From an uncultured Prochlorococcus sp. (GTDB taxonomy: Bacteria; Cyanobacteriota; Cyanobacteriia; PCC-6307; Cyanobiaceae): 64,000 nt of DNA. Each line of letters begins with the position of its first letter. Within the stretch, counting starts at the first letter, position 1. Location of the stretch: contig CACILY010000001.1 of assembly GCA_902587615.1 (NCBI GenBank), forward strand, positions 40,887-104,886, in the 5' to 3' direction. Position numbers and translations under genes: made by a program. Below the pieces are notes generated by a model. It searched no databases and was not told where the DNA came from. It worked only from the letters and a program-made list of their open reading frames with translations. This document shows positions 1 through 64,000 of this stretch, in pieces.

Positions 1-219
1 AGAATCAAAAGCTCTTTGAGCAGCATCCTTTGATACGAATTCTATAACTAGCCCCAATTGCCCACCATCCCATTCGTTTAAATCTGAATTCTGGTTTACA
101 TCCTTAGCAATTATTGTTCCTCCTACTGATCTCAACCACGGTACAACCGTCTTAACGTATTCTATGAAGACTTCAGTATTTTCGATCTTTGCTTGCTTAA
201 ACCAGTATCCCTTAGACAT
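1..219 (-). CDS. DUF1330 family protein (3' end outside window)
   Basis: Reading leftward from the ATG at 217-219, 73 codons are visible before the window ends, starting MSKGYWFKQAKIENTEVFIEY. The GYW start, the mid-segment VVPWLRSVGGTI and the LVIEF strand followed by KDAAQRAFDS match the small dimeric ferredoxin-like-fold DUF1330 family, which is usually about 95-100 residues long. The biochemical function of the family is unknown. The C-terminus lies outside the window. Nothing here shows what it is transcribed with. Confidence 0.75.
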   Translation of the reverse strand, partial: MSKGYWFKQAKIENTEVFIEYVKTVVPWLRSVGGTIIAKDVNQNSDLNEWDGGQLGLVIEFVSKDAAQRAFDS

Positions 220-441
220 GAATAATTAAGAAATTCGAAAGAGTATCGCACGGGACGGTTCTAAAATTGTCTAAATCAAAAAACATTACGAATAAACCTT
301 TACCAGTAGTTGTAAAAAGTCCCAATAAGATCCATTATTAATGCTCTACATACTGAATCTCTTTCAAAGCACTAAAACTTTATTACGACTCGGTCGTAGG
401 ATTGAAAATGAGTGCTAACCATTACTTCTATTAAAAAAACA

Positions 442-600
442 ATGTCTGACAGCGAACCAAAATGGGATTACACCACTAGAGAAGGAAATCTTTTTATAGG
501 TGGTTTAGTCGTCGGCCTGAATTTGCTTGTAGTTCTTGCACTTGTGCTTGATCGAACAGTACCAGCTGTTCATGCTTTTATTACTGGTAAGCCAGTCTAG
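442..600 (+). CDS. Small single-span membrane protein
   Basis: A 52-residue protein starting MSDSEPKWDYTTREGN. An upstream in-frame ATG at 412 would add ten poorly conserved-looking residues, so 442 is preferred. One hydrophobic helix (about residues 18-40, rich in L and V) is followed by a short tail with two prolines. I do not recognise the family. It lacks the chlorophyll-binding ExxNxR/ExxHxR motif of Hli proteins. A 6-bp hairpin (TACGAC-TCG-GTCGTA, 384-398) lies about 45 bases upstream and could be a regulatory or promoter-proximal element. Confidence 0.6.
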   Translation: MSDSEPKWDYTTREGNLFIGGLVVGLNLLVVLALVLDRTVPAVHAFITGKPV

Positions 601-630
601 ATATCATTAGGCTAATTCAAGACGATCAAA

Positions 631-1104
631 GTGCTTTTTTCAAAACGCAAAAAGGTGCATACTTTATCTAGGGTTGATAACTCAATAGAAACTCTTAGGA
701 CTCGTATAAATAGACTCGATTCCCAAATAGTTGATATCTCACGACAGATTTTTAATGCTCAAACCGTAAGGTTTAGGTCTGCTTTTACTACTAACAATAA
801 TTTATTAGGGAATTTTCAAAAGCGATTTGTTGAAAATTCTGCCGCACAGTCTGTTCAATGGCACCGTAATCGTCTAATGGAAATAACAAAAGAGAGGAAT
901 AAATTACAGGATTTACTAGATAGGTATACAGGTCAATATTGGTCTAAAAGAATTAAGAAGTTTTTTTACCTTTCATTAGCTTGGGCTGGTTTGTTTCTTA
1001 TTTTCACAGTGATTTTAATCGGATTCTTTGCTTCTCTTTATATACTTCCTGTAATTGTAATGATCACTCTTGCCTATTTTCTGATAAAAAAAATTCACCT
1101 TTAG
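631..1104 (+). CDS. Coiled-coil membrane protein of unknown function
   Basis: A 157-residue protein with a probable GTG start 30 bases after the preceding stop. Residues about 15-95 are charged and heptad-like (for example TLRTRINRLDSQIVDIS and RNRLMEITKERNKLQDLLDRY), which suggests a coiled coil. Two closely spaced hydrophobic helices follow at about 108-153 (FYLSLAWAGLFLIFTVILIG, then LYILPVIVMITLAYFLI). It ends KKIHL. I do not recognise a named family. The same-strand short spacing suggests co-transcription with the small membrane protein upstream. Confidence 0.6.
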   Translation: MLFSKRKKVHTLSRVDNSIETLRTRINRLDSQIVDISRQIFNAQTVRFRSAFTTNNNLLGNFQKRFVENSAAQSVQWHRNRLMEITKERNKLQDLLDRYTGQYWSKRIKKFFYLSLAWAGLFLIFTVILIGFFASLYILPVIVMITLAYFLIKKIHL

Positions 1105-1130
1105 CTTTTCATTGTTGTTAAATAATAGAA

Positions 1131-2084
1131 TTAGATATAATTTTCTCTAAACCAACTCTCTAATGTTGTCATGTCAATATTTTCTTCTTTTGCAATTTCT
1201 TTTAGTTCAGTGAGATTAGCACCATAGCCTGCTCTTTCTATCCAATCCGCCATTATCCCAATATCATTTACAAAGATTTTCATAAATAATCTAGGAATCA
1301 TAAAATAATTAAATTCTGCAGTAGATTTACCAGAAGATTTCTTTAAAATATTTACCATTTCATTTGGTGTTAATTCCTCCCCTGCTAAATTAATATTTTG
1401 GTTGATAAATCTTTTTGGGTTGCAAAATATAGCAGCAGACCATCTTCCAATATCTCTAACTGCGATAATTTGCCATTTTTTGTCTGCTTTTACTACTCCT
1501 CGTAATGTATCGTTACTTGCAGATAAACCAGGTAAATCAAAATTAAAGTTCTCAAAATAACTAGCCGGTCGAATAATAGTTGTGATTTCATTTAACTTCT
1601 TAATTTTTAGATAATCTTCTATATCCCACTTACTTGTGAAGTGACCTGGCGCAGGTTCATTTTTAATGGGATTTTGGGCTTTGCAAATTGAGCTAAATAC
1701 AAAATGTTTTAAACAGCCCTTTTTAGAGATTGTTTTTACAACATCAATAAGATTCTTTCCTTGTTCCATTTCATATTCACGTACTAAAGGTTGTCTTCCT
1801 TTAGTTGGTGTTGTATTACCAAATATTCCATATGCTCCTTCAAAACATGTCAAAAGGCTTTCTGTGTTTAATAAGTCACCTTTAATTACATCTACATTTG
1901 CTAGCTTTGCCAGCTCCTCAGCGTTTTTACTTGAGGGGTCTCTTGTAATTGCTCTTATTTTAAAGCATCCCTTTTCAGATAAGCTCTTTACCACGCCTTT
2001 TCCTTGAAGACCTGTCGCCATAGTTATGGCTATTATTGGTCTTGCGTTCTGTTCTACGACTTGGGAGTTCTCAAATTTAGACAT
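1131..2084 (-). CDS. NmrA-like NAD(P)-binding protein
   Basis: A 317-residue protein. After a short N-terminal extension, a beta strand leads into ATGLQGKG (residues 23-30), a variant of the TGxxGxxG dinucleotide-binding loop. It continues with an atypical short-chain dehydrogenase fold: ITRDPSS after strand 2, DVIKGDLLN after strand 3, GIFGNTTP, and HFVFSSI. The substrate-binding half ends with helices near residues 225-317. The NmrA/HSCARG group includes redox sensors and isoflavone-reductase-like enzymes, and the actual substrate here cannot be told. The classical YxxxK pair is not evident, so it may act as a sensor rather than a dehydrogenase. It is monocistronic by position. Confidence 0.75.
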   Translation of the reverse strand: MSKFENSQVVEQNARPIIAITMATGLQGKGVVKSLSEKGCFKIRAITRDPSSKNAEELAKLANVDVIKGDLLNTESLLTCFEGAYGIFGNTTPTKGRQPLVREYEMEQGKNLIDVVKTISKKGCLKHFVFSSICKAQNPIKNEPAPGHFTSKWDIEDYLKIKKLNEITTIIRPASYFENFNFDLPGLSASNDTLRGVVKADKKWQIIAVRDIGRWSAAIFCNPKRFINQNINLAGEELTPNEMVNILKKSSGKSTAEFNYFMIPRLFMKIFVNDIGIMADWIERAGYGANLTELKEIAKEENIDMTTLESWFRENYI

Positions 2085-2372
2085 TAAGTATACTATTGAT
2101 ACAACTTAGAACCATCAAATAAGCGCTTAGAGACAAAAGAATAAGAAACTGTTTCCTTTGCTCATTAATCTTATAGCAGATTCGTTTTATTCGTGGTCTT
2201 TGTGGAGCTTATTAGGTAGACAGTATGATTAAATCACCATATTAATAATTTACCTACTAGAATGGAATTAATCCACAATCATATCTAAAGGAAATTATAT
2301 TATTAATATTTATTATAAATAATCTCTTAATTTATAACCTGGTTCTTTATTCTGGACGGAATAGTTATTAGT

Positions 2373-3161
2373 CTAACTAGATGCAGATGTGTAATACTTT
2401 AATGCGTGTATCCAAAACATTCTACTTAAACTAAAAAAGAAGACTGCTATTAGAATACCTATATAGATCATGTTATAGCCAGAATCGCCAATAATTATTT
2501 CAGCAGGTACAGTAGTTAGAAAAGTAATTGGTAGTATAAATGTAAATATAAATCTTAGCGTTAGTGAATATGCTGACACAGGATATCTTCCTGAAGATAA
2601 AATTGCTCGTAATACTTCTGTTGCATTCCATGTTTTTACAAACCAAATACTTGTAGCTGCGACCAGAAACCAAATTGAATACAGAGTAATAGAGCTTGAT
2701 GCTAATATTATTATGATTCTTACCAACTGGTTTATATTTAATACAACACCTAATTGATTACAAGCATAGATAACTAGTGTTGCACCTAGTCCGATTTCTG
2801 GTAATCCCGAAGGTGAAAAGGTTCTAAGAGATACCCAGAATTGACTATCTATAGGTTTGAGAAGAACAAAGTCCAATGTTCCCTCTCTGACATAATTTAC
2901 TATTTCTCGAAGATTTGGACGTAATACTGTGTTTGTTATTCCATCTAGTAATGTATATATACCTTGAATTATTAATGCTTGTTCCCAACTCCAATTACCT
3001 AGTTGTTGACCCTGTGTAAAAAAAAGAGACAAGATAAAAATACTTCCACTAAGCGTTCCAATCATTGCGATTACTTCCACAATGAAATTTAATTGGTACT
3101 CCATTTCAATTCCTATGGCAGTAGTTAAAAATAGATATAGTGCTTTTAAATACCTTTCCAT
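2373..3161 (-). CDS. ABC-2 type transporter permease, second subunit
   Basis: A 262-residue membrane protein with about six hydrophobic segments. It carries the family hallmark NYVREGTLDFVLLKPID in its cytoplasmic loop, then WVSLRTF, and belongs to the ABC-2 permease group (PF06182-like). Its start is directly adjacent to the stop of the first permease subunit, so the two are translationally coupled. With the ATPase further upstream it forms a three-gene exporter operon transcribed leftward. The cargo is not known; members of this group are annotated as drug, viologen or unknown-substrate exporters. Confidence 0.82.
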   Translation of the reverse strand: MERYLKALYLFLTTAIGIEMEYQLNFIVEVIAMIGTLSGSIFILSLFFTQGQQLGNWSWEQALIIQGIYTLLDGITNTVLRPNLREIVNYVREGTLDFVLLKPIDSQFWVSLRTFSPSGLPEIGLGATLVIYACNQLGVVLNINQLVRIIIILASSSITLYSIWFLVAATSIWFVKTWNATEVLRAILSSGRYPVSAYSLTLRFIFTFILPITFLTTVPAEIIIGDSGYNMIYIGILIAVFFFSLSRMFWIHALKYYTSASS

Positions 3162-3962
3162 TTATGCACCCATGGCTGTGTAGTTACGTACACCTGCTTT
3201 CCAAAGAAGAATTACGACAGGAAATAAGATTGATATCCAAATGATTTGAATAATAAAGCCTATAAATATATTCTCTGCTAAACCTGATAATATATTGGCT
3301 GGAAAATTTATCATATATGGGAAAGGAGTAAGGAGAACAATCTTTTGTATGTTCGGAGGAAATGATGATATAGGCGCTAGTAAACCTGAAAGGAATAGGT
3401 AGGGAGTAAATAATAATCTTTCTAATGAACTAGCTTTTTCATTCCAAAAACATAATGATGCAATAATACTTTGTAAAAGAAATGCAATTGAGAAAGCAAA
3501 TAATGTCGATAGCCAAGCTAATAAAAATTGAATTAGTGATGGTATCCAAAATGAGTCGGTATTAAACAAGAAGAAGGTAAATGTAATTAACAAGGCGAAT
3601 GGTAGGCGTGTAACTTGTTCAGCTATGTGCGCTGCCAAGTATCTCCAAAGAGGGTGAAGTGGCTGTATTAAATATGGTGATAGTTTGCCTAATAGTGCGT
3701 CCTCTTCAAATGAGAATACAACCCAAACAACGGAGAACTGTCTGACTAAAAATGCACTCAAGAAATATCTAGATAATGAAAGACCGTCGAATCCATAAGA
3801 TGTTGCTGCCCCACTCTCTTTCCAAATTGAGAGCATAATAAAAGGTAATACTCCAGATAGAGCCCAAAGTGCTATTTCTACTCGATATTCCAGCATATTT
3901 GCATATTGACTATTGAATAAAGCCTTTATAACATTAATTTTTAATTTAGAATATGACATCAA
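3162..3962 (-). CDS. ABC-2 type transporter permease, first subunit
   Basis: A 266-residue polytopic membrane protein with about six helices. It contains the loop GKLSPYLIQPLHPLWRYLAAH that aligns with the LLxPL..L motif of the partner permease. Its ATG overlaps the last bases of the ATPase gene (3959-3962), a typical coupled arrangement. It probably heterodimerises with the product of 2373-3161 to form the membrane pore. The substrate cannot be inferred from the sequence. Confidence 0.82.
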   Translation of the reverse strand: MMSYSKLKINVIKALFNSQYANMLEYRVEIALWALSGVLPFIMLSIWKESGAATSYGFDGLSLSRYFLSAFLVRQFSVVWVVFSFEEDALLGKLSPYLIQPLHPLWRYLAAHIAEQVTRLPFALLITFTFFLFNTDSFWIPSLIQFLLAWLSTLFAFSIAFLLQSIIASLCFWNEKASSLERLLFTPYLFLSGLLAPISSFPPNIQKIVLLTPFPYMINFPANILSGLAENIFIGFIIQIIWISILFPVVILLWKAGVRNYTAMGA

Positions 3963-4948
3963 ATCCTTCTTTGATTAAATAGTTTTCCTATTAATTCTTC
4001 TATAGGTGGATCTTTAATTTCAATATCAATGACTTCAAACCTTTCTAATATTCTTGAAATTACTTTAGGAAGTTCCGTCCTTAAGATTCTTATTTCTATA
4101 AACCTATCTGTATTAGTTTTAATAATTCCATAGTTTTCAAATTCTTTTGGATTAAATTGATCTTTTAGTTCAATTCGTAATTCTCTATACGGTGTTAACT
4201 TATTTGTTAGAGAGTTTAAACCTCCATCATAGAACAGCTCGCCTTTATGAATACACAAAACTCGTGAACATAATGCAGTTATATCAGCCATGTAATGACT
4301 AGTTAATAATATAGTTGCCCCAGTTTTCCTATTGTATTCTGAGAGAAAACTTCTTACCCTAGCTTGTGCATTTACATCAAGTCCTAGAGTAGGTTCATCC
4401 AGAAAAAGCACAGAAGGCTTATGCAAAAGCGAAGCCAGCAATTCTGTTTTCATACGCTGCCCTAATGATAGTTTTCTAACAGGACGATATAGCTCTTCCC
4501 CAAGTTCAAGCATAATTGAAAGTTCTTTTATTCTATTGGTTGCTTCACTTTCACTTAATCCATATATAGCAGCATTAACCTGAAGAGAGTCCATTGGAGG
4601 CAAATCCCAAATCAGTTGCTGTTTTTGCCCCATGACAAGAGTAATATTCTTTAAAAAGTCATTTTGTCTTTTTGCAGGATTAAAACCATCTACATAAATA
4701 GATCCTGAACTTGGATATATTAATCCACATAACATTTTGAGGATAGTTGTTTTTCCAGCACCATTTGCACCAAGGAAGCCAACTATCTCACCAGGCTGAA
4801 TTTTAAAAGATACATTTTTAACGGCTTCGACCCCAAAAGTTTTTCTTGATAGAAAGTGTTTTAAGGTTCCCTTGAAACCAGGATCTTTATCTGAAATTTG
4901 ATATGTCTTGCTAAGTTGTTCAACATCAATAATTGCTCGATCTTTCAT
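3959..4948 (-). CDS. ABC exporter ATP-binding protein
   Basis: A 329-residue ATPase. Visible motifs in order: Walker A GANGAGKTT (60-68), Q-loop region MGQKQQLIW (about 107-115), signature LSLGQRMK (161-168), Walker B LFLDEPT (182-188) and switch histidine in LLTSHYM (H219). The C-terminal roughly 90 residues form an extension typical of DrrA/NatA-type ABC-2 ATPases. It is first in a leftward operon with the two permeases, overlapping the next gene by 4 bp. All catalytic residues are intact, so it is expected to be active. Cargo unknown. Confidence 0.88.
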   Translation of the reverse strand: MKDRAIIDVEQLSKTYQISDKDPGFKGTLKHFLSRKTFGVEAVKNVSFKIQPGEIVGFLGANGAGKTTILKMLCGLIYPSSGSIYVDGFNPAKRQNDFLKNITLVMGQKQQLIWDLPPMDSLQVNAAIYGLSESEATNRIKELSIMLELGEELYRPVRKLSLGQRMKTELLASLLHKPSVLFLDEPTLGLDVNAQARVRSFLSEYNRKTGATILLTSHYMADITALCSRVLCIHKGELFYDGGLNSLTNKLTPYRELRIELKDQFNPKEFENYGIIKTNTDRFIEIRILRTELPKVISRILERFEVIDIEIKDPPIEELIGKLFNQRRI

Positions 4949-5179
4949 CAGACTATAAATCCATGAGTAAATAAAATTGCAAACATCCTAATTTTTTAAT
5001 TGATTTAATACTATAGTAGCTAAAGATAAAGCATTAATACATCTCTCTTTAAAGAAGATAAATTATGAACTTTTATTCATTTTATATGGTGTTATTTTCA
5101 GGACATAAACTAATATATGACAGTAGAGATTATCTTAAATTCCTAGACTATTATTTAGTAGTGTTTGTTTAACTTTATC

Positions 5180-5563
5180 ATGTCAGAATTTAATTATTTA
5201 ATAGCACTTGCAATGATAGAGAAATCAGGTAAAAGGTTTATGCCTATAGGGGGCAAGTCTGTTAATAAGCCTATAGATTTTAATGATGATAAGGATAAAA
5301 TTAAATTATTAGCATTAGAGATTTTATTGCGAGTCATTCAGGGGACAGATAGCATTCCAGCAAAAAGGTTCGCTGGAGAACAAAGTATTTTAGTTGCTCA
5401 AATACCATTAGATTCAATACAGACTGATTTAGCGACGATAAAATCTAAATGGATTAAGTATGGAGATAATCAGAAGTTCTTATCAGAATTGAAAGGTCTC
5501 TCTAGTAATCTATTTTCTATCTCATTTGTTAAATATAGTGGAGTTCAATTAATTCAGCTTTGA
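5180..5563 (+). CDS. Hypothetical protein
   Basis: A 127-residue soluble protein starting MSEFNYLIALAMIEKSGKRF. A TTG at 5165 is in frame, but ATG at 5180 gives the natural N-terminus. It is mostly helical, without membrane segments or recognised motifs. I see no family match. It converges with the small gene at 5640-5792, and an A/T-only 9-bp hairpin (5566-5574 with 5584-5592) follows its stop codon. Confidence 0.6.
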   Translation: MSEFNYLIALAMIEKSGKRFMPIGGKSVNKPIDFNDDKDKIKLLALEILLRVIQGTDSIPAKRFAGEQSILVAQIPLDSIQTDLATIKSKWIKYGDNQKFLSELKGLSSNLFSISFVKYSGVQLIQL

Positions 5564-5590
5564 TCTTATAATTTTAAAGGATTAAATTAT

Positions 5591-5613
5591 AAAAAAATTG
5601 CTCAGTCGCTGAG
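5591..5613 (-). terminator. Rho-independent-like terminator of the small basic gene
   Basis: Read on the minus strand, a CTCAG-CGA-CTGAG hairpin (5601-5613) is followed by CAA and a run of seven T (5591-5597). It lies 27 bases beyond the stop of the gene at 5640-5792. The stem is only 5 bp, so efficiency is uncertain. Confidence 0.5.
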
Positions 5614-5639
5614 ATAATTATCTATATATATTTAATTCT

Positions 5640-5792
5640 TTATTTTAATAATTTTCTGTTGGCTTTATCTGCTTTTTTGATTATTTTCTGTGCCTCTTCT
5701 CTTGAAATACATTTCTGAGCTTTGGTTTGGAGCTTGAGAAGTTTAGCGTGTTGTTTAGCTGCAGCCATATTTAGCTTACCTTTTTTCGACAT
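5640..5792 (-). CDS. Small basic protein (50 aa)
   Basis: Fifty residues beginning MSKKGKLNMAAAKQHAKLL, very rich in lysine and alanine, with a predicted amphipathic helix (SREEAQKIIKKADKANRKLL). It is followed by a terminator-like hairpin on the same strand. Composition suggests nucleic-acid or ribosome association, but that is inference only. I do not recognise the family. Confidence 0.6.
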   Translation of the reverse strand: MSKKGKLNMAAAKQHAKLLKLQTKAQKCISREEAQKIIKKADKANRKLLK

Positions 5793-5918
5793 AATGATAA
5801 AGCAGTCTTAATTAATTTGCAAATCCTTGAAGGTTTTGATATTTCGATAAAGAGTTTTAACTTGATTTTTTTTTAACTCTTTCTTTATGCGATGATTGAA
5901 TAAACGCATGTAAAGCCA

Positions 5919-6146
5919 GTGACAGTTGACCCTCTTAATGCAAGCGATCCAAGAAATGCAAACCACCATTGGTTTCCATTCTTGAGATATCAGGAACAAT
6001 GTGCTGCTGAAGGCAGAGACGCAACTATTAACGGATGGTTACGTTCTAAAGGTCAGCTTAGTCATCAGGATGCCTATGAGGCTGCTAAAGCTAAAGCCGC
6101 TGCCGAAGAAGGAAAACCTTCTGCTAAGCCAGATACTACAGAATAA
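5919..6146 (+). CDS. Conserved small picocyanobacterial protein
   Basis: Seventy-five residues from a GTG start (MTVDPLNASDPRNANHHWF). It has an aromatic N-terminal half containing HHWFPFLRYQEQ and an alanine/lysine-rich acidic tail (DAYEAAKAKAAAEEG). The higher G+C of this stretch compared with flanking DNA and its clean codon use support coding on this strand. The opposite-strand frame at 5808-5999 looks random. Function unknown. Confidence 0.65.
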   Translation: MTVDPLNASDPRNANHHWFPFLRYQEQCAAEGRDATINGWLRSKGQLSHQDAYEAAKAKAAAEEGKPSAKPDTTE

Positions 6147-6156
6147 AACCAGGACT

Positions 6157-6456
6157 TTATTTTCCGGTCAATCTTATTAGTAGAGTTTTATCCGTATGTA
6201 GCTTGATATAAGCGAGATCTTTTCTGACTTTAGGATTATCAAATTTAATTATAGATGTAAATGAGTAAATTAAAGGACTGATAATAGCTATACAAGCTAA
6301 TAAACTAAGTATTTTTTTAGGCCCAAAAGCCCTTTTTATCCTGGCTTCTTCGCCACATTGACCACAAATAGTCACGCCATCTAATCTTGTTTTGAAAAAC
6401 GCGTACCTATTAGAACAGTATGGACATATGTATTGTTTACTAGAACTAAAAAACAT
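6157..6456 (-). CDS. Zinc-ribbon membrane protein
   Basis: Ninety-nine residues. An N-terminal zinc ribbon is formed by CPYC (residues 11-14) and CGQC (about 31-34), followed by a basic linker (RIKRAFGPKK). A transmembrane helix follows at about residues 49-68 (ILSLLACIAIISPLIYSF), then a short C-terminal tail. The layout resembles small membrane-tethered zinc-ribbon proteins of unknown role. It converges with the preceding plus-strand gene, only about 10 bp apart. Confidence 0.65.
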   Translation of the reverse strand: MFFSSSKQYICPYCSNRYAFFKTRLDGVTICGQCGEEARIKRAFGPKKILSLLACIAIISPLIYSFTSIIKFDNPKVRKDLAYIKLHTDKTLLIRLTGK

Positions 6457-6673
6457 TCCTACAAATATCTGACTAATTTTTAATATTATAGCTCTATTTA
6501 TTAGAACTTTTTTGAGGATTTTTCTATTTGATCGCTTTGCTTATTTTCTCAACCTTCATGTTTTGTTTTTGGCACTTGCGCACTTAGTAAAAAGAGAGAG
6601 AATGTACTGAAATAGCTTTATTTAATTTCCCCTGACGAATGAAGCTTTTCTCAAATTGGGAAATTTTATTTTT

Positions 6674-7027
6674 ATGGATGCATTAAAATTTAAACTATTT
6701 CGTGAACAATCTTCATCTGATCAGTTAAATGTTGTTCTTGAGCAATGGGGAACAAGCTTTGATACAGATGATAATTGGAAAGACGAGTATAAACAATTAA
6801 GGAAACTTAAGCCATACCAAATAAAGCTGTTAGATCAAGGGGCTCAAAGCCAATCTCAAGCATGGTTGATTAGTCAGATGTGGAGCGATTGGCAAAATCT
6901 AAAAAAGGCTATTCCTGATAAGTCTAGTATTAAATCAAGGCCTCCTCAATCTGAATGGGAAAAAGCTTTTAAGGAATGGAAGCAAGTCCAAAATCACCAT
7001 AAGAATGGTGAAAATTCTATTGAATAG
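6674..7027 (+). CDS. Hypothetical protein (117 aa)
   Basis: A soluble, tryptophan-rich helical protein starting MDALKFKLFREQSSSDQLN. An in-frame TTG at 6656 would add six residues. The middle QAWLISQMWSDWQNLKKA and the later EWEKAFKEWKQVQ are strongly amphipathic. No domain recognised. The next gene follows after 56 bp on the same strand. Confidence 0.55.
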   Translation: MDALKFKLFREQSSSDQLNVVLEQWGTSFDTDDNWKDEYKQLRKLKPYQIKLLDQGAQSQSQAWLISQMWSDWQNLKKAIPDKSSIKSRPPQSEWEKAFKEWKQVQNHHKNGENSIE

Positions 7028-7083
7028 TTTATAAGGTAATTTATATTATTCTTGCTAATAAGAAGTCCAAAGGTGTTTTTAAA

Positions 7084-7590
7084 GTGTCGCAAACTAAGAA
7101 CTTATATTTAGTAAGTGCAGAAAAGTTTGGTTTAGGATATTGGTATGTCGGCATTACAGATCATATAAACCCATTAAATCATGATCCTTCTCATTTTCTC
7201 GAATGTTATCGCAAAGAGCTATTAGGTGCTTCTAGTGCAAATGATGTTGCGAAGGCAATCTCACAAAATATTTCTAACTTGATTTTTCTAATAAAGAATG
7301 ATGGCTATCCATTAGTCTCCTCTCCTTATGGATTCTCTTATGACTTACCTCTCGCTTTAGTAGAAGATATATTCGACTTTTGGTTTGAAACCTATAAAAA
7401 TCCTTTGGCTTGGTCTAAATGTATTCGCTTATTGAAGTTCAGATCGAAGATCTCCTTCTCAGATCCTTCTATAGTTAATGGATTTATTTCTTCTACAGCA
7501 AACTATGCACAACAAATAGAGGAATTACATAGCTACAGACCATCTCATTCTGATATCTTTAGTATGGATAAAGAGCCTATGTGGCAATAG
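7084..7590 (+). CDS. Hypothetical protein (168 aa)
   Basis: It starts at a GTG (MSQTKNLYLVSAEKFGLGYW). It is soluble, with a beta-rich N-terminus reminiscent of small GIY-YIG or antitoxin-like folds (NLYLVSAEKFGLGYWYVGIT), then helices. The pattern YLVS...GYWYVGIT resembles a degenerate GIY-YIG strand pair, but the downstream Arg and Glu are not clearly placed, so I do not assign it. No signal peptide or membrane span. Confidence 0.6.
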   Translation: MSQTKNLYLVSAEKFGLGYWYVGITDHINPLNHDPSHFLECYRKELLGASSANDVAKAISQNISNLIFLIKNDGYPLVSSPYGFSYDLPLALVEDIFDFWFETYKNPLAWSKCIRLLKFRSKISFSDPSIVNGFISSTANYAQQIEELHSYRPSHSDIFSMDKEPMWQ

Positions 7591-7775
7591 AAACCCTATT
7601 AGTAGTGTATGTCGTTTGTTTGATGCCTATATCTGGTATGCATTAGTACTTCATACTCATTGCATTAGTGATTAAAAGCAGTAAATTTATAATGGCTGAA
7701 TGATTTAAGACATTCAGGATAGAAAATTCAACCTTTCTATACTTTCTTTCTTTTTCAATTTAGGGAGTGACCTTT

Positions 7776-7874
7776 ATGACTTTCTCTAGATTAAGTAAAT
7801 CAGAAATTCTTCACGGTAGATTCGCTATGTCATTTGTACTTTTAGCGATTTGTTTTTTTGTATTTAGATTTTAG
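7776..7874 (+). CDS. Very short high-light-inducible (Hli)-like protein
   Basis: Thirty-two residues starting MTFSRLSKSEILHGRFAMS. The EILHGRFAM segment matches the chlorophyll-binding ExxHGRxAM motif (an ExxNGRxAM variant) of one-helix Hli/SCP proteins, which protect photosystems under light stress. It is followed by a single hydrophobic helix ending at residue 32. It is at the short extreme for the family: the post-helix tail is absent. A purine-rich AGGGAG lies about 12 bases before the ATG and may serve as the ribosome binding site. Confidence 0.7.
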   Translation: MTFSRLSKSEILHGRFAMSFVLLAICFFVFRF

Positions 7875-7878
7875 TAAA

Positions 7879-8055
7879 TTATCCTCTACACATAGGCTCT
7901 AATTGATTCCTTCGACCCTCATGACATTGCTGTAAAGCACGTTCACTTTCAAGTATTTTATTATTCTCTGCTTCATATTCATGAGAGTATGAATAATTTT
8001 CAGATGTATCTACTGTGAAGAACACAAAAAATATTAGTAGTGAACTAAGGAACAT
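7879..8055 (-). CDS. Small secreted or membrane protein (58 aa)
   Basis: It begins MFLSSLLIFFVFFTVDTS, a short hydrophobic signal-like segment. A hydrophilic tail rich in E, N and R follows, with two cysteines (QQCHEG and PMCRG). The stop lies only 4 bp beyond the convergent Hli-like gene. No recognised family. Confidence 0.5.
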   Translation of the reverse strand: MFLSSLLIFFVFFTVDTSENYSYSHEYEAENNKILESERALQQCHEGRRNQLEPMCRG

Positions 8056-8083
8056 TTCAGGTTAGCTACTCTTATTTAGTAAT

Positions 8084-8203
8084 CTATCTTTTTATCCCCA
8101 CTCTCCAAAAAAGGATATATCCAACTAGTGTAATTATTCCCCAAACTGGAGCTGGAAGGCCTAATGGGGCTGACCATTCTGAATGAAGCATAGATGTCAG
8201 CAT
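8084..8203 (-). CDS. Small membrane protein (39 aa)
   Basis: Thirty-nine residues: MLTSMLHSEWSAPLGLPAPV, then one hydrophobic helix and a basic end (WRVGIKR). The positive-inside tail suggests a cytoplasmic or stromal C-terminus. The size and shape recall small photosystem-associated subunits, but no specific match is recognised. Confidence 0.5.
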   Translation of the reverse strand: MLTSMLHSEWSAPLGLPAPVWGIITLVGYILFWRVGIKR

Positions 8204-8371
8204 GATTTCTAAAGAATTACTTACTAATAGATACCATATATCTGGTTACATTTACTAAATTCTTGCGAAGTAAAAACAAGTTGTAAATCTTTTAAGCTAG
8301 TAGTCCATATCTAAAGATATTAATACATTTAAATATTTATTAGTTAACTTTATGTTAGATAACCATATATA

Positions 8372-8545
8372 TTATTCTTCACCGCCTTTGTTCTGTAATC
8401 CTTTAATGAGATTAGAGAACACTGCATATAAAGCACCCAAAAGCCAGGCTGCTATAGCTATAGCCAAAATGCCAACTACGATTGATAGAGCAGATACTCC
8501 AGCATCATTAGGACCATAGTTAATTGCAGGGTCAAAGCCATTCAT
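8372..8545 (-). CDS. Small membrane protein (57 aa)
   Basis: It begins MNGFDPAINYGPNDAGVSAL, followed by one long hydrophobic helix rich in I, A and L (about residues 18-45) and a polar tail ending GGEE. It belongs to the same leftward group of short genes as those at 7879 and 8084. Function unknown. Confidence 0.55.
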   Translation of the reverse strand: MNGFDPAINYGPNDAGVSALSIVVGILAIAIAAWLLGALYAVFSNLIKGLQNKGGEE

Positions 8546-8652
8546 TTCTTACTTGGAATTTGCTACTAAAGGTATTATCATTATTGCATCAGGTTAATTA
8601 GTTATTAAAATATTTAATGATCTATTAATTAGCTGTACTTAAATTCTATTAA

Positions 8653-9204
8653 ATGAAGGACTTTCTAAAAAAATTAAAGAATAAAATCAAAACGAGGCTT
8701 AAAACTACATTCTTTTACAAGCAAGAAATCGTCGATTCAAAATTGCAATCAAAACATTTTGATGATGGCACAATTCATATAAATTGGAATTTAGCAAAAG
8801 ATGACATAAGGAAATTGAATAATAAGAGAATACATTGTCTAGGATTGAGAATCTTCGATATTACTCACAATCTATCAAATAATCATAAAACTACCATTAT
8901 GAAGGAAATCCAGTTAAATAAACAATCATTTTCATATAATTATCGAGCACCTCTGCCTACAGGACTTTTCTCATTAGAAATTGGCTATAGGGATCAGAAG
9001 AGTAAGTGGGTAAAGCTTTGTTCCTCTTTTATAAACCTAGGAATCAGAGCATCTGATAACAAGTTTGTAGATGATTCTTGGTTCTATTTGTCAGATAATT
9101 CTAATTCTAAAATGCCAGCAAGTTTACATGAAAAACTTTATCAACTATCACAAAGATCATCGATAATAGGCGGATCTGAACGAATCTATCCAGTAAGAAA
9201 ATAA
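8653..9204 (+). CDS. DUF4912-like domain protein
   Basis: A 183-residue protein. A basic N-terminus (KKLKNKIKTRLK) precedes a beta-sandwich-like domain with IHINWNL, LGLRIFDITHN, YRAPLPTGLFSLEIGYRDQ and WVKLCSSF. These match, in order, the W..., LRLYDVT, ELGYR and LARSN signature of DUF4912. The tail has DSWFYLSDN. The role of DUF4912 is unknown, though carbohydrate- or surface-related binding has been proposed from the fold. No signal peptide, so likely cytoplasmic. Confidence 0.6.
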   Translation: MKDFLKKLKNKIKTRLKTTFFYKQEIVDSKLQSKHFDDGTIHINWNLAKDDIRKLNNKRIHCLGLRIFDITHNLSNNHKTTIMKEIQLNKQSFSYNYRAPLPTGLFSLEIGYRDQKSKWVKLCSSFINLGIRASDNKFVDDSWFYLSDNSNSKMPASLHEKLYQLSQRSSIIGGSERIYPVRK

Positions 9205-9227
9205 TAGTAAGCCAATCAGATCTTTAG

Positions 9228-9626
9228 TTAAATATTATCTTTTATACTAAATATAAACCAATTCATGAAATTAATTGGATTTAATAAATACTTGATTTGC
9301 TTATTTGAAGAATAATTGAATTCTGATGAGCTTTTCCCGATTAGTTTAATTAAACTATCTCTATTATTGTTTTCAGTATTTTCGATAAATTCTTTGGATT
9401 CTTTTATTTCGGATAAGAAGAACCAACTTTGCTTACCATTGTTAAATTGAACAATAATTCCAATTCCCATGCCGTCTGTCATTTTATAATCTACGACTTT
9501 TCCTGAAGGATCACTATTTATTTGGAGTCGTAGTGAATCAGGTAGGCGATCATTTATTTGGTTAAGATCAATTGTAACTTCACTCCCAATCTCGAAGCCC
9601 ATAGATATTTTTCCTATTTCCTTCAA
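9228..9626 (-). CDS. DUF2862-containing protein
   Basis: A 132-residue protein. The first 75 residues match the cyanobacterial DUF2862 pattern: FEIGSEVTIDL, a DRLPD-like segment, then YKMTDGMGIGIIVQFNNGKQ and SWFF. The family usually comprises about 65-80 residues with an SH3-like fold. Here an extra C-terminal 55 residues (rich in N and K, ending FSIKDNI) are added, which is unusual. Function of the family is unknown. Confidence 0.65.
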   Translation of the reverse strand: MKEIGKISMGFEIGSEVTIDLNQINDRLPDSLRLQINSDPSGKVVDYKMTDGMGIGIIVQFNNGKQSWFFLSEIKESKEFIENTENNNRDSLIKLIGKSSSEFNYSSNKQIKYLLNPINFMNWFIFSIKDNI

Positions 9627-9748
9627 TGCTTTTTCTCTGATTGTTGTTAATTTAACATATTAAATAGCTTCAGTGGTTATTAATATCATTAAATATAAGA
9701 TTTTTGGTGCAAAAATAAATATAATCTATCTTTACTTATTCTTGAGAG

Positions 9749-9895
9749 CTATTTCCGTGATCTTAATTTATCATAAATATTATTAATTCCACTTGCTGTT
9801 AGCTTTAAGAGAGCTACACAGCAGGCTATAAAACCAATTGCAATAACAACAGAAAGCAGAGTTGAACCTAAATCAATACTTGAAAAGGATTTCAT
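9749..9895 (-). CDS. Small membrane protein (48 aa)
   Basis: It begins MKSFSSIDLGSTLLSVVIAI, with one transmembrane helix (about residues 10-31, with a CC pair) and a basic tail ending KLRSRK. A single-span, positive-inside layout. No recognised family. Confidence 0.5.
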   Translation of the reverse strand: MKSFSSIDLGSTLLSVVIAIGFIACCVALLKLTASGINNIYDKLRSRK

Positions 9896-9981
9896 ACTAT
9901 AAGTTTGTTTATGTTTAGTTTTAGCATACTATTTCAATTAAATTAAATTCTAAACAATAAGATTTGCTCAGTGACGTCACT

Positions 9982-10164
9982 TTACGACATCCAAAAACCA
10001 CCATTGCGAAGGAGTTTAAAATAATTGTCACTAGAGGACTTATTATTATTTTTATGCTTGACTGTTATTTCTTGTTCTGAATCTCTTTTCATAATCAATT
10101 GATTAATGGAGAATTGATTTCTTCTTTTCAGAAATTTATATGAAGACCAACTAAGTAATCCCAT
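9982..10164 (-). CDS. Possible small basic protein
   Basis: A 60-codon frame (MGLLSWSSYKFLKRRNQFSI), rich in K, N and S, with a predicted disordered tail. It has no domain or family support and its composition is near background, so it may not be a gene. Confidence 0.3.
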   Translation of the reverse strand: MGLLSWSSYKFLKRRNQFSINQLIMKRDSEQEITVKHKNNNKSSSDNYFKLLRNGGFWMS

Positions 10165-10484
10165 TTAATAAATTAAGTTATTTATTTAATAGCAAAGAAA
10201 TCTGTATAAGGCCAATCCTCTTAAAACTAAATTAGGGTTTGCTGTTTTTAGACCAACGGACTTGAAATCCAATTTGTTTTGACGATGTAAAAATTTATCA
10301 GTTATTTATTAATTCAAATAGATTACTGGTTTTGTGAGGTTTTCATTCTGTATCATCAACTACATTGACGATCGCTATCAAGTTAAAGCATTCTTTCGAC
10401 TTATTCTGATTACAAGATATCTGTAGATAAATAAATGATTTCTAGCCATAAAGGATATGTGCCTTCTTTTTGGCGCTTATCTAA
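10165..10484. other. 320-bp stretch without a supported gene
   Basis: An A+T-rich intergenic stretch. The only notable items are CGGACTTGAAATCC at 10257-10270, identical to the core of a typical tRNA-Ser(UGA) anticodon arm but not part of a complete tRNA, and an 18-codon frame (10435-10491) that overlaps the start of the next gene. No promoter is identified with confidence. Confidence 0.5.
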
Positions 10485-10682
10485 ATGCTAAAAACTAACG
10501 CGGTCTCTCATTCAAGTTCTCTGAGAGCATATACGGTTCACTATAGGACTTGTGAAAACAGAAGAATTGAAAACTGTTTTTATGCCTGCGATGCTTATGA
10601 GGCAAGATTGCTGGCAATGGAATTCAACAAATATATTCATGACCATCCAAATAGCATTGATTTGATTCGACTAGAGAACTGA
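10485..10682 (+). CDS. Conserved small picocyanobacterial protein (65 aa)
   Basis: It begins MLKTNAVSHSSSLRAYTVHY. The body has YTVHYRTCE, CFYACDAYEARLLAMEF and IDLIRLE, an alternating alpha/beta pattern. Codon use and internal order support a real gene. It resembles short picocyanobacterial proteins with a DAYEAR motif, but I can name no function. Confidence 0.6.
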   Translation: MLKTNAVSHSSSLRAYTVHYRTCENRRIENCFYACDAYEARLLAMEFNKYIHDHPNSIDLIRLEN

Positions 10683-10904
10683 GACTAATCTTTATTGCAT
10701 TTATTAAGTGCTTTTTGCCTGTTTACATTGAGATTTATCTAGATCTCTCCTGATATAGGTCTAAATATCTAATTAATCATAGTGTTATACATTTCTTTTA
10801 ATTCATAATGATTAGCATTCCTTTCTTCACAAATCATAGACCTTAAATTGTTCTGTCAAGAAAAGAGCTATAGTTTTTATATCATTTCTAATTAGTTTAG
10901 TCCC

Positions 10905-11672
10905 ATAGATACTTATCTTTTTCATATTCTTCTTTTATCTATCTCTTTAATTGCTAATCTAATCTCTGCCTTTGCAGGAGGTGGTGCAGGACTTATACAG
11001 CTTCCAATTTTAATATTTCTAGGCTTGCCATTCCCATTGGCACTGGCTACCCATAAATTCGCAAGTGTGTGCTTAGGAATTGGTGCAAGTGTTAGACATT
11101 TTCAAAATAAAACATTAAACCCTTCGTTAATGTTTTTTATATTATGTACTGGTATCCCAGGTGTCTTTATTGGTTCAAATATTGTTCTTTTAATACCAGA
11201 TAAATACGCTTATATAGCCTTAGGCATATTAACCTTTTCAGTAGGTTTTTACTCTGCTAATAATAGATCTCTAGGTTCATATACTAATGGTAGAAATTTC
11301 TATAAGAAAAATTTTCTTATAGGGGGCATAGGATTATTTCTTATTGGTATTTTAAATGGATCACTTTCTTCTGGTACAGGGTTAATAGTAACAATCTGGC
11401 TTGTTGGCTACTTTAAACTGAGTTATTCTGAGGCTATTGGATATACATTAATTATTGTTGGATTGTTTTGGAATGGTTTAGGGGCTTTAGTTTTAGGTCT
11501 TATTAGTGAGATTCGGTGGAATTGGATCCCAGCTTTGCTTTTAGGTTCATTAATTGGAGGATATATAGGAGCACATCTCTCTATAAATCAAGATAAACAA
11601 ATCGTGAAAAGAGCCTTTGAAACAATTTCTGTTCTTATGGGGATCTCTCTAGTTATAAGAGGTTTGATGTGA
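10905..11672 (+). CDS. TauE/SafE-type membrane permease with non-canonical start
   Basis: A protein of about 250 residues with eight hydrophobic segments in two repeats. Repeat one has FAGGGAGLIQLPILIFLGLP and repeat two has LSSGTGLIVTIWLVGYF, the glycine-rich hallmarks of the TauE/SafE (DUF81) family of anion or sulfonate permeases. The open frame runs from 10896 and clearly encodes the first helix (ILLLSISLIANLISAF), yet contains no ATG, GTG or TTG before 11025. A start at TTG 11025 would delete helix one and its glycine motif. I therefore mark ATA 10905 as the start; ATT at 10926 is an alternative. The transported ion is unknown. Confidence 0.72.
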   Translation: MDTYLFHILLLSISLIANLISAFAGGGAGLIQLPILIFLGLPFPLALATHKFASVCLGIGASVRHFQNKTLNPSLMFFILCTGIPGVFIGSNIVLLIPDKYAYIALGILTFSVGFYSANNRSLGSYTNGRNFYKKNFLIGGIGLFLIGILNGSLSSGTGLIVTIWLVGYFKLSYSEAIGYTLIIVGLFWNGLGALVLGLISEIRWNWIPALLLGSLIGGYIGAHLSINQDKQIVKRAFETISVLMGISLVIRGLM

Positions 11673-11793
11673 TTTCTATAACGCTCTAAATATTGAGCAA
11701 TCCTTTCTAGACGTTAATTTTTAGTTATTCATCACATGAATTCAATGATTCTGGTTCAAAATTGATAATTGATAAAGCCCATCATTTACAGCT

Positions 11794-12036
11794 ATGGAAT
11801 TAACCTTTCTGACTGCATTGTTTTTTCCTGACTATGGAGCAAATGGAGTGCCATGGGATTTGTATCTACTTCATTTCTTCTTCTTTGCAATAGTTATCCC
11901 TTTTCACGTCATAATTTTTGCGGCTCGTAATGGACAGACGGTAAAGCCAAATGGATATAAGGACTGGTTGAAATATGAAACGCAAGCAGTAAAAAATGAA
12001 GAGACTCCATTCCCGAACAATTTCCCTACTGTTTGA
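11794..12036 (+). CDS. Small conserved membrane protein (80 aa)
   Basis: It begins MELTFLTALFFPDYGANGVP. A Trp/Leu-rich segment and one strong helix (HFFFFAIVIPFHVIIFAA, about residues 28-47) are followed by a polar tail containing GQTVKPNGYKDWLKYE. It looks like a conserved cyanobacterial membrane protein of unknown role. It converges with gpgS, with a 9-bp gap. Confidence 0.65.
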   Translation: MELTFLTALFFPDYGANGVPWDLYLLHFFFFAIVIPFHVIIFAARNGQTVKPNGYKDWLKYETQAVKNEETPFPNNFPTV

Positions 12037-12045
12037 TTCTTATAT

Positions 12046-13278
12046 CTATTTAAGTAAAAAGGTTTTATTAGACTTTTCTGATTTACTCATATCTTCAATA
12101 CCTGCCTCTGCTAGGTCATCTTGTAATCTATTCTCACAGGCTAGAACTCTAGCCCAACAAGGAAGTTGCTGCTTAACCGGAGACTCTCTAAAGTTTAAGA
12201 TTGCAGGCTTTAATAAATTCCCAAATTTTTGAACCGATAATTCTTCATTATGTCGGTCATAAGGTATTTGGTTAACAGCTGAGTCCAAACCAAACTGTTT
12301 GACTCTATCTTCTCCTACTCGACGGTATAGGACTTCTAATGTAGATAATTGCGAATTAGTAAGTGTCTGAGCTTGATGTTCCATTAATCCCCTAAGAACA
12401 CTTGAAAGAATTTCAGTACACATTTTCTGAAGACCTTCTTTTTGAGTAACACCAATCTCTTTATGCTTGTGATCAAAAAGCCCTAAATCAACCTGAGCTA
12501 TTCGTGAAATTCTTACATTTCTAAAAACTTCCGAAAGTAATCCAATTTCAAGTCCCCAATCACATGGAATTCTTAAGTTCATTCCTAGATCTCTTGTAAA
12601 GGCAAACTCTCCGGCGAGTGGATATCTAAATGCTTGCAAATATCTAAGGAATGCCCCATGCCCTAGCAATTGTTCAAGACTAGTAAGCAATGGACTCACA
12701 AATAATCTTGTTGCACGACCTTGTAATGCATATGTTTCAAGAGAAAGCCTGCTATAAAAAGCTTTTACATATGAGATTCCATGCGAAGGATCTAATAATG
12801 GTTGAAGCATTCTGGCTGGATACGAATTGCTGAAGGTACGAATGTCAGCATCAAAAAGAGCTACTACATCAGATGAACGTGTTGCGACTCCGATTCCCTG
12901 CCAAACAGCCCAACCTTTGCCCGGTGTTCCAAGAAGTTCAAGACCATTCTTTTCTTGAGCTTTTAAAAGTTCTATGACTGCTGGGCCATTAGTCCATTGA
13001 ACATGAACTGGAAATGGCATAGAGGAAAAAAAATCTTTTGCTTCTTTGACTTCGTCTACAGTTTTGGCAGACAAAGCTATAACTAGTTGATTTAAACCTT
13101 CAAGGTTTTTGAGTATATCTCTAATGTTCGCAAGTGCTGGTCTTTTGAATTCGTCAAAAAGACAAGGGATTAAAATTGCTGTAGGCCTTTTCTTTAGACC
13201 CAGACATAGCTCAGATAAGGAATCTGAATTAATTCCATACTCATGAATTGTTGTGATCAAACCCTGTTGAAAGTCCAT
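12046..13278 (-). CDS. gpgS: Glucosyl-3-phosphoglycerate synthase
   Basis: A 410-residue GT81-type glycosyltransferase that joins glucose from an NDP-glucose donor to 3-phosphoglycerate, the committed step to glucosylglycerate, a compatible solute favoured under nitrogen limitation. Seen: AILIPCLFDEF near residue 35, GKGWAVWQG (120-128) and the metal-binding DAD in LFDADIRTF (143-145), then GEFAFTRDLG and CDWGLEIG, all typical of GpgS/MpgS-like synthases. It is divergent from the phosphorylase gene across about 50 bp, a likely shared control region. Assignment to glucose rather than mannose transfer follows known marine picocyanobacterial biology. Confidence 0.88.
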   Translation of the reverse strand: MDFQQGLITTIHEYGINSDSLSELCLGLKKRPTAILIPCLFDEFKRPALANIRDILKNLEGLNQLVIALSAKTVDEVKEAKDFFSSMPFPVHVQWTNGPAVIELLKAQEKNGLELLGTPGKGWAVWQGIGVATRSSDVVALFDADIRTFSNSYPARMLQPLLDPSHGISYVKAFYSRLSLETYALQGRATRLFVSPLLTSLEQLLGHGAFLRYLQAFRYPLAGEFAFTRDLGMNLRIPCDWGLEIGLLSEVFRNVRISRIAQVDLGLFDHKHKEIGVTQKEGLQKMCTEILSSVLRGLMEHQAQTLTNSQLSTLEVLYRRVGEDRVKQFGLDSAVNQIPYDRHNEELSVQKFGNLLKPAILNFRESPVKQQLPCWARVLACENRLQDDLAEAGIEDMSKSEKSNKTFLLK

Positions 13279-13327
13279 TCGATGATTAGTGCTACAGAAT
13301 TAAGTAAGAAACATCGATCATTCTGAT

Positions 13328-15103
13328 GTGAATAGTAGTAAATACAAGGATTCAGGAGTGGAAGAGGAACTTCAAACCATGAAAGGTTTGATTTATGAAA
13401 TCTACCAAGAACACTCTGCAGAAGAATTAAATATAGTGTGGTCTCAATTGTTGCAGATTTTGGATGAAAATTGTGTAATAGAGAATTCAAAATGTATCTC
13501 GGCTCAACCTCTTTGGGATCAATCTTCTGTTGTTCTTATTGCCTACCCTGATTGTGTCTATCGTGATAAAGAACCTACCTTACAAACCTTTTTAGAACTT
13601 ATAGAGAAAAAGATAGGAGGCTTGGTATCAATTATTCATGTGTTACCTTTTTTAACTTCTACAAGTGATGGAGGTTTTGCTGTTTCAAGCCACGAGGTTT
13701 TAGAAAATCGTTTTGGTGAATGGAAACATTTAAAAGATTTATCGTTTAATCATATTTTGATGGCAGATTTGGTTCTTAATCATGTTTCTTCATCACATGA
13801 ATGGGTTCAGCAATTTATTAAGTCCATTTCACCTGGAAATGAATATATATTGGCACCATCTTCAAAAGATGGTTGGGACAAGGTTATTAGGCCTAGAAGT
13901 TCTTCACTCTTTACCAATTTATCTACCAATAAAGGGCCTGTAGATGTTTGGACTACATTTGGACCAGATCAAGTTGATGTGAATTGGCATAATCCATACA
14001 TATTAATAGAATTCATAAAACTAATAGTTAGATACATAGATCATGGCGTTTTTTGGATAAGGCTTGATGCTGTCGCTTTTATATGGAAGGAAGAAAACTC
14101 ATCTTGTTTGCATAGAGCTCAAGTACATAAAATCGTAAAATTATTAAGAATGTTATTGAGTACTCTTTGTAAGTCTTCAGTAATTATTACCGAAACCAAT
14201 GTTCCAGAGAAAGAAAACCTTTCTTATTTGAATTCAGGAGATGAAGCACATATTGCATACAACTTTACTCTGCCACCATTACTTTTAGAATCTTTAATAA
14301 GTAGTAAGGCAGATTTGCTAAATGAATGGCTTTTTAAATGGCCTTCATTGCCAGATAAAACATCATTCCTAAACTTTACGTCATCCCATGATGGTATTGG
14401 TTTAAGAGCTTTAGAAGGTCTGATGGACTCAAATAGGATTCATAATTTATTATTTAATTGCGAAAAAAGAGGAGGATTAGTTAGCCATAGAAAATTAGAG
14501 AATGGAGAAGAAAAACCATATGAATTAAATATAAGTTGGTGGAGTGCCATGTCCGATAGCGGCCGAGATCAATCTCTTTGGCAGATTCAAAGATTCATGT
14601 TAAGTCAGTTATTTACACTCGCATTAAAAGGTATCCCTGCTTTATATTTACAAGCTATTCTAGCTTCAGAAAATGATATTCGCACTTTTAGTAGTTCAGG
14701 TCAACGTAGAGATTTAAATAGAGAAAGATTTCAAGCAGATACTTTACTCTTAAAACTTAATGATCCTAATTCTTTCCCTAGTAAAATTATTAAAGAGTTA
14801 AAGACAGCAATCCATTTAAGAAAACAATTACAGTGTTTTCATCCTTCTGCACCAATGAAATGCCTTTCTCGAGGAAGAAGTGATATCGTTATATTTTCTA
14901 GAGGAGAGGGCGAGGATATGTTATGGGCAGTTCACAATATGACAAATAATAAGTTAAGTCTTTCACTTTCTAAAAACTTATCAATTCCTGATAACAACGA
15001 GTTACATTTATGGAAAGATTACTTAAGTAATCAGACTTTCTTTGATAACAGAATTGATCTTCAACCTTACTCTGTAATATGGCTTACGCGAGTACAACCA
15101 TGA
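13328..15103 (+). CDS. GH13 subfamily 18 sugar phosphorylase (probable glucosylglycerate phosphorylase)
   Basis: A 591-residue alpha-amylase-family enzyme related to sucrose phosphorylase. Catalytic residues are visible: nucleophile D247 in WIRLDAVAF, acid/base E289 in VIITET, and the transition-state Asp after His in SSHDGIG (354-355). GH13_18 contains both sucrose and glucosylglycerate phosphorylases. Neighbours that make glucosylglycerate and phosphorylate glycerate argue for the latter: glucosylglycerate + Pi to glucose-1-phosphate + glycerate. Database pipelines would probably label it sucrose phosphorylase. A GTG at 13328 is used here; an ATG at 13380 is possible. It overlaps the phosphatase gene by 4 bp (ATGA). 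Confidence 0.82.
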   Translation: MNSSKYKDSGVEEELQTMKGLIYEIYQEHSAEELNIVWSQLLQILDENCVIENSKCISAQPLWDQSSVVLIAYPDCVYRDKEPTLQTFLELIEKKIGGLVSIIHVLPFLTSTSDGGFAVSSHEVLENRFGEWKHLKDLSFNHILMADLVLNHVSSSHEWVQQFIKSISPGNEYILAPSSKDGWDKVIRPRSSSLFTNLSTNKGPVDVWTTFGPDQVDVNWHNPYILIEFIKLIVRYIDHGVFWIRLDAVAFIWKEENSSCLHRAQVHKIVKLLRMLLSTLCKSSVIITETNVPEKENLSYLNSGDEAHIAYNFTLPPLLLESLISSKADLLNEWLFKWPSLPDKTSFLNFTSSHDGIGLRALEGLMDSNRIHNLLFNCEKRGGLVSHRKLENGEEKPYELNISWWSAMSDSGRDQSLWQIQRFMLSQLFTLALKGIPALYLQAILASENDIRTFSSSGQRRDLNRERFQADTLLLKLNDPNSFPSKIIKELKTAIHLRKQLQCFHPSAPMKCLSRGRSDIVIFSRGEGEDMLWAVHNMTNNKLSLSLSKNLSIPDNNELHLWKDYLSNQTFFDNRIDLQPYSVIWLTRVQP

Positions 15104-15909
15104 TAATTAAAACCACAAGAGATATTATTATTGTCTCAGATATTGATGGAACACTGATGGATCATGAATATGATCTTTCTCCAGCAATAGGAACTATTAA
15201 ATGGCTTCAGCAATTAGGAATTCCTATAGTATTATGTACCAGCAAGACAGCTGCTGAGGTCAAGGTTATTAGAGATTTCATTAATATAAATGATCCATAT
15301 ATAGTGGAGAACGGTGGCGCTATTTATGGATCTAATCCAAAGACAAATGAAGAATGGGAATTAATATTAGGTCGATGTTATAGAGATTTAAGAGATGTTT
15401 TGGATAGACTTTCAAATGATATCAAATTTCAATTAACAGCACTAAATGACCTTGGATATAAGGATATAAAAAAGCTTACTGGTTTAAATGATTCTCAAGT
15501 TACTCTGGCTCTAGATAGACATTGGAGCGTACCCTTCTTAAATCCACCTGAAGAATATCAACTTATACTTAATAATTATTTAGACCTATATGACATCAAT
15601 ATATATCAGGGTAACCGGATGAGTCATTTGTTAGGCAGAAACAGTCATAAGGGTAAAGCAGTTTCAGCTTTAAAGAAATTCTTGAATAAGAGTGGTTCCT
15701 CTATTATTGCTCTTGGAGATTCACCTAATGACTTACCATTATTGGAAATTGCAGATCAAGCGATAGTTGTCCCAGGTGTTAATGGGCCGAATCAATCGCT
15801 TATTAATGATCTTATGCGTAATAACATTAATTATATTTTGGCACCGGCTCCCCATGCTAAGGGATGGTCATTTTCTATTAGAAAACTCTTAGAAGAATAT
15901 TATTTATAA
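15100..15909 (+). CDS. gpgP: HAD phosphatase, glucosyl/mannosyl-3-phosphoglycerate phosphatase type
   Basis: A 269-residue HAD-superfamily hydrolase. It removes the phosphate from glucosyl-3-phosphoglycerate, the second step of glucosylglycerate synthesis. Motif I is DIDGT (14-18), with motif II in LCTSKT and motif IV in GDSPNDLPLLE. Segments PYIVENGGAIYG and LLGRNSHKGKA are typical of the MPGP subgroup. ATG at 15100 overlaps the previous stop (ATGA). An in-frame ATG at 15079 is also possible but would overlap by 25 bp. It is followed by the kinase gene after 1 bp. Confidence 0.85.
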   Translation: MIIKTTRDIIIVSDIDGTLMDHEYDLSPAIGTIKWLQQLGIPIVLCTSKTAAEVKVIRDFININDPYIVENGGAIYGSNPKTNEEWELILGRCYRDLRDVLDRLSNDIKFQLTALNDLGYKDIKKLTGLNDSQVTLALDRHWSVPFLNPPEEYQLILNNYLDLYDINIYQGNRMSHLLGRNSHKGKAVSALKKFLNKSGSSIIALGDSPNDLPLLEIADQAIVVPGVNGPNQSLINDLMRNNINYILAPAPHAKGWSFSIRKLLEEYYL

Positions 15910-15910
15910 A

Positions 15911-16912
15911 GTGAACAACATATCTCAGGATAATAACTTGGATAAATACAATCCATGGTGCTTGGAGTTTCATCAGCATGAATCACTTCCAATGGCTGAT
16001 TACCAACTTCTTTTAGACTATTTCAACTTAACACCTGCTAAATTAACAGATTTGTGGTTACATGGTGATATAGATAAACTTCAATTTCTAAAATCTGAAA
16101 TGTTAATAACCAAAGGTTTTCTTTGGTCATTCTGTCTCCCTATAGTTAGCCATATTGCTTCCTACCTTAGTTCCAATCCTGAACCTGTATTGTTAGGTAT
16201 ATCAGGCCTGCCTGGTTCTGGTAAGTCAACCCTAGGTAAGGTTTTAGAGAAAGCCTTTCAATTGAATAATATAACCTCTAGTGTTATATCTTTAGATGAT
16301 TTTTATCTCCCATCTAGTGAGTTAAATATAGCTATGAAAGATAATCCCTGGAATGTTTCTCGAGGCCTTCCAGGTAGTCATTCATTAGAAGATATTCAGA
16401 ATACAATAGATCTCTTTCGAAAATCAGGAGAAGTAAAAGCTCCAGTCTTTGACAAGTCACTTCGTAATGGGTTAGGTGATAGATCTGGATGGATGTCTTC
16501 TCGTTCTCAAGTTTTAGTCATTGAAGGTTGGTTTATTGGATGTAAACCACTTCAACCCTGCCAAAATATAAATAACTTTGTTTCCATTGATCAAGTTCTT
16601 CTTGATGAAGAAATAATCTATCGATCTAAAGTTCAGAAACTACTAAAGCTTTACGTTCCTATTTGGGATCAGTTCTATAAATTATTTCATCTTAAGGCCA
16701 AAGATTTTCTTTACACGATGTCGTGGAAAACAGAACAAGAAAATAATATGCTATTAACTAAAGGCAGCTCACTTTCTGGTAAAAGGTTGAAATCTTTTAT
16801 CAGAATGATAACTACATCAATTCCACAAAATAGTCTTCAGAATATTGAAGCCAATATCATTTATGAATTAAATAATAGTCGGAATATAATCTCGATAAAA
16901 ACTGTCATTTAG
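15911..16912 (+). CDS. D-glycerate kinase (GLYK type)
   Basis: A 333-residue P-loop kinase of the plant/cyanobacterial glycerate-3-kinase group. GLPGSGKST (99-107) is the Walker A. SVISLDDFYLP and the family segment DNPWNVSRGLPGSHS follow, then VLVIEGWFIG. It phosphorylates D-glycerate; the plant enzyme makes 3-phosphoglycerate in photorespiration. Here it sits immediately after the phosphorylase and phosphatase genes, so it may also recover glycerate released from glucosylglycerate. GTG start 1 bp after the previous stop supports co-translation. Confidence 0.87.
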   Translation: MNNISQDNNLDKYNPWCLEFHQHESLPMADYQLLLDYFNLTPAKLTDLWLHGDIDKLQFLKSEMLITKGFLWSFCLPIVSHIASYLSSNPEPVLLGISGLPGSGKSTLGKVLEKAFQLNNITSSVISLDDFYLPSSELNIAMKDNPWNVSRGLPGSHSLEDIQNTIDLFRKSGEVKAPVFDKSLRNGLGDRSGWMSSRSQVLVIEGWFIGCKPLQPCQNINNFVSIDQVLLDEEIIYRSKVQKLLKLYVPIWDQFYKLFHLKAKDFLYTMSWKTEQENNMLLTKGSSLSGKRLKSFIRMITTSIPQNSLQNIEANIIYELNNSRNIISIKTVI

Positions 16913-16999
16913 TTTATTAGCTTATATTTCTAAAAATCTAACATAGTCAACTTCTTTTTATCTTTTATAATATCACTTGAAGCTAGAATTTAAAATCTA

Positions 17000-17377
17000 A
17001 TGGCATCTCATGTTTACCTAATTCGAAACGGTGAGCTATATTCTATTGGTTCAACGGATAATTTAGACCGTAGACTTGAACAGTTGAAACCAGGTGTTTT
17101 GGTCGCTTCACTGAAGAATCAAAATGCCGAAAAGATTACTAAGGAATTGCAATTATCATTTAGACAATCTCGCATTCCTCAATCAGATTATTATAGGCTA
17201 TCTCTTAATCAGGTAAATGAGTGTAAAAATAGATTATCAAAATTAGGAGGTTCCAATTACTTTCTGCCATTCTTTAGTGGATATAGACTTGCAATTGCTT
17301 TTATATTGGCATGGATAATTATTACTTTTCTCATTGTTGAATTTGGGATAAATCCTGTAATTAACAATTTTATTTAA
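17000..17377 (+). CDS. GIY-YIG-like domain protein with C-terminal membrane anchor
   Basis: A 125-residue protein. Residues 1-80 resemble the MUG113/T5orf172 branch of the GIY-YIG superfamily: HVYLIRNGELYSIGSTDNL, then DRRLEQLKPG and a helix QNAEKITKELQLSF. The final part has a strong hydrophobic helix (RLAIAFILAWIIITFLIVEFG, about residues 95-117). A DNA-cutting fold tied to a membrane is unusual. The catalytic Tyr, Arg and Glu positions appear at least partly kept, but activity is unproven. Confidence 0.6.
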   Translation: MASHVYLIRNGELYSIGSTDNLDRRLEQLKPGVLVASLKNQNAEKITKELQLSFRQSRIPQSDYYRLSLNQVNECKNRLSKLGGSNYFLPFFSGYRLAIAFILAWIIITFLIVEFGINPVINNFI

Positions 17378-17473
17378 GTACTCTTCACCCTTGCGCCAAA
17401 CATTGTATTAACCTAATATTAATTTTATATTTTTAAATTCTAAAGCTTCTATAATCAATTAAATATCTAATCT

Positions 17474-17608
17474 ATGAACTTCTCAACACTACTATTGTCG
17501 ATATCAGTACCTTTTGTATTAGCTACGATATATTTCGGTACAAGAAATGGTTACTATGACAGCGATGATTACCAAGGAGACGGATGTGCTCACGATGTTA
17601 AACGCTAG
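17474..17608 (+). CDS. Small conserved membrane protein (44 aa)
   Basis: It begins MNFSTLLLSISVPFVLATIY. One N-terminal helix (residues 4-21) leads to a polar, acidic tail with GTRNGYYDSDDYQGDGCAH, a strongly ordered pattern that looks like a conserved small Prochlorococcus protein. Role unknown. It converges with the secreted protein at 17619. Confidence 0.65.
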   Translation: MNFSTLLLSISVPFVLATIYFGTRNGYYDSDDYQGDGCAHDVKR

Positions 17609-17618
17609 TCCTTAACAG

Positions 17619-17921
17619 TCAATTTCCTCCCTTATAAATACAGGTCCATCTGTTGTCGAACTGCCATACAGGCTTATATATTTCATCAGTTATTTGTTTC
17701 CCCGCTTTTTTACATTGTTCTAATGTGCTAACTTCAATTGCGAATAAGGATGGACTGGTTATACCACTTACTTGAGGCTTTACTCCAGGACCCTGCCTAT
17801 AACTCCCTATTACAAGCCAGTAAGTTGCATTTGCTTTTAGACTTGTACAAGTAAACAGAATGATTTGTATTAACAAGGTTGATACAATCTTTCTTATTTG
17901 AGAGCTTTTTGCTTTACTCAT
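17619..17921 (-). CDS. Secreted hypothetical protein
   Basis: One hundred residues. A basic start and hydrophobic stretch (IVSTLLIQIILFTCTSLKANA) form a signal peptide with probable cleavage after ANA. The mature part holds YWLVIGSYRQGPG, two cysteines (LEQCKKAG and WTCIYKG) and aromatic residues. It is probably periplasmic. No family recognised, though SPOR-like short proteins share the LVIGSY strand. Confidence 0.6.
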   Translation of the reverse strand: MSKAKSSQIRKIVSTLLIQIILFTCTSLKANATYWLVIGSYRQGPGVKPQVSGITSPSLFAIEVSTLEQCKKAGKQITDEIYKPVWQFDNRWTCIYKGGN

Positions 17922-18004
17922 ATTAGTTATATTTTAAGTAATGTTCTAATGTTATCAAATTAAAGCTACAATCCTAACCAGTTTAATCTTTAAATATTTA
18001 TAAT

Positions 18005-18850
18005 ATGCCTTTTTTTTCAATTGTTGCTGAACATGGTTATGAAATATATAGACAAATCATACTTGGTTTTATTCAAGGAATTACAGAGTTTCTACCAATA
18101 AGTAGTACTGCTCATTTGATTATTATTCCATCTCTTTTTGGCTGGCAGGAGCCCAGTCTAACCGTTATCGCTTCACTACAATTAGGTAGTATCGTTGCTT
18201 TATTTATTTATTTTTGGAATGATCTTAAAAAGGTAGGTAATGGATTTATATCTTTACTAAAGGGAGAATCCAACAACAGTTCTCGTTTAGCATCATTAAT
18301 ATTTATCGGTAACTTACCAATTATTTTCGTTGGATTATTGATTAAAATATATTGGCCTGGTTACGAAGATTCTCATTTAAGGTCTGCATTCTTTATAGCG
18401 ATTGTCTCTATATTTATGGCTTTGCTTCTAGCAATGGCAGAAAGAGTTGGTTCTATGAATAGATCAATAGAAAACATTTCCATCCCTAATTCCTTCATTA
18501 TTGGTTGCTCGCAAGTCCTGGCTTTGATACCTGGTGTTTCAAGGTCAGGTATAACTATTTCAGCATCACTATTAAGTAGTATTGATAGGTCTTCAGCAGC
18601 TAGATTTTCATTTTTATTGGGGATCCCTGCCATTACGCTGGCTGGCATGGTTGAAATAATTGACACTTTTTCAGACTCTTCTACTGAATCATTAACACCT
18701 TTAATATTTGGGATTTTTGCCTCCGCTGTCACTTCATGGTTCTCTATTGATTTTCTTATTAAATTCCTTAAAAGAAACTCTACTTATATTTTTGTATTTT
18801 ATAGATTACTTTTCGGCTTTTTTCTCTTAATCTATACACAGTACAATTAA
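18005..18850 (+). CDS. uppP: Undecaprenyl-diphosphatase
   Basis: A 281-residue membrane enzyme (BacA type) that converts undecaprenyl diphosphate to the monophosphate carrier needed for peptidoglycan and other envelope glycans. The two signature regions are visible: QGITEFLPISSTAHL near residue 27 (with the QxxxE catalytic motif) and PGVSRSGITIS in the second half. About eight membrane helices. It is monocistronic by position. The lipid carrier it recycles would also serve the glycan genes at 41-45 kb. Confidence 0.93.
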   Translation: MPFFSIVAEHGYEIYRQIILGFIQGITEFLPISSTAHLIIIPSLFGWQEPSLTVIASLQLGSIVALFIYFWNDLKKVGNGFISLLKGESNNSSRLASLIFIGNLPIIFVGLLIKIYWPGYEDSHLRSAFFIAIVSIFMALLLAMAERVGSMNRSIENISIPNSFIIGCSQVLALIPGVSRSGITISASLLSSIDRSSAARFSFLLGIPAITLAGMVEIIDTFSDSSTESLTPLIFGIFASAVTSWFSIDFLIKFLKRNSTYIFVFYRLLFGFFLLIYTQYN

Positions 18851-18917
18851 TCTTTAGAAACATGAGTCTTTCTACATTATAATTTTATCTTTCCTATGAT
18901 TTAACTCTATCTATATT

Positions 18918-19076
18918 ATGCTTAAAGTTTTCATGATATCTTTTGGTGAGATGAGTATTTCATTAACAACAGCAGTAATACTTATCAGTTTAACCCTCAT
19001 TACATTTTTATCTGTGATAATTAGTTCTTTAAGTTTATTTATGCCAGCTAATAGTAATGACAAAAATGGTGTATGA
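18918..19076 (+). CDS. Small membrane protein (52 aa)
   Basis: It starts MLKVFMISFGEMSISLTTAV. An internal ATG at 18951 (MSISLTTA) is an equally good start. One helix of about 25 hydrophobic residues is followed by a short polar tail (NSNDKNGV). No recognised family. Confidence 0.45.
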   Translation: MLKVFMISFGEMSISLTTAVILISLTLITFLSVIISSLSLFMPANSNDKNGV

Positions 19077-19116
19077 ATAATTTTAATAAGTTCTTACTTG
19101 CAGCTTCATTGACTAT

Positions 19117-19189
19117 CGGAACGGCGGGATTTGAACCCACGACCCCCACTACCCCAAAGTGGTGCGCTACCAAGCTGCGCTACGTCCCG
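19117..19189 (-). tRNA. tRNA-Pro (anticodon GGG)
   Basis: A 73-nt cloverleaf on the minus strand. The 7-bp acceptor stem is CGGGACG/CGTTCCG with one G-T pair, the D stem GCGC/GCGC, the anticodon stem CCACT/AGTGG with loop TTGGGGT (anticodon GGG), and the T arm GTGGG-TTCGAAT-CCCGC. CCA is not encoded. GGG reads CCC and CCT codons. Confidence 0.95.
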
Positions 19190-19204
19190 AGTTTATAAAT
19201 TATA

Positions 19205-19576
19205 TCAAGCTGGTTCATTTCTGTGTTGATTAGGAGATTTCATAAACTTTCTTATTTTCAGCCTTTTAAGTATTCTCCTTTGTAGAAGTAAATGAGTGTC
19301 AGCAGAATAACCATTTATCTTTAACTCTCTAGCTAGAGCTCTTAATTCTTTTGTAGTCATCGTTGAGACGAAATAATATGGATTTATTCTGCTATACTTT
19401 TTAATCGAAATTTGATTATCATTAAACTCCTCTTTATTTATACTTAAGGTAAACTCTGCCATCCATTCTGGTATTAGTACAAAGATTACAGCAAGGATTC
19501 CATATAAATTATTTATAAGTCTTGAGTGATTATCCTTTTTTATATTGTCTTTTCCCTGGAGATGATGGTCGTTCAC
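19205..19576 (-). CDS. Hypothetical membrane protein with SAP/Rho-N-like helix pair
   Basis: A 123-residue frame from a GTG. One hydrophobic helix near residues 24-42 (LYGILAVIFVLIPEWMAEF). The C-terminal half TMTTKELRALARELKINGYS followed by basic helices resembles the short LeuExxxRAxA-type helix-turn of SAP or Rho_N domains. The start is uncertain. It lies 15 bp beyond the tRNA gene on the same strand. Confidence 0.55.
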   Translation of the reverse strand: MNDHHLQGKDNIKKDNHSRLINNLYGILAVIFVLIPEWMAEFTLSINKEEFNDNQISIKKYSRINPYYFVSTMTTKELRALARELKINGYSADTHLLLQRRILKRLKIRKFMKSPNQHRNEPA

Positions 19577-19621
19577 CTTATATACCCCAGATTAAATTTT
19601 TATACTTAATTCCAATATACA

Positions 19622-19804
19622 TTAAATAAAAGAGCTGTTTAAATCTGTTTTATTAAGGGTTGTCTGCAATGGAGAGTCTTTCCATTCCATTTCCGGTTGA
19701 TTAACTCTATTATTTGGAATTGTCGCAAAAACAACAAGGAAAATTAATAGTATCGTACTTATTATTATTGTTATAACCGTTTTATCTGATAGTTGATTGT
19801 CCAT
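19622..19804 (-). CDS. Small membrane protein (60 aa)
   Basis: It begins MDNQLSDKTVITIIISTILL. One helix of about 20 residues (10-29), then a polar tail with WKDSPLQTTLNKTD. It lies between msrA and the gene at 19205 on the same strand and may share their transcript. Function unknown. Confidence 0.5.
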   Translation of the reverse strand: MDNQLSDKTVITIIISTILLIFLVVFATIPNNRVNQPEMEWKDSPLQTTLNKTDLNSSFI

Positions 19805-19817
19805 AGCTATTGTTAAT

Positions 19818-20558
19818 TTATACTCGAATAGGGGATACTGTACTTCTTAAAACACAATGTGTTTCAGACCAATTATAGTTTTGCCAAACATCTTTTTTTA
19901 GTTTGAAGTTTGCACCTTCAAATTCATCTAATTTTACTTTTGTTGGCATTGCCGAGCAATATTGTCTGCTTCCAGGTTTTGCTAAATATTGTTGGTGATA
20001 TTCTTCTGCATAATAGAAGGTTTTATCTGTGCAAATTTCTGTTGATATTTCTCCAATTCCATGTATGGCTAAATTCTTCTGGTAACCATATTTGCTCGCT
20101 AAAATTAATTTAGAATGATCTGGATTGTTGGAATATATTACTGATCTATATTGACTACCTCTATCGTTTCCCTGACGATTACCTTGCGTTGGATTGTGAC
20201 ATTCCCAAAATAATTTGAGAAGATCGCTTAAATCTATTTCTAATTTATTCCAAACAACTCTTACTACCTCAGCATGTCCTGTCATGCCAGTACATATTTG
20301 ATTGTAATTAGGATCAGTAGTTTTTCCTCCTGCATAGCCTACTGAGGTTGTTATAACACCAGGGAGTTTCCAAAATCCTTTTTCTGCTCCCCAGAAGCAG
20401 CCACATCCAAATATTATCTCATCTTCATTTTGTTTTAAGGGCGAATCTAGTACTGTCCCTAAAACATAGTGCTTTATCTGGCTGGTTTTATTCATTTGTT
20501 TTCGATTGCGTCCCAAATTGAAAATTGACTTGAGCATTGAATAATTAGGGCTAATCAA
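19818..20558 (-). CDS. msrA: Peptide methionine sulfoxide reductase A
   Basis: A 246-residue enzyme reducing methionine-S-sulfoxide in oxidised proteins, an oxidative stress repair function. The catalytic motif GCFWGAE is at about residues 53-59, with the active cysteine in GCGCFWGAEKGF. GHAEVVRV, NPTQGNRQGNDRGSQYRS and the C-terminal YCSAMPTKV follow. The roughly 50-residue N-terminal part before the motif is longer than in compact MsrA proteins. Its start overlaps the end of the membrane protein gene at 20551. Confidence 0.93.
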   Translation of the reverse strand: MISPNYSMLKSIFNLGRNRKQMNKTSQIKHYVLGTVLDSPLKQNEDEIIFGCGCFWGAEKGFWKLPGVITTSVGYAGGKTTDPNYNQICTGMTGHAEVVRVVWNKLEIDLSDLLKLFWECHNPTQGNRQGNDRGSQYRSVIYSNNPDHSKLILASKYGYQKNLAIHGIGEISTEICTDKTFYYAEEYHQQYLAKPGSRQYCSAMPTKVKLDEFEGANFKLKKDVWQNYNWSETHCVLRSTVSPIRV

Positions 20559-20811
20559 AATTAATCACTTCCTCAGATTCTAGTTTAATGTTGTTTAGTA
20601 ACGTCGTTACAAATGCGAATAATAAGAAAGGAAGACTTAGAACCAATATCAGGCCAACACCAACAAGTGCATAGATGGGTCTAGATGAACCCATTAGACC
20701 CAAGCCAGCTGCAAGACTGACAAAAATCACTCCCATCCAGGCTAAAATCTGAACATATATATCTCCAAAAGTTAAATCACATCTGATGGAATAGTTAGAT
20801 TTGTTAGCCAT
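20551..20811 (-). CDS. Hypothetical two-span membrane protein
   Basis: Eighty-six residues from ATG at 20811 (MANKSNYSIRCDLTFGDIYV). A longer frame from 20841 exists but adds ten unlikely residues. Two hydrophobic helices flank a GSSRP turn: VQILAWMGVIFVSLAAGLGL, and LVGVGLILVLSLPFLLFAF. It overlaps msrA by 8 bp, suggesting coupled expression. No named family. Confidence 0.6.
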   Translation of the reverse strand: MANKSNYSIRCDLTFGDIYVQILAWMGVIFVSLAAGLGLMGSSRPIYALVGVGLILVLSLPFLLFAFVTTLLNNIKLESEEVINFD

Positions 20812-20911
20812 ATTATTGAAATAATGAGTTTTATACTGCAACCTAATTGTTTTGAATCAATTTGAATGGTTTTTAATACTTCTAGAGATGAACTTTAATG
20901 ATATGCAGATT

Positions 20912-22663
20912 CTATGTAGTGTTTTTGATCTCTTGTTCAGCTTGCTCTCTTTCCCAAAGACTTTTATATGTTCCACGCGACTTTATGAGATCCTCGTGTT
21001 TACCTTGTTGGACAATTTTACCTTCATCCATTACTAAGATTCTTTCACAGGCAGCAGCAGCTGAAAGTTGGTGGCTAATCATTAAGATTGTTCTTTGCCT
21101 ATTATTTCTTATTGAATCAAGAATCCCAGCTGCTGTGTTGTTGTCTACGCTTGCAAGTGCATCATCCAAAACTATTATTGGCGCGTCAACTAATAAAGCT
21201 CTACCAAGTGCGGTCCTTTGTCTTTGGCCACCACTGAGTGTGATTCCTCTTTCTCCTACTAATGTTTTATATCCATCCGGAAACCCTTTAATGTCATCAG
21301 TTAATCTTGCTTGTTCCGCAGAATTTTCAATTCTTTTTTGTGATGCATATGGTTCACCATATCGTAGATTTTCAGAGAGTGTATTCGTGAAAAGATAACC
21401 TTCTTGAGGTACTAAAGCTATATTTTTTCTAAGATCATTTAGTTTGATATCAACAATATCTATATCATCTAAGAATAGCTGTCCTTTTGAAATCTCTATC
21501 ATCCTTCCTAATGCTCTTGCTAAAGTTGTTTTCCCACATCCAACAGGTCCTACAATCGCAACTAATTCACCTGGTTTTATTTTAAAGCTGACATCTTCGA
21601 GGATAAACTTATTACTATTTTGATATTTTATAAATAGATTCTTGGCTTGTAATTTACCTAATGCTTGTTCTTTAAATTCAACAGAGTCCTTTGTGTCTTT
21701 GATTAAAGGTTCTTGATTTAGTAATTCTTCTATTCTTTCTAGACTGACCTGACCTAATTGAAATGTATTTAGTGTAAACCCTAGCAAAGCAGTTGGGAAA
21801 ACTAATCTTTCAACATAAAGTATTAGAGCTACCAAGCCTCCAATTGTAATTAAATTATTATCTAATCTAGAGCTTCCAATTGCAATTAATAATAAAAGTG
21901 AAACTGAGGAGATCCCTTGTAAAAGCGGAAATAAAGTACTAGCTGTTTTTGCAAGATTTGTTGCAGAATCCCTGTACTTATTATTTAATATTTCAAAAGC
22001 TTTTTGCTCTGATTTTTCTTGTGCATAAATCTTTATTGCACTAATTCCTGATAAATCTTCTTGTATAAGTTCACTCAACCTTGATAATGCTTCTTGTTGA
22101 CTTTTTCTTTGTCTCACCATTCTTCCACCAAACAGTCCTACTATTCCAAGTATTAATGGGTATAGAGATATCGCTGCAATAGTCATAAATGGATCTATTG
22201 CAAGCATTGCAGGGAGAGTAAAACTGTATGCCAGAAATGTATTTGTGAGGCTAAGGATTGCGAACCCTAAAAGTCTTCTGATGTTTTCTATATCGCTAGT
22301 AGATCTACTAATTACTTCTCCACTTCCAATTTCCTGTAACCATCCAGAATCTTGAGTCAGCATATGGTCGAATAATCTCTGACGAAGATTCACTTCTATC
22401 TGTCTCCCGACTCCAAAGACTAATTGTCTTGATATAAGTCTTACAACCGCCATAGAGGTTGCAAGAACAATTAGCCAAGCTGCTTTCTTAAGAACAATAT
22501 TAAAAGTAAATCCACCTTGAAGCTCGTCTATAATTCTTTTGACTTCCATTGGTATAGCTACACTCAACAGATTAACTATCAACAGACTTAATGCTCCAAG
22601 CAATAAAGTCCTTCTGTGAGGTTTTATGTATTTTCTTATCAGGTCTAACCTTAGTGCTGACAT
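20912..22663 (-). CDS. ABC half-exporter with degenerate catalytic site
   Basis: A 583-residue MsbA/MdlA-like half transporter: six N-terminal helices (about 1-310), then a nucleotide-binding domain with GPVGCGKTT Walker A, a Q-loop PQEGYLF, signature LSGGQRQR and switch histidine in ISHQLSA. The Walker B is IIVLDDALASVD, so the residue that is normally the catalytic glutamate is aspartate. Such sites usually belong to heterodimeric exporters paired with a normal half. No partner gene lies in this window. Likely substrates (lipid, peptide or drug) cannot be told. Confidence 0.85.
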   Translation of the reverse strand: MSALRLDLIRKYIKPHRRTLLLGALSLLIVNLLSVAIPMEVKRIIDELQGGFTFNIVLKKAAWLIVLATSMAVVRLISRQLVFGVGRQIEVNLRQRLFDHMLTQDSGWLQEIGSGEVISRSTSDIENIRRLLGFAILSLTNTFLAYSFTLPAMLAIDPFMTIAAISLYPLILGIVGLFGGRMVRQRKSQQEALSRLSELIQEDLSGISAIKIYAQEKSEQKAFEILNNKYRDSATNLAKTASTLFPLLQGISSVSLLLLIAIGSSRLDNNLITIGGLVALILYVERLVFPTALLGFTLNTFQLGQVSLERIEELLNQEPLIKDTKDSVEFKEQALGKLQAKNLFIKYQNSNKFILEDVSFKIKPGELVAIVGPVGCGKTTLARALGRMIEISKGQLFLDDIDIVDIKLNDLRKNIALVPQEGYLFTNTLSENLRYGEPYASQKRIENSAEQARLTDDIKGFPDGYKTLVGERGITLSGGQRQRTALGRALLVDAPIIVLDDALASVDNNTAAGILDSIRNNRQRTILMISHQLSAAAACERILVMDEGKIVQQGKHEDLIKSRGTYKSLWEREQAEQEIKNTT

Positions 22664-22743
22664 TAATTTTGAGCCATGTGTTTGAACCTAAGCCCAAGGG
22701 GACAATAATTTGACTATTTTATGAATCCCTAGAATTTTCAAAG

Positions 22744-23055
22744 ATGAATCAACAAGGTCAACAACATCCATTGTATTCAGGAGATAGAAATCATTTGGAT
22801 CGATTATTAGGAATAGCTTCACCTAAGGATGAGAATTTAGTTGATCTTGCAAGACTTTTAATTAGATATCGAGATTTTCCAGGAGTAGAAGATCTTAAAA
22901 CAGACATAACTAAAATTATGAAATTATGGGGATTGAGTCAAGACACTCTCTATCAAAAGACAAAGAACATTTGGGCCAAAGGGTTTAGACCTGGTGAAAA
23001 TCTTGAGGAAGGCATCGGTTCTGGCTTTGATACTTCTGATAAGACAACTAATTGA
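22744..23055 (+). CDS. DUF3288 family protein
   Basis: A 103-residue cyanobacterial protein matching DUF3288: HPLYSGDRNHLDRLL, then LVDLARLLIRYRDFPG and WGLSQDTLYQKTKNIW. It is soluble and helical. The family is restricted largely to cyanobacteria and has no assigned role. It is divergent from the ABC half-exporter across 80 bp. Confidence 0.8.
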   Translation: MNQQGQQHPLYSGDRNHLDRLLGIASPKDENLVDLARLLIRYRDFPGVEDLKTDITKIMKLWGLSQDTLYQKTKNIWAKGFRPGENLEEGIGSGFDTSDKTTN

Positions 23056-23156
23056 TGGGCTATAAATGATTTAAAAACTATTTCTCTATAATTTTGACGA
23101 TGTTAAAAAATCTATTATGAGTAAAACTCTGAGCTTTCACCCTTAATTTCGATTAG

Positions 23157-24188
23157 ATGTCTTCCTCTTTTTCTTGTTCAGAACTTCTGGAGTCCCTCTT
23201 AGAAAAAAACAATTTATCCACACATGAAGCTGCAGAACTAATGTCTGCTTGGCTAACAGAGGAATTGCAACCTGTTCAGACAGGTGCTTTATTAGCAGCT
23301 TTGAGAGCGAAGGGTTTAACAGGAATCGAACTTGCCTCGATGGCAAAAGTTCTAAGGACCGCTTGTAAGCCTTCTTTCCATATACCAGATTTGGCAATGG
23401 TTGACACTTGTGGTACAGGTGGTGATGGTGCTGAAACGTTTAATATTTCAACAGCTGTTGCTTTCCTTGCCGCTTCTTGCGGCGCAAATGTGGCTAAACA
23501 CGGTAATCGAAGTGCAAGCGGGAAAGTTGGCTCGGCTGATGTTTTAGAAGAGATAGGTATAAATTTAAAGGCATCTTTAGAAAAAGTTTCCAAGGCTGTA
23601 TCGGAAGAACATATCTCATTTCTTTTCGCACCAGTTTGGCATCCTGCACTTGTTAATCTTGCTCCTTTAAGAAAAAGTCTAGGAGTACGAACTGTTTTTA
23701 ATTTACTTGGACCTCTTGTAAATCCTTTGCAACCAAAATATCAAGTTTTGGGTGTAGCCAAGAGTGACCTACTTGATCCTATGGTCGATGCATTGCTAGA
23801 TATTGGATTGGAGAGAGCTGTTGTTGTCCATGGTTTTGGAGGTTTGGATGAGGCGTCTTTGGAAGGTCCTAATGATGTTCGGTTTCTTCAGAATGGCAGA
23901 ATCACGAAAGACGTGATCGATCCAGCTTCTTTAGGATTGACTCAGGCTTCTAATACTGAACTAAAAGGTGGAGATGTACAAACCAATGCTGATATTCTCA
24001 CCTCGATTCTTCAGGGTTTAGGAACTAAGCCTCAAAGGGAAGTAGTTGCTCTTAATAATTCATTAGTTCTATGGGCTGCTGGTATTGAAACTGATTTGAA
24101 ATTAGCTTTAGAAATCTCTTTTGATTCTTTACAAACTGGGAAAGCTTTTAAAGTTATGGAAGGCTTAAAGGCTTTTCTCGATACTTAA
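23157..24188 (+). CDS. trpD: Anthranilate phosphoribosyltransferase
   Basis: A 343-residue enzyme of tryptophan biosynthesis that transfers phosphoribose from PRPP to anthranilate. Motifs: DTCGTGGDG (PRPP loop), [32 protein letters not shown] and the later [11 protein letters not shown] metal-binding region. Length is normal for the family. carA follows on the same strand after 37 bp, so joint expression is plausible though the pathways differ. Confidence 0.96.
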
Positions 24189-24225
24189 ATTATTTATTTG
24201 ATTAAATAATGATCCCTTAAATTAA

Positions 24226-25380
24226 ATGATCTCTAAAAATTATAATGCAGCCATTTTGCTACTCGCAGATGGGACCTTTTTTAAAGGTAGGAGTTTTGGT
24301 TTTAATGGTACAGCTAAAGGTGAAGTTGTTTTTAATACTGGTATTACTGGTTACCAAGAAGTACTAACTGATCCGAGTTATTTCGGACAATTAGTTACTT
24401 TTACTTATCCAGAGATAGGAAATACTGGAATTAATGAAGAAGATAACGAGTCAAGCTCTGTTTCTGTAAAAGGAGTTATTGTAAGAGAATTTACATCTAA
24501 TCCTAGTAATTGGCGTTCTAAACTTTCTATTGAAGATTGGTTCTCTCAAAACAAAGTTGTTGGAATATCTGGAATAGATACTCGGGCTTTAGTTAAACAT
24601 CTAAGAGAGTATGGATCTATGAATGGGATTATTACTACTGATTTAAATACTCCTATTATTGAATTAAAGAACAAAATTGATCAGGCTTCTAATATGGAGG
24701 GGCTAAATCTTGTAAACAACGTTTCGACCAAAATTTCCTACAAATGGGATCACAAATGTCCAGTTAATTTTGATCAGAGAATAATTACAAGAATAGATAA
24801 ACCATATAAAATTGTAGCTATAGATTTCGGTATTAAAAAGTCAATCCTTCATCGATTGGTTGCTCATGGATGTGAGGTGACAGTTTTACCAGCTTCAACT
24901 GATATTACGAATGTTCTTAGTCTTAATCCTGAAGGCATATTTTTTTCAAATGGTCCTGGTGATCCTTCTGCTGTATCCCATGGAATTTCACTTGCAAAGG
25001 ATTTGATAAGTCAAACTAACATTCCAATATTTGGAATATGTTTGGGACATCAAATTATAGGTTTGGCTTTAGGAGGAAAAACTTTCAAACTTAATTATGG
25101 ACATAGAGGATTAAACCATCCTTGCGGCATATCTGGAAGACTTGAAATTACCAGTCAAAACCATGGTTTCGCTTTAGATCCTTCCTCATTAGATAGTAAC
25201 GTTGTTGAAATTACTCATATGAATCTCAATGATAGAACTGTTGCAGGTATAGCGATGTGTAAAAAACCCGTTTTTGGGGTTCAATATCATCCAGAAGCTA
25301 GTCCTGGACCTCACGATGCTGATCATCATTTCAATAGATTTGTTTCTCTAATAAAAAAAGATCGATCAAGCGTGGTTTAG
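24226..25380 (+). CDS. carA: Carbamoyl-phosphate synthase small subunit
   Basis: A 384-residue glutaminase subunit that supplies ammonia for carbamoyl phosphate (arginine and pyrimidines). The N-terminal CPSase small-chain domain starts with [14 protein letters not shown]. The class-I glutamine amidotransferase domain has [10 protein letters not shown], the nucleophile elbow GICLGHQI, and the HxE pair in YHPEASPGP. The large subunit gene (carB) is not in the window. Same strand as trpD. Confidence 0.96.
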
Positions 25381-25425
25381 TTTGATTTAAATAACTACAC
25401 TTCTGCACATAAGCACATAATTATC

Positions 25426-25431
25426 AGGAGG
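25426..25431 (+). promoter_or_regulatory. Strong Shine-Dalgarno sequence (AGGAGG)
   Basis: A perfect AGGAGG nine bases before ATA 25441 and eighteen bases before the nearest canonical codon (TTG 25450). The spacing favours ATA as the start of the STAS gene. Such strong sites are rare in this A+T-rich genome. Confidence 0.7.
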
Positions 25432-25440
25432 ATTAAACCC

Positions 25441-25806
25441 ATAAACGATTTGCAACGACTCACTGTTTCTTTACGTGGTGGATTCGATAGGCGTAAAGGT
25501 TGCCTTGTGTTTTATTTCACAGGTCAATTGGATGCTTATTCAGAGAAGCAGTTCACAACCTATGTAATTGATGTTCTAGATACAAATCAATTGTCAGTTG
25601 TTATTGATTTGTCGAAAATCGACTTCATTGACTCTTCAGGCTTAGGAGCAATGGTTCATATGGCTAAACATTGCAATAAAGCAAAGAGACCTTTCTTGGT
25701 TGTTGGTAATGCAAGAGTTAAGCAGACTATTAAATTGGTTAGACTTGAGGAATTTCTTCATTTGGTTCCAGACTTATCGACAGCACTAGATCAATTGGCG
25801 GCTTGA
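25441..25806 (+). CDS. STAS domain anti-anti-sigma-like protein, probable ATA start
   Basis: A single STAS domain of about 121 residues. YFTGQLDAYSEKQ is followed by the phosphorylation-loop region VVIDLSKIDFIDSSGLGAMV, with the serine expected to be the kinase target, and VVGNARVKQTIKLV. SpoIIAA-type proteins bind partner kinases or sigma regulators. The partner is unknown here. No ATG or GTG exists near the N-terminus; ATA at 25441 (N-terminus NDLQRLTVSLRGG) has ideal spacing from AGGAGG, while TTG 25450 is too far. Ends overlapping the next gene. Confidence 0.82.
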   Translation: MNDLQRLTVSLRGGFDRRKGCLVFYFTGQLDAYSEKQFTTYVIDVLDTNQLSVVIDLSKIDFIDSSGLGAMVHMAKHCNKAKRPFLVVGNARVKQTIKLVRLEEFLHLVPDLSTALDQLAA

Positions 25807-26228
25807 CTGATTGGATTCGGCTTCAGAAACCTTCAGGGTCTCCAGAAGATTTAGGACCGCTTCAATTAGCATGGTTAGGAGATGCAATTTGGGAGATGCA
25901 TCAACGTCTTCGTTATTGCAAAAAACCTGGTCGGGCTAAAGATCTTCATATTGCGGTAGTTTCTGAGGTTAAGGCTGACGCCCAGGCTGAGGCTATTGTT
26001 TTTTTAGATAAATACTTAACTGACGCAGAAAAGGATATTGTAAGAAAAGGACGAAATCGAGCTGGTAGAGGTCCTCGTAAGTGTGATGCAGCCATTTATG
26101 CAATGGCTACAGGCTTTGAAGCCCTTATTGGTTGGCTCTATTTAAACAATCCTTGTCGTCTTGCTCAATTATTTGATCAACTTCAAGAGAATTCAACTCA
26201 TTTAAGAAAAGAACAAAACAATGGTTAA
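25803..26228 (+). CDS. mrnC: Mini-ribonuclease 3
   Basis: A 141-residue RNase III-like protein without a dsRNA-binding domain, the Mini-III type that matures 23S rRNA ends. Seen: PLQLAWLGDAIWEMHQRLRY with catalytic Asp in LGDA, VSEVKADAQAEA, and the second acidic motif KCDAAIYAMATGFEALIGWLY. The TTG start overlaps the STAS stop (TTGA), and the gene overlaps rlmB by 8 bp. Adjacency to an rRNA methyltransferase fits rRNA maturation. Confidence 0.88.
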   Translation: MTDWIRLQKPSGSPEDLGPLQLAWLGDAIWEMHQRLRYCKKPGRAKDLHIAVVSEVKADAQAEAIVFLDKYLTDAEKDIVRKGRNRAGRGPRKCDAAIYAMATGFEALIGWLYLNNPCRLAQLFDQLQENSTHLRKEQNNG

Positions 26229-27414
26229 TCGATTTGGCAAAAATAATAATAAGTTTAGACGTTCTTCTTCAGATCGAACAACTGGAAATTACAATCCAAA
26301 ATATAAAAGGCAAGATAAAAGAAACCTTTCTGAGACTTCTGAAAGAGTTGTTCCTAACGAGAAAGATAGAAGAAAATATTCTCACAGTAATTCTCTTAGA
26401 TCTGAAGCCAGAGATTCAACTAAAAGCCGGAATTTTATAGTACAAAATCAATATAATGATAATTATGCAAGGAGGAATTCACTTAGAAATCAAGATAAAT
26501 TCAACTCTGCAAATAAATTAAATAATGATAGGCAAAGCGATAGATCAAATTCTTATTCCAATAAATTTCCGAACTCTTCTGAGCCTCAATCTTTTAGCCA
26601 AGAAAATAGGACCGATTTAATTTGGGGACGCCATGCTTGTCAGGCAGCTCTAGAGGCAAGTAGACCCATACATCGCATATGGTGTACAGCTGAATTAAGA
26701 AGTTCTTCTAAATTCTTTCAGCTTTTACGCGAATCAAAATCTTCCGGAGTTCTTGTAGAAGAAGTCTCTTGGGCCAGATTAGGTCAAATAACAAATGGAG
26801 CTGTTCATCAAGGAATTTCTCTTCAAATTGCAGCTGTTCATACACTTGATCTTAAGAAATTAATAGAAGCTTGTAATTCATTAAGTGAAACCCCACTTTT
26901 GTTAGCTTTAGATGGATTAACTGATCCTCATAATGTAGGGGCTATTGTTAGATCAGCTGAGGCACTCGGTGCACATGGATTAGTTTTACCTCAAAGAAGA
27001 AGTGCAGGTTTAACAGGTTCTGTAGCAAAAGTCGCAGCAGGTGCCTTGGAGCATTTGCCAGTAGCTAGAGTTATTAATCTGAATCGCTCATTGTGTTCAC
27101 TAAAAGAATCTGGATATCGCATTATCGGGCTTGCAGAGGAAGGGGATGCAATCCTGCAAGAGGTTGATTTGGATGGCCCATTAGTTGTTGTCGTTGGTTC
27201 TGAAGATAAGGGTTTGTCCCTTTTAACAAGAAAGCACTGTGACCATCTTGTACGAATCCCCTTAAGAGGTATTACTCCAAGCCTTAATGCTTCTATTGCT
27301 ACATCACTGGTTTTATACGAAATTGCTAGAAATACTTGGATGAAAAGGCTTTCAGGACAAGATCCCTCCCCTAAGTTATCAAAAGCTAATTTGCTCTCCT
27401 CCAAGGAAATATGA
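26221..27414 (+). CDS. rlmB: SpoU-type rRNA 2'-O-methyltransferase with long basic N-terminal tail
   Basis: A 397-residue enzyme. About residues 1-130 are low-complexity, rich in N, R, S and K, presumably disordered RNA-contacting tail. The substrate-binding domain starts at LIWGRHACQAALEAS (133 on). The SPOUT knot follows with LLALDGLTDPHNVGAIVRSAEALGA (split across the N-terminal motif), VVVVGSEDKGLS and IPLRGITPSLNASIATSLVLYE, matching RlmB (Gm2251 methylation of 23S rRNA). It overlaps mrnC by 8 bp. Confidence 0.9.
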   Translation: MVNRFGKNNNKFRRSSSDRTTGNYNPKYKRQDKRNLSETSERVVPNEKDRRKYSHSNSLRSEARDSTKSRNFIVQNQYNDNYARRNSLRNQDKFNSANKLNNDRQSDRSNSYSNKFPNSSEPQSFSQENRTDLIWGRHACQAALEASRPIHRIWCTAELRSSSKFFQLLRESKSSGVLVEEVSWARLGQITNGAVHQGISLQIAAVHTLDLKKLIEACNSLSETPLLLALDGLTDPHNVGAIVRSAEALGAHGLVLPQRRSAGLTGSVAKVAAGALEHLPVARVINLNRSLCSLKESGYRIIGLAEEGDAILQEVDLDGPLVVVVGSEDKGLSLLTRKHCDHLVRIPLRGITPSLNASIATSLVLYEIARNTWMKRLSGQDPSPKLSKANLLSSKEI

Positions 27415-27613
27415 TTTTCATTTTGGTTGAAATTTTCAACTAAACATTACTGATACTCACTATTTCAGTGTCTTTGATCATTACCATAATCAAAACAGCA
27501 AGCTGATTCTAAGAATTGAATATGGATTTGATAATCCAGATATCTAGTTATGAAAAGATTCTCTTTGATTATTTCAAATTTAAAAGTAAACTGATTAAAT
27601 ACGCTTCTTAAAT

Positions 27614-27844
27614 ATGGGCCCCATCAGGGTGCTTCGCAGCTTGGTAAACAATTTTGGCTTTGCTTGGTGGGCCAAAGTTGAGACTAAGGAGCCTAACGTC
27701 ACTTATTGGTTTGGACCTTTTCTTACTCGACGAAGTTTAAAAGGAAACCTCTCTATTTTTGAAGATGATCTAAGTAGTGAAGGAACAGGTTCAATAACTC
27801 ACAGCTTTATACGTGGTCATCGTGAAGAACCCCTTACACTTTAA
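27614..27844 (+). CDS. DUF1816 family protein
   Basis: Seventy-six residues. The cyanobacterial DUF1816 pattern is clear: NFGFAWWAKVETKEPNVTYW, then FGPFLTRR, a short acidic helix and the tail SFIRGHREEPLTL. Function unknown; related sequences are sometimes linked to phycobilisome-related CpcD-like folds. The roughly 200 bp upstream hold no gene, only a small palindrome near 27430. Confidence 0.85.
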   Translation: MGPIRVLRSLVNNFGFAWWAKVETKEPNVTYWFGPFLTRRSLKGNLSIFEDDLSSEGTGSITHSFIRGHREEPLTL

Positions 27845-27893
27845 TTCACTGCTAAATTTTTCATAATCAAAAATTCTCAAAGTTTTAAAATTA

Positions 27894-29354
27894 ATGTCAA
27901 TTGCTCAGCTACGAAAAAGTCTAGAGATAGGCGACATTTCTTCACTTGAGATAGTTGAAGATTATATAAATAGAATTGATCAAGTAGATAAACATCTACA
28001 TTCATATTTAAATTTAACTTTTGAGCGAGCTAGGTCAGACGCAAAAAAGATCGATAATCTTCGTCTAGAAGGCAAAAAACTTCCTCCTCTTGCAGGAGTC
28101 CCTATAGCTATTAAAGACAATCTCTGTACAAAAAATATAACTACAACTTGTTCGAGCAAAATGCTTCAGAATTTTGTTCCTCCCTATGAATCAACAGTTA
28201 CTCACCGTCTCTGGAAAGCAGGAGCAATTTTGTTGGGAAAAACAAATTTGGATGAGTTCGCTATGGGAAGTTCAACAGAAACTTCTGCTTTTGGAACTAC
28301 ATTTAATCCTTGGGATATATCTCGTGTACCAGGAGGAAGTTCAGGCGGTAGTGCTGCTGCAGTCTCTTCAGGGTTATGTATGGCTGCCTTAGGTAGTGAC
28401 ACCGGAGGATCTATTAGACAACCTGCTTCTTTTTGTGGTGTTGTCGGTTTAAAGCCAACATATGGACGAGTTAGTCGCTGGGGATTAATTGCTTTTGCAA
28501 GTTCTCTTGACCAAGTTGGACCTTTTGGCAATTCTGTTTCTGATGTTGCAGAGATATTACAGGTTATCTCTGGAAATGATCCATTAGATTCTACTTGCCT
28601 AAATAATCCAGTACCTAATTATTCCGAACAACTTTCGAAACCTATTGCTGGAATGCGTATTGGGTTGATATCTCAATGCTTTAATCAGCCTGGTTTATCG
28701 GATGAGGTAAAACACTCTGTAATGCAAGCTGCTGATCATTTAGCTTCTTTAGGCGCTGAATTAATAGATATCGAATGCCCCTGTTTTAACGATGGAATAG
28801 CTACTTATTATGTAATAGCTCCATCAGAAGCCTCAGCAAATCTGGCTCGTTATGATGGAGTTAAATACGGCTACCGATCAGGTGAATATAGCTCCCTATC
28901 CGACATGATGTCGAGAAGTAGGTCAGAAGCTTTTGGTAAAGAAGTAAAAAGACGAATATTGATTGGAACCTATGCATTGTCGGCGGGTTATGTTGATGCC
29001 TACTATAAAAAAGCTCAGAAAGTAAGGACCTTAATACGCAGAGATTTTGATAACGCATTTAAAAGTGTTGACGTTCTGTTAACGCCTACATCTCCGACAA
29101 CAGCTTTTAAATTGGGCGCCCATGATAATGATCCATTAGCTATGTATCTCTCAGATTTGTTAACTATTCCAGCAAATTTAGCTGGACTTCCGGCAATCAG
29201 CCTTCCATGTGGATTTGATTCTTCAGGCCTTCCGATTGGACTTCAATTAATAGGAAATGTTCTTGAAGAAAGTGCAATTCTACAAGTTGCCCATCAATAC
29301 GAGCAATCTGCTGAGGTCTCTAAGAAGAGGCCTAAAGGTCAATTCATACAATAA
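27894..29354 (+). CDS. gatA: Glutamyl-tRNA(Gln) amidotransferase subunit A
   Basis: A 486-residue amidase that, within GatCAB, converts Glu-tRNA(Gln) to Gln-tRNA(Gln). The catalytic triad regions are visible: Lys in IAIKDNLC, the Gly/Ser-rich loop [14 protein letters not shown] with both serines, and [23 protein letters not shown]. Full length. The other subunits are elsewhere. A terminator follows the stop codon. Confidence 0.96.
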
Positions 29355-29356
29355 TG

Positions 29357-29390
29357 GCAAAACACTTTATATAGTGTTTTGTTTTTTTTA
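29357..29390 (+). terminator. Rho-independent terminator after gatA
   Basis: Stem CAAAACACT (29358-29366) pairs with AGTGTTTTG (29373-29381) around the loop TTATAT, followed by a run of T to 29389. It lies directly after the gatA stop, insulating it from dnaE. Confidence 0.8.
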
Positions 29391-29427
29391 TTACCCTCTA
29401 TCTTGTGTTACAGAATAGTATGTAGGC

Positions 29428-32400
29428 ATGGGATTTGTACCTTTACATAACCACAGTGATTACAGCCTCCTAGACGGAGCAAGTCAATTACCTTTGATGG
29501 TTGAAAGAGCTAAGCAGCTCGATATGCCTGCGATCGCCTTGACAGATCATGGCGTGATGTACGGAGCGATAGAACTTTTAAAGCTATGCAAGGCATCCGG
29601 AATTAAGCCGATAATTGGCAACGAAATGTATATCATTAATGGATCTATTGATGATCCCCAGCCCAAGAAAGAGCGAAGATATCACTTAGTGGTTTTAGCT
29701 AAAAATCTTGTTGGTTATCAAAACCTCGTAAAACTTACAACTATTAGTCATCTTAGGGGAATGCGTGGAAGGGGGATTTTTTCAAGGCCATGTATAGATA
29801 AGGAATTATTAATGAAATATAGTGAGGGATTAATTATCTCAACTGCTTGCTTAGGAGGTGAGATACCACAAGCCATTCTAAAAGGTCGTATTGATATCGC
29901 AAAAGAGACAGCTCTTTGGTATAAGAATGTTTTTGGATCAGACTTTTATCTTGAGATTCAAGATCATGGTTCTATTGAGGACAGAATAGTTAATGTAGAG
30001 ATTTCCAATATTGCTAGTCAATTATCTATTGATTTGATTGCAACTAATGATGCACATTATTTATCTAAAAATGATGTGGAAGCTCATGATGCATTGTTAT
30101 GTGTACTTACAGGAAAGCTTATAAGTGAGGAAAAAAGGCTCAGATATACAGGGACTGAATATATTAAATCTAAGGAAGAAATGCTTCAATTATTTTCTGA
30201 TCATCTTGATCAAGAAATAATTGTAGCAGCTATAGAAAATACCGTAAAAGTATCAGAGAAAATAGAAGATTATCCTATCTTAGGAAAATATAAGATGCCT
30301 CGGTTTCCTATACCGGATAATTTTACTCCTCTTAGTTTTTTAAGGTCTGTTTCACTAACTGGCTTGAAAGAACGGTTTGATCTTGATGATATTAATAATA
30401 TCGATAAAAGTTATCAGTTACGTATAGATCATGAGTTAAATATTATCGAACAAATGGGCTTTCCAACTTATTTCCTTGTGGTTTGGGATTATATTCGATT
30501 TGCAAGAGAAAAAGGTATTCCTGTTGGTCCCGGAAGAGGTTCGGCAGCAGGCTCACTTGTAGCCTATTCATTAGGCATTACCAATATTGATCCTGTAGAA
30601 AATGGCCTTCTTTTCGAAAGATTTTTAAATCCTGAACGTAAGTCACTTCCTGACATAGATACAGACTTTTGCATAGAAAGAAGAGGCGAAGTTATTGAAT
30701 ATGTAACTAATAAATATGGATTAGATAAGGTTGCTCAAATAATTACGTTTAATAGAATGACATCTAAGGCTGTTTTAAAGGATGTAGCAAGAGTATTAGA
30801 TATTCCATATGGTGAAGCTGATAGATTAGCAAAACTAATTCCTGTAGTCAGAGGTAAGCCTGCAAAATTATCATTTATGATTGATAAGGATACTCCGAGT
30901 AAGGAATTTAGAGATAAATATTTAAATGATCAAATCGTTAAAAAATGGGTTGATATGGCAATAAGAATAGAAGGTACAAATAAAACCTTTGGAGTTCACG
31001 CAGCTGGTGTTGTTATTGCATCTGATCCATTAGACGAGTTGGTCCCTCTCCAAAGAAATAATGATGGACAGATAATTACTCAATATTTTATGGAAGATAT
31101 TGAATCATTGGGCCTTTTGAAAATGGACTTCTTAGGTTTAAAGAATCTTACAATGATTAATAAAACAATCGAACTCTTACATAAATCTATTGGCCAAAAG
31201 TTAGATCCAGATAAATTTCCAATCAACGATCAAAAAACTTATGATCTTTTATCAAGAGGAGATTTAGAGGGCATTTTTCAACTTGAATCATCAGGAATGA
31301 GACAAATTGTTCGTGATTTAAAACCATCTAGTTTAGAAGATATATCTTCAATTCTTGCCTTGTATAGACCAGGCCCTCTTGATGCGGGATTAATTCCTAA
31401 ATTTATAAATAGAAAGCATGGTAAAGAGGAAATTGATTTTCCACATGATCTATTAATTCCTATACTTAAAGATACTTATGGAATTATGGTATATCAAGAA
31501 CAAATCATGAGAATAGCTCAGGATTTAGCTGGTTATTCTTTAGGCCAGGCTGATTTATTACGTCGCGCAATGGGTAAGAAAAAAGTATCTGAAATGCAAC
31601 GTCATAGAAGTATTTTTGTAGAAGGATCTATTGATAAAGGAGTTAAATCTGATATGGCTAATAATCTTTTTGATCAAATGGTTCTTTTCGCAGAATATTG
31701 TTTTAATAAAAGTCATTCGACCGCCTATGGAGCTGTTACTTACCAAACAGCATATTTAAAAGCTCATTATCCTGTTGCCTATATGGCCTCTTTGCTAACT
31801 GTTAATGCAGGATCAAGTGACAAAATTCAAAGGTATATTGCTAATTGTAATTCTATAGGAATAGAAGTTGTTCCACCAGATGTAAATTCTTCTGGATTTG
31901 ATTTTACTCCTAAAGATGATCATATTCTTTTTGGCCTTTCAGCTATAAAGAATCTCGGAGATAGTGCAATTAATAAGTTAATTTCTTCTAGAGAATCTGA
32001 TGGACCATTTAAATCACTTTCTGATTTTTGTGATCGAATACCTTCATCATCTTTAAATAGACGTGCAATAGAATCACTAATACATTGTGGAGCATTAGAT
32101 AGCCTTGATTTAAATGCTAACCGTGCACAATTAATTGCAGATCTAGATTATGTTCTTGAATGGGCTTCTTCACGAGCTAAAGATCGCTCTACTGGTCAAG
32201 GTAATTTATTAGACCTATTAACTCAAACTGTAAAGATTGAAGATGGTCCTAATATTTCTCAAGCGCCAAAGGCCTCAACCGTTAATGATTTTTCACCCTC
32301 TGAAAAGTTGAAACTTGAGAAGGATTTACTAGGTTTCTACCTTTCAGATCATCCTTTGAAACAACTTTCACCTCCGGCCAAATTAATTGCTCCTATCAGT

Positions 32401-32946
32401 ATCTGCAATCTTTCAGATCAACCTGACAAATTAAAAATTAGTTGTATAGCAATGATTCCAGAAATGCGCCAAGTAACTACTCGTAAAGGAGACTTGATGG
32501 CAATTCTAAAACTAGAAGACCTAACAGGTTCTTGTGATGCTGTTGTTTTCCCAAAACTTTATGACCGATTGTCGGAGCATTTAATGGTTGAAACCAGATT
32601 GCTTGTTTGGGGATCTGTTGACCGAAGGGATGATACTGTTCAATTAATCGTTGATGATTGTAGAGCTATAGATGATCTTAGATTTTTAATGATTGAGCTT
32701 GAACCTCATCAGGCTAAAGATATAAGTATTCAGCATAGGCTCAGAGAATGCTTATATAAGCATCGTCCCGCAAGAGGTGAAGTAGGAGTTAGTGTTCCTG
32801 TTGTTGCTTCTATAAGACAAGAATCAAGTATTAGCTTCGTTCGTTTTGGTCATCAATTCTGTGTACGAGATGTTGACTCTGCAGCTACTTTTTTACAAGA
32901 GAATGCTTTTAAGGCATCTTGTAGTGGCAGCCTTTTAAGTAATTAG
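29428..32946 (+). CDS. dnaE: DNA polymerase III alpha subunit
   Basis: A 1172-residue replicative polymerase catalytic subunit. It has an N-terminal PHP domain ([25 protein letters not shown]), the palm with [20 protein letters not shown] and the catalytic acidic PDIDTDF, a finger region ([19 protein letters not shown]), tandem helix-hairpin-helix, and a C-terminal OB domain ([16 protein letters not shown]). It is the typical DnaE1 length. It is preceded by the gatA terminator. The downstream PAM68 gene converges 10 bp away. Confidence 0.97.
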
Positions 32947-32956
32947 ATGATTTTTA

Positions 32957-33355
32957 TCAGTTTCCCTTGGCTTTAAAGGCGGCTTTCATTTTTTGTATAT
33001 TAGGACCAATATTCTCTATTCCCAAAAAACTACCCTTTTCTTTCTCCCAACTAGCAGAAAGTATTCCATAACTTAATCCAATTAATCCTAATAGGAAAAA
33101 TGTACCAGATAAAAGTAATGTAAGTGCAGGAGCTATCTCTGCTATACCTTTAGTAATTAGAACATAACTGATAACAAATACACCCATACCACAAATAGTA
33201 GGTAAACCTGTTGTAAATAGGACTCTTCTAGCCATTCTGTTGGCTATTGGTTTGGGAATACCTTCATCTTTTTTATTTGATTTTGATTGTTTACTCTTGC
33301 TATTAGTTTCAATAGTCTTATCTTTATTATTCTTAAATCCAGTTGTGTTTTCCAT
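32957..33355 (-). CDS. PAM68-type photosystem II assembly protein
   Basis: A 132-residue membrane protein of the PAM68/DUF3464 family, known from plants and cyanobacteria to help early photosystem II (CP47) assembly. Seen: a charged, lysine-rich N-terminus, then GIPKPIANRMARRVLFTTGL, two transmembrane helices, and the C-terminal WEKEKGSFLGIENIGPNIQ signature. It acts in the thylakoid or plasma membrane. It converges with dnaE. Confidence 0.88.
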   Translation of the reverse strand: MENTTGFKNNKDKTIETNSKSKQSKSNKKDEGIPKPIANRMARRVLFTTGLPTICGMGVFVISYVLITKGIAEIAPALTLLLSGTFFLLGLIGLSYGILSASWEKEKGSFLGIENIGPNIQKMKAAFKAKGN

Positions 33356-33413
33356 TTGTAATTATCAATTATTATTTTTTATAATAGGTGATACAAATAA
33401 TATATCGATTGGC

Positions 33414-33683
33414 TTAACCTCTGATTGCAAGCTTATTTATTAGCTCTATATATCTTTTTTCACTTTTGGCCCTTATATAATTAAGTAAACGCTTCCTTTG
33501 ACCAATCATCTTAAGAAGACCCTGTCTAGAGGAAAAGTCATGACTGTTGTTTTGAAGGTGGTCGCTAAGATTTGAAATTCTTTTGCTGAGCATGGCAACT
33601 TGAACGTCAGCTGAACCTGTATCACTTGAGTGGGTCTGATGTTCATTGATAAGTTTTTGTTTCTCTTCTGTATTAAGAGTCAT
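33414..33683 (-). CDS. rpsO: 30S ribosomal protein S15
   Basis: Eighty-nine residues, the normal length. [19 protein letters not shown] and the C-terminal [16 protein letters not shown] are signature S15 segments that bind the central domain of 16S rRNA. It shares its strand with ruvA, which ends 46 bp upstream, so they may be co-transcribed. Confidence 0.97.
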
Positions 33684-33728
33684 GTTGTGCAGGCGTTACT
33701 TTTTATTGCGTATTTAGATTTTAACTCC

Positions 33729-34421
33729 TCAGGTCCCTTTTGAAGAATGTTTGTGATTTAGCTCTAGTAGTATTTCTTTAAGGATCTCGTCGAAAAGGGT
33801 TGTATCGATTGGTATAACTTTGTTATTTAGAGCATGAGAGTGAATTGATGTACTCAAAACATTCGATAAGGCTAGATTTATTTCTTTTTCGTCGTAAGAA
33901 AGGGATTTTAGAGTTTCTTTGAGATCATCTTTTATAGTGTTTAACTGATTTTCTTTTTGGTATGAGTTTGTATCTTTACTTATGGTTATAGGTGGAATAT
34001 CAGTCGTCAAATCATCAATCTTATTCTTTAATTCAACTGACAACCTTTCTGCCATTCGTTTCCCTACTCCTGGACATTTAATTAACCTTTCTATATCTTT
34101 ATTTGAAATTGCATCCCATAAATCATTTATTGAACAGTTATCGAGAAGTGACATCGCAATTTTAGGACCAATACCATTAACAGTTATTATTTTCCGAAAA
34201 AAATCTCGTTCAACTCTTTTTTCAAATCCGTATAATATTATAGCATCTTCTCTATTTACTTGATGAATCCAAAAATTAACTTTTGATTCCAATTTAATGA
34301 TATTTATCAGTCTATTTAGAATTAGAATTTCATATCCAATTCCTCCACATACAACTATTGCAATTTTTTTTGAGTTTTGATTCCACTTTTCTATTAATTT
34401 ACCTTCGATCCAGCTTATCAT
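33729..34421 (-). CDS. ruvA: Holliday junction branch-migration protein RuvA
   Basis: A 230-residue DNA-binding subunit of RuvAB. N-terminal OB domain MISWIEGKLIEKW, the helix-hairpin-helix pair VNGIGPKIAMSLLD and KCPGVGKRMAERL, and a C-terminal domain (YDEKEINLALSNV) that contacts RuvB. The linker between domains II and III is A+T-rich and poorly ordered, as usual. RuvB is not in the window. Confidence 0.93.
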   Translation of the reverse strand: MISWIEGKLIEKWNQNSKKIAIVVCGGIGYEILILNRLINIIKLESKVNFWIHQVNREDAIILYGFEKRVERDFFRKIITVNGIGPKIAMSLLDNCSINDLWDAISNKDIERLIKCPGVGKRMAERLSVELKNKIDDLTTDIPPITISKDTNSYQKENQLNTIKDDLKETLKSLSYDEKEINLALSNVLSTSIHSHALNNKVIPIDTTLFDEILKEILLELNHKHSSKGT

Positions 34422-34489
34422 TAGCTTTTAGGTACCTATAGATGATTCTCTATATTAATAGAGTTTAGTTTGGGATTAAATTATGAAAT

Positions 34490-34535
34490 AAACAATAAAC
34501 ATTAAATTCATTCATGAATTTAATGTTTATTGTTT
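34490..34535. repeat. Perfect 21-bp inverted repeat, probable terminator
   Basis: Arms 34490-34510 and 34515-34535 are exact reverse complements with a 4-nt TTCA loop. It lies just after the stop of the glycine-zipper gene and before ruvA, both leftward. A stem this long and nearly all A/T likely ends the upstream transcript, although no long T run follows. An attachment or regulator site is possible. Confidence 0.6.
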
Positions 34536-34545
34536 TGATTTATTA

Positions 34546-34929
34546 TTAGCCGCCGTCTATTTGACAGCCAATCATTGCACCACCAACTACTCCAGCTGGT
34601 ACCGCCCACAATCTTCCTTTACCTCTAGATCCAGAGGCAGCTAGACCTCCTCCTAGGAGCCCTCCTATAAGAGTTCCTTCTTTGCAATCATTAGTGTCTG
34701 TTTCTACTTGCTGACCATTACAAGGTACTTCCACATATTCATACCAGTTTCTTACGTAACCAGGTGTTTCTGGAGTGCCTGGTATGAACTCCTCTCTATA
34801 TTCTCTCCTAGTACAAGTTCTCATACTTGTAGCAGTTCTACCATTTACCCTGCGGTATGATGGAATGTCTTCTGAATGTGCTGGATAACTCGCACTTGCA
34901 GCTATAAGAAGTGCTAGTAAGAGTTTCAT
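34546..34929 (-). CDS. Secreted glycine-zipper protein
   Basis: A 127-residue protein. Signal peptide MKLLLALLIAASASYPAHS, with cleavage likely near residue 19. The mature region contains two cysteines (RTCTRREY and EVPCNG) and a further DCKEG. The C-terminal segment GTLIGGLLGGGLAASGSRGKG then WAVPAGVVGGAMIG is a glycine-zipper typical of membrane- or envelope-associated proteins (17 kDa surface antigen-like). It is probably in the outer envelope. A 21-bp inverted repeat follows its stop codon. Confidence 0.72.
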   Translation of the reverse strand: MKLLLALLIAASASYPAHSEDIPSYRRVNGRTATSMRTCTRREYREEFIPGTPETPGYVRNWYEYVEVPCNGQQVETDTNDCKEGTLIGGLLGGGLAASGSRGKGRLWAVPAGVVGGAMIGCQIDGG

Positions 34930-34953
34930 GGCTTTACTCGAATGAATATTGAT

Positions 34954-35844
34954 CTAGGTGATATCTATTCTAGCGCTAACGCTTATAAGTGTCGCAGAAA
35001 GAATAAATACCCCTCCTATCGCAATATACTCATTAATTGGTTCCGAGAAAATTAAAACGCCCCACAAAGTTGCAAATAGTACTTGTGAATAGTTGAAAGA
35101 ACTAGCCTGTGCAGCAGGTAACAATTTCAATCCTTGGGTAATCCATAGTTGTCCCATCTGTGTAGTTATACCTATTCCCAAAAGCCACACCCACTCAATT
35201 CCTATAGGAATTATAGAATTATTAATTAAGAAGGGTAATGATACGGGAACTGAGATTAGAGGGAAATAATGAATAATAACTAGAGGATGTTCCTTTTTTG
35301 ATAACTGTCTCACACATATATATGCAAATGCAGTAAGTAATGCACCACTTAATCCAATTAATAGAGCAGTTATTGATATCTCTTGAGAGTTTGTTGTTAG
35401 CCAATCTGGCTGCAATACTAATAATATTCCTATCCATCCACTAATTATCGCTAAAACTATTCTTTTCCTCAATTTTTCCTTTAAAAATATCGAGGCTAAT
35501 ATCGCAATAAATGTTGGATAAGTATATTGAATAATTGTTGCAGGTGCTATAGGCATATCTCCAATGGCTTTAAATATACAGAAAAGGGCTCCAGTACCCA
35601 TTATCCCTCTTACAATTAAAAGCTTTTTATTGTTACCCCATGGATTAACTTTTAATCTCCATAACATCGCTCTTGTCATTATTAGACTTATTATTGCGCG
35701 GGTAAATACAATCTCTGGAACTGGTATACGTCCTTGTAAATGCTTGACGCATACTGTCATTAAACTAAAGGAAAAACCGCTAGCAAGAAGAGCTATAGAT
35801 CCAGAAAACTTCAAGGATAGTTGCTTCTTACTTATCAGATTCAT
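34954..35844 (-). CDS. EamA-family transporter
   Basis: A 296-residue membrane protein with about ten helices in two EamA repeats (drug/metabolite transporter superfamily). Internal markers are FKAIGDMPIAPATIIQYTYP and the equivalent LLPAAQASSFNYSQVLFATL. It probably exports or imports a small metabolite, but the substrate is unknown. The gene is 24 bp upstream of the glycine-zipper gene on the same strand. Confidence 0.85.
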   Translation of the reverse strand: MNLISKKQLSLKFSGSIALLASGFSFSLMTVCVKHLQGRIPVPEIVFTRAIISLIMTRAMLWRLKVNPWGNNKKLLIVRGIMGTGALFCIFKAIGDMPIAPATIIQYTYPTFIAILASIFLKEKLRKRIVLAIISGWIGILLVLQPDWLTTNSQEISITALLIGLSGALLTAFAYICVRQLSKKEHPLVIIHYFPLISVPVSLPFLINNSIIPIGIEWVWLLGIGITTQMGQLWITQGLKLLPAAQASSFNYSQVLFATLWGVLIFSEPINEYIAIGGVFILSATLISVSARIDIT

Positions 35845-35966
35845 TTTGAATTACTATAATTGATTATTTTCGTGGGTTTCGATTTGTATTGTGATAATCA
35901 ATCTCTAAATATTATTTTTACCATTTCTACCTAGACGATTTCTACTTACGTTATCAAAATATATTG

Positions 35967-38021
35967 ATGACACCTCCACGTTTTCACCCGCGAACTATTG
36001 ATGCCGTTAAAGAACGGGCTGATATCGTTGATGTTGTTGGAGAACATGTTGTTTTAAAAAAAAGAGGTAGAGAGTTTGTAGGTATATGTCCTTTCCATGA
36101 CGACAGTAAACCATCAATGACTGTTTCTCCTGCGAAACAGTTTTATTACTGTTTCTCCTGTGGTGCTGGTGGAAATTCGATTAAATTTTTAATGGAATTT
36201 CAGAGGTTAAGTTTTTCAGATGTCGTCTTAGAGTTAGCACGCAAATATCAACTTCCAGTTGAAACCTTAGATGCTCCTCAGCAAGAAAGATTACGTAAGC
36301 AGTTATCTCGGAAGGAAGAACTACATGCAGTATTAAACCTTGCTCTTGGTTGGTTTCGTACTCAGTTGATAAATCCTATAGGAAATGATGCTCTGAACTA
36401 TTTAACTAATGTCAGATCTCTTTCAAAAGGTACTATTGATAATTTTGAATTGGGGTATGCTCCAAATCAATGGGACGGGCTTTTAAATTATCTGAATAGA
36501 GTTCATAACATTTCTAATGAGCTAATCGAAGCATCAGGGCTTATTGTCTCAAGAAAAAATGATGGTGGTTTTTATGACAGATTTAGAAATAGAGTGATAG
36601 TTCCCATCCATGATAGACAAAAAAGAGTTATTGGTTTTGGAGGTAGAAGTTTAGACGGCTCTGAACCTAAATATCTTAATTCTCCGGAGACAGAAATTTT
36701 TCAAAAGGGTCAAAACCTATTTGCTCTTGATAAAGCTGTTAATTCCATCCGCAAGAATGATTGTTCAGTTGTTGTAGAAGGATATTTTGACGTAATAGCT
36801 CTTCACGACGCAGGAATTAAAAATTCAGTTGCATCACTAGGCACTGCATTAAGTAGCCAACAGATAACTCAGTTATGTAGATGTATGGATAGTAAAAGGA
36901 TATTCCTTAATTTTGATACTGATGGTGCAGGCACACGTGCAGCGACACGAGCTATTAAGGAAGTAGAGCATCTCGCAATGCAGGGTCAACTAGAACTTAG
37001 AGTACTTGAACTTCCGTCTGGTAAGGACCCGGATGAATTCCTTAAGAAGAATACTCCTGCTGATTACAACGCTTTATTGAAGAAAGCACCTCTTTGGCTT
37101 GATTGGCAGATAGATCAAGTTTTAAAAGGCCTGGATTTGAGAAAGGCAGATCAATTTCAATTAGCTGTTACAGGTGTAGTTAAATTACTAGGCAAATTAC
37201 CTCCTTCTGCGTTACGAACCCATTACCTTCAAAAGGTTTCCGAGCTCTTAAGTGGTGGACATGCACGTTTATCACTTCAATTAGAAGAAGATCTAAGAAA
37301 ACAAATAAAAGGTCAACGTTGGCATGGCCAATCTAAACGGCACGAACAACCCGGTGATGCAACTTTGAAAGAAAGAAGTGAGGCAGAAATTCTACGGCTT
37401 TATCTTCATTGTTCTAATGACAGAGTTCAAATTCGTAGGGAATTAAGAGTTCGAGAAATCGAACATTTTGCTTTCATCCATCATCGCCTCTTATGGGCCG
37501 CTATAAGTGATATAGAAGAGAAACTTGTTGGTGCTAATCGTTTAGAACAAATTAATAAGGGAAATGATAATGGAACCGACTTGTCTCAAATTGATTTGAC
37601 ACAACAAATTTTCGATCAATTTCTTCTTGAACACGTTGAGCTTGTGGATCGTATTACTCCACTTTTGAAACCCAATGAACTTCAAATGACAGAGATGTCT
37701 CAACCACTTATTCAATTGAGAGGTGCTGCTGCTGTTTTAGAACGTCAAAAAGCTCTTAAGAGATGTAGACATTTGATCGAGTCCTGGAGCTCACAAAGAC
37801 TTAAGACTCTTGAAGAATGTATTGCATGCCTTATCGAGCAGGATAAAGAAAATTCTTCTGAGTCTCAAGAAATGCAAACTCAAATTGATCAAATGTTTGA
37901 GAAATTAAACGTTGATGCTTTGAACTTTCAAGAACTCTATTATAGCGAACGTAAACATATTCTTCATCTAGATAAACAAAGATGCTCGACATACGAGTCT
38001 GTATCGAACATTAAGGAATAG
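35967..38021 (+). CDS. dnaG: DNA primase
   Basis: A 684-residue primase. N-terminal zinc finger CPFHDDSKPS plus CFSCGAGG, the RNA polymerase core with FGGRSLDGSEPKYLNSPET, and the TOPRIM domain with VVEGYFDVIALHDAG and the NFDTDGAGTRAA acidic cluster. The long helical C-terminal part (from about 440) would interact with DnaB and is divergent. ATG 35967 (MTPPRFHPRTIDAV) is preferred to TTG 35964. Confidence 0.96.
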   Translation: MTPPRFHPRTIDAVKERADIVDVVGEHVVLKKRGREFVGICPFHDDSKPSMTVSPAKQFYYCFSCGAGGNSIKFLMEFQRLSFSDVVLELARKYQLPVETLDAPQQERLRKQLSRKEELHAVLNLALGWFRTQLINPIGNDALNYLTNVRSLSKGTIDNFELGYAPNQWDGLLNYLNRVHNISNELIEASGLIVSRKNDGGFYDRFRNRVIVPIHDRQKRVIGFGGRSLDGSEPKYLNSPETEIFQKGQNLFALDKAVNSIRKNDCSVVVEGYFDVIALHDAGIKNSVASLGTALSSQQITQLCRCMDSKRIFLNFDTDGAGTRAATRAIKEVEHLAMQGQLELRVLELPSGKDPDEFLKKNTPADYNALLKKAPLWLDWQIDQVLKGLDLRKADQFQLAVTGVVKLLGKLPPSALRTHYLQKVSELLSGGHARLSLQLEEDLRKQIKGQRWHGQSKRHEQPGDATLKERSEAEILRLYLHCSNDRVQIRRELRVREIEHFAFIHHRLLWAAISDIEEKLVGANRLEQINKGNDNGTDLSQIDLTQQIFDQFLLEHVELVDRITPLLKPNELQMTEMSQPLIQLRGAAAVLERQKALKRCRHLIESWSSQRLKTLEECIACLIEQDKENSSESQEMQTQIDQMFEKLNVDALNFQELYYSERKHILHLDKQRCSTYESVSNIKE

Positions 38022-38049
38022 ATTACTTCTATAATCGTCTATCCCTTAA
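38011..38049. terminator. Inverted repeat between convergent genes (possible bidirectional terminator)
   Basis: TTAAGGAATAGA (38011-38022) pairs with TCTATCCCTTAA (38038-38049), one mismatch, across a 15-nt loop. It overlaps the last codons of dnaG and the end of the convergent gene at 38046, so it may terminate both. T runs are weak. Confidence 0.4.
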
Positions 38050-38510
38050 AAACAATACTTTTTCAATGCTTTTATGACGTATTTAGGCTTGTCTTCAAGC
38101 GCATAAGCTTCATATTCCTTCTCTCTGTTACCTGATACGGATACAGAGCCCTCTAATGCCTCAGTTTTATATGGATGAATTTTTAGTTTCTTTTTTTCTA
38201 TAAGATCCACTGTGTTTCCATTATTACAGTCTTGAGCTATATGAATAGACTCATGTCTTAATGCTCTTCTGATATATATGCCTGTTCTATCTAACTCGTC
38301 ATTAGGTCTAAGTTTCGTTATAAAGTAACCGCCTCTCTTCTTAGCATTATCTGTACATATTACTACTTTACGTTGTCGTCTTTTTAAAAAACCAACAAAC
38401 TCTTCGCCTATTAAGCATAATGGAGTATTTTCTTCTACTGAATAATCCGCCTTATATAGCAATTCTAGGATCTCTATTTCTCTTGCGTTTAGAAATGTCA
38501 GAAACTCCAT
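38046..38510 (-). CDS. Small HExxH protein, putative metallopeptidase
   Basis: A 154-residue protein. HESIH (86-90) in RRALRHESIHIAQDC has the zincin form HExxH, and a downstream EKEYEAYALED (130-140) could supply the third ligand. A strand-rich N-terminal half includes LIGEEFVGFLKRRQRKVVIC. It does not match a named family I can recall, and peptidase activity is inference. It lies 48 bp after umuC on the same strand, which suggests possible co-expression with damage-response genes. Confidence 0.6.
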   Translation of the reverse strand: MEFLTFLNAREIEILELLYKADYSVEENTPLCLIGEEFVGFLKRRQRKVVICTDNAKKRGGYFITKLRPNDELDRTGIYIRRALRHESIHIAQDCNNGNTVDLIEKKKLKIHPYKTEALEGSVSVSGNREKEYEAYALEDKPKYVIKALKKYCF

Positions 38511-38557
38511 TCTTTCTCTTTACTATGATCTCATATCAAAATCTATATTACCAGTAA

Positions 38558-39829
38558 CTATGCTTTTAAAATAGGTATCTCATTAAGTCTTGTTGTTGCT
38601 GCTTTACTTAGTCTTTCTCGCTTCATTTGCCAATTTTGTTTTATTCCACACGCACACCAAGTGATAGTATTTTTTCCGTATCTCTTATTTAGATTGTCGA
38701 TAACATCCATTAGTTTCTCCTGCTTTTGTTTTGATAAATTGTTTGTTTCTTGAAAGAGATGTTGTTGTAAAAAATTTGGCTTTTGAAGTTTTTGCATGAT
38801 TACACCTGCTTTGATGAATGGATATCCTTCCTGGAATATTTGTTTAGTCAATGAAAGCGAGCTAGACAGAAGAATATTAGTGTTATTAGTAGGTATATCC
38901 AGTGTTTTTGTAGCTGTTTTACTATAATAATTTGATTTGTAAGAACTGGTTTTAATGAATATGCTTATAGCACCTGCTAATTGGTTTTGAATACGTAGCT
39001 TTTCACTAGCACGTACTACATAACTAGCTATTGCTTGTCGTAATTCGCTCTCATCTGTAATAGGTTTATTAAAACTTCTACTTACGCAAGTTTCCTTTTT
39101 ATCATTTTCAATTGTAAATCGTGAGCATGATTCTCCACGTAACTCATGTTGTATGCGTAAACCTTTTATTCCGGATTGTCTTTTTAAGAAGTTACTTGGC
39201 ATATCCCTTAACTGACGAGCTGTTTTAATTCCATGTAGTCGACACCAATATGCAAGCTTGTGGCCAATACCCCATACGTTTTCTATTTCAATCATTTCAA
39301 GCCACTCATCTGGATTATCTACAGTTGTTATGTCAAAAACACTTGCATTAGTTATTACACTTTTAGCTAAGTAATTGGAAGCTTTGGCTTGCCCTTTGCT
39401 TGAACCAATACCAATGGCTATTGATAAGCCGAGATTCTGATATATAAGTGATCGCAGTTGATATGCCCATGGAGTTAATTGAGAATGAGAGGGTCTAGTT
39501 ATTTTGCAAAAGGCTTCGTCAATTGAATATATATCCAATTCCTCGCAGTGACCTTTTAATAATTCCATTAAGCGCTTACTCATGTCCCCATAAAGTTCGT
39601 AATTTGAACTACGTATCTGCACTCCATGGCTTTTTAACGTATGGGCTACTTTGTAATAGGGTGCTCCCATTTTGATATTAAGACTTCGAGCTTCCGCATT
39701 GCGAGAGATAATACAGCCATCGTTATTGGAAAGAACAACCAATGGTTTGTTTTTGAGTGATGGATCAAATACTTTTTCACATGATGCATAAAAATTATTG
39801 CAGTCAATTAATGCGATAGCTCTAGTCAT
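38558..39829 (-). CDS. umuC: Y-family DNA polymerase V catalytic subunit
   Basis: A 423-residue translesion polymerase. The metal-binding motif ALIDCNNFYASCE is at the N-terminus, followed by VVLSNNDGCIISRNAEA and the second catalytic SIDEAF. The little finger follows with VIMQKL and the typical long C-terminal tail. It is 17 bp after umuD on the same strand, forming the umuDC operon. Both likely respond to DNA damage through the LexA-like box upstream of umuD. Confidence 0.95.
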   Translation of the reverse strand: MTRAIALIDCNNFYASCEKVFDPSLKNKPLVVLSNNDGCIISRNAEARSLNIKMGAPYYKVAHTLKSHGVQIRSSNYELYGDMSKRLMELLKGHCEELDIYSIDEAFCKITRPSHSQLTPWAYQLRSLIYQNLGLSIAIGIGSSKGQAKASNYLAKSVITNASVFDITTVDNPDEWLEMIEIENVWGIGHKLAYWCRLHGIKTARQLRDMPSNFLKRQSGIKGLRIQHELRGESCSRFTIENDKKETCVSRSFNKPITDESELRQAIASYVVRASEKLRIQNQLAGAISIFIKTSSYKSNYYSKTATKTLDIPTNNTNILLSSSLSLTKQIFQEGYPFIKAGVIMQKLQKPNFLQQHLFQETNNLSKQKQEKLMDVIDNLNKRYGKNTITWCACGIKQNWQMKRERLSKAATTRLNEIPILKA

Positions 39830-39846
39830 ATAATTCTAGAAATTTG

Positions 39847-40278
39847 TTATAGGCTGTGAATTGAATGTATGGCTACACCCCAGATCTCGACATTTTCGTA
39901 AAGACTTAAATTGATTCGTGGGTATTCTGGATTTTCAGCTTCTAAGTAAAGACTTTCTTTATACTTCACAAGCCTTTTTAAAGTAAATGAACCATCTAAA
40001 ATAACTACCACGATTCGACCTAGATGTGGATGGATACTACGGTCTACGATTAATAAATCACCATCATTGATGCCTGCGTTAGTCATCGAGTAACCACTTA
40101 CACGTAGAAAAAAAGTACTCGAAGGGTGCTTGATTAAATGTTCATTAAGATCAATTCCAAAGTCAGTGTAGTCGTCAGCAGGAGAAGGAAAACCTGCTGC
40201 TATATATTCATTTGCAAGTGGCAGAGGAACAGGTAAAAGTTTGCTTTTCAAGGAAAGCGGTAGCTCGGTAAATTCCAC
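39847..40278 (-). CDS. umuD: UmuD-type LexA/S24 peptidase, polymerase V accessory subunit
   Basis: A 143-residue protein from a GTG. It has a self-cleavage Ala-Gly (A28-G29 in IAAGFPSPADDY), a catalytic Ser (S64 in GYSMTNAGI) and a Lys (K101 in FTLKRL), the S24 serine/lysine dyad. After RecA-stimulated cleavage, UmuD' combines with UmuC for lesion bypass. A LexA-like site lies 22 bp upstream. Confidence 0.93.
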   Translation of the reverse strand: MEFTELPLSLKSKLLPVPLPLANEYIAAGFPSPADDYTDFGIDLNEHLIKHPSSTFFLRVSGYSMTNAGINDGDLLIVDRSIHPHLGRIVVVILDGSFTLKRLVKYKESLYLEAENPEYPRINLSLYENVEIWGVAIHSIHSL

Positions 40279-40299
40279 GTAAATTGAACCTTAGGTAGT

Positions 40300-40313
40300 A
40301 GTATACTAGTACT
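40300..40313 (-). promoter_or_regulatory. Candidate LexA (SOS) operator upstream of umuD
   Basis: AGTATACTAGTACT fits the cyanobacterial LexA consensus RGTACNNNDGTWCB (reported for Anabaena) with one mismatch on either strand. It lies 22 bp before the umuD start and overlaps TATACT on the umuD strand, a good -10 element, so bound LexA would block the promoter. Confidence 0.6.
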
Positions 40314-40346
40314 AATACCCTTATCCCGTCGATATGGGTTAAATCT

Positions 40347-40784
40347 TTAGCTTCTGTGATAAGGGCTGCGTGTGAGGATTGATTGAGCTCTATATATTTG
40401 CTCAACGAGTATTAGGCGTGCTAATTCATGAGGGAAGGTGAGAGGAGATAAGCTTAAATTCCAATAGCAAATATCTTGAAGTTCAGTATGCAAGCCGTTA
40501 GCTCCACCAATAGCAAAAACAAGACGTTGGTTCCCAATGTTGTTTAGACGTTCTGCAAATTGCACGGAGGAAAGTTGAATTCCTCTTTCATTGAGAAGTA
40601 TTAATAGCTCATTGGGTTTGATGGAAGAGCGAATAGCTAATGCTTCCTTTGTTATAGTGCTGTCACGTAACTCAGTGATAGTAAGTCCTTTTAATCGATT
40701 TAGATATATAGAAATACCAGATTGAATCCAATCCTTTTTTATTTTGCCAATGGCTAAAATACGATAACGAGATAAATTAAGCAA
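40347..40784 (-). CDS. rlmH: 23S rRNA (pseudouridine1915-N3) methyltransferase
   Basis: A 145-residue SPOUT methyltransferase. YRILAIGKIKKDWIQSGISIYL at the N-terminus, LVFAIGGANGL for the SAM knot, and SLSPLTFPHELARLILVEQIYRA at the C-terminus are family markers. TTG start. It modifies helix 69 of 23S rRNA in the ribosome. Its stop lies 34 bp before the umuD operator region on the same strand. Confidence 0.93.
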   Translation of the reverse strand: MLNLSRYRILAIGKIKKDWIQSGISIYLNRLKGLTITELRDSTITKEALAIRSSIKPNELLILLNERGIQLSSVQFAERLNNIGNQRLVFAIGGANGLHTELQDICYWNLSLSPLTFPHELARLILVEQIYRAQSILTRSPYHRS

Positions 40785-40798
40785 AGGACTTAAATAAA

Positions 40799-41185
40799 TT
40801 AAATTTCATCTTCCAAGAGTAATTGCTCAAACAAGACATATTCACCATGTATATCGTTTTTTTGTTGTTGGAGGGGTATGGGATTGCTAGAATTATTCGA
40901 AGTATGTTCTTTATTCCTATTGCCTGTAGGTGTATTTAAGGAGTCTTGTTGTTTTTGTTCTGTTTGTTGAAGTCGTGAAAGAAGATGAGAGGGAATAGAA
41001 CCGTCTTGACTTGCGTTCATAAGCTCATGAAAAAGTTTTTGGGGATTATCTTCAGTTTCTATTGGATGTAGTTTTTTAGTCGAATTGCTATTAGCATTTT
41101 TGGAGGATTTATCCGTTTTGATATTTTGAGGTAAATCCTTACGAAGTTTGAGCAAAAGATCAATGCTTTTAGAATTAAAACTCAT
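40799..41185 (-). CDS. Hypothetical low-complexity protein (128 aa)
   Basis: It begins MSFNSKSIDLLLKLRKDLPQ, followed by polar, disordered sequence rich in S, N, T and Q (about residues 20-115) and a short acidic hydrophobic end (EYVLFEQLLLEDEI). The helical pieces PQKLFHELMNASQDG and LLSRLQQTEQKQQ could be binding motifs. Function unknown. It is 14 bp upstream of rlmH and probably co-transcribed. Confidence 0.6.
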   Translation of the reverse strand: MSFNSKSIDLLLKLRKDLPQNIKTDKSSKNANSNSTKKLHPIETEDNPQKLFHELMNASQDGSIPSHLLSRLQQTEQKQQDSLNTPTGNRNKEHTSNNSSNPIPLQQQKNDIHGEYVLFEQLLLEDEI

Positions 41186-41253
41186 TTATATGTTTAATTC
41201 ATTTATTGTTTATTCTAAATGAAAAACAGATTATTTGTGGATTGATAATGAAT

Positions 41254-42201
41254 TCACGTAAAATCATTTTTGGAAAGTGACGTATCTAAATTTTTATTCT
41301 TAAAAAGAGCGATTAATCCAATAATTGTTGGAATAAATAAAGTGTAAATTCTAAGAAACAATGTAGCTGCAAATGCTTCTCCTTTACCGGCTCCATAGGC
41401 GATGGATAAAGCTATTGATGTGGTTTCACTGGTAAGAAGACCGCCTGGTAAGAAAGATATTACTCCTCCTATTCCCATAGCAGTTCTAATAAGAGTTGCA
41501 TGTTTGAAGGCTAAATCAACATTTAGGAGGTGAAAAGTTATAAATAATAAAAATGATTCAAGGAGCCATGCTGTGGCACATAAAACATTAGATGCTATAA
41601 ATACTTTAGGATTATTTAATTCTTTTACGGTAAGAAGGGCAGAATAAAGCTTGCTAGTAAGTCTATTATCTATGAAATAATATTTAATTTTATTTTGTAT
41701 ACGCTTTATGATAGTAAATTTTGTAATAGGTAATGTGATTATATATAATAGAAATGATAAAATGAATAGTGAATAAAAAAATGTATCCAAATTAAGAATT
41801 GACCAAAGAATAAGAAGTAGGGCGCTTGATAAATCAGTTATTCGTTCGGATATAGTTATGCCTATACCATGACTCATAGGGATGCGATAAAGTCTATTTA
41901 ACCAAATTGCACGTATGGCCTCACCACTTCTTGCAGGGGCTGAAATAAGAGATAATCCTGCAATGTAGAGTTTCGAACAGGATAGAAGATTCACTCTAGT
42001 ATGTAGTATTTGTAATAGGTATAACCATCTTATGTTTAGGATGAAATGGCTAAGAATAGGGAACGATAGTGAGTAAAACCACCAAGAATAAGGAATTGAG
42101 AATATAGAGTCTTTAACTTCTAATAATCCAATGAATAATATGATTATCGAGTAAATGACTATTGTTATAAGTATTAACTGGAAGACATTATCTTTTTTCA
42201 T
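41254..42201 (-). CDS. Flippase-like (LPG synthase TM-type) membrane protein
   Basis: A 315-residue protein with about eight hydrophobic helices. It has the UPF0104 hallmarks: ISAPARSGEAIRAIWL, GITISERITDLSSALLL and MGIGGVISFLPGGLLTSETT. Relatives flip lipids or carry the membrane part of lysylphosphatidylglycerol synthases. ATG 42201 (MKKDNVFQLI) is preferred to TTG 42234, which would overlap the upstream gene. Its place after two glycosyltransferase genes suggests transport of a lipid-linked sugar. Confidence 0.82.
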   Translation of the reverse strand: MKKDNVFQLILITIVIYSIIILFIGLLEVKDSIFSIPYSWWFYSLSFPILSHFILNIRWLYLLQILHTRVNLLSCSKLYIAGLSLISAPARSGEAIRAIWLNRLYRIPMSHGIGITISERITDLSSALLLILWSILNLDTFFYSLFILSFLLYIITLPITKFTIIKRIQNKIKYYFIDNRLTSKLYSALLTVKELNNPKVFIASNVLCATAWLLESFLLFITFHLLNVDLAFKHATLIRTAMGIGGVISFLPGGLLTSETTSIALSIAYGAGKGEAFAATLFLRIYTLFIPTIIGLIALFKNKNLDTSLSKNDFT

Positions 42202-42205
42202 GTAT

Positions 42206-43597
42206 TTAGATAAAACGTAATTTTTGGGCAGCAACTAAGCACATTTTGGCCAAGATAAGACCTTCTTTTACATGAGAAATATTTGAACTACCATATTGAC
42301 GTTCTTGATATCGAATAGGAACTTCAACTATTTTGAGATTTAATTTACTGGCACCAAATAGAAGATCAAAGTCTCCAAATGGATCGAAATCGCCAAAGTA
42401 TTTTCGGCCATGTTTTATATCATCATAATCTTTTCTCCAAAGAACTTTTGTCCCACAAAGGGTATCTTTGAGTCTTTGTCTCAGTAGCCATGAAAATGCG
42501 GCAGCAAAGAATCTATTTGCCATTGTATTTAGTAATGGCATTGCATTTTTGGTTCTAGGGTAAACAAGTCGACACCCATTGACGAAATCACCATTGCCAT
42601 CGACAAGTGTCTTGACAAAGATTGGTAGGTCTTCTGGCCTAACGGTTAAATCAGCATCCAATATTATTAAAATGTCACCGGTAGACTTTTCAAAACCATG
42701 CCATACTGCATTGGCCTTTCCACTTCCAGTCTGTCTATATTTGCTTAGATGTAATTGACCTTTGTAATCGTTGCATACATTTTCTATCATTTCCCAAGTA
42801 TCATCTTTTGAATGGCCTTCGACAAAAATAACTTCCGTAGATACACCAAGTAATGGCAATCGTTTAATAGCTGATTTAATATTGCCAGACTCGTTTCTTG
42901 CAGGAATTATTACGCTTACTGTCGGTTCTTTGATTCTTTTTGATTTAAGTCTGGCTACTAGCCAATGAGTTAAGCCTATTTTTTCAATAATTGGTAATTG
43001 ACTAACGAACCTGTTAGTGAAATTTGTGATTAAAGGAACGTATCTAGGAAGTAGACATCTATTACCATTCTTTAATACTTCCCATCCCGAAAGATCTAGC
43101 AGATTAGTTATATCTCCGGGCGTTAGCCAACTTTCGGGTGGTTGAGGATCACGTTGACCTAACTTCTCAGCTACTTTAAGTAATGGTTGCCATAACCAAT
43201 TATGAAAACTAATAATCAGCTTGGTATCTTTATGGCTAAAAGGCTCTAATTTCTCTAGTAAACCTTGAACGTCATTTACTGTGTTTAATGTGTTGTTAAT
43301 TACAATAATATCAAAAGGATCATTCTCATTTAAAGACTGGGGAGTTATTTCTTCAGCATTAGCATTATGAATAGTTAAATTTGAGTGTCGCCTTTGAGCA
43401 AAACTGGCTATTGAAGAGTCAATCTCTATACCTACACCATATGAAGGAGAAACACTAGCAAGTAGGTCTCCTATTCCACATCCAATTTCTAGAACTTTTT
43501 TATTTTCAGGGACAAGTAACTTATGGATTGCTTCTAGATCTTGATAATAAACTTTATTTGATTTTCTGAAGTGATCTTTTTTAATTGATTTATTCAT
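42206..43597 (-). CDS. Methyltransferase-GT2 glycosyltransferase fusion
   Basis: A 463-residue two-domain protein. The N-terminal domain is a class-I SAM methyltransferase with VLEIGCGIG (35-43) and YGVGIEID. The C-terminal GT2 domain (about 225-440) has TVSVIIPARNESGNI, EVIFVEGHSKDDT and the DAD metal site in LIILDADLT (314-316), as in dolichyl-phosphate mannose synthase-like enzymes that charge a polyprenyl phosphate with sugar. The fusion is unusual. It is followed after 4 bp by the flippase-like gene. Confidence 0.85.
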   Translation of the reverse strand: MNKSIKKDHFRKSNKVYYQDLEAIHKLLVPENKKVLEIGCGIGDLLASVSPSYGVGIEIDSSIASFAQRRHSNLTIHNANAEEITPQSLNENDPFDIIVINNTLNTVNDVQGLLEKLEPFSHKDTKLIISFHNWLWQPLLKVAEKLGQRDPQPPESWLTPGDITNLLDLSGWEVLKNGNRCLLPRYVPLITNFTNRFVSQLPIIEKIGLTHWLVARLKSKRIKEPTVSVIIPARNESGNIKSAIKRLPLLGVSTEVIFVEGHSKDDTWEMIENVCNDYKGQLHLSKYRQTGSGKANAVWHGFEKSTGDILIILDADLTVRPEDLPIFVKTLVDGNGDFVNGCRLVYPRTKNAMPLLNTMANRFFAAAFSWLLRQRLKDTLCGTKVLWRKDYDDIKHGRKYFGDFDPFGDFDLLFGASKLNLKIVEVPIRYQERQYGSSNISHVKEGLILAKMCLVAAQKLRFI

Positions 43598-43654
43598 TAA
43601 GTATTCTTGTTTTTAATTATTATACATTATTCAATTCAACTCTACAATATTAAA

Positions 43655-45223
43655 TTATAATATATCTGAACTTATAAGAATCCATGGATCTAATACATCA
43701 TTTTCTTCTATTACTTTTAGTTTTTTGCTGTTTGTGATTGGAGACGACTTGTGGACCCAAAAATAACCAGTTTTCTTTGTTGAAAGACTGCCTTTAGTAT
43801 AGGATCCTATATGTGGAGTATGAATTGAAATTTTTACTAATTTTGTAAATGCCTCACTATCTAGATCCTCTTCAGAGATTATATTAATTGAATTACGCTG
43901 AAGTATTTCTGCAATATCATTGTTCTGTAGAATAGTCTTTATCGATGGATCCCTATCTGTTAAAAGGGTGGATTGAGCAATTAATGAGAATGCAAGATAT
44001 GGTCCTATTAAAGTAAGTAAGATAACATGCTTTTGTTTATGGATAAATATAATAGATGCCCATGAAACTCCCAAGATAAGTAATGAATAAAGTATTACTG
44101 AGTCTTTAAAATTTATATAATCTACCTCTGTATATATTGATAAATTTCTAATTATAATTGAACTTATTATAAATGATATGCCAATAAGTATAAACAATAT
44201 TCTAGCAAATTTCTTGCTAATAATATTTTCGGAAAAGATGTGTCTTAGTCCTATTCCAGCGCTGATCGCTATAAATGGTGTTAGTTGAAGCGGGTAATAA
44301 GGTGTTTTGGTATTGAACAAACTAAGTAATATTAGAAATATTAATGGATAGCAAAATAAAAGTAAAAACTGGTCATTATTTATTTTCCTATGTTTAAAGA
44401 TGACAGATAAACCTAATATACTTAAAAATGACCATGGAAATGTATTTAGGGGAATATTCCATATGTAATAGAATAGAGATTTGCTAAATTGACTAGATTT
44501 AGATAAGTAATTAACTTTATTTATGATTAGAGAGTATTCTTCAATTCCATATTCAGAAATACTGGCGAATGTCCATAAAATAAAGGGCATAAATCCTGTT
44601 AAAAGTGCAACCCAGAATAAACGTGATCTTATTATATTTAATCTGTGATAATAGATAAATGGAATTAATGAAATTACAGGAATTAAAATCATCACAGTCT
44701 TTAGCATAAATGCCAGACCTACAACTAATCCCACAATGATGATATAAGAATCTGCTCTCTCCCTTTGATATTTTATAAGAGCCCATATACCAAGTATTTC
44801 CAATGCTAACAATGGCATATCTTGGCTTGCTAAGTGAGCATTATTAATCCATAAATATGATGTAGCAAGAATGATTGGACTTATCCAAGCTTGTTTTCTA
44901 TTTATTAATTCAAGTGATATTTGGTATGTTAAAACCAATGTTATGACAGCTGATATTAAAGATGGAATATGTGCTGCAAAAATTGTTTCCCCAAATATCT
45001 TTTGAGAGCCAGCTATTAACCACTGTACCCCTATAGTTCTGTCAAAGACTGGTTCACCAAGCCACGATGGTGTTATCCAATCGTTTGTTTCCAATATCGT
45101 CTTCGCTTGCAAAGCATAATATCCTTCATCTTGAGCTATGTAGCTTCTATCACCAAATACAATTAGAAGAGGACCGAAAATTAAAAAGCTAATTAAATGA
45201 TTTAATTTATTTTTTTTTATCAT
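43655..45223 (-). CDS. GT39-type membrane glycosyltransferase
   Basis: A 522-residue membrane protein with about eleven helices. The first luminal loop has the catalytic acidic motif in IAQDEGYYALQAKTI, and FDRTIGVQWLIAGSQ follows, typical of GT39/ArnT-like transferases that use polyprenyl-phosphate sugars. The C-terminal part is a soluble domain. It is expected to decorate a protein or envelope glycan; the acceptor is unknown. First of the leftward three-gene set. Confidence 0.82.
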   Translation of the reverse strand: MIKKNKLNHLISFLIFGPLLIVFGDRSYIAQDEGYYALQAKTILETNDWITPSWLGEPVFDRTIGVQWLIAGSQKIFGETIFAAHIPSLISAVITLVLTYQISLELINRKQAWISPIILATSYLWINNAHLASQDMPLLALEILGIWALIKYQRERADSYIIIVGLVVGLAFMLKTVMILIPVISLIPFIYYHRLNIIRSRLFWVALLTGFMPFILWTFASISEYGIEEYSLIINKVNYLSKSSQFSKSLFYYIWNIPLNTFPWSFLSILGLSVIFKHRKINNDQFLLLFCYPLIFLILLSLFNTKTPYYPLQLTPFIAISAGIGLRHIFSENIISKKFARILFILIGISFIISSIIIRNLSIYTEVDYINFKDSVILYSLLILGVSWASIIFIHKQKHVILLTLIGPYLAFSLIAQSTLLTDRDPSIKTILQNNDIAEILQRNSINIISEEDLDSEAFTKLVKISIHTPHIGSYTKGSLSTKKTGYFWVHKSSPITNSKKLKVIEENDVLDPWILISSDIL

Positions 45224-45395
45224 ATAAAAAACCGATTAATGGGTGGACGGAAAATTAACAATTATGAGTTTATATTTGTTATAGTAATTTCGTGTAGGTA
45301 TGGAAGCTATTAAATCCAATTCAATTATACTACTATTAGAAATACATTGATTAATACCTATTATTAAACTTTTTTCAATCTGTTAGTTATTAAAT

Positions 45396-46226
45396 ATGTC
45401 ATTGGCCAAGCACTTCCCACGTAAAAGACTAGGTCAGCATTGGCTTAAGGACAATCTTATTTTGAATAAGATTATAAGAGCCGCTGAGTTGTCTTCGGAA
45501 GATCGTGTTTTAGAAATTGGTCCAGGAAAGGGTTCTCTTACTCATTGCCTTTTAAGTACATCAATTAATTCTTTATATGCAATTGAATTGGATCAGAACT
45601 TAATTCAGGGATTAAATAACCGCTTTGCTTCTAATTCAAGGTTTTCTTTGCTTCAGGGTGATTTTCTTACACCGTCTCTTATTTCTTTTGATCAAGTAAA
45701 GGCTAATAAGGTTGTTGCAAATATTCCATATAACATTACTGGGCCGATCTTAAATAAATTACTTGGGAGACTAGGCTCTTCCCCAGAATATAGATTCGAT
45801 CGACTGGTCTTACTTATGCAAAAAGAGGTAGCTGATCGAATTCTTGCTAAACCGGGTCAGAGTATTTTTAGTGCGTTAACTGTTCGAATACAACTACTAT
45901 CAAAGTGTAAGGATGTTTGTTCAGTTGCTCCATCATGCTTTTATCCTCCTCCTAAGGTTCATTCAAAAGTTGTAGCTTTTGAGCCCTTGCCTGATTCTGA
46001 ACGTCTTTCTGCTGAGCTAGAAGTTAAAATAGATCATTTATTGACTCATGCTTTTCGATATCGCAGAAAAAAGTTGAGGAATAGTTTGCTAGGTATTGCG
46101 CCACTTGATATTTTATCTTCAATTGCAAAGGATAATGGTTTTACCCTTGATCAGAGACCTCAAGAACTATCGAAAATACAATGGGTCTATTTAGCCAAGA
46201 AGCTCATTCTCAGAAATATAAGTTAA
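45396..46226 (+). CDS. rsmA: 16S rRNA dimethyladenosine transferase
   Basis: A 276-residue KsgA/Dim1 enzyme that dimethylates A1518 and A1519 of 16S rRNA. RLGQHWLKDN, LEIGPGKGSLT (motif I), IELDQNL, and the catalytic NIPYNITGPI are visible. ATG 45396 follows an empty stretch. The stop overlaps the ispE ATG by 1 bp (TAATG), so the two are coupled. Confidence 0.96.
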   Translation: MSLAKHFPRKRLGQHWLKDNLILNKIIRAAELSSEDRVLEIGPGKGSLTHCLLSTSINSLYAIELDQNLIQGLNNRFASNSRFSLLQGDFLTPSLISFDQVKANKVVANIPYNITGPILNKLLGRLGSSPEYRFDRLVLLMQKEVADRILAKPGQSIFSALTVRIQLLSKCKDVCSVAPSCFYPPPKVHSKVVAFEPLPDSERLSAELEVKIDHLLTHAFRYRRKKLRNSLLGIAPLDILSSIAKDNGFTLDQRPQELSKIQWVYLAKKLILRNIS

Positions 46227-47182
46227 TGAATACTAATTCTCAACAATCTATTAGCAAGTTAAGGATTAAAGCTCCAGCTAAGATTAATCTACATTTACAA
46301 ATTTTAGGAGTTAGAAAGGATAAATTCCACGAATTAGCAATGGTTATGCAAAGTATATCATTATATGATTCCCTTGATTTTAGACTTAGAAATGATAATA
46401 GGATAATCCTGACATCTACTGATAATCAACTTCCCACTGATACGGATAATCTTATTGTCAAAGCAGCTAAGTTGTTACAAGAGAAATATGTTATTAATAC
46501 ATTAGGGGTGGAAATTAGGTTAACCAAAAATATCCCTATTGGTGCAGGTTTGGCTGGTGGATCCAGTGATGCTGCAGCTACTTTAATTGGTTTAAATATT
46601 CTTTGGAATTTGAACCTAAGTACCAAAGATTTAGAATTAATTGCCTCTCAAATTGGTTCTGATGTTCCATTTTGCGTATCTGGTGGCACCCAATTGTGTT
46701 TTGGACGTGGAGAAGTACTCGAACCCTTAAATTCAAGACCAACTCCTTTATCTATTTTGCTTTTAAAGGATCCCCTCGTAAGTGTTTCTACGCCATGGGC
46801 TTATTCAAAATCTCGTGAGCATAATCATAAAAATTATTTGACCAATGTAGAGGATTTCGAATATCAAAGGCAATCTCTTAGAAGGGCTTCATGGCTTACT
46901 CAGCTATCTTCAGACAGCCCTCCTCCTTTAAGAAATGATCTCCAAGATGTAGTTACTAAATATGTCCCTGAAGTGTGTAAGGCTCTTTCTTTATTGTCAT
47001 CTTTTCCTTATACCCTTTCTTCTGCAATGAGTGGTTCAGGCGCTAGTTGCTTTGCTATTTATCCTGATATAGATCACTGTAAAGAAACGCTAGGTCAAAA
47101 TCATTCGTTAATCGAATCAAATGGCTTTGAAGCTTGGTGTTGCTCTTTTCAAGATTCAGGACCAGAAATTATCTATGAATGA
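46226..47182 (+). CDS. ispE: 4-diphosphocytidyl-2-C-methyl-D-erythritol kinase
   Basis: A 318-residue GHMP kinase of the MEP isoprenoid pathway. It phosphorylates CDP-ME. Signature motifs: APAKINLHLQILG at the N-terminus and PIGAGLAGGSSDAAATLIGLN (GHMP ATP-binding loop), then MSGSGASCFAIY. ATG 46226 overlaps the rsmA stop codon. It supplies precursors for carotenoids and chlorophyll phytyl chains. It overlaps the next gene by 8 bp. Confidence 0.95.
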   Translation: MNTNSQQSISKLRIKAPAKINLHLQILGVRKDKFHELAMVMQSISLYDSLDFRLRNDNRIILTSTDNQLPTDTDNLIVKAAKLLQEKYVINTLGVEIRLTKNIPIGAGLAGGSSDAAATLIGLNILWNLNLSTKDLELIASQIGSDVPFCVSGGTQLCFGRGEVLEPLNSRPTPLSILLLKDPLVSVSTPWAYSKSREHNHKNYLTNVEDFEYQRQSLRRASWLTQLSSDSPPPLRNDLQDVVTKYVPEVCKALSLLSSFPYTLSSAMSGSGASCFAIYPDIDHCKETLGQNHSLIESNGFEAWCCSFQDSGPEIIYE

Positions 47183-47540
47183 TTCTCAAGAAACTAATTC
47201 TATTATTAGTAACAATAAATCCGTCAAGGATTCTTCTCAAGAGCCTTTAGATACTGAAGTAGAGATGAAAAAGGGGCCTTTAAGTTTTTTCTCTGGTGCT
47301 TGCACCAGTCTTATTTCTGCTTGGTTGTCTTATCGACTTAGTCAAGCACTCGTGATTTATTTTTCAATTCATACAAATAACTACAACTCTGCATTTGCAC
47401 AAAGCATTGCTTCTGGCTTTAAAACACTGGTAATTGGCATCTCCTTTTTAGCAACATTTACTTTTACATTTATTGGATTAGGCCTATCTATTTTATTTAT
47501 TCGAAGTTTATTTGATGCCATTAAGCCAGATTCTGATTAG
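47175..47540 (+). CDS. DUF3082 membrane protein
   Basis: A 121-residue protein. A polar N-terminus, then FFSGACTSLISAWLSYRLSQ and two helices ending SILFIRSLFDAI, match the cyanobacterial DUF3082 family. Function unknown. ATG 47175 overlaps the ispE stop, so it is translationally coupled to rsmA-ispE. Confidence 0.78.
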   Translation: MNDSQETNSIISNNKSVKDSSQEPLDTEVEMKKGPLSFFSGACTSLISAWLSYRLSQALVIYFSIHTNNYNSAFAQSIASGFKTLVIGISFLATFTFTFIGLGLSILFIRSLFDAIKPDSD

Positions 47541-47582
47541 AGTTTTACTAATTCTTTATTAGCCTTCACTGGTCATTGGATT

Positions 47583-47678
47583 ATGAATTTTCATGATCTT
47601 GGTCTATTGGTTTTATTACTGTGTCCGGGTATGTTGCTGTCTATTTTGATTTTTTCTACATTTGCAGCAGGCGGCTAA
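47583..47678 (+). CDS. Small membrane protein (31 aa)
   Basis: A single helix protein starting MNFHDLGLLVLLLCPG and ending FAAGG. The compact sequence and its fixed position before pdhB suggest a real small protein rather than noise, but I have no family for it. Confidence 0.55.
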   Translation: MNFHDLGLLVLLLCPGMLLSILIFSTFAAGG

Positions 47679-47740
47679 CTAGGCACTATTTGTTATAGCT
47701 TGTCTTAATAAGCCGATTATTCGGTATCGCTTGTAAATCT

Positions 47741-48727
47741 TTGAAAGGGACACTTCTTTTTAACGCTCTCCGTGAGGCCATAGATGAAGAGATGGCCAAA
47801 GATCCCCTTGTTTGCGTAATGGGAGAGGATGTTGGACATTATGGAGGCTCTTATAAGGTCACAAAAGACCTTTATGAAAAATACGGAGCATTACGGGTCT
47901 TAGATACTCCAATAGCTGAAAATAGTTTTACTGGTATGGCTGTCGGTGCTGCAATGACTGGTCTGCGACCGATTGTAGAGGGTATGAACATGGGATTTCT
48001 ATTGCTTGCCTTCAATCAAATCTCAAACAATATGGGCATGTTGCGATATACCAGTGGTGGAAATTACAAGATACCAACGGTAGTGAGAGGACCAGGAGGC
48101 GTTGGACGTCAATTAGGAGCAGAACATAGTCAACGTCTAGAAGCTTATTTTCATGCAGTGCCTGGAATTAAAATTGTTGCATGTAGCACTCCAACAAATG
48201 CTAAGGGTCTAATGAAAGCTGCTATTCGAGACGATAACCCTGTTTTATTTTTTGAACATGTACTCCTTTATAACTTAACTGAAGAATTACCCAAAGGAGA
48301 ATATGTTTGTGCTTTAGATCAAGCAGATATCGTTAGGGAAGGATCAGATATCACGATACTTACTTATTCACGAATGAGACATCATTGTCTTAAGGCCGTT
48401 CAGCAACTTGAGGATATAGATATTGATGTTGAGTTAATAGATTTAATCAGTTTAAAACCATTTGATATGCAAACAGTTGCGGCTTCAATTAGAAAAACTC
48501 ATAGAGTAATTATTGTTGAAGAGTGTATGAAAACAGGCGGAATCGGAGCCGAGTTGATAGCTCTTATAACTGAACAATGTTTTGATGATCTTGACGAGAG
48601 ACCTATTCGACTTTCTAGTCAAGACATACCAACTCCTTATAATGGCAACTTAGAGAACTTAACTATTATTCAGCCACATCAGATAGTTGACGCTGCTAAG
48701 AAAATTTTATTGAAAGAGGAGAGTTGA
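47741..48727 (+). CDS. pdhB: Pyruvate dehydrogenase E1 component beta subunit
   Basis: A 328-residue transketolase-like subunit. [18 protein letters not shown] (thiamine diphosphate contact), [13 protein letters not shown], and [16 protein letters not shown] are typical. TTG start, matching the expected (M)[14 protein letters not shown]. It works with PdhA, which is not in this window, to make acetyl-CoA. secD begins 4 bp after the stop. Confidence 0.94.
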
Positions 48728-48730
48728 TAA

Positions 48731-50179
48731 ATGGCACGACAACAAGGCATATTTGCCTTGATACTTGCATTGGCTATTGCTGCAGGTGCTGTATGCAATA
48801 CTTTTCCTCTTGAATTAGGTCTCGATTTAAGAGGCGGAAGTCAACTCACTTTAGAAGTTCAACCTACAGAGCAAGTACCTCGAGTAACAGCAAATGATGT
48901 TGAAGCTGTTCAAGCAGTTCTTGATAGGCGAGTTAATGGATTAGGAGTCTCAGAATCAACTTTACAGACTATTGGCACTAATCAACTTCTCCTAGAACTA
49001 CCTGGAGAACAAGATCCATCTAGAGCTGCAAGAATTCTAGGTGAAACAGCCCTATTGGAGTTCGGAGCTCAGAAACCGGGCACGGATGATTTAATGAAGG
49101 AATTAAAGCAACTTCGTTTTCAAATACAGTTTTTAAAAACTCAATATTTAAACAATGAAGATCAATTTGATTTAGATTTATTTGAAAAAGTTATACGTTC
49201 TCTTCAAGTTACCCCAATTAGTTCTGATAAGTCTCAACAATTAGAGCAGTTAAATATAGTTGTTAATGAAAGAATATCAGATTTATTTGTTCGTACTAAT
49301 TTGACCGGAAAAGATTTAGTGTCTGCTGGTAGAAGACAAGATCAAAATCTTTCTACTTGGGAGGTTACCTTAAATTTTAATCAAGATGGTGGTGAAAAAT
49401 TTGCACAATTAACTCAATCAATAGCAGGTACATCGAGATTATTAGGCATAATTCTTGATGGGCAGTCAATTAGTGAAGCTTCTGTTGGGAACCAATTTAA
49501 AGCCGCTGGTATTACAGGAGGTGCAGCCTCTATCTCTGGTAATTTTACTGCTGAAGAAGCCAGAGATTTGGAAGTAAAACTTCGTGGGGGTTCCTTGCCA
49601 TTACCAGTTGAGGTTTTGCAGGTGAGAACAATAGGACCCACATTAGGAAGAGAAAATATTCAGAGGAGTTTAAGTGCAGCATTTACTGGATTAATACTAG
49701 TGGCATTATTTATGATCTTTAAATATCGTTTAGCCGGTGTTGTTGCTATCTGTTCTCTTGCTCTTTATTCATTGTTTAACTTCACTGTTTATACCTTACT
49801 TCCTGTTACATTAACATTGCCTGGTATAGCGGGTTTTATTTTAAGTATTGGTATGGCCGTAGATGCAAATGTCTTGATTTTTGAAAGAGTTAAGGATGAG
49901 TTAAGACAAAGAAATACCTTAATTAGATCTATAGATAAAGGTTTTTCCCTAGCATTTTCCTCAATAATTGATGGCCATTTAACAACATTAATTAGTTGCT
50001 TGGCTCTTTTTAATTTAGGTACTGGTTTTGTTAAAGGATTCGCTGCGACCTTAGGTATAGGAGTAGTTATTAGTTTGTTCACAGCTCTTACTTGCTCTAA
50101 GGTGATTTTGAAATTCTTGATGAATTATCAATCATTAAGGAAACCAACTTATTTCTTGTCTTCTCATCAAATTCAATAA
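48731..50179 (+). CDS. secD: Protein translocase subunit SecD
   Basis: A 482-residue membrane protein that uses proton force with SecF to pull exported proteins. Signature LGLDLRGGSQLTLEV at the first periplasmic domain, GTSRLLGIILDG, and the transmembrane GMAVDANVLIFERVKDE. Six helices expected. It is 4 bp after pdhB and 24 bp before secF. Confidence 0.96.
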   Translation: MARQQGIFALILALAIAAGAVCNTFPLELGLDLRGGSQLTLEVQPTEQVPRVTANDVEAVQAVLDRRVNGLGVSESTLQTIGTNQLLLELPGEQDPSRAARILGETALLEFGAQKPGTDDLMKELKQLRFQIQFLKTQYLNNEDQFDLDLFEKVIRSLQVTPISSDKSQQLEQLNIVVNERISDLFVRTNLTGKDLVSAGRRQDQNLSTWEVTLNFNQDGGEKFAQLTQSIAGTSRLLGIILDGQSISEASVGNQFKAAGITGGAASISGNFTAEEARDLEVKLRGGSLPLPVEVLQVRTIGPTLGRENIQRSLSAAFTGLILVALFMIFKYRLAGVVAICSLALYSLFNFTVYTLLPVTLTLPGIAGFILSIGMAVDANVLIFERVKDELRQRNTLIRSIDKGFSLAFSSIIDGHLTTLISCLALFNLGTGFVKGFAATLGIGVVISLFTALTCSKVILKFLMNYQSLRKPTYFLSSHQIQ

Positions 50180-50202
50180 ATTTTATTTAATCCGAATCTC
50201 CA

Positions 50203-51216
50203 ATGATTAAACAGTCAAATAAAAAATTCTCTCTTATACGGCAAAAGACAGCGGTCTGGTTTATTTCAGGTTTAGCAATAATTCTTAGTTTCATGGGCTT
50301 TACTTTCTCATGGCTGAATCCCACTATTCGTTCACCGTTGTTGCCAGGACTAGATTTTACTGGAGGTACCCAAATACGTATGGAAAGAAGTTGTGTGGAT
50401 AATTGTTCTATTCTTGATCCCACTGAAATCTCTAAAGCTTTAACTGATCTTTCTAATAGTACAGAAATAAATAATCAAATACCTGATCTTTCTCGTTCTA
50501 GGATTCAGTTTCTTGATGGTTATCAATCGGTATCCCTTAGGATGCCCTTTTTGTCTGCCTCGCAAGCTCAAAATGTTATTGAGTATCTCAAACCAGTATT
50601 AGGATCAATTGAATCTGGTGGCCTTTCCGTTCAGACTATAGGTCCAACTTTAGGGGTTCAATTATTAAAAAGTAGTTTATTATCTCTTCTTTTTGCCTTT
50701 ACAGGAATAGCTATATATATTTCGATTAGGTTTGACAGGCGCTATGCTTTTTTAGCCTTATTAGCATTAGCTCATGATGTAATTATTGTATGTGGAGTGT
50801 TTTCTTGGCTTGGTCTTCTTTATCATATTGAAGTTGATAGTCTTTTTGCCGTAGCTCTTTTAACAATTGCGGGTTATTCAGTTAATGATACAGTTGTGGT
50901 TTTTGATAGAATTAGAGAGATAAATTCTATTAAAGTATCTGAGTATAATTATTTAAATGTTATTGATCAAGCAGTTTCTGCAACATTAACCAGAACACTT
51001 TATACAAGCAGTACTACATTATTACCATTATTAGCTCTAATCTTCTTTGGTGGATCGACGCTTTATTGGTTTGCGATAGCCTTATCCTTGGGTGTGATTG
51101 TAGGCAGTTGGTCAAGTATTGCTTTGGCTCCAACAATTCTAAGTAGATTTAAATCAAGTTATTCATATAATGAGTCAACAAAGAAAACTGATGATTTTAA
51201 TGAGGAAAATTTATAA
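50203..51216 (+). CDS. secF: Protein translocase subunit SecF
   Basis: A 337-residue partner of SecD. LLPGLDFTGGTQIRME is the family's first hallmark and GYSVNDTVVVFDRIREIN the second, with six membrane helices. The C-terminal tail is short and polar. It follows secD directly, so the pair is co-expressed. Confidence 0.96.
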   Translation: MIKQSNKKFSLIRQKTAVWFISGLAIILSFMGFTFSWLNPTIRSPLLPGLDFTGGTQIRMERSCVDNCSILDPTEISKALTDLSNSTEINNQIPDLSRSRIQFLDGYQSVSLRMPFLSASQAQNVIEYLKPVLGSIESGGLSVQTIGPTLGVQLLKSSLLSLLFAFTGIAIYISIRFDRRYAFLALLALAHDVIIVCGVFSWLGLLYHIEVDSLFAVALLTIAGYSVNDTVVVFDRIREINSIKVSEYNYLNVIDQAVSATLTRTLYTSSTTLLPLLALIFFGGSTLYWFAIALSLGVIVGSWSSIALAPTILSRFKSSYSYNESTKKTDDFNEENL

Positions 51217-51409
51217 ACAGATAGACTTTTATTATCTATTAGAATATATACCATTAATATTATTATTCTTGGCTATATATGACCTTCGTATTGAAATAAA
51301 AATACTCTTAGATCACTTTACATTCATCTCTCTATTATATGCAATTAAGAATCACCCGCTAGCTATATTTATTATAGTTTTTTATCCGTTTATTCTGAAA
51401 AAAATATGA
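51200..51409 (+). CDS. Small membrane protein overlapping secF end
   Basis: About 69 residues from ATG 51200 (MRKIYKQIDFYYLLEYIPLI), overlapping the last 17 bp of secF in another frame. Two hydrophobic segments and a basic end (PFILKKI). Its overlap with secF suggests coupled translation if it is real. No recognised family. Confidence 0.45.
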   Translation: MRKIYKQIDFYYLLEYIPLILLFLAIYDLRIEIKILLDHFTFISLLYAIKNHPLAIFIIVFYPFILKKI

Positions 51410-51415
51410 GTCTCT

Positions 51416-51736
51416 CTATTTTTCAATTTTAGCTTTTAGAAGAGTGATGTCATTGTATTTATTCAAGTTTATGTTTCTTTTATCAAGATTATAGTTGATG
51501 ATTTCAATTGCTCTTTTGTTATAGAATCTTGAGGCCATTATATATCCATGACTAAATTCAGATTCAAAATAACCAATACCAATAAGAGAATCTATACAGA
51601 CCATATTAGCAAGTACTTTCTTATACCATTCAAGTAACATTTTATCATTCATAATATCTGCAATAGCAATTCGAGTTATCGTCTTAGTTCTTATAGCGAA
51701 ATAATCAGAGAGATCACGTAATAATGGTATAAGCAT
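51416..51736 (-). CDS. Hypothetical protein (106 aa)
   Basis: A soluble protein: MLIPLLRDLSDYFAIRTKTI, then DSLIGIGYFESEFSH and RFYNKRAIEIINYNLDKRN. It looks helical with a short beta hairpin. No family recognised. It converges with the small gene at 51200. Confidence 0.5.
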   Translation of the reverse strand: MLIPLLRDLSDYFAIRTKTITRIAIADIMNDKMLLEWYKKVLANMVCIDSLIGIGYFESEFSHGYIMASRFYNKRAIEIINYNLDKRNINLNKYNDITLLKAKIEK

Positions 51737-51909
51737 ATGTCCATTATCACTTTACTTTCTAAATTCTACAATTATCCATTATTAGTTTTAACTCATCTTA
51801 ATATTATATTTAATTACTTTGTTAGATTTCATCAATATATCTTTGATATTGCATTTGAAACAGCCTATAGTCTATATTTAGAAAATTATATGTTGTCTTT
51901 GATATTGAT

Positions 51910-52104
51910 ATGGTAATCGAACCAGAAGTAATACCATCTTCTAGTAATGATGGTATGAATGCAACCTCACTACCATCAGATGTAATAACTCCAATTTTAC
52001 TTGTACTAGTAGTCTTTATTCTTGCTGTTGCTCTTAAATATGTTTTTCAGGCTCTGCTCATATTTCTTGGAATTAGGTTTATTTGGTCACTAGCAAATAG
52101 TTAA
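51910..52104 (+). CDS. Small membrane protein (64 aa)
   Basis: It begins MVIEPEVIPSSSNDGMNATS. A flexible N-terminus precedes one strong helix (about residues 27-58, rich in L, V and A, ending FIWSLANS). No recognised family. Confidence 0.55.
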   Translation: MVIEPEVIPSSSNDGMNATSLPSDVITPILLVLVVFILAVALKYVFQALLIFLGIRFIWSLANS

Positions 52105-52183
52105 TAAAGCCTCATCTGATGTTCAGAATTATTTGCATATTTTTAAAATGTCTCATAGACTTTAATTAATAGTTTATCTCTTT

Positions 52184-52282
52184 ATGATAGAAGGTGACGT
52201 CGTTTACAGTGTAAACATATTAATCATTTTGCTTATTATAGGAGTAACTCTATTTCTATATTATATTTTTAATTATGATTAA
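52184..52282 (+). CDS. Small membrane protein (32 aa)
   Basis: It begins MIEGDVVYSVNILIILLIIG and forms a single transmembrane helix ending with YIFNYD. Possibly a real picocyanobacterial small protein; no family recognised. Confidence 0.4.
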   Translation: MIEGDVVYSVNILIILLIIGVTLFLYYIFNYD

Positions 52283-52306
52283 TGTGTTCAGTTGTTCTAT
52301 AATTCA

Positions 52307-52460
52307 CTATTTATTATTATTTTCTGATGTGTAGATAATTTCTTTTAATTCGTTACTTATATTAGTTAAATGCTGTTCACTTCCAAGTTCTTTAATCCGC
52401 ATAGCAATGTCATTAACTAAACTATCTAATTCAGAATCGTTTCTTTTCACTTTTGACATT
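52307..52460 (-). pseudogene. Small soluble protein gene with probable one-base frameshift
   Basis: ATG at 52460, 8 bp after the lipoprotein gene, opens MSKVKRKRF and then stops. Removing one A from the run AAAAGAAAA makes MSKVKRNDSELDSLVNDIAM, which joins in frame to a regular amphipathic 50-residue protein ending at 52307. As written, only an internal ATG at 52402 could start it. A true mutation, a programmed slip, or a sequencing error in a poly-A are all possible. Confidence 0.5.
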
Positions 52461-52468
52461 TTAATGTT

Positions 52469-52834
52469 TCAACTACCTTTTCTTTCAAGTATATATATTG
52501 TTTCTTCACCAACTTGATCTGGGACATTGACTCGGCATCCTTTTTCGAGATCCATGTTACATCCTGGACGTGAAGGTACTGATTTCCAGCTACATGTTTT
52601 GGATTGTGTTTTTTTATCCTTGATAATCCAACCTTCAGAGAGGTATTTATCGATATTGCCGTCACTGCATGATGTAGTTATTTCAATCTCCTGAGTTGAT
52701 TTACTTTTATCATCCTGCAATTGATCTTCTTCTTGTGTCTGATTATTTATTTGATTGCGTTGGTTCTCTAAATATGTGCAACCAGTAAGTAGCGATGATA
52801 TAGCGAATAATGTTATTAGATATGATTTACTCAT
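52469..52834 (-). CDS. Lipoprotein
   Basis: A 121-residue lipoprotein. The signal sequence SYLITLFAISSLLTGC ends with a lipobox (L-T-G-C, Cys19). A long polar linker rich in Q, D and E follows, then a cysteine-containing domain (SCSDGNIDKYLSEGWIIKDK, CSWKSVPSRPGCN, KGCRVNVPD). It should be anchored in a membrane by its lipid. Function unknown. Confidence 0.7.
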   Translation of the reverse strand: MSKSYLITLFAISSLLTGCTYLENQRNQINNQTQEEDQLQDDKSKSTQEIEITTSCSDGNIDKYLSEGWIIKDKKTQSKTCSWKSVPSRPGCNMDLEKGCRVNVPDQVGEETIYILERKGS

Positions 52835-52935
52835 GGTTCTAGGTGATTTTTTCTAATTATAGTGATATTTACTTGATCGCCGCTAATTGCGCAGTGAAGA
52901 CATATATATCTTTCTATTCATTTGGAATGGGTTAA

Positions 52936-53142
52936 CTAGTCGTTAGTTGCTTTTGGCTTTCGTGTTGTTTTTGCCTCTACAACAGCCAATAGTTCTTCCA
53001 TCTTTGTCATAAGTTTTTTCACTTCTACTGCTTCAGGAAGGGTAAGTTCCTCTGTTACGCCTAGATGCATATCTCTGAGTTCTGCTCGTAGTGATTTCAA
53101 AGCGGTTTTTACTAGTTCTTTTTTTTCCTTAACTGTAGCCAT
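52936..53142 (-). CDS. Hypothetical helical protein (68 aa)
   Basis: A soluble, charged alpha-helical protein (MATVKEKKELVKTALKSLRA, then a segment with EAVEVKKLMTKMEELLAVVEA). It has a basic tail TTRKPKATND. No domain recognised, but the heptad-like pattern points to a coiled coil or dimer. Confidence 0.6.
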   Translation of the reverse strand: MATVKEKKELVKTALKSLRAELRDMHLGVTEELTLPEAVEVKKLMTKMEELLAVVEAKTTRKPKATND

Positions 53143-53231
53143 TTCAATTAGTTAAATATAGCATATTATATCACACTTTATGATTGCTAATTTTAATCCA
53201 AGGTATAATTCATTTAACTAATAAATATCAT

Positions 53232-53393
53232 ATGATCAGCTTACTTAAATTTCTTTATAAAGAAATCTGGGTCCCTTCATTTGGCCGGCTATTATTTATG
53301 TTTGCTCCATTAATAGAAGGTAAAACACCTGCTATTAAGCCCAACTATCGAATAGATGACGATTTCAAATCTGAGAATAAAACAATTAACTAG
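53232..53393 (+). CDS. Small hypothetical protein (53 aa)
   Basis: ATG 53232 gives MISLLKFLYKEIWVPSFGRL. The aromatic, basic N-terminus and the LLFMFAPLIEG segment may lie on a membrane. A TTG at 53184 extends it unconvincingly. Family unknown. It overlaps the convergent gene at 53390 by 4 bp. Confidence 0.5.
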   Translation: MISLLKFLYKEIWVPSFGRLLFMFAPLIEGKTPAIKPNYRIDDDFKSENKTIN

Positions 53394-53743
53394 CTTCCTC
53401 CATTGCAGTAATTATTGGCAATCGCATTCAATAATAATTTATCACTCACAGTTGTACTTTCTTTATTATTGTCAATTGTCCACTCAACACATTTGTTAAT
53501 ACGGTAATAGTAGGTTGTAACTGGTAGAAGAGATAAAAAGAATATCAATACAACTGACCCATATATTATCTGAGCTTGATTCTCACTAATGTATGCTTTT
53601 GTGTCTCTTTTTGCTTTTAGTATTTTTGATAACCATTTGTCTGGTAATCCTACTTGTACAAAAAGTAGTTCTACCCACCAAGGTAACTGTGGATCGCGCT
53701 TAGTTTTTCTCTCAGAGGAGTTTTTCTGAGTAATGCTAGCCAT
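53390..53743 (-). CDS. Hypothetical membrane protein (117 aa)
   Basis: Soluble N-terminal part (WWVELLFVQVGLPDKWLSKI) followed by one helix (IIYGSVVLIFFLSLLPVTTY, about residues 59-78). After that, a 35-residue likely periplasmic tail holds two cysteines (KCVEW and NYCNGG). No family recognised. Confidence 0.55.
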   Translation of the reverse strand: MASITQKNSSERKTKRDPQLPWWVELLFVQVGLPDKWLSKILKAKRDTKAYISENQAQIIYGSVVLIFFLSLLPVTTYYYRINKCVEWTIDNNKESTTVSDKLLLNAIANNYCNGGS

Positions 53744-53943
53744 TTTTACAATGGTTTATTAAATAATAAACCTTAATTTTAAAATTGACTTATCTTACCA
53801 TTATATAAAAAAATAATTAAATTTCTTATGATCTTCCCTTTCATATTTCTCTAATATGAGTATATGGAACGTGATGTAATAAAATGTTTATAATGCTCTA
53901 TGAATTGAACTAGAGGTTAATATTAATTATTCATAGTTATCCC

Positions 53944-54213
53944 ATGCCTAAGAAGAGAAGAAAATTAGACCCAGAAATGGAAAAGAACATGGCTTCAGCT
54001 AAAAAAGAAGTGGAGCTTATTACAGCGAAGATCAATGATATCTCAGAGGAGGATATTCAGATTGAATATCGTGAAGCTTTTCGGTCTGCACTTTTAGAGC
54101 TGAATTCCTTGGTTGAACTATATAAAACAGTTGGATATACAGAAGATACGAAGAAGATCTACGAAAATTATCTGGTTTTAATAACCACCTTTCTAGGAGA
54201 ATACGAATTATAA
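53944..54213 (+). CDS. Hypothetical helical protein (89 aa)
   Basis: It begins MPKKRRKLDPEMEKNMASAK. Highly charged, mostly alpha-helical, with a basic N-terminus and an acidic second half ending TTFLGEYEL. No domain recognised. The basic tail could bind nucleic acids. Confidence 0.55.
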   Translation: MPKKRRKLDPEMEKNMASAKKEVELITAKINDISEEDIQIEYREAFRSALLELNSLVELYKTVGYTEDTKKIYENYLVLITTFLGEYEL

Positions 54214-54220
54214 ATTAGAC

Positions 54221-54445
54221 CTATTGCTTGTAAGGAATGATTGGTATGCGAGTAGGACCGGACTTCTTTTTATATCGATCATATAACCCATCTTTGTTGG
54301 TATCGATATTAAATTCCTTTTTGCATTGTTCATATTCTACAAAGTTCATGCAATATCTGATAACTTCATAATCGTTAGAGGCAATTGAATTTGAAGGTAT
54401 TATTAATAGCATGAAAGACGTCAATACTAACTTTACTGTAGTCAT
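54221..54445 (-). CDS. Secreted small protein with EF-hand-like loop
   Basis: A 74-residue protein with a signal peptide (MTTVKLVLTSFMLLIIPSNS, probable cleavage after IAS). The mature part contains two cysteines (YCMNFVEYEQC) and DTNKDGLYDRYKK, which looks like a dockerin or EF-hand calcium-binding DxNxDGxxD loop. It is probably periplasmic. Confidence 0.55.
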   Translation of the reverse strand: MTTVKLVLTSFMLLIIPSNSIASNDYEVIRYCMNFVEYEQCKKEFNIDTNKDGLYDRYKKKSGPTRIPIIPYKQ

Positions 54446-54567
54446 TAATAATACAAATCGTTTAATTTCGATACTAGCCTATATCTTTAGCTTTGCTTTA
54501 TTTTTTAGAATTTATTAATTTTGATTTCTTTGATTTAGTTTATGATGAATTAACCGAGATTTCAATT

Positions 54568-54708
54568 ATGTTTGATATTATAGAAATCAATACAGCAATG
54601 GATCTTATAAAAGAAGATGTAATCAAAGAATTATCTGAATCAGTTAAAGATATATGTCCTGATAAATTAATTGAGAATGCACAAGATGAGTTATCCAATA
54701 GTCTCTAA
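54568..54708 (+). CDS. Possible small acidic protein (46 aa)
   Basis: ATG 54568 (MFDIIEINTAMDLIKEDVIK) gives an acidic helical protein. A TTG at 54493 extends the frame by 25 hydrophobic residues. No family. It overlaps the convergent gene by 4 bp. It may be spurious. Confidence 0.35.
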   Translation: MFDIIEINTAMDLIKEDVIKELSESVKDICPDKLIENAQDELSNSL

Positions 54709-54971
54709 TTTAATAAGAGCGACTTCATTTCCTCTATACTAAGTTGACCGACTATAAAGACTTCTTGATAGCATTTACCTTTTCTTGCTATTAGTTTATA
54801 ACCTGTAGATGTCTCTCTAGATATCCTTAATATTAGTTTTTCATTTTTATTCTTAGTTTGTCCGATTACCCCGGGTGTTATTGTTTGTATTCTTGGGTCC
54901 GAAGCTATATTACGTAACTTGTCTATAAGGCCTTCTATGTAAGTACTATGAGTTTTTACTATTCTTCCCAT
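54705..54971 (-). CDS. DUF2103 family protein
   Basis: Eighty-eight residues. GRIVKTHSTYIEGLIDKLR, IQTITPGVIGQTKNKN and YKLIARKGKCYQEVFIV match the DUF2103 cyanobacterial family, annotated as a predicted metal-binding protein. The HST segment and the single cysteine may bear ligands. Biochemical role unknown. It is divergent from petN across 74 bp. Confidence 0.82.
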   Translation of the reverse strand: MGRIVKTHSTYIEGLIDKLRNIASDPRIQTITPGVIGQTKNKNEKLILRISRETSTGYKLIARKGKCYQEVFIVGQLSIEEMKSLLLN

Positions 54972-55045
54972 TACTTTTTCTATAATTAATTGGTTTAATG
55001 CTTTACATCTTTATGATATAGTAATAGAGATTAACTATTGTAATC

Positions 55046-55147
55046 ATGCTATTTACATTTGCATGGGCTTCATTGGCAGGAATATTCACTTTTTCTATAG
55101 CCATGGTTGTTTGGGGTAGAAATGGCGATGGATCAATCGATATTTAA
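55046..55147 (+). CDS. petN: Cytochrome b6-f complex subunit PetN
   Basis: Thirty-three residues: [20 protein letters not shown] followed by [13 protein letters not shown]. The [12 protein letters not shown] core is the PetN signature. This single-helix subunit stabilises the dimeric cytochrome b6-f complex in the thylakoid membrane. It is too short for most gene finders. Confidence 0.93.
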
Positions 55148-55295
55148 TATCTCAGATCTATTTATCAGAATAGATCTTATAACTATATTATCTTTAGTAT
55201 CATTAATATCTCTTGTTTTTATCACTATAGCCATTATATATATATCTTCTGTAAATTTTAAGGATAAGAGGCGATCAACAAAAAAGAATAAATGA
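55128..55295 (+). CDS. Small membrane protein overlapping petN
   Basis: A 55-residue frame from ATG 55128 ([20 protein letters not shown]), with earlier in-frame ATG 55122. One strong helix rich in I, L and S precedes a basic tail ([12 protein letters not shown]). It overlaps the end of petN by 20 bp in another frame, so coupling to petN is plausible if real. No family recognised. Confidence 0.5.
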
Positions 55296-55297
55296 TA

Positions 55298-55912
55298 TTA
55301 CTTTCTCTTTTTATTTAATTCTAATTGAAGTTCTATGAATTGCTGAATCTTTTCTATGCTGTGCATATATGAGGTTATATCCTTTTCTATTCTTTGCTGT
55401 GAGAAGCCAAGGCAATCTCCTATGTTTATGACAGTTTTAATCAATTCTTCTTGAGTTTGATTGTTATCATCTAAATCCTTGATTAACACGTATATACCAA
55501 TTATCGTTAACCTAGAGTATTTGGAGTTTTTATTAATGAATATATCCTTAATACGAGATGACTTTGTTTGCGATAACGACAATATTTCTTCATAACTATG
55601 ATCTCTCATTGATTTAATTAATTCCTGAGACTTATTTCTTACTGTTTTAGGTTCTATATCGGTACAATTGCAAATAGCATCAAATAATTTATCAAGATGA
55701 TCAGTTGGCTTATATCCAACTGTTAAATCTGAGAAGACTCTATTCAATCCCACCGCAAAAAGATCATCTAAGGTAAATTCTTTTAGATGACTCAACAAAT
55801 GAAGTTCAACAATTAATTCATCTGCAACTCTCCTATATATGTGTGGTATTACATATGGAAATTCTTTATAGAATGATTTTTTGCTGTCAGAGATGGTCAG
55901 ATGACTATTCAA
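55298..55912 (-). CDS. thf1: Thylakoid formation protein Thf1/Psb29
   Basis: A 204-residue soluble protein of the Thf1/Psb29 family, needed for thylakoid biogenesis and photosystem II repair; it affects FtsH-mediated D1 turnover. TISDSKKSFYKEFPYVIPHI, RRVADELIVELHLLSH, LFAVGLNRVFSDLTVGY and the SYMHSIEKIQQFIEL tail are typical. TTG start 55912. It is divergent from clpP across 79 bp. Confidence 0.9.
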   Translation of the reverse strand: MNSHLTISDSKKSFYKEFPYVIPHIYRRVADELIVELHLLSHLKEFTLDDLFAVGLNRVFSDLTVGYKPTDHLDKLFDAICNCTDIEPKTVRNKSQELIKSMRDHSYEEILSLSQTKSSRIKDIFINKNSKYSRLTIIGIYVLIKDLDDNNQTQEELIKTVINIGDCLGFSQQRIEKDITSYMHSIEKIQQFIELQLELNKKRK

Positions 55913-55991
55913 TTTCTTTAGCTTTAAACTCTAATCATCCTTTATCTTAGCTTCTAATCTCGTTAGGATTGAAAAAGAACTCAATCAAATT

Positions 55992-56585
55992 ATGATTCCA
56001 ATAGTCATAGAAGAATCTGGCAGGGGTGAAAAAGCCTTCGATATATATTCACGTCTTTTGAGAGAAAGGATAATATTCCTTGGAGAGCCAGTAACAAATG
56101 ATTCTGCGAATAGAGTAGTGGCCCAATTGTTATTTCTTGAGGCCGAAGACCCAGACAAAGACATCTTCCTTTATATAAATTCTCCTGGAGGCTCTGTTTA
56201 CGATGGATTAGGTATTTTCGATACTATGCAGCACGTTAAGCCCGATATTCAGACTGTTTGTGTTGGTCTTGCAGCAAGTATGGGTGCATTTCTTTTATGT
56301 GCTGGCACCAAGGGCAAAAGAAGTAGTTTGGCTCATTCTCGGCTCATGATTCATCAACCTTTAGGAGGTGCTAGTGGTCAAGCAAGTGATATAAGGATCC
56401 AGGCAGATGAAATTCTTTATTTAAAGGAACGTCTTAACCAAGAATTGTCTGACAGAACAGGTCAACCTCTTGATCGAATTAGAGAAGATACTGATAGAGA
56501 CTTCTACATGTCACCTCATGAAGCAATAAAGTATGGTCTTATTGATTCAGTTTTTGATAAAAATTCTGTTAAACCAGTTAATTAG
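55992..56585 (+). CDS. clpP: ATP-dependent Clp protease proteolytic subunit
   Basis: A 197-residue ClpP. The triad is S96 (GLAASMGAF), H121 (SRLMIHQP) and D170 ([11 protein letters not shown]), with Gly-rich [12 protein letters not shown] near residue 61. It degrades unfolded or tagged proteins with a Clp ATPase partner. Picocyanobacteria carry several ClpP copies and this one, next to ftsH, is probably the copy paired with it by location. Confidence 0.94.
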
Positions 56586-56596
56586 ATATAACTTTT

Positions 56597-58510
56597 TCAA
56601 TTTAGAACGGGAGTAAATCTATCTTTTATGGGTATATCTGCGAATGTTGATAAAATCTCTACAAATTCGTCACCATCAATTGTTTCTTTCTCAATAATAA
56701 CTTCCACTAACTTATCCATAGCTTCTCTATTCTCCTTAATTATATGGAGTGTTTCTTTGTAGCATTGTTTAACTATTATCCTTACTTGTTCATCTATTTG
56801 TTGATTAATAGAGTCAGAGACATCATTCCTTGTCATAAGATCTCTTCCTATAAATACTTCTTGGCTATCTCCTTCAAGTGATACAGGTCCTAAATTACTC
56901 ATTCCAAACCTTGTAACCATTTGTCTTGCCATAGATCCAACTTGTTGTATATCTCCTCCTGCTCCTGTCGTTACTTCTGATCTGCCAAAAATGATGTCTT
57001 CTGCTGCCCTTCCTCCTAGGGCACCCATAATTCTGGCTTTTAATTGTGCTCTACTTACGAGCATTTGATCATCATCAGGAGAAAACCATGTAAGTCCTTT
57101 GGCTTGTCCCCTTGGAATTACTGTTACTTTCTGCACTGGATCGTGATCTTTAACAAGTGTTCCGATTAATGCATGTCCAATTTCATGGTAAGCAATAAGT
57201 CTTTTACTTTTACCATCTATTAATGTCTGCCCTTCCATCCCAGCAATTATTCTGTCTACAGCATCGTCAATCTCAGAGAGACCAATAGATTCTTTTCTTC
57301 TCCTAGCAGTAAGAATCGCTGCTTCATTTAATAAATTTGCTAAATCTGCTCCAGTAAAACCAGGTGTCCTTCTTGCAATACTTTCTAATGTTAACTGCTT
57401 AGCAAGTTTCTTATTTCTTGAATGAACTTTTAATATTGATAAACGACCATTTATATCAGGTGCATCAACTGTAACTTGTCTATCAAATCTTCCTGGTCTC
57501 ATTAATGCAGAATCAAGAACATCAGGTCTGTTAGTAGCTGCAATAATAATAATTCCAATATTGGTTTCGAACCCATCCATTTCTGTTAAGAGTTGATTTA
57601 ATGTTTGCTCTCTTTCATCATTTCCTCCTCCAATTCCTGCTCCTCTTTGCCGACCAACTGCGTCAATCTCATCTATAAATACTAAACATGGGCTGTTCTC
57701 CTTAGCTCTTTTAAAAAGATCTCTCACTCTACTTGCACCTACTCCTACAAACATCTCAACAAATTCTGATCCAGATAATGAAAAGAAAGGTACCCCTGCT
57801 TCACCTGCAATAGCTTTTGCAAGCAATGTTTTACCAGTACCAGGTGGTCCAACTAAAAGCACTCCTCGAGGAATTTGAGCTCCTACAGAGGTAAATTTCT
57901 CTGGTGTTTTCAAAAAGGTAACTACTTCTTCTAGGTCTTCTTTCGCTTCATCAACACCTGCAACATCTTCAAATTTCACACCGGTATCTGCTTCCATTGC
58001 AAATCTGGCTTTCGTCTTGCCGAATTGCATTGCTTGGCCAGGACCTCCTGGCATTGAATTTGATCTTCGAGCTAGAAGGATTAAACCTCCTATAAGAATT
58101 ATTGGGAACAAGAGGCTTCCAAAAATGCCAAGAGCAGGAGATGTAGTACGTGCTGGATGTATATCAAAATTTATAGCATTGCTTTTCAATTTATCTATAA
58201 GTTCAGGTGTTAAACCTGGTAGGTCCACTCTCAGTTTTTGAACTTTGTTATCTAAGTCTGGATCAATAGTTTCTACTATTGCGTTTTGACCTCCTTCATA
58301 TATATCTATTGAAGAAACTTTCCCTGAATCCAGATAATCGAGAAAACGCCCATAGCTAATTGGTGTTACTGGAGTACTTCTAGAAGTTATTGAAGGATTC
58401 CCTGAATTTTCTGCCGGGTTAGTTGTATTTCCAATTATTTGCCAAGATAGCAGTACTACCAAGGCTATTGGAAGAACCCATAATGCTATTCCACGCCACC
58501 TCGAATTCAT
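56597..58510 (-). CDS. ftsH: ATP-dependent zinc metalloprotease FtsH
   Basis: A 637-residue membrane AAA protease. N-terminal helix (10-25), a periplasmic or lumenal domain, second helix near 130-147, then the AAA domain with GPPGTGKT (221-228), Walker [13 protein letters not shown], and the zinc motif HEIGH (442-446). It removes damaged D1 and other membrane proteins. Thf1, encoded two genes away, influences its abundance in other cyanobacteria. It converges with clpP, 11 bp apart. Confidence 0.96.
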
Positions 58511-58673
58511 TAGAACAAGTATTTTTAACGATTCTAGACGAAGTCTTGACGTTATTGTGACTTCGAATCTGTAAATCTTTAGTCATTGACCCTTTAAATA
58601 ATATTTAACTGGGAGATTATTCTGCTTGTATATCCTATGTATAATCTCTTGTATATTAAAAGTATGAATAATA

Positions 58674-59906
58674 CTAAAGACTTCTTAATGCAACTATAGG
58701 ATCTAAACTAGCTGCTTTCTTTGCTGGTAATACACCAAATGTTAAGCCTATCGACCCTGATATTAGTACCGTGATTAATATCATACCTGTACCGATTTGT
58801 GCAGGTAAAGGTGTTAATAATGAAATGAGAGCAACTGTACCTAAACCTGTTCCAGTTCCTACTGCACCCCCAATAATTGCTAGTATCAGTGATTCTATTA
58901 AGAACTGATTTAGTATATCTGCTTGTCTTGCTCCTAATGATTTTCTGAGGCCTATTTCTTGAGTTCTTTCACTTACAGAGACCAACATTATATTCATAAT
59001 TCCTATGCCTCCAACAAGTAATGAAATGCCTCCTATTGCTCCTAACATTAACGTTAGACCTCCAGTGATGTTAGACACAATTGACAATGCATCTTTTTGA
59101 GATCTGACTGCAAAATCATCTTCACGAATTATTTTGTGTCTTTGTCTTAAAAGATTTGTAATTTGAAACTTTGCAGCTCTTGTTGCTTCTTCACTTGTTG
59201 CTTCAATACTTATATAGCTAAGACTTACACCATATGTTGGGTCTTTTCCAGTTAATCTATTAACCATTGTAGTTAAGGGAATATAAGCATTCTCATCTTG
59301 GTTGTTACCAAATACGGCTCCTTTTGGAGCCATTATTCCAATAACTTTGAATGATTGATCTTTTATCCTTAGACTTTCACCTATTCCTTGTTTTTGTTTA
59401 AATAATTTTTCGTTTAAATCAGGACCTATTACAACAACATTATTGGCACTTCTCATATCTCCTTCATTTATAAATCTACCTTTTGCAATATCGAAACTTC
59501 TAACAAGTAAGAAGTTTGAGGTCACACCAAGTATAGAACTACTCTTACTTTTTGATCCATATTGGATAACCTCAGTAGATGCTATTTGAGGCGCTACCCG
59601 TTTAACTGTTGGCACCTGACTAGCTATTGCATCTGAATCTTTTAGTACTAAGTTTTTCGGAAAAGCAACTCCTCTTCTTCTTGTGTCGTTATTCCCTGGT
59701 ACTACAAATAATACGTTTGCTCCCAAATTACTTAATTGATCTTCAGCTAAATTTTGAGCTCCTTTTCCTACTCCTACTAAGGTTATTACTGAGGCGTTAC
59801 CGATTACAATTCCCAACATAGTCAATATACTTCTAAGTTTATTTGTTCTCAGCGTTTTACACGCCATATATATTGTTTCTTTAGTTGATAATCTTCTGTT
59901 CATCAT
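58674..59906 (-). CDS. MacB/FtsX-type ABC transporter permease
   Basis: A 410-residue permease. One N-terminal helix (LRSILTMLGIVIGNASVITL), a large periplasmic MacB_PCD-like domain with LGANVLFVVPGNNDTRR, and three C-terminal helices with GGIGIMNIMLVSVSERTQEIG and RKSLGARQADI. It would work with a separate ATPase, which is not adjacent. Substrate could be lipoprotein, peptide or drug. It begins 2 bp after pyk and is probably co-transcribed. Confidence 0.88.
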   Translation of the reverse strand: MMNRRLSTKETIYMACKTLRTNKLRSILTMLGIVIGNASVITLVGVGKGAQNLAEDQLSNLGANVLFVVPGNNDTRRRGVAFPKNLVLKDSDAIASQVPTVKRVAPQIASTEVIQYGSKSKSSSILGVTSNFLLVRSFDIAKGRFINEGDMRSANNVVVIGPDLNEKLFKQKQGIGESLRIKDQSFKVIGIMAPKGAVFGNNQDENAYIPLTTMVNRLTGKDPTYGVSLSYISIEATSEEATRAAKFQITNLLRQRHKIIREDDFAVRSQKDALSIVSNITGGLTLMLGAIGGISLLVGGIGIMNIMLVSVSERTQEIGLRKSLGARQADILNQFLIESLILAIIGGAVGTGTGLGTVALISLLTPLPAQIGTGMILITVLISGSIGLTFGVLPAKKAASLDPIVALRSL

Positions 59907-59908
59907 TT

Positions 59909-61375
59909 TTAAATGATGTGGTCTTTCTGTTCACTATGAACTACTTTTTCACCTACTATTCCTACTTTTATTAAGTCTGTAGATCCACTTATTCCAGTTT
60001 GCGTTCCAGCAGTTTGTACAACAATATCACCTACTTTTAGTATATCAATTTCTTCCGCATGCTTCATCGCAAGATTAAAAGTTTTAGTAGTACTGTTTTG
60101 ATCTTTTATTAATAAGGGTATAACTCCCCAGACCAATTGTAGTTTTCTCGCTACTTCAATTTCACTGGTTATAGCCAGTATGGGAGTAGCTGGACGGAAC
60201 TTACTAACATTATGTGCAGTTGCGCCCGTTTTGGTTAAGGGTATTATTGCAGCGGCCTCAAGTTGTCTAGCGATGCTACTTACTGCTGCACTTATGGCAT
60301 TTGGAATGGTACTTGGTAGATGACTTTCTATATGTCTCTGTGGATAATCTCGTTCTATTCTTCTAGCTATTGTTGCCATTGTTGAGACTGCTTCGACGGG
60401 ATAATCACCTACTGCAGTCTCGTTTGAAAGCATCACGGCATCAGTTCCATCAAGTATTGCATTCGCGACATCACTCACTTCAGCCCGAGTTGGTCTTGGA
60501 CTGGCTGCCATGGAATCAAGCATTTGAGTAGCTGTAATTATTGGAATACCAAGAGTATTAGCTTTTTTAATAAGCTCTTTTTGAAGTAGTGGTACTTCTT
60601 CTGCAGGCATTTCAACTCCAAGATCTCCTCTCGCAACCATTACACCGTCACACAGTTCTAATACATCGTCTATTTGATCAATAGCTTCGAATTTTTCAAT
60701 CTTTGCTACTACTGGAACGTTATGACCATGGCTAGCTATTAACTCTTTTATTTCGGTGAGATCATGAGGATTCCTTACAAAACTAAGTGCAATCCAGTCC
60801 ACACCTTGACTAAGTCCAAATTTAAGATCTTCCTTGTCTTTATGGGTTAGTGCTTTTATTGATAATTGCACATCTGGAAAATTAACACCTTTGTTATTGG
60901 AAAGCACTCCACCAACTGTTACTACGCAGTAGACATTCTTATTTGTTAAATCAACTTTTTCTACTTTCATTTCTACTCTACCGTCATCTAGAAGAATTCT
61001 GTTACCTTCTTGTACTTCTTCAGCCAATTTCTCATAAGTTACGTTTGCAGCTGTTTTGTCACAATTAATTTTCTTTGATGTGAGAGTGAATTTAGCTCCC
61101 TTTGAAATTTTAATCGGACCATCTTTGAATTTTCCTAATCGAATTTTGGGACCTTGTAGATCTTGCAATATCCCTATATGTACTCCAAGATCAATTGCTA
61201 CTTGACGAATGGTTTTGATACGTTTTGCATGCTCATTGTGGTCTCCATGCGAAAAATTTAATCTAAAGGTTGTGGCTCCAGCTTTTACAAGCTGAGTGAT
61301 GACCTCTGCGCTTTCAGTTGCAGGCCCAATTGTCGCGACTATCTTGGTCCGTCTAGTTAGATCAACCTGGGACAT
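59909..61375 (-). CDS. pyk: Pyruvate kinase
   Basis: A 488-residue glycolytic enzyme converting PEP and ADP to pyruvate and ATP. TKIVATIGPATES, RLNFSHGD, VARGDLGVE, ITATQMLDSM and SNETAVGDYP are the main active-site segments, with the C-terminal allosteric domain present (TKTGATAHNVSKFRP). No extra C-terminal PEP-utiliser domain is seen. The permease gene follows after 2 bp on the same strand. Confidence 0.96.
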   Translation of the reverse strand: MSQVDLTRRTKIVATIGPATESAEVITQLVKAGATTFRLNFSHGDHNEHAKRIKTIRQVAIDLGVHIGILQDLQGPKIRLGKFKDGPIKISKGAKFTLTSKKINCDKTAANVTYEKLAEEVQEGNRILLDDGRVEMKVEKVDLTNKNVYCVVTVGGVLSNNKGVNFPDVQLSIKALTHKDKEDLKFGLSQGVDWIALSFVRNPHDLTEIKELIASHGHNVPVVAKIEKFEAIDQIDDVLELCDGVMVARGDLGVEMPAEEVPLLQKELIKKANTLGIPIITATQMLDSMAASPRPTRAEVSDVANAILDGTDAVMLSNETAVGDYPVEAVSTMATIARRIERDYPQRHIESHLPSTIPNAISAAVSSIARQLEAAAIIPLTKTGATAHNVSKFRPATPILAITSEIEVARKLQLVWGVIPLLIKDQNSTTKTFNLAMKHAEEIDILKVGDIVVQTAGTQTGISGSTDLIKVGIVGEKVVHSEQKDHII

Positions 61376-61456
61376 TCAGAAGACCAAAGTTTGTTCAAAA
61401 AATAATATCCTGTTAAGAGATAAAAAGTCATTACCTTATTTTATTAATTATTGAAC

Positions 61457-61786
61457 ATGGAACTAAACGATTATCAAGTCAGATCAAGAAGAACAGCTAT
61501 CTATCCAAACCTAGGAGACAATCCTATTTATCCAACTTTGGGGCTTGCTGGTGAATCTGGTGAAGTAGCCGACAAAGTCAAGAAAATAATTAGAGACAAG
61601 TCTGGGGTTTTTGATGATATAGCCAAGGAATCAATTAAATTAGAACTAGGAGATGTTCTCTGGTATGTAGCTCAATTGAGTGCAGAATTGGGTTTTGATT
61701 TAGAACAAGTGGCTGAATCGAACTTAAAAAAACTGTCTTCTAGGAAGGAGAGAGGGATGATTGAAGGGAGTGGAGATATTCGTTGA
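61457..61786 (+). CDS. MazG-like nucleotide pyrophosphohydrolase
   Basis: A 109-residue MazG-fold protein. MELNDYQVRSRRTAIYPNLG, then LAGESGEVADKVKK and LELGDVLWYVAQLSAEL give the acidic E-x2-E and E-x2-D metal ligand pairs. It probably hydrolyses damaged or non-standard nucleoside triphosphates. ATG 61457 is preferred to TTG 61451. It converges with yggT. Confidence 0.85.
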   Translation: MELNDYQVRSRRTAIYPNLGDNPIYPTLGLAGESGEVADKVKKIIRDKSGVFDDIAKESIKLELGDVLWYVAQLSAELGFDLEQVAESNLKKLSSRKERGMIEGSGDIR

Positions 61787-61793
61787 TTAATAA

Positions 61794-62099
61794 TCAGCCG
61801 TAAAATTGTAATGCGCTATTTAGTGAAGTAAATCTAATATAATTGACAAGACTTTGAACAAAGTTTAAGAGTAAAAATGCAAGTATAGGAGATATATCTA
61901 TTCCTCCTATGGCAGGAATAATTCCCCTAAAGACGTTTAGATATGGATCTGTTATCGAATATAGATTTGTTAGAATAGGATTAGATTGATCAAGATTGGG
62001 AAACCAACTCAATAAGACCCTTATTATGAGCAAGTAAGAATATATAAGTAGTGTTTGGGATAAAACACCAAACACAGTGGAAATAATTTGTGAACTCAT
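61794..62099 (-). CDS. YggT family membrane protein
   Basis: A 101-residue protein with two helices. SYLLIIRVLLSWFPNLDQ, then SITDPYLNVFRGIIPAIGGIDISPILAFL match the YggT/Ycf19 family, linked to nucleoid or plastid membrane organisation. It lies 29 bp after scpB on the same strand. Confidence 0.9.
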   Translation of the reverse strand: MSSQIISTVFGVLSQTLLIYSYLLIIRVLLSWFPNLDQSNPILTNLYSITDPYLNVFRGIIPAIGGIDISPILAFLLLNFVQSLVNYIRFTSLNSALQFYG

Positions 62100-62128
62100 A
62101 TTCAGTGATTAGTTTGACCGATTTTACT

Positions 62129-62617
62129 TTATGCCACTTTTTTAGTTTCCGTGTCAGTTATATCTGGAACAACTGTAAATGTCTGGTGGAATTTTTCTGA
62201 AAGGGTAAGCCAATAGGAGCGACCTTCTCTTTGTCTTTTTCGATCAATAAAATTTTGGGATATTAATTCCTTTATGTGGTCGTAAGCACCAGAGCCTCGG
62301 AGATCGACAAGTTCAGACTGTAGGATTCTTTTTTTTAGGGCTATTGTTGCAAGAGTTCTTAAGGTTCCTAATGAAATATTGACTGGTAGGAGATTTTGAA
62401 CCAATTCACTTAAGCCAGAACGAAGTTCCAGACTGTAGAGACCAGACTTGTCATTTATTTCTAGAGCTGTATCTCTTTGAGAATATCCAGCCATTAAGGC
62501 TATTAATGCTTGTTCAATCGAAGATTCTTCTTCTTTTAGGAGAGTGGCTATTTCGGCGACAGTTATAGGTTTGCCTTTTAGATAAAGTACGGCCTCAATT
62601 CTCGCAGGTAGAGAAAT
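62129..62617 (-). CDS. scpB: Segregation and condensation protein B, probable ATT start
   Basis: A 162-residue winged-helix subunit of the SMC-ScpAB complex. From 62617 the frame reads (M)SLPARIEAVLYLKGKPITV, the normal N-terminus of picocyanobacterial ScpB, and continues to LRTLATIALKKRILQSELVD and RGSGAYDHIKELI. The first canonical start is ATG 62494, which would remove 41 residues, so ATT 62617 is taken. The frame is also in phase with ilvA, with only the ilvA TAA between. Confidence 0.86.
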   Translation of the reverse strand: MSLPARIEAVLYLKGKPITVAEIATLLKEEESSIEQALIALMAGYSQRDTALEINDKSGLYSLELRSGLSELVQNLLPVNISLGTLRTLATIALKKRILQSELVDLRGSGAYDHIKELISQNFIDRKRQREGRSYWLTLSEKFHQTFTVVPDITDTETKKVA

Positions 62618-62698
62618 GTCGGTTACATTCTCTATTGAAATAGGTAATGATTCTTTAGTGATTGCTTTAATCCAACTGTTATACCAAAAATAACTTGA

Positions 62699-64000
62699 TT
62701 ATCCTTCATTTGCACCTAGGAACAATTTGTAGGCTGGATTATCAGTCTCCTCCCAACTTTTGTAGCCAATATCCTTTAAGAAAATTCGCCAAGCCTCTAA
62801 TTCCTTTCGTTTAACTAAAACTCCTACAACAATTCTTCCTATATCTGCTCCATGATTCCTGTAATGAAAGATGCTTATACTCCATTGAGGTTTCATTGTA
62901 TTAACGAATTTCATTAGTGCTCCAGGTCTTTCTGGAAATTCAAATCTATATAAAAGTTCTTTGTATTCTTCTCCATATTTATTCTCATCTAATGAAGGAA
63001 GTCTTCCACCAACCATGTGTCTTAAGTGTACTTTTGATAATTCATCATTAGTCAGATTAAGATTATTGAAACCAGCTGAACTAAATTTTTCTGAAAGGTT
63101 TATTTGCTCTTCTAGACCATCTACTTCAATACCCATAAATATTTGAGCTGTATTTCCTTTAGACATTCTGTAACTAAATTCAGTAACATTTTTCTTTCCT
63201 ATAACTGAGCACAATGTCCTAAGGCTTCCAGCGTTTTCTGGTATTTCCACAGCAAACATTGCTTCTTTCTGTTCTCCTAGCTCTGCTCGTTCTGCAACAA
63301 ATCTAAGTCGTTCAAAATTCATATTTGCTCCGCATGCAATTGCCACTAAGTTTTTATTTTCATATTGATTATTTGTAATATCTAGTTTAAGTCCTGCAAT
63401 AGCGAGTGCTCCTGCAGGTTCAAGTATTGAGCGAGTATCTTCAAAAACATCTTTAATCGCAGCACAGATCTCATCTGTACTAACTGTGACCATTGAATCA
63501 ACATATTTTTGTGCTAACGAAAATGTATTAGTGCCAACTTCTCTTACTGCTACACCATCTGCAAATAAACCAACATGATTTATTTGTACCCGCTTGCCTT
63601 GTTTTAGTGATTGTGTCATCGCAGCCGCGTCTTCAGGTTCAACTCCAATTATTTTTGTTTCAGGCCAGAGACTTTTTATATAAGCAGACACACCTGCTAT
63701 TAATCCACCACCGCCAACAGCTATATAGATAGCGTCTGGAGGATCTTTAATCTGTCTTAATATCTCCATTCCTATAGTTCCTTGCCCAGCTATTACATCA
63801 GGATCATCAAACGGATGTATAAATGTCAATCCATAATTTGTGGATATTTTTAAGGCTTCTTTATAGGCTTCATCATAGGTTTCACCGTGCAATATAACTT
63901 CTGCATTAAGAGCCTTAACAGCCGAAATTTTCACTGCAGGTGTCGTTAAAGGCATAACTATTACAGCTCTACAATTTAAATGTGCGGCACTAAGAGCTAC
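62699..64000 (-). CDS. ilvA: Threonine dehydratase, biosynthetic (5' end outside window)
   Basis: At least 433 residues. The frame stays open to the right window edge with ALSAAHLNCRAVIVMPLTTP in phase, so the ATG at 63955 is internal. The PLP enzyme part has the Gly-rich GGGGLIAGVSAY, and two ACT-like regulatory domains follow (MFAVEIPENAGSLRTLCSVI and YRFEFPERPGALMKFVNTM), as in isoleucine-feedback enzymes. It makes 2-oxobutanoate for isoleucine. The active-site lysine lies outside the window. It is followed in phase by scpB. Confidence 0.95.
   Translation of the reverse strand, partial: VALSAAHLNCRAVIVMPLTTPAVKISAVKALNAEVILHGETYDEAYKEALKISTNYGLTFIHPFDDPDVIAGQGTIGMEILRQIKDPPDAIYIAVGGGGLIAGVSAYIKSLWPETKIIGVEPEDAAAMTQSLKQGKRVQINHVGLFADGVAVREVGTNTFSLAQKYVDSMVTVSTDEICAAIKDVFEDTRSILEPAGALAIAGLKLDITNNQYENKNLVAIACGANMNFERLRFVAERAELGEQKEAMFAVEIPENAGSLRTLCSVIGKKNVTEFSYRMSKGNTAQIFMGIEVDGLEEQINLSEKFSSAGFNNLNLTNDELSKVHLRHMVGGRLPSLDENKYGEEYKELLYRFEFPERPGALMKFVNTMKPQWSISIFHYRNHGADIGRIVVGVLVKRKELEAWRIFLKDIGYKSWEETDNPAYKLFLGANEG

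Follow-up and report, generated by a model that had tools for sequence, protein, structure and literature searches.

To our knowledge, conserved non-canonical start codons are known for only a handful of bacterial genes. Among them is infC, which starts with AUU, AUC or AUA and is autoregulated by its product, IF3, in E. coli, Streptomyces and S. aureus. In such AUH codons two of the three bases pair with the initiator tRNA, and the codons are rejected by IF3. In Streptomyces, sigR has GTC as its start codon; IF3 represses this gene, and changing the GTC to a canonical codon leads to overproduction (PMC5472188). In Staphylococcus, ccpN (AUA) and cvfC1 (AUU) lie behind conserved strong Shine-Dalgarno sequences and give about 10% of the output obtained with AUG; the AUA/AUG output ratio of ccpN varies with the medium, and the AUU of cvfC1 shows no medium effect (PMC13009471). 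E. coli pcnB is described, in work cited in the latter report (PMC13009471), as translationally limited by its AUU.

Phosphorylation-dependent partner switching that controls SigC has been demonstrated in Synechocystis only (PMC12329169). The Synechocystis protein Ssr1600 carries phosphoserines 59/60 and suppressor sites at L24 and G43; cells that overexpress it grow more slowly in high CO2, and its loss or reduction rescues rpoZ mutants (PMC12329169). Ssr1600 is, in other words, dosage-sensitive in this organism.

The window analyzed here, a stretch of 64,000 nucleotides, belongs to a small, 60%-complete, Prochlorococcus-like genome whose closest named relatives are Prochlorococcus single-cell genomes. 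The features that matter for the argument are the following.

24226..25380, + strand: carA, adjoining the STAS gene upstream; ATG start in relatives.
25396..25401, + strand: candidate -10 box TACACT, predicted from the sequence as part of the gene's own promoter, with a 5' UTR of about 30 nt.
25426..25431, + strand: Shine-Dalgarno AGGAGG, read in the sequence; orthologues have an aligned G-rich block.
25438..25440, + strand: CCC ahead of the start; pyrimidines at -2/-1 are conserved among orthologues.
25441..25443, + strand: ATA, the strongly supported start codon; the aligned codon is ATA, ATC or ATT in 216/218 distinct orthologues, and a pattern scan finds this form in 310/326 genomes from outside the window's family.
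25441..25806, + strand: STAS anti-sigma-factor antagonist, predicted Ssr1600 orthologue, 121 aa counted from the ATA (Pfam STAS, TIGR00377, residue map).
25450..25452, + strand: TTG, the first in-frame canonical codon and very probably not the start; not conserved, with the codons upstream of it under protein-level selection.
25803..26228, + strand: mrnC-like Mini-III RNase gene (Pfam Ribonuclease_3), start TTG.

The gene order is trpD, carA, STAS gene, mrnC-like Mini-III RNase, rlmB, gatA, with the STAS and RNase genes identified by domain searches and trpD, carA, rlmB and gatA by their translations. The carA - STAS - mrnC neighbourhood is present in 115/115 picocyanobacteria, in every one of which the mrnC-like gene lies directly 3' of the STAS gene, and in many other cyanobacteria as well. 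The mrnC-like gene overlaps the STAS stop by 4 bases (TTGA), and its TTG start is kept in 109 distinct loci; the overlap suggests that translation of the RNase may be coupled to that of the AUH-started gene.

The window protein matches PF01740 (STAS) with 62 bits against a cut-off of 22.6 (E 5e-17) and the anti-sigma factor antagonist family TIGR00377 with 60.5 bits against a cut-off of 53.45, and it carries an Asp-Ser-Ser-Gly (DSSG) phosphoacceptor motif at residues 64-67. The closest solved structures are those of TM1442 and SpoIIAA. Assignment as SpoIIAA itself was rejected, the score for that equivalog (TIGR02886) being 35.5 bits against a cut-off of 114.75, which indicates a related fold and not SpoIIAA. 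The 20 Ssr1600 residues named in PMC12329169 find their counterparts in the orthologues with the numbering shifted by a constant 6 (mean 17.9 of 20 over 103 non-picocyanobacterial orthologues; next best offset 3.8). The gene is therefore ssr1600, whose residues are at present counted from a point six codons into the protein that begins at the ATT read in relatives. We found no discussion of the start codon in PMC12329169. As for a partner, the window's own genome encodes one small stand-alone HATPase_c_2 protein, a homologue of the RsbW/SpoIIAB group; the same-genus genome searched also has one, and such proteins occur in other picocyanobacteria. This protein is likely to be the expected kinase/anti-sigma partner of the STAS protein.

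The STAS reading frame is open from the stop codon of carA (TAG 25378-25380), which is the in-frame stop preceding the ATA, to TGA 25804-25806. The initial annotation had proposed that the gene starts at an ATA behind a perfect Shine-Dalgarno sequence, and the arrangement it described is indeed present: AGGAGG at 25426-25431 is followed by nine bases (25432-25440) and then by ATA 25441, while TTG 25450-25452, the first canonical in-frame codon, lies eighteen bases past the Shine-Dalgarno. Between the carA stop and ATA 25441, the window sequence has no in-frame ATG, GTG or TTG. Taken by itself, this arrangement is within chance, since AGGAGG occurs 37 times on the two strands of the window and 17/37 of these sites have ATA, ATC or ATT in some frame 4-10 nt downstream. 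The start is nevertheless well above chance, because 216/218 orthologues conserve both the ATH codon and the Shine-Dalgarno at fixed spacing.

In the alignment of 218 distinct cyanobacterial orthologues, the codon at the start position is ATT in 98, ATA in 73, ATC in 45, ATG in 1 and CTG in 1, and GTG or TTG in none. The 91 distinct orthologues from Prochlorococcus and Synechococcus have ATA (56), ATC (29) or ATT (6) and no ATG, GTG or TTG at the aligned codon. Across many cyanobacterial families, almost every orthologue has AGGAGG, then 5 nt, then ATT; AGGAGG stands exactly 5 nt ahead of the start in 84/103 non-picocyanobacterial orthologues, and an in-frame TAG is often embedded in the Shine-Dalgarno itself (TAG GAG GNN NNN ATT). 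In picocyanobacteria, the equivalent element is GGGGG, GGGG or AGGAGG, mostly 8-9 nt before the start, forming a G-rich block at -14..-10. The question whether the ATA might be peculiar to one strain is thus settled by the alignment: an ATH start is a property of the gene throughout the phylum, and a sequencing error or a strain-specific mutation is ruled out by the 216/218 orthologues, which come from independent genomes.

A scan of 390 genomes with a sequence pattern, independent of the alignment, led to the same result. By design the pattern misfits the family to which the window belongs, for which the alignment served as the test, and the scan therefore refers to the 326 genomes outside that family; 310 of these have the ATH form, and the true NTG cases number two. 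The 16 unmatched genomes comprise one with ATG (G662), one with CTG (G445), three with ATT that miss the pattern elsewhere, and eleven in which the contig is truncated or an orthologue was not found. The start rule is not absolute, then, given one ATG genome and one CTG genome. An ATG in orthologues, which the initial annotation had named as evidence against its reading, is confined to that one distant, 99%-complete genome, where it has the identical position and spacing and therefore marks the start position independently. In the same genome the STAS start codon has thus changed naturally from ATT to ATG, which amounts to a natural experiment. In G445, CTG replaces ATH behind an AGGAGG at 5 nt. 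A further 99%-complete cyanobacterial genome (G404) yielded no orthologue of the STAS gene.

Evidence on the position of the start also comes from 72 orthologues whose frame, followed from the preceding stop as far as codon 9, holds no ATG, GTG or TTG ahead of the conserved core, so that a canonical start is impossible in them. High-light Prochlorococcus illustrates this, reading GGAGG...TAA ATC ATA GAA GAT, with a stop one codon before the start; in the four genomes concerned, the next canonical codon is 21-144 codons downstream, and its use would cost the conserved N-terminal part of the protein, which makes a canonical start impossible there too. Information content by codon position rises sharply at the ATH: downstream of it, positions 1 and 2 are conserved and the third is free (1.37, 1.64 and 0.37 bits at positions 1, 2 and 3 over codons 7-20 of picocyanobacteria), and upstream of it no coding pattern was seen, apart from the Shine-Dalgarno block and the CCC next to it. 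These data bear on the possibility that translation starts upstream and that the ATH encodes a conserved isoleucine within a longer protein. ATA, ATC and ATT are exactly the isoleucine codons, and 74/218 orthologues have some canonical in-frame codon upstream; however, 144/218 have none, in-frame stops occur 1-4 codons upstream in many lineages, the upstream codons lack a coding signature, and a probable promoter lies just 35-45 nt upstream. For the 72 orthologues devoid of any canonical codon, initiation upstream is refuted, and for the family at large we consider it extremely unlikely.

A start downstream of the ATH, at TTG 25450 or elsewhere at the codon 7 leucine from which Ssr1600 is numbered, is also very improbable. 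Such a start has in its favour that TTG 25450 is canonical and that the published numbering begins at codon 7 (PMC12329169), as the offset of 6 indicates, but TTG 25450 is replaced by TTA, CTG, CTA, CTC or TTT in relatives and sits 18 nt from the Shine-Dalgarno. Furthermore, codons 2-6 are under protein-level selection: codon 3 specifies Asp or Glu in 218/218 orthologues with variable third bases, which places the start ahead of TTG 25450, and in high-light Prochlorococcus the distance to the next canonical codon speaks against such a start. The claim that ATA is a genuine start was thus borne out by three lines of comparison, namely ATH in 216/218 orthologues, the 72 orthologues without a canonical codon and the replacement of TTG 25450 in relatives, and ATA 25441 as the start position is strongly supported.

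On a tree of the protein core, constructed with the start codon left out, about 21 start-codon changes can be placed, of which 19 are within ATA/ATC/ATT. G is excluded at the third base, and a constraint to encode isoleucine is impossible where upstream initiation is impossible, which argues for selection against AUG. Other genes serve as controls. The two neighbours at these loci use ATG (carA) and a conserved TTG (mrnC), ordinary start codons are available to the STAS paralogues of those genomes that were checked, and infC has no ATH start in any of 35 cyanobacterial loci sampled, all of them canonical (ATG in 5/5 picocyanobacteria). With these control genes ordinary, ATH starts are general neither to these genomes nor to the STAS family. 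The 0/35 count led us to drop infC as a positive control for cyanobacterial AUH starts. It is a separate observation that, with canonical codons in 35/35 sampled loci, start-codon autoregulation of IF3 may be missing from cyanobacteria.

The leader has conserved features of its own. A TANANT box occurs in 108/115 picocyanobacterial orthologues, at positions -35 to -38 relative to the start codon, the copy in the window being at -45. The pyrimidines at -2/-1 are CC (within CCC) in picocyanobacteria and TT or TC in most other cyanobacteria, and base +4 is mostly A in picocyanobacteria. A hairpin that would hide the Shine-Dalgarno by pairing -12..-9 with -4..-1 was considered and rejected, with 358 pairs observed vs 364 in shuffles. 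The conserved pyrimidines and the picocyanobacterial +4 A are what one would expect if AUH initiation, instead of being plain leakage past IF3, had a dedicated helper, for example a trans-acting factor or extended pairing between these bases and the loop of the initiator tRNA. Against this, the bases vary by clade, CCC is unable to pair with A37, and covariation of a hairpin with the Shine-Dalgarno is absent, all of which makes a dedicated helper improbable; the -2/-1 pyrimidines may act through a purely structural or context effect.

On the basis of these comparisons, we consider it likely that the ATA is a real start, that AUG is selected against phylum-wide, and that inefficient, IF3-gated initiation keeps the antagonist scarce; the sequences themselves establish the position, its conservation, the lack of canonical alternatives and the protein family, while initiation with fMet, repression by IF3 and low dosage as the reason are the parts that we infer. 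The initiator tRNA-fMet would pair with bases 1 and 2 of AUH only, and a strong, precisely spaced Shine-Dalgarno would partly compensate for the weak codon, while IF3, by discriminating against the mismatched third base, would hold translation low. Translation of the antagonist would vary with IF3 activity and with the initiation state of the cell, and the antagonist would be kept scarce relative to its HATPase kinase/anti-sigma partner. Such scarcity would set the sigma-factor partner switch correctly and may also tie the switch to growth. Dependence on IF3, which the initial annotation had raised together with a low-level mode of expression, is plausible by precedent (PMC5472188, PMC13009471).

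It may be that the AUH start acts as a regulatory valve, in which IF3 and the initiation state set the level of the antagonist and thereby couple ribosome function to sigma choice in carbon/light acclimation, with infC itself canonical; this is a tentative proposal to which we give a little less than even credence. Alternatively, the non-AUG start could provide a fixed low output that sets the stoichiometry of antagonist and anti-sigma factor, with no dynamic control by IF3 or growth. A fixed setting would explain why AUH is conserved and why AUG is kept out, and it has parallels in E. coli pcnB, at least as this gene is characterized in the work cited in PMC13009471, and in cvfC1, whose AUU was insensitive to the medium (PMC13009471). 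For low expression, however, a weak Shine-Dalgarno would be simpler and would suffice, whereas that of the STAS gene is near perfect and precisely spaced, which points to an aim beyond mere low expression, and the output from the ccpN AUA did shift with the medium (PMC13009471). We hold a purely static setting to be possible, though less likely than not.

No earlier report of an AUH start in the STAS gene was found in the non-subscription literature searched. The start is kept throughout a phylum that includes Prochlorococcus, among the most abundant photosynthetic organisms, and the combination of a conserved weak start and a strong ribosome-binding site suggests that evolution has kept the output of the antagonist deliberately low or adjustable. 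In practical terms, the residue numbering of ssr1600, a gene studied for carbon/light acclimation, probably begins at the wrong position, and constructs made from the present start may miss six residues together with the native initiation context. Gene finders limited to ATG, GTG and TTG would misplace the STAS start throughout cyanobacteria. The locus also opens a direct test of whether IF3 and initiation fidelity feed into sigma-factor switching.

With the class represented by infC, pcnB, sigR and ccpN, the STAS gene shares a conserved start outside ATG/GTG/TTG, a strong and well-spaced Shine-Dalgarno and, in 72 orthologues, the lack of any canonical alternative. It resembles infC in having an AUH start with the third base free among A, C and U, and the S. 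aureus infC is also behind an extended Shine-Dalgarno; infC differs in encoding IF3 itself and in that its feedback loop has been experimentally demonstrated. The ccpN and cvfC1 genes likewise combine a conserved AUH start with an extended Shine-Dalgarno, but they encode unrelated Staphylococcus proteins, ccpN being common to B. subtilis, and their starts have been ribosome-profiled, whereas the STAS start is known from sequence. Ssr1600 of Synechocystis PCC 6803 is the orthologue, a STAS protein with the same Asp-Ser-Ser-Gly phosphoacceptor, although it is numbered from 6 codons downstream of the ATT present in relatives (PMC12329169). The similarity to sigR is that a conserved non-canonical start sets the stoichiometry within a sigma-factor circuit, that the AGGAGG site is strong and that the annotated start was wrong (PMC5472188). 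The sigR case, however, involves GTC, the sigma factor itself and Streptomyces only, whereas the STAS gene has AUH, encodes an anti-sigma antagonist and keeps its start phylum-wide.
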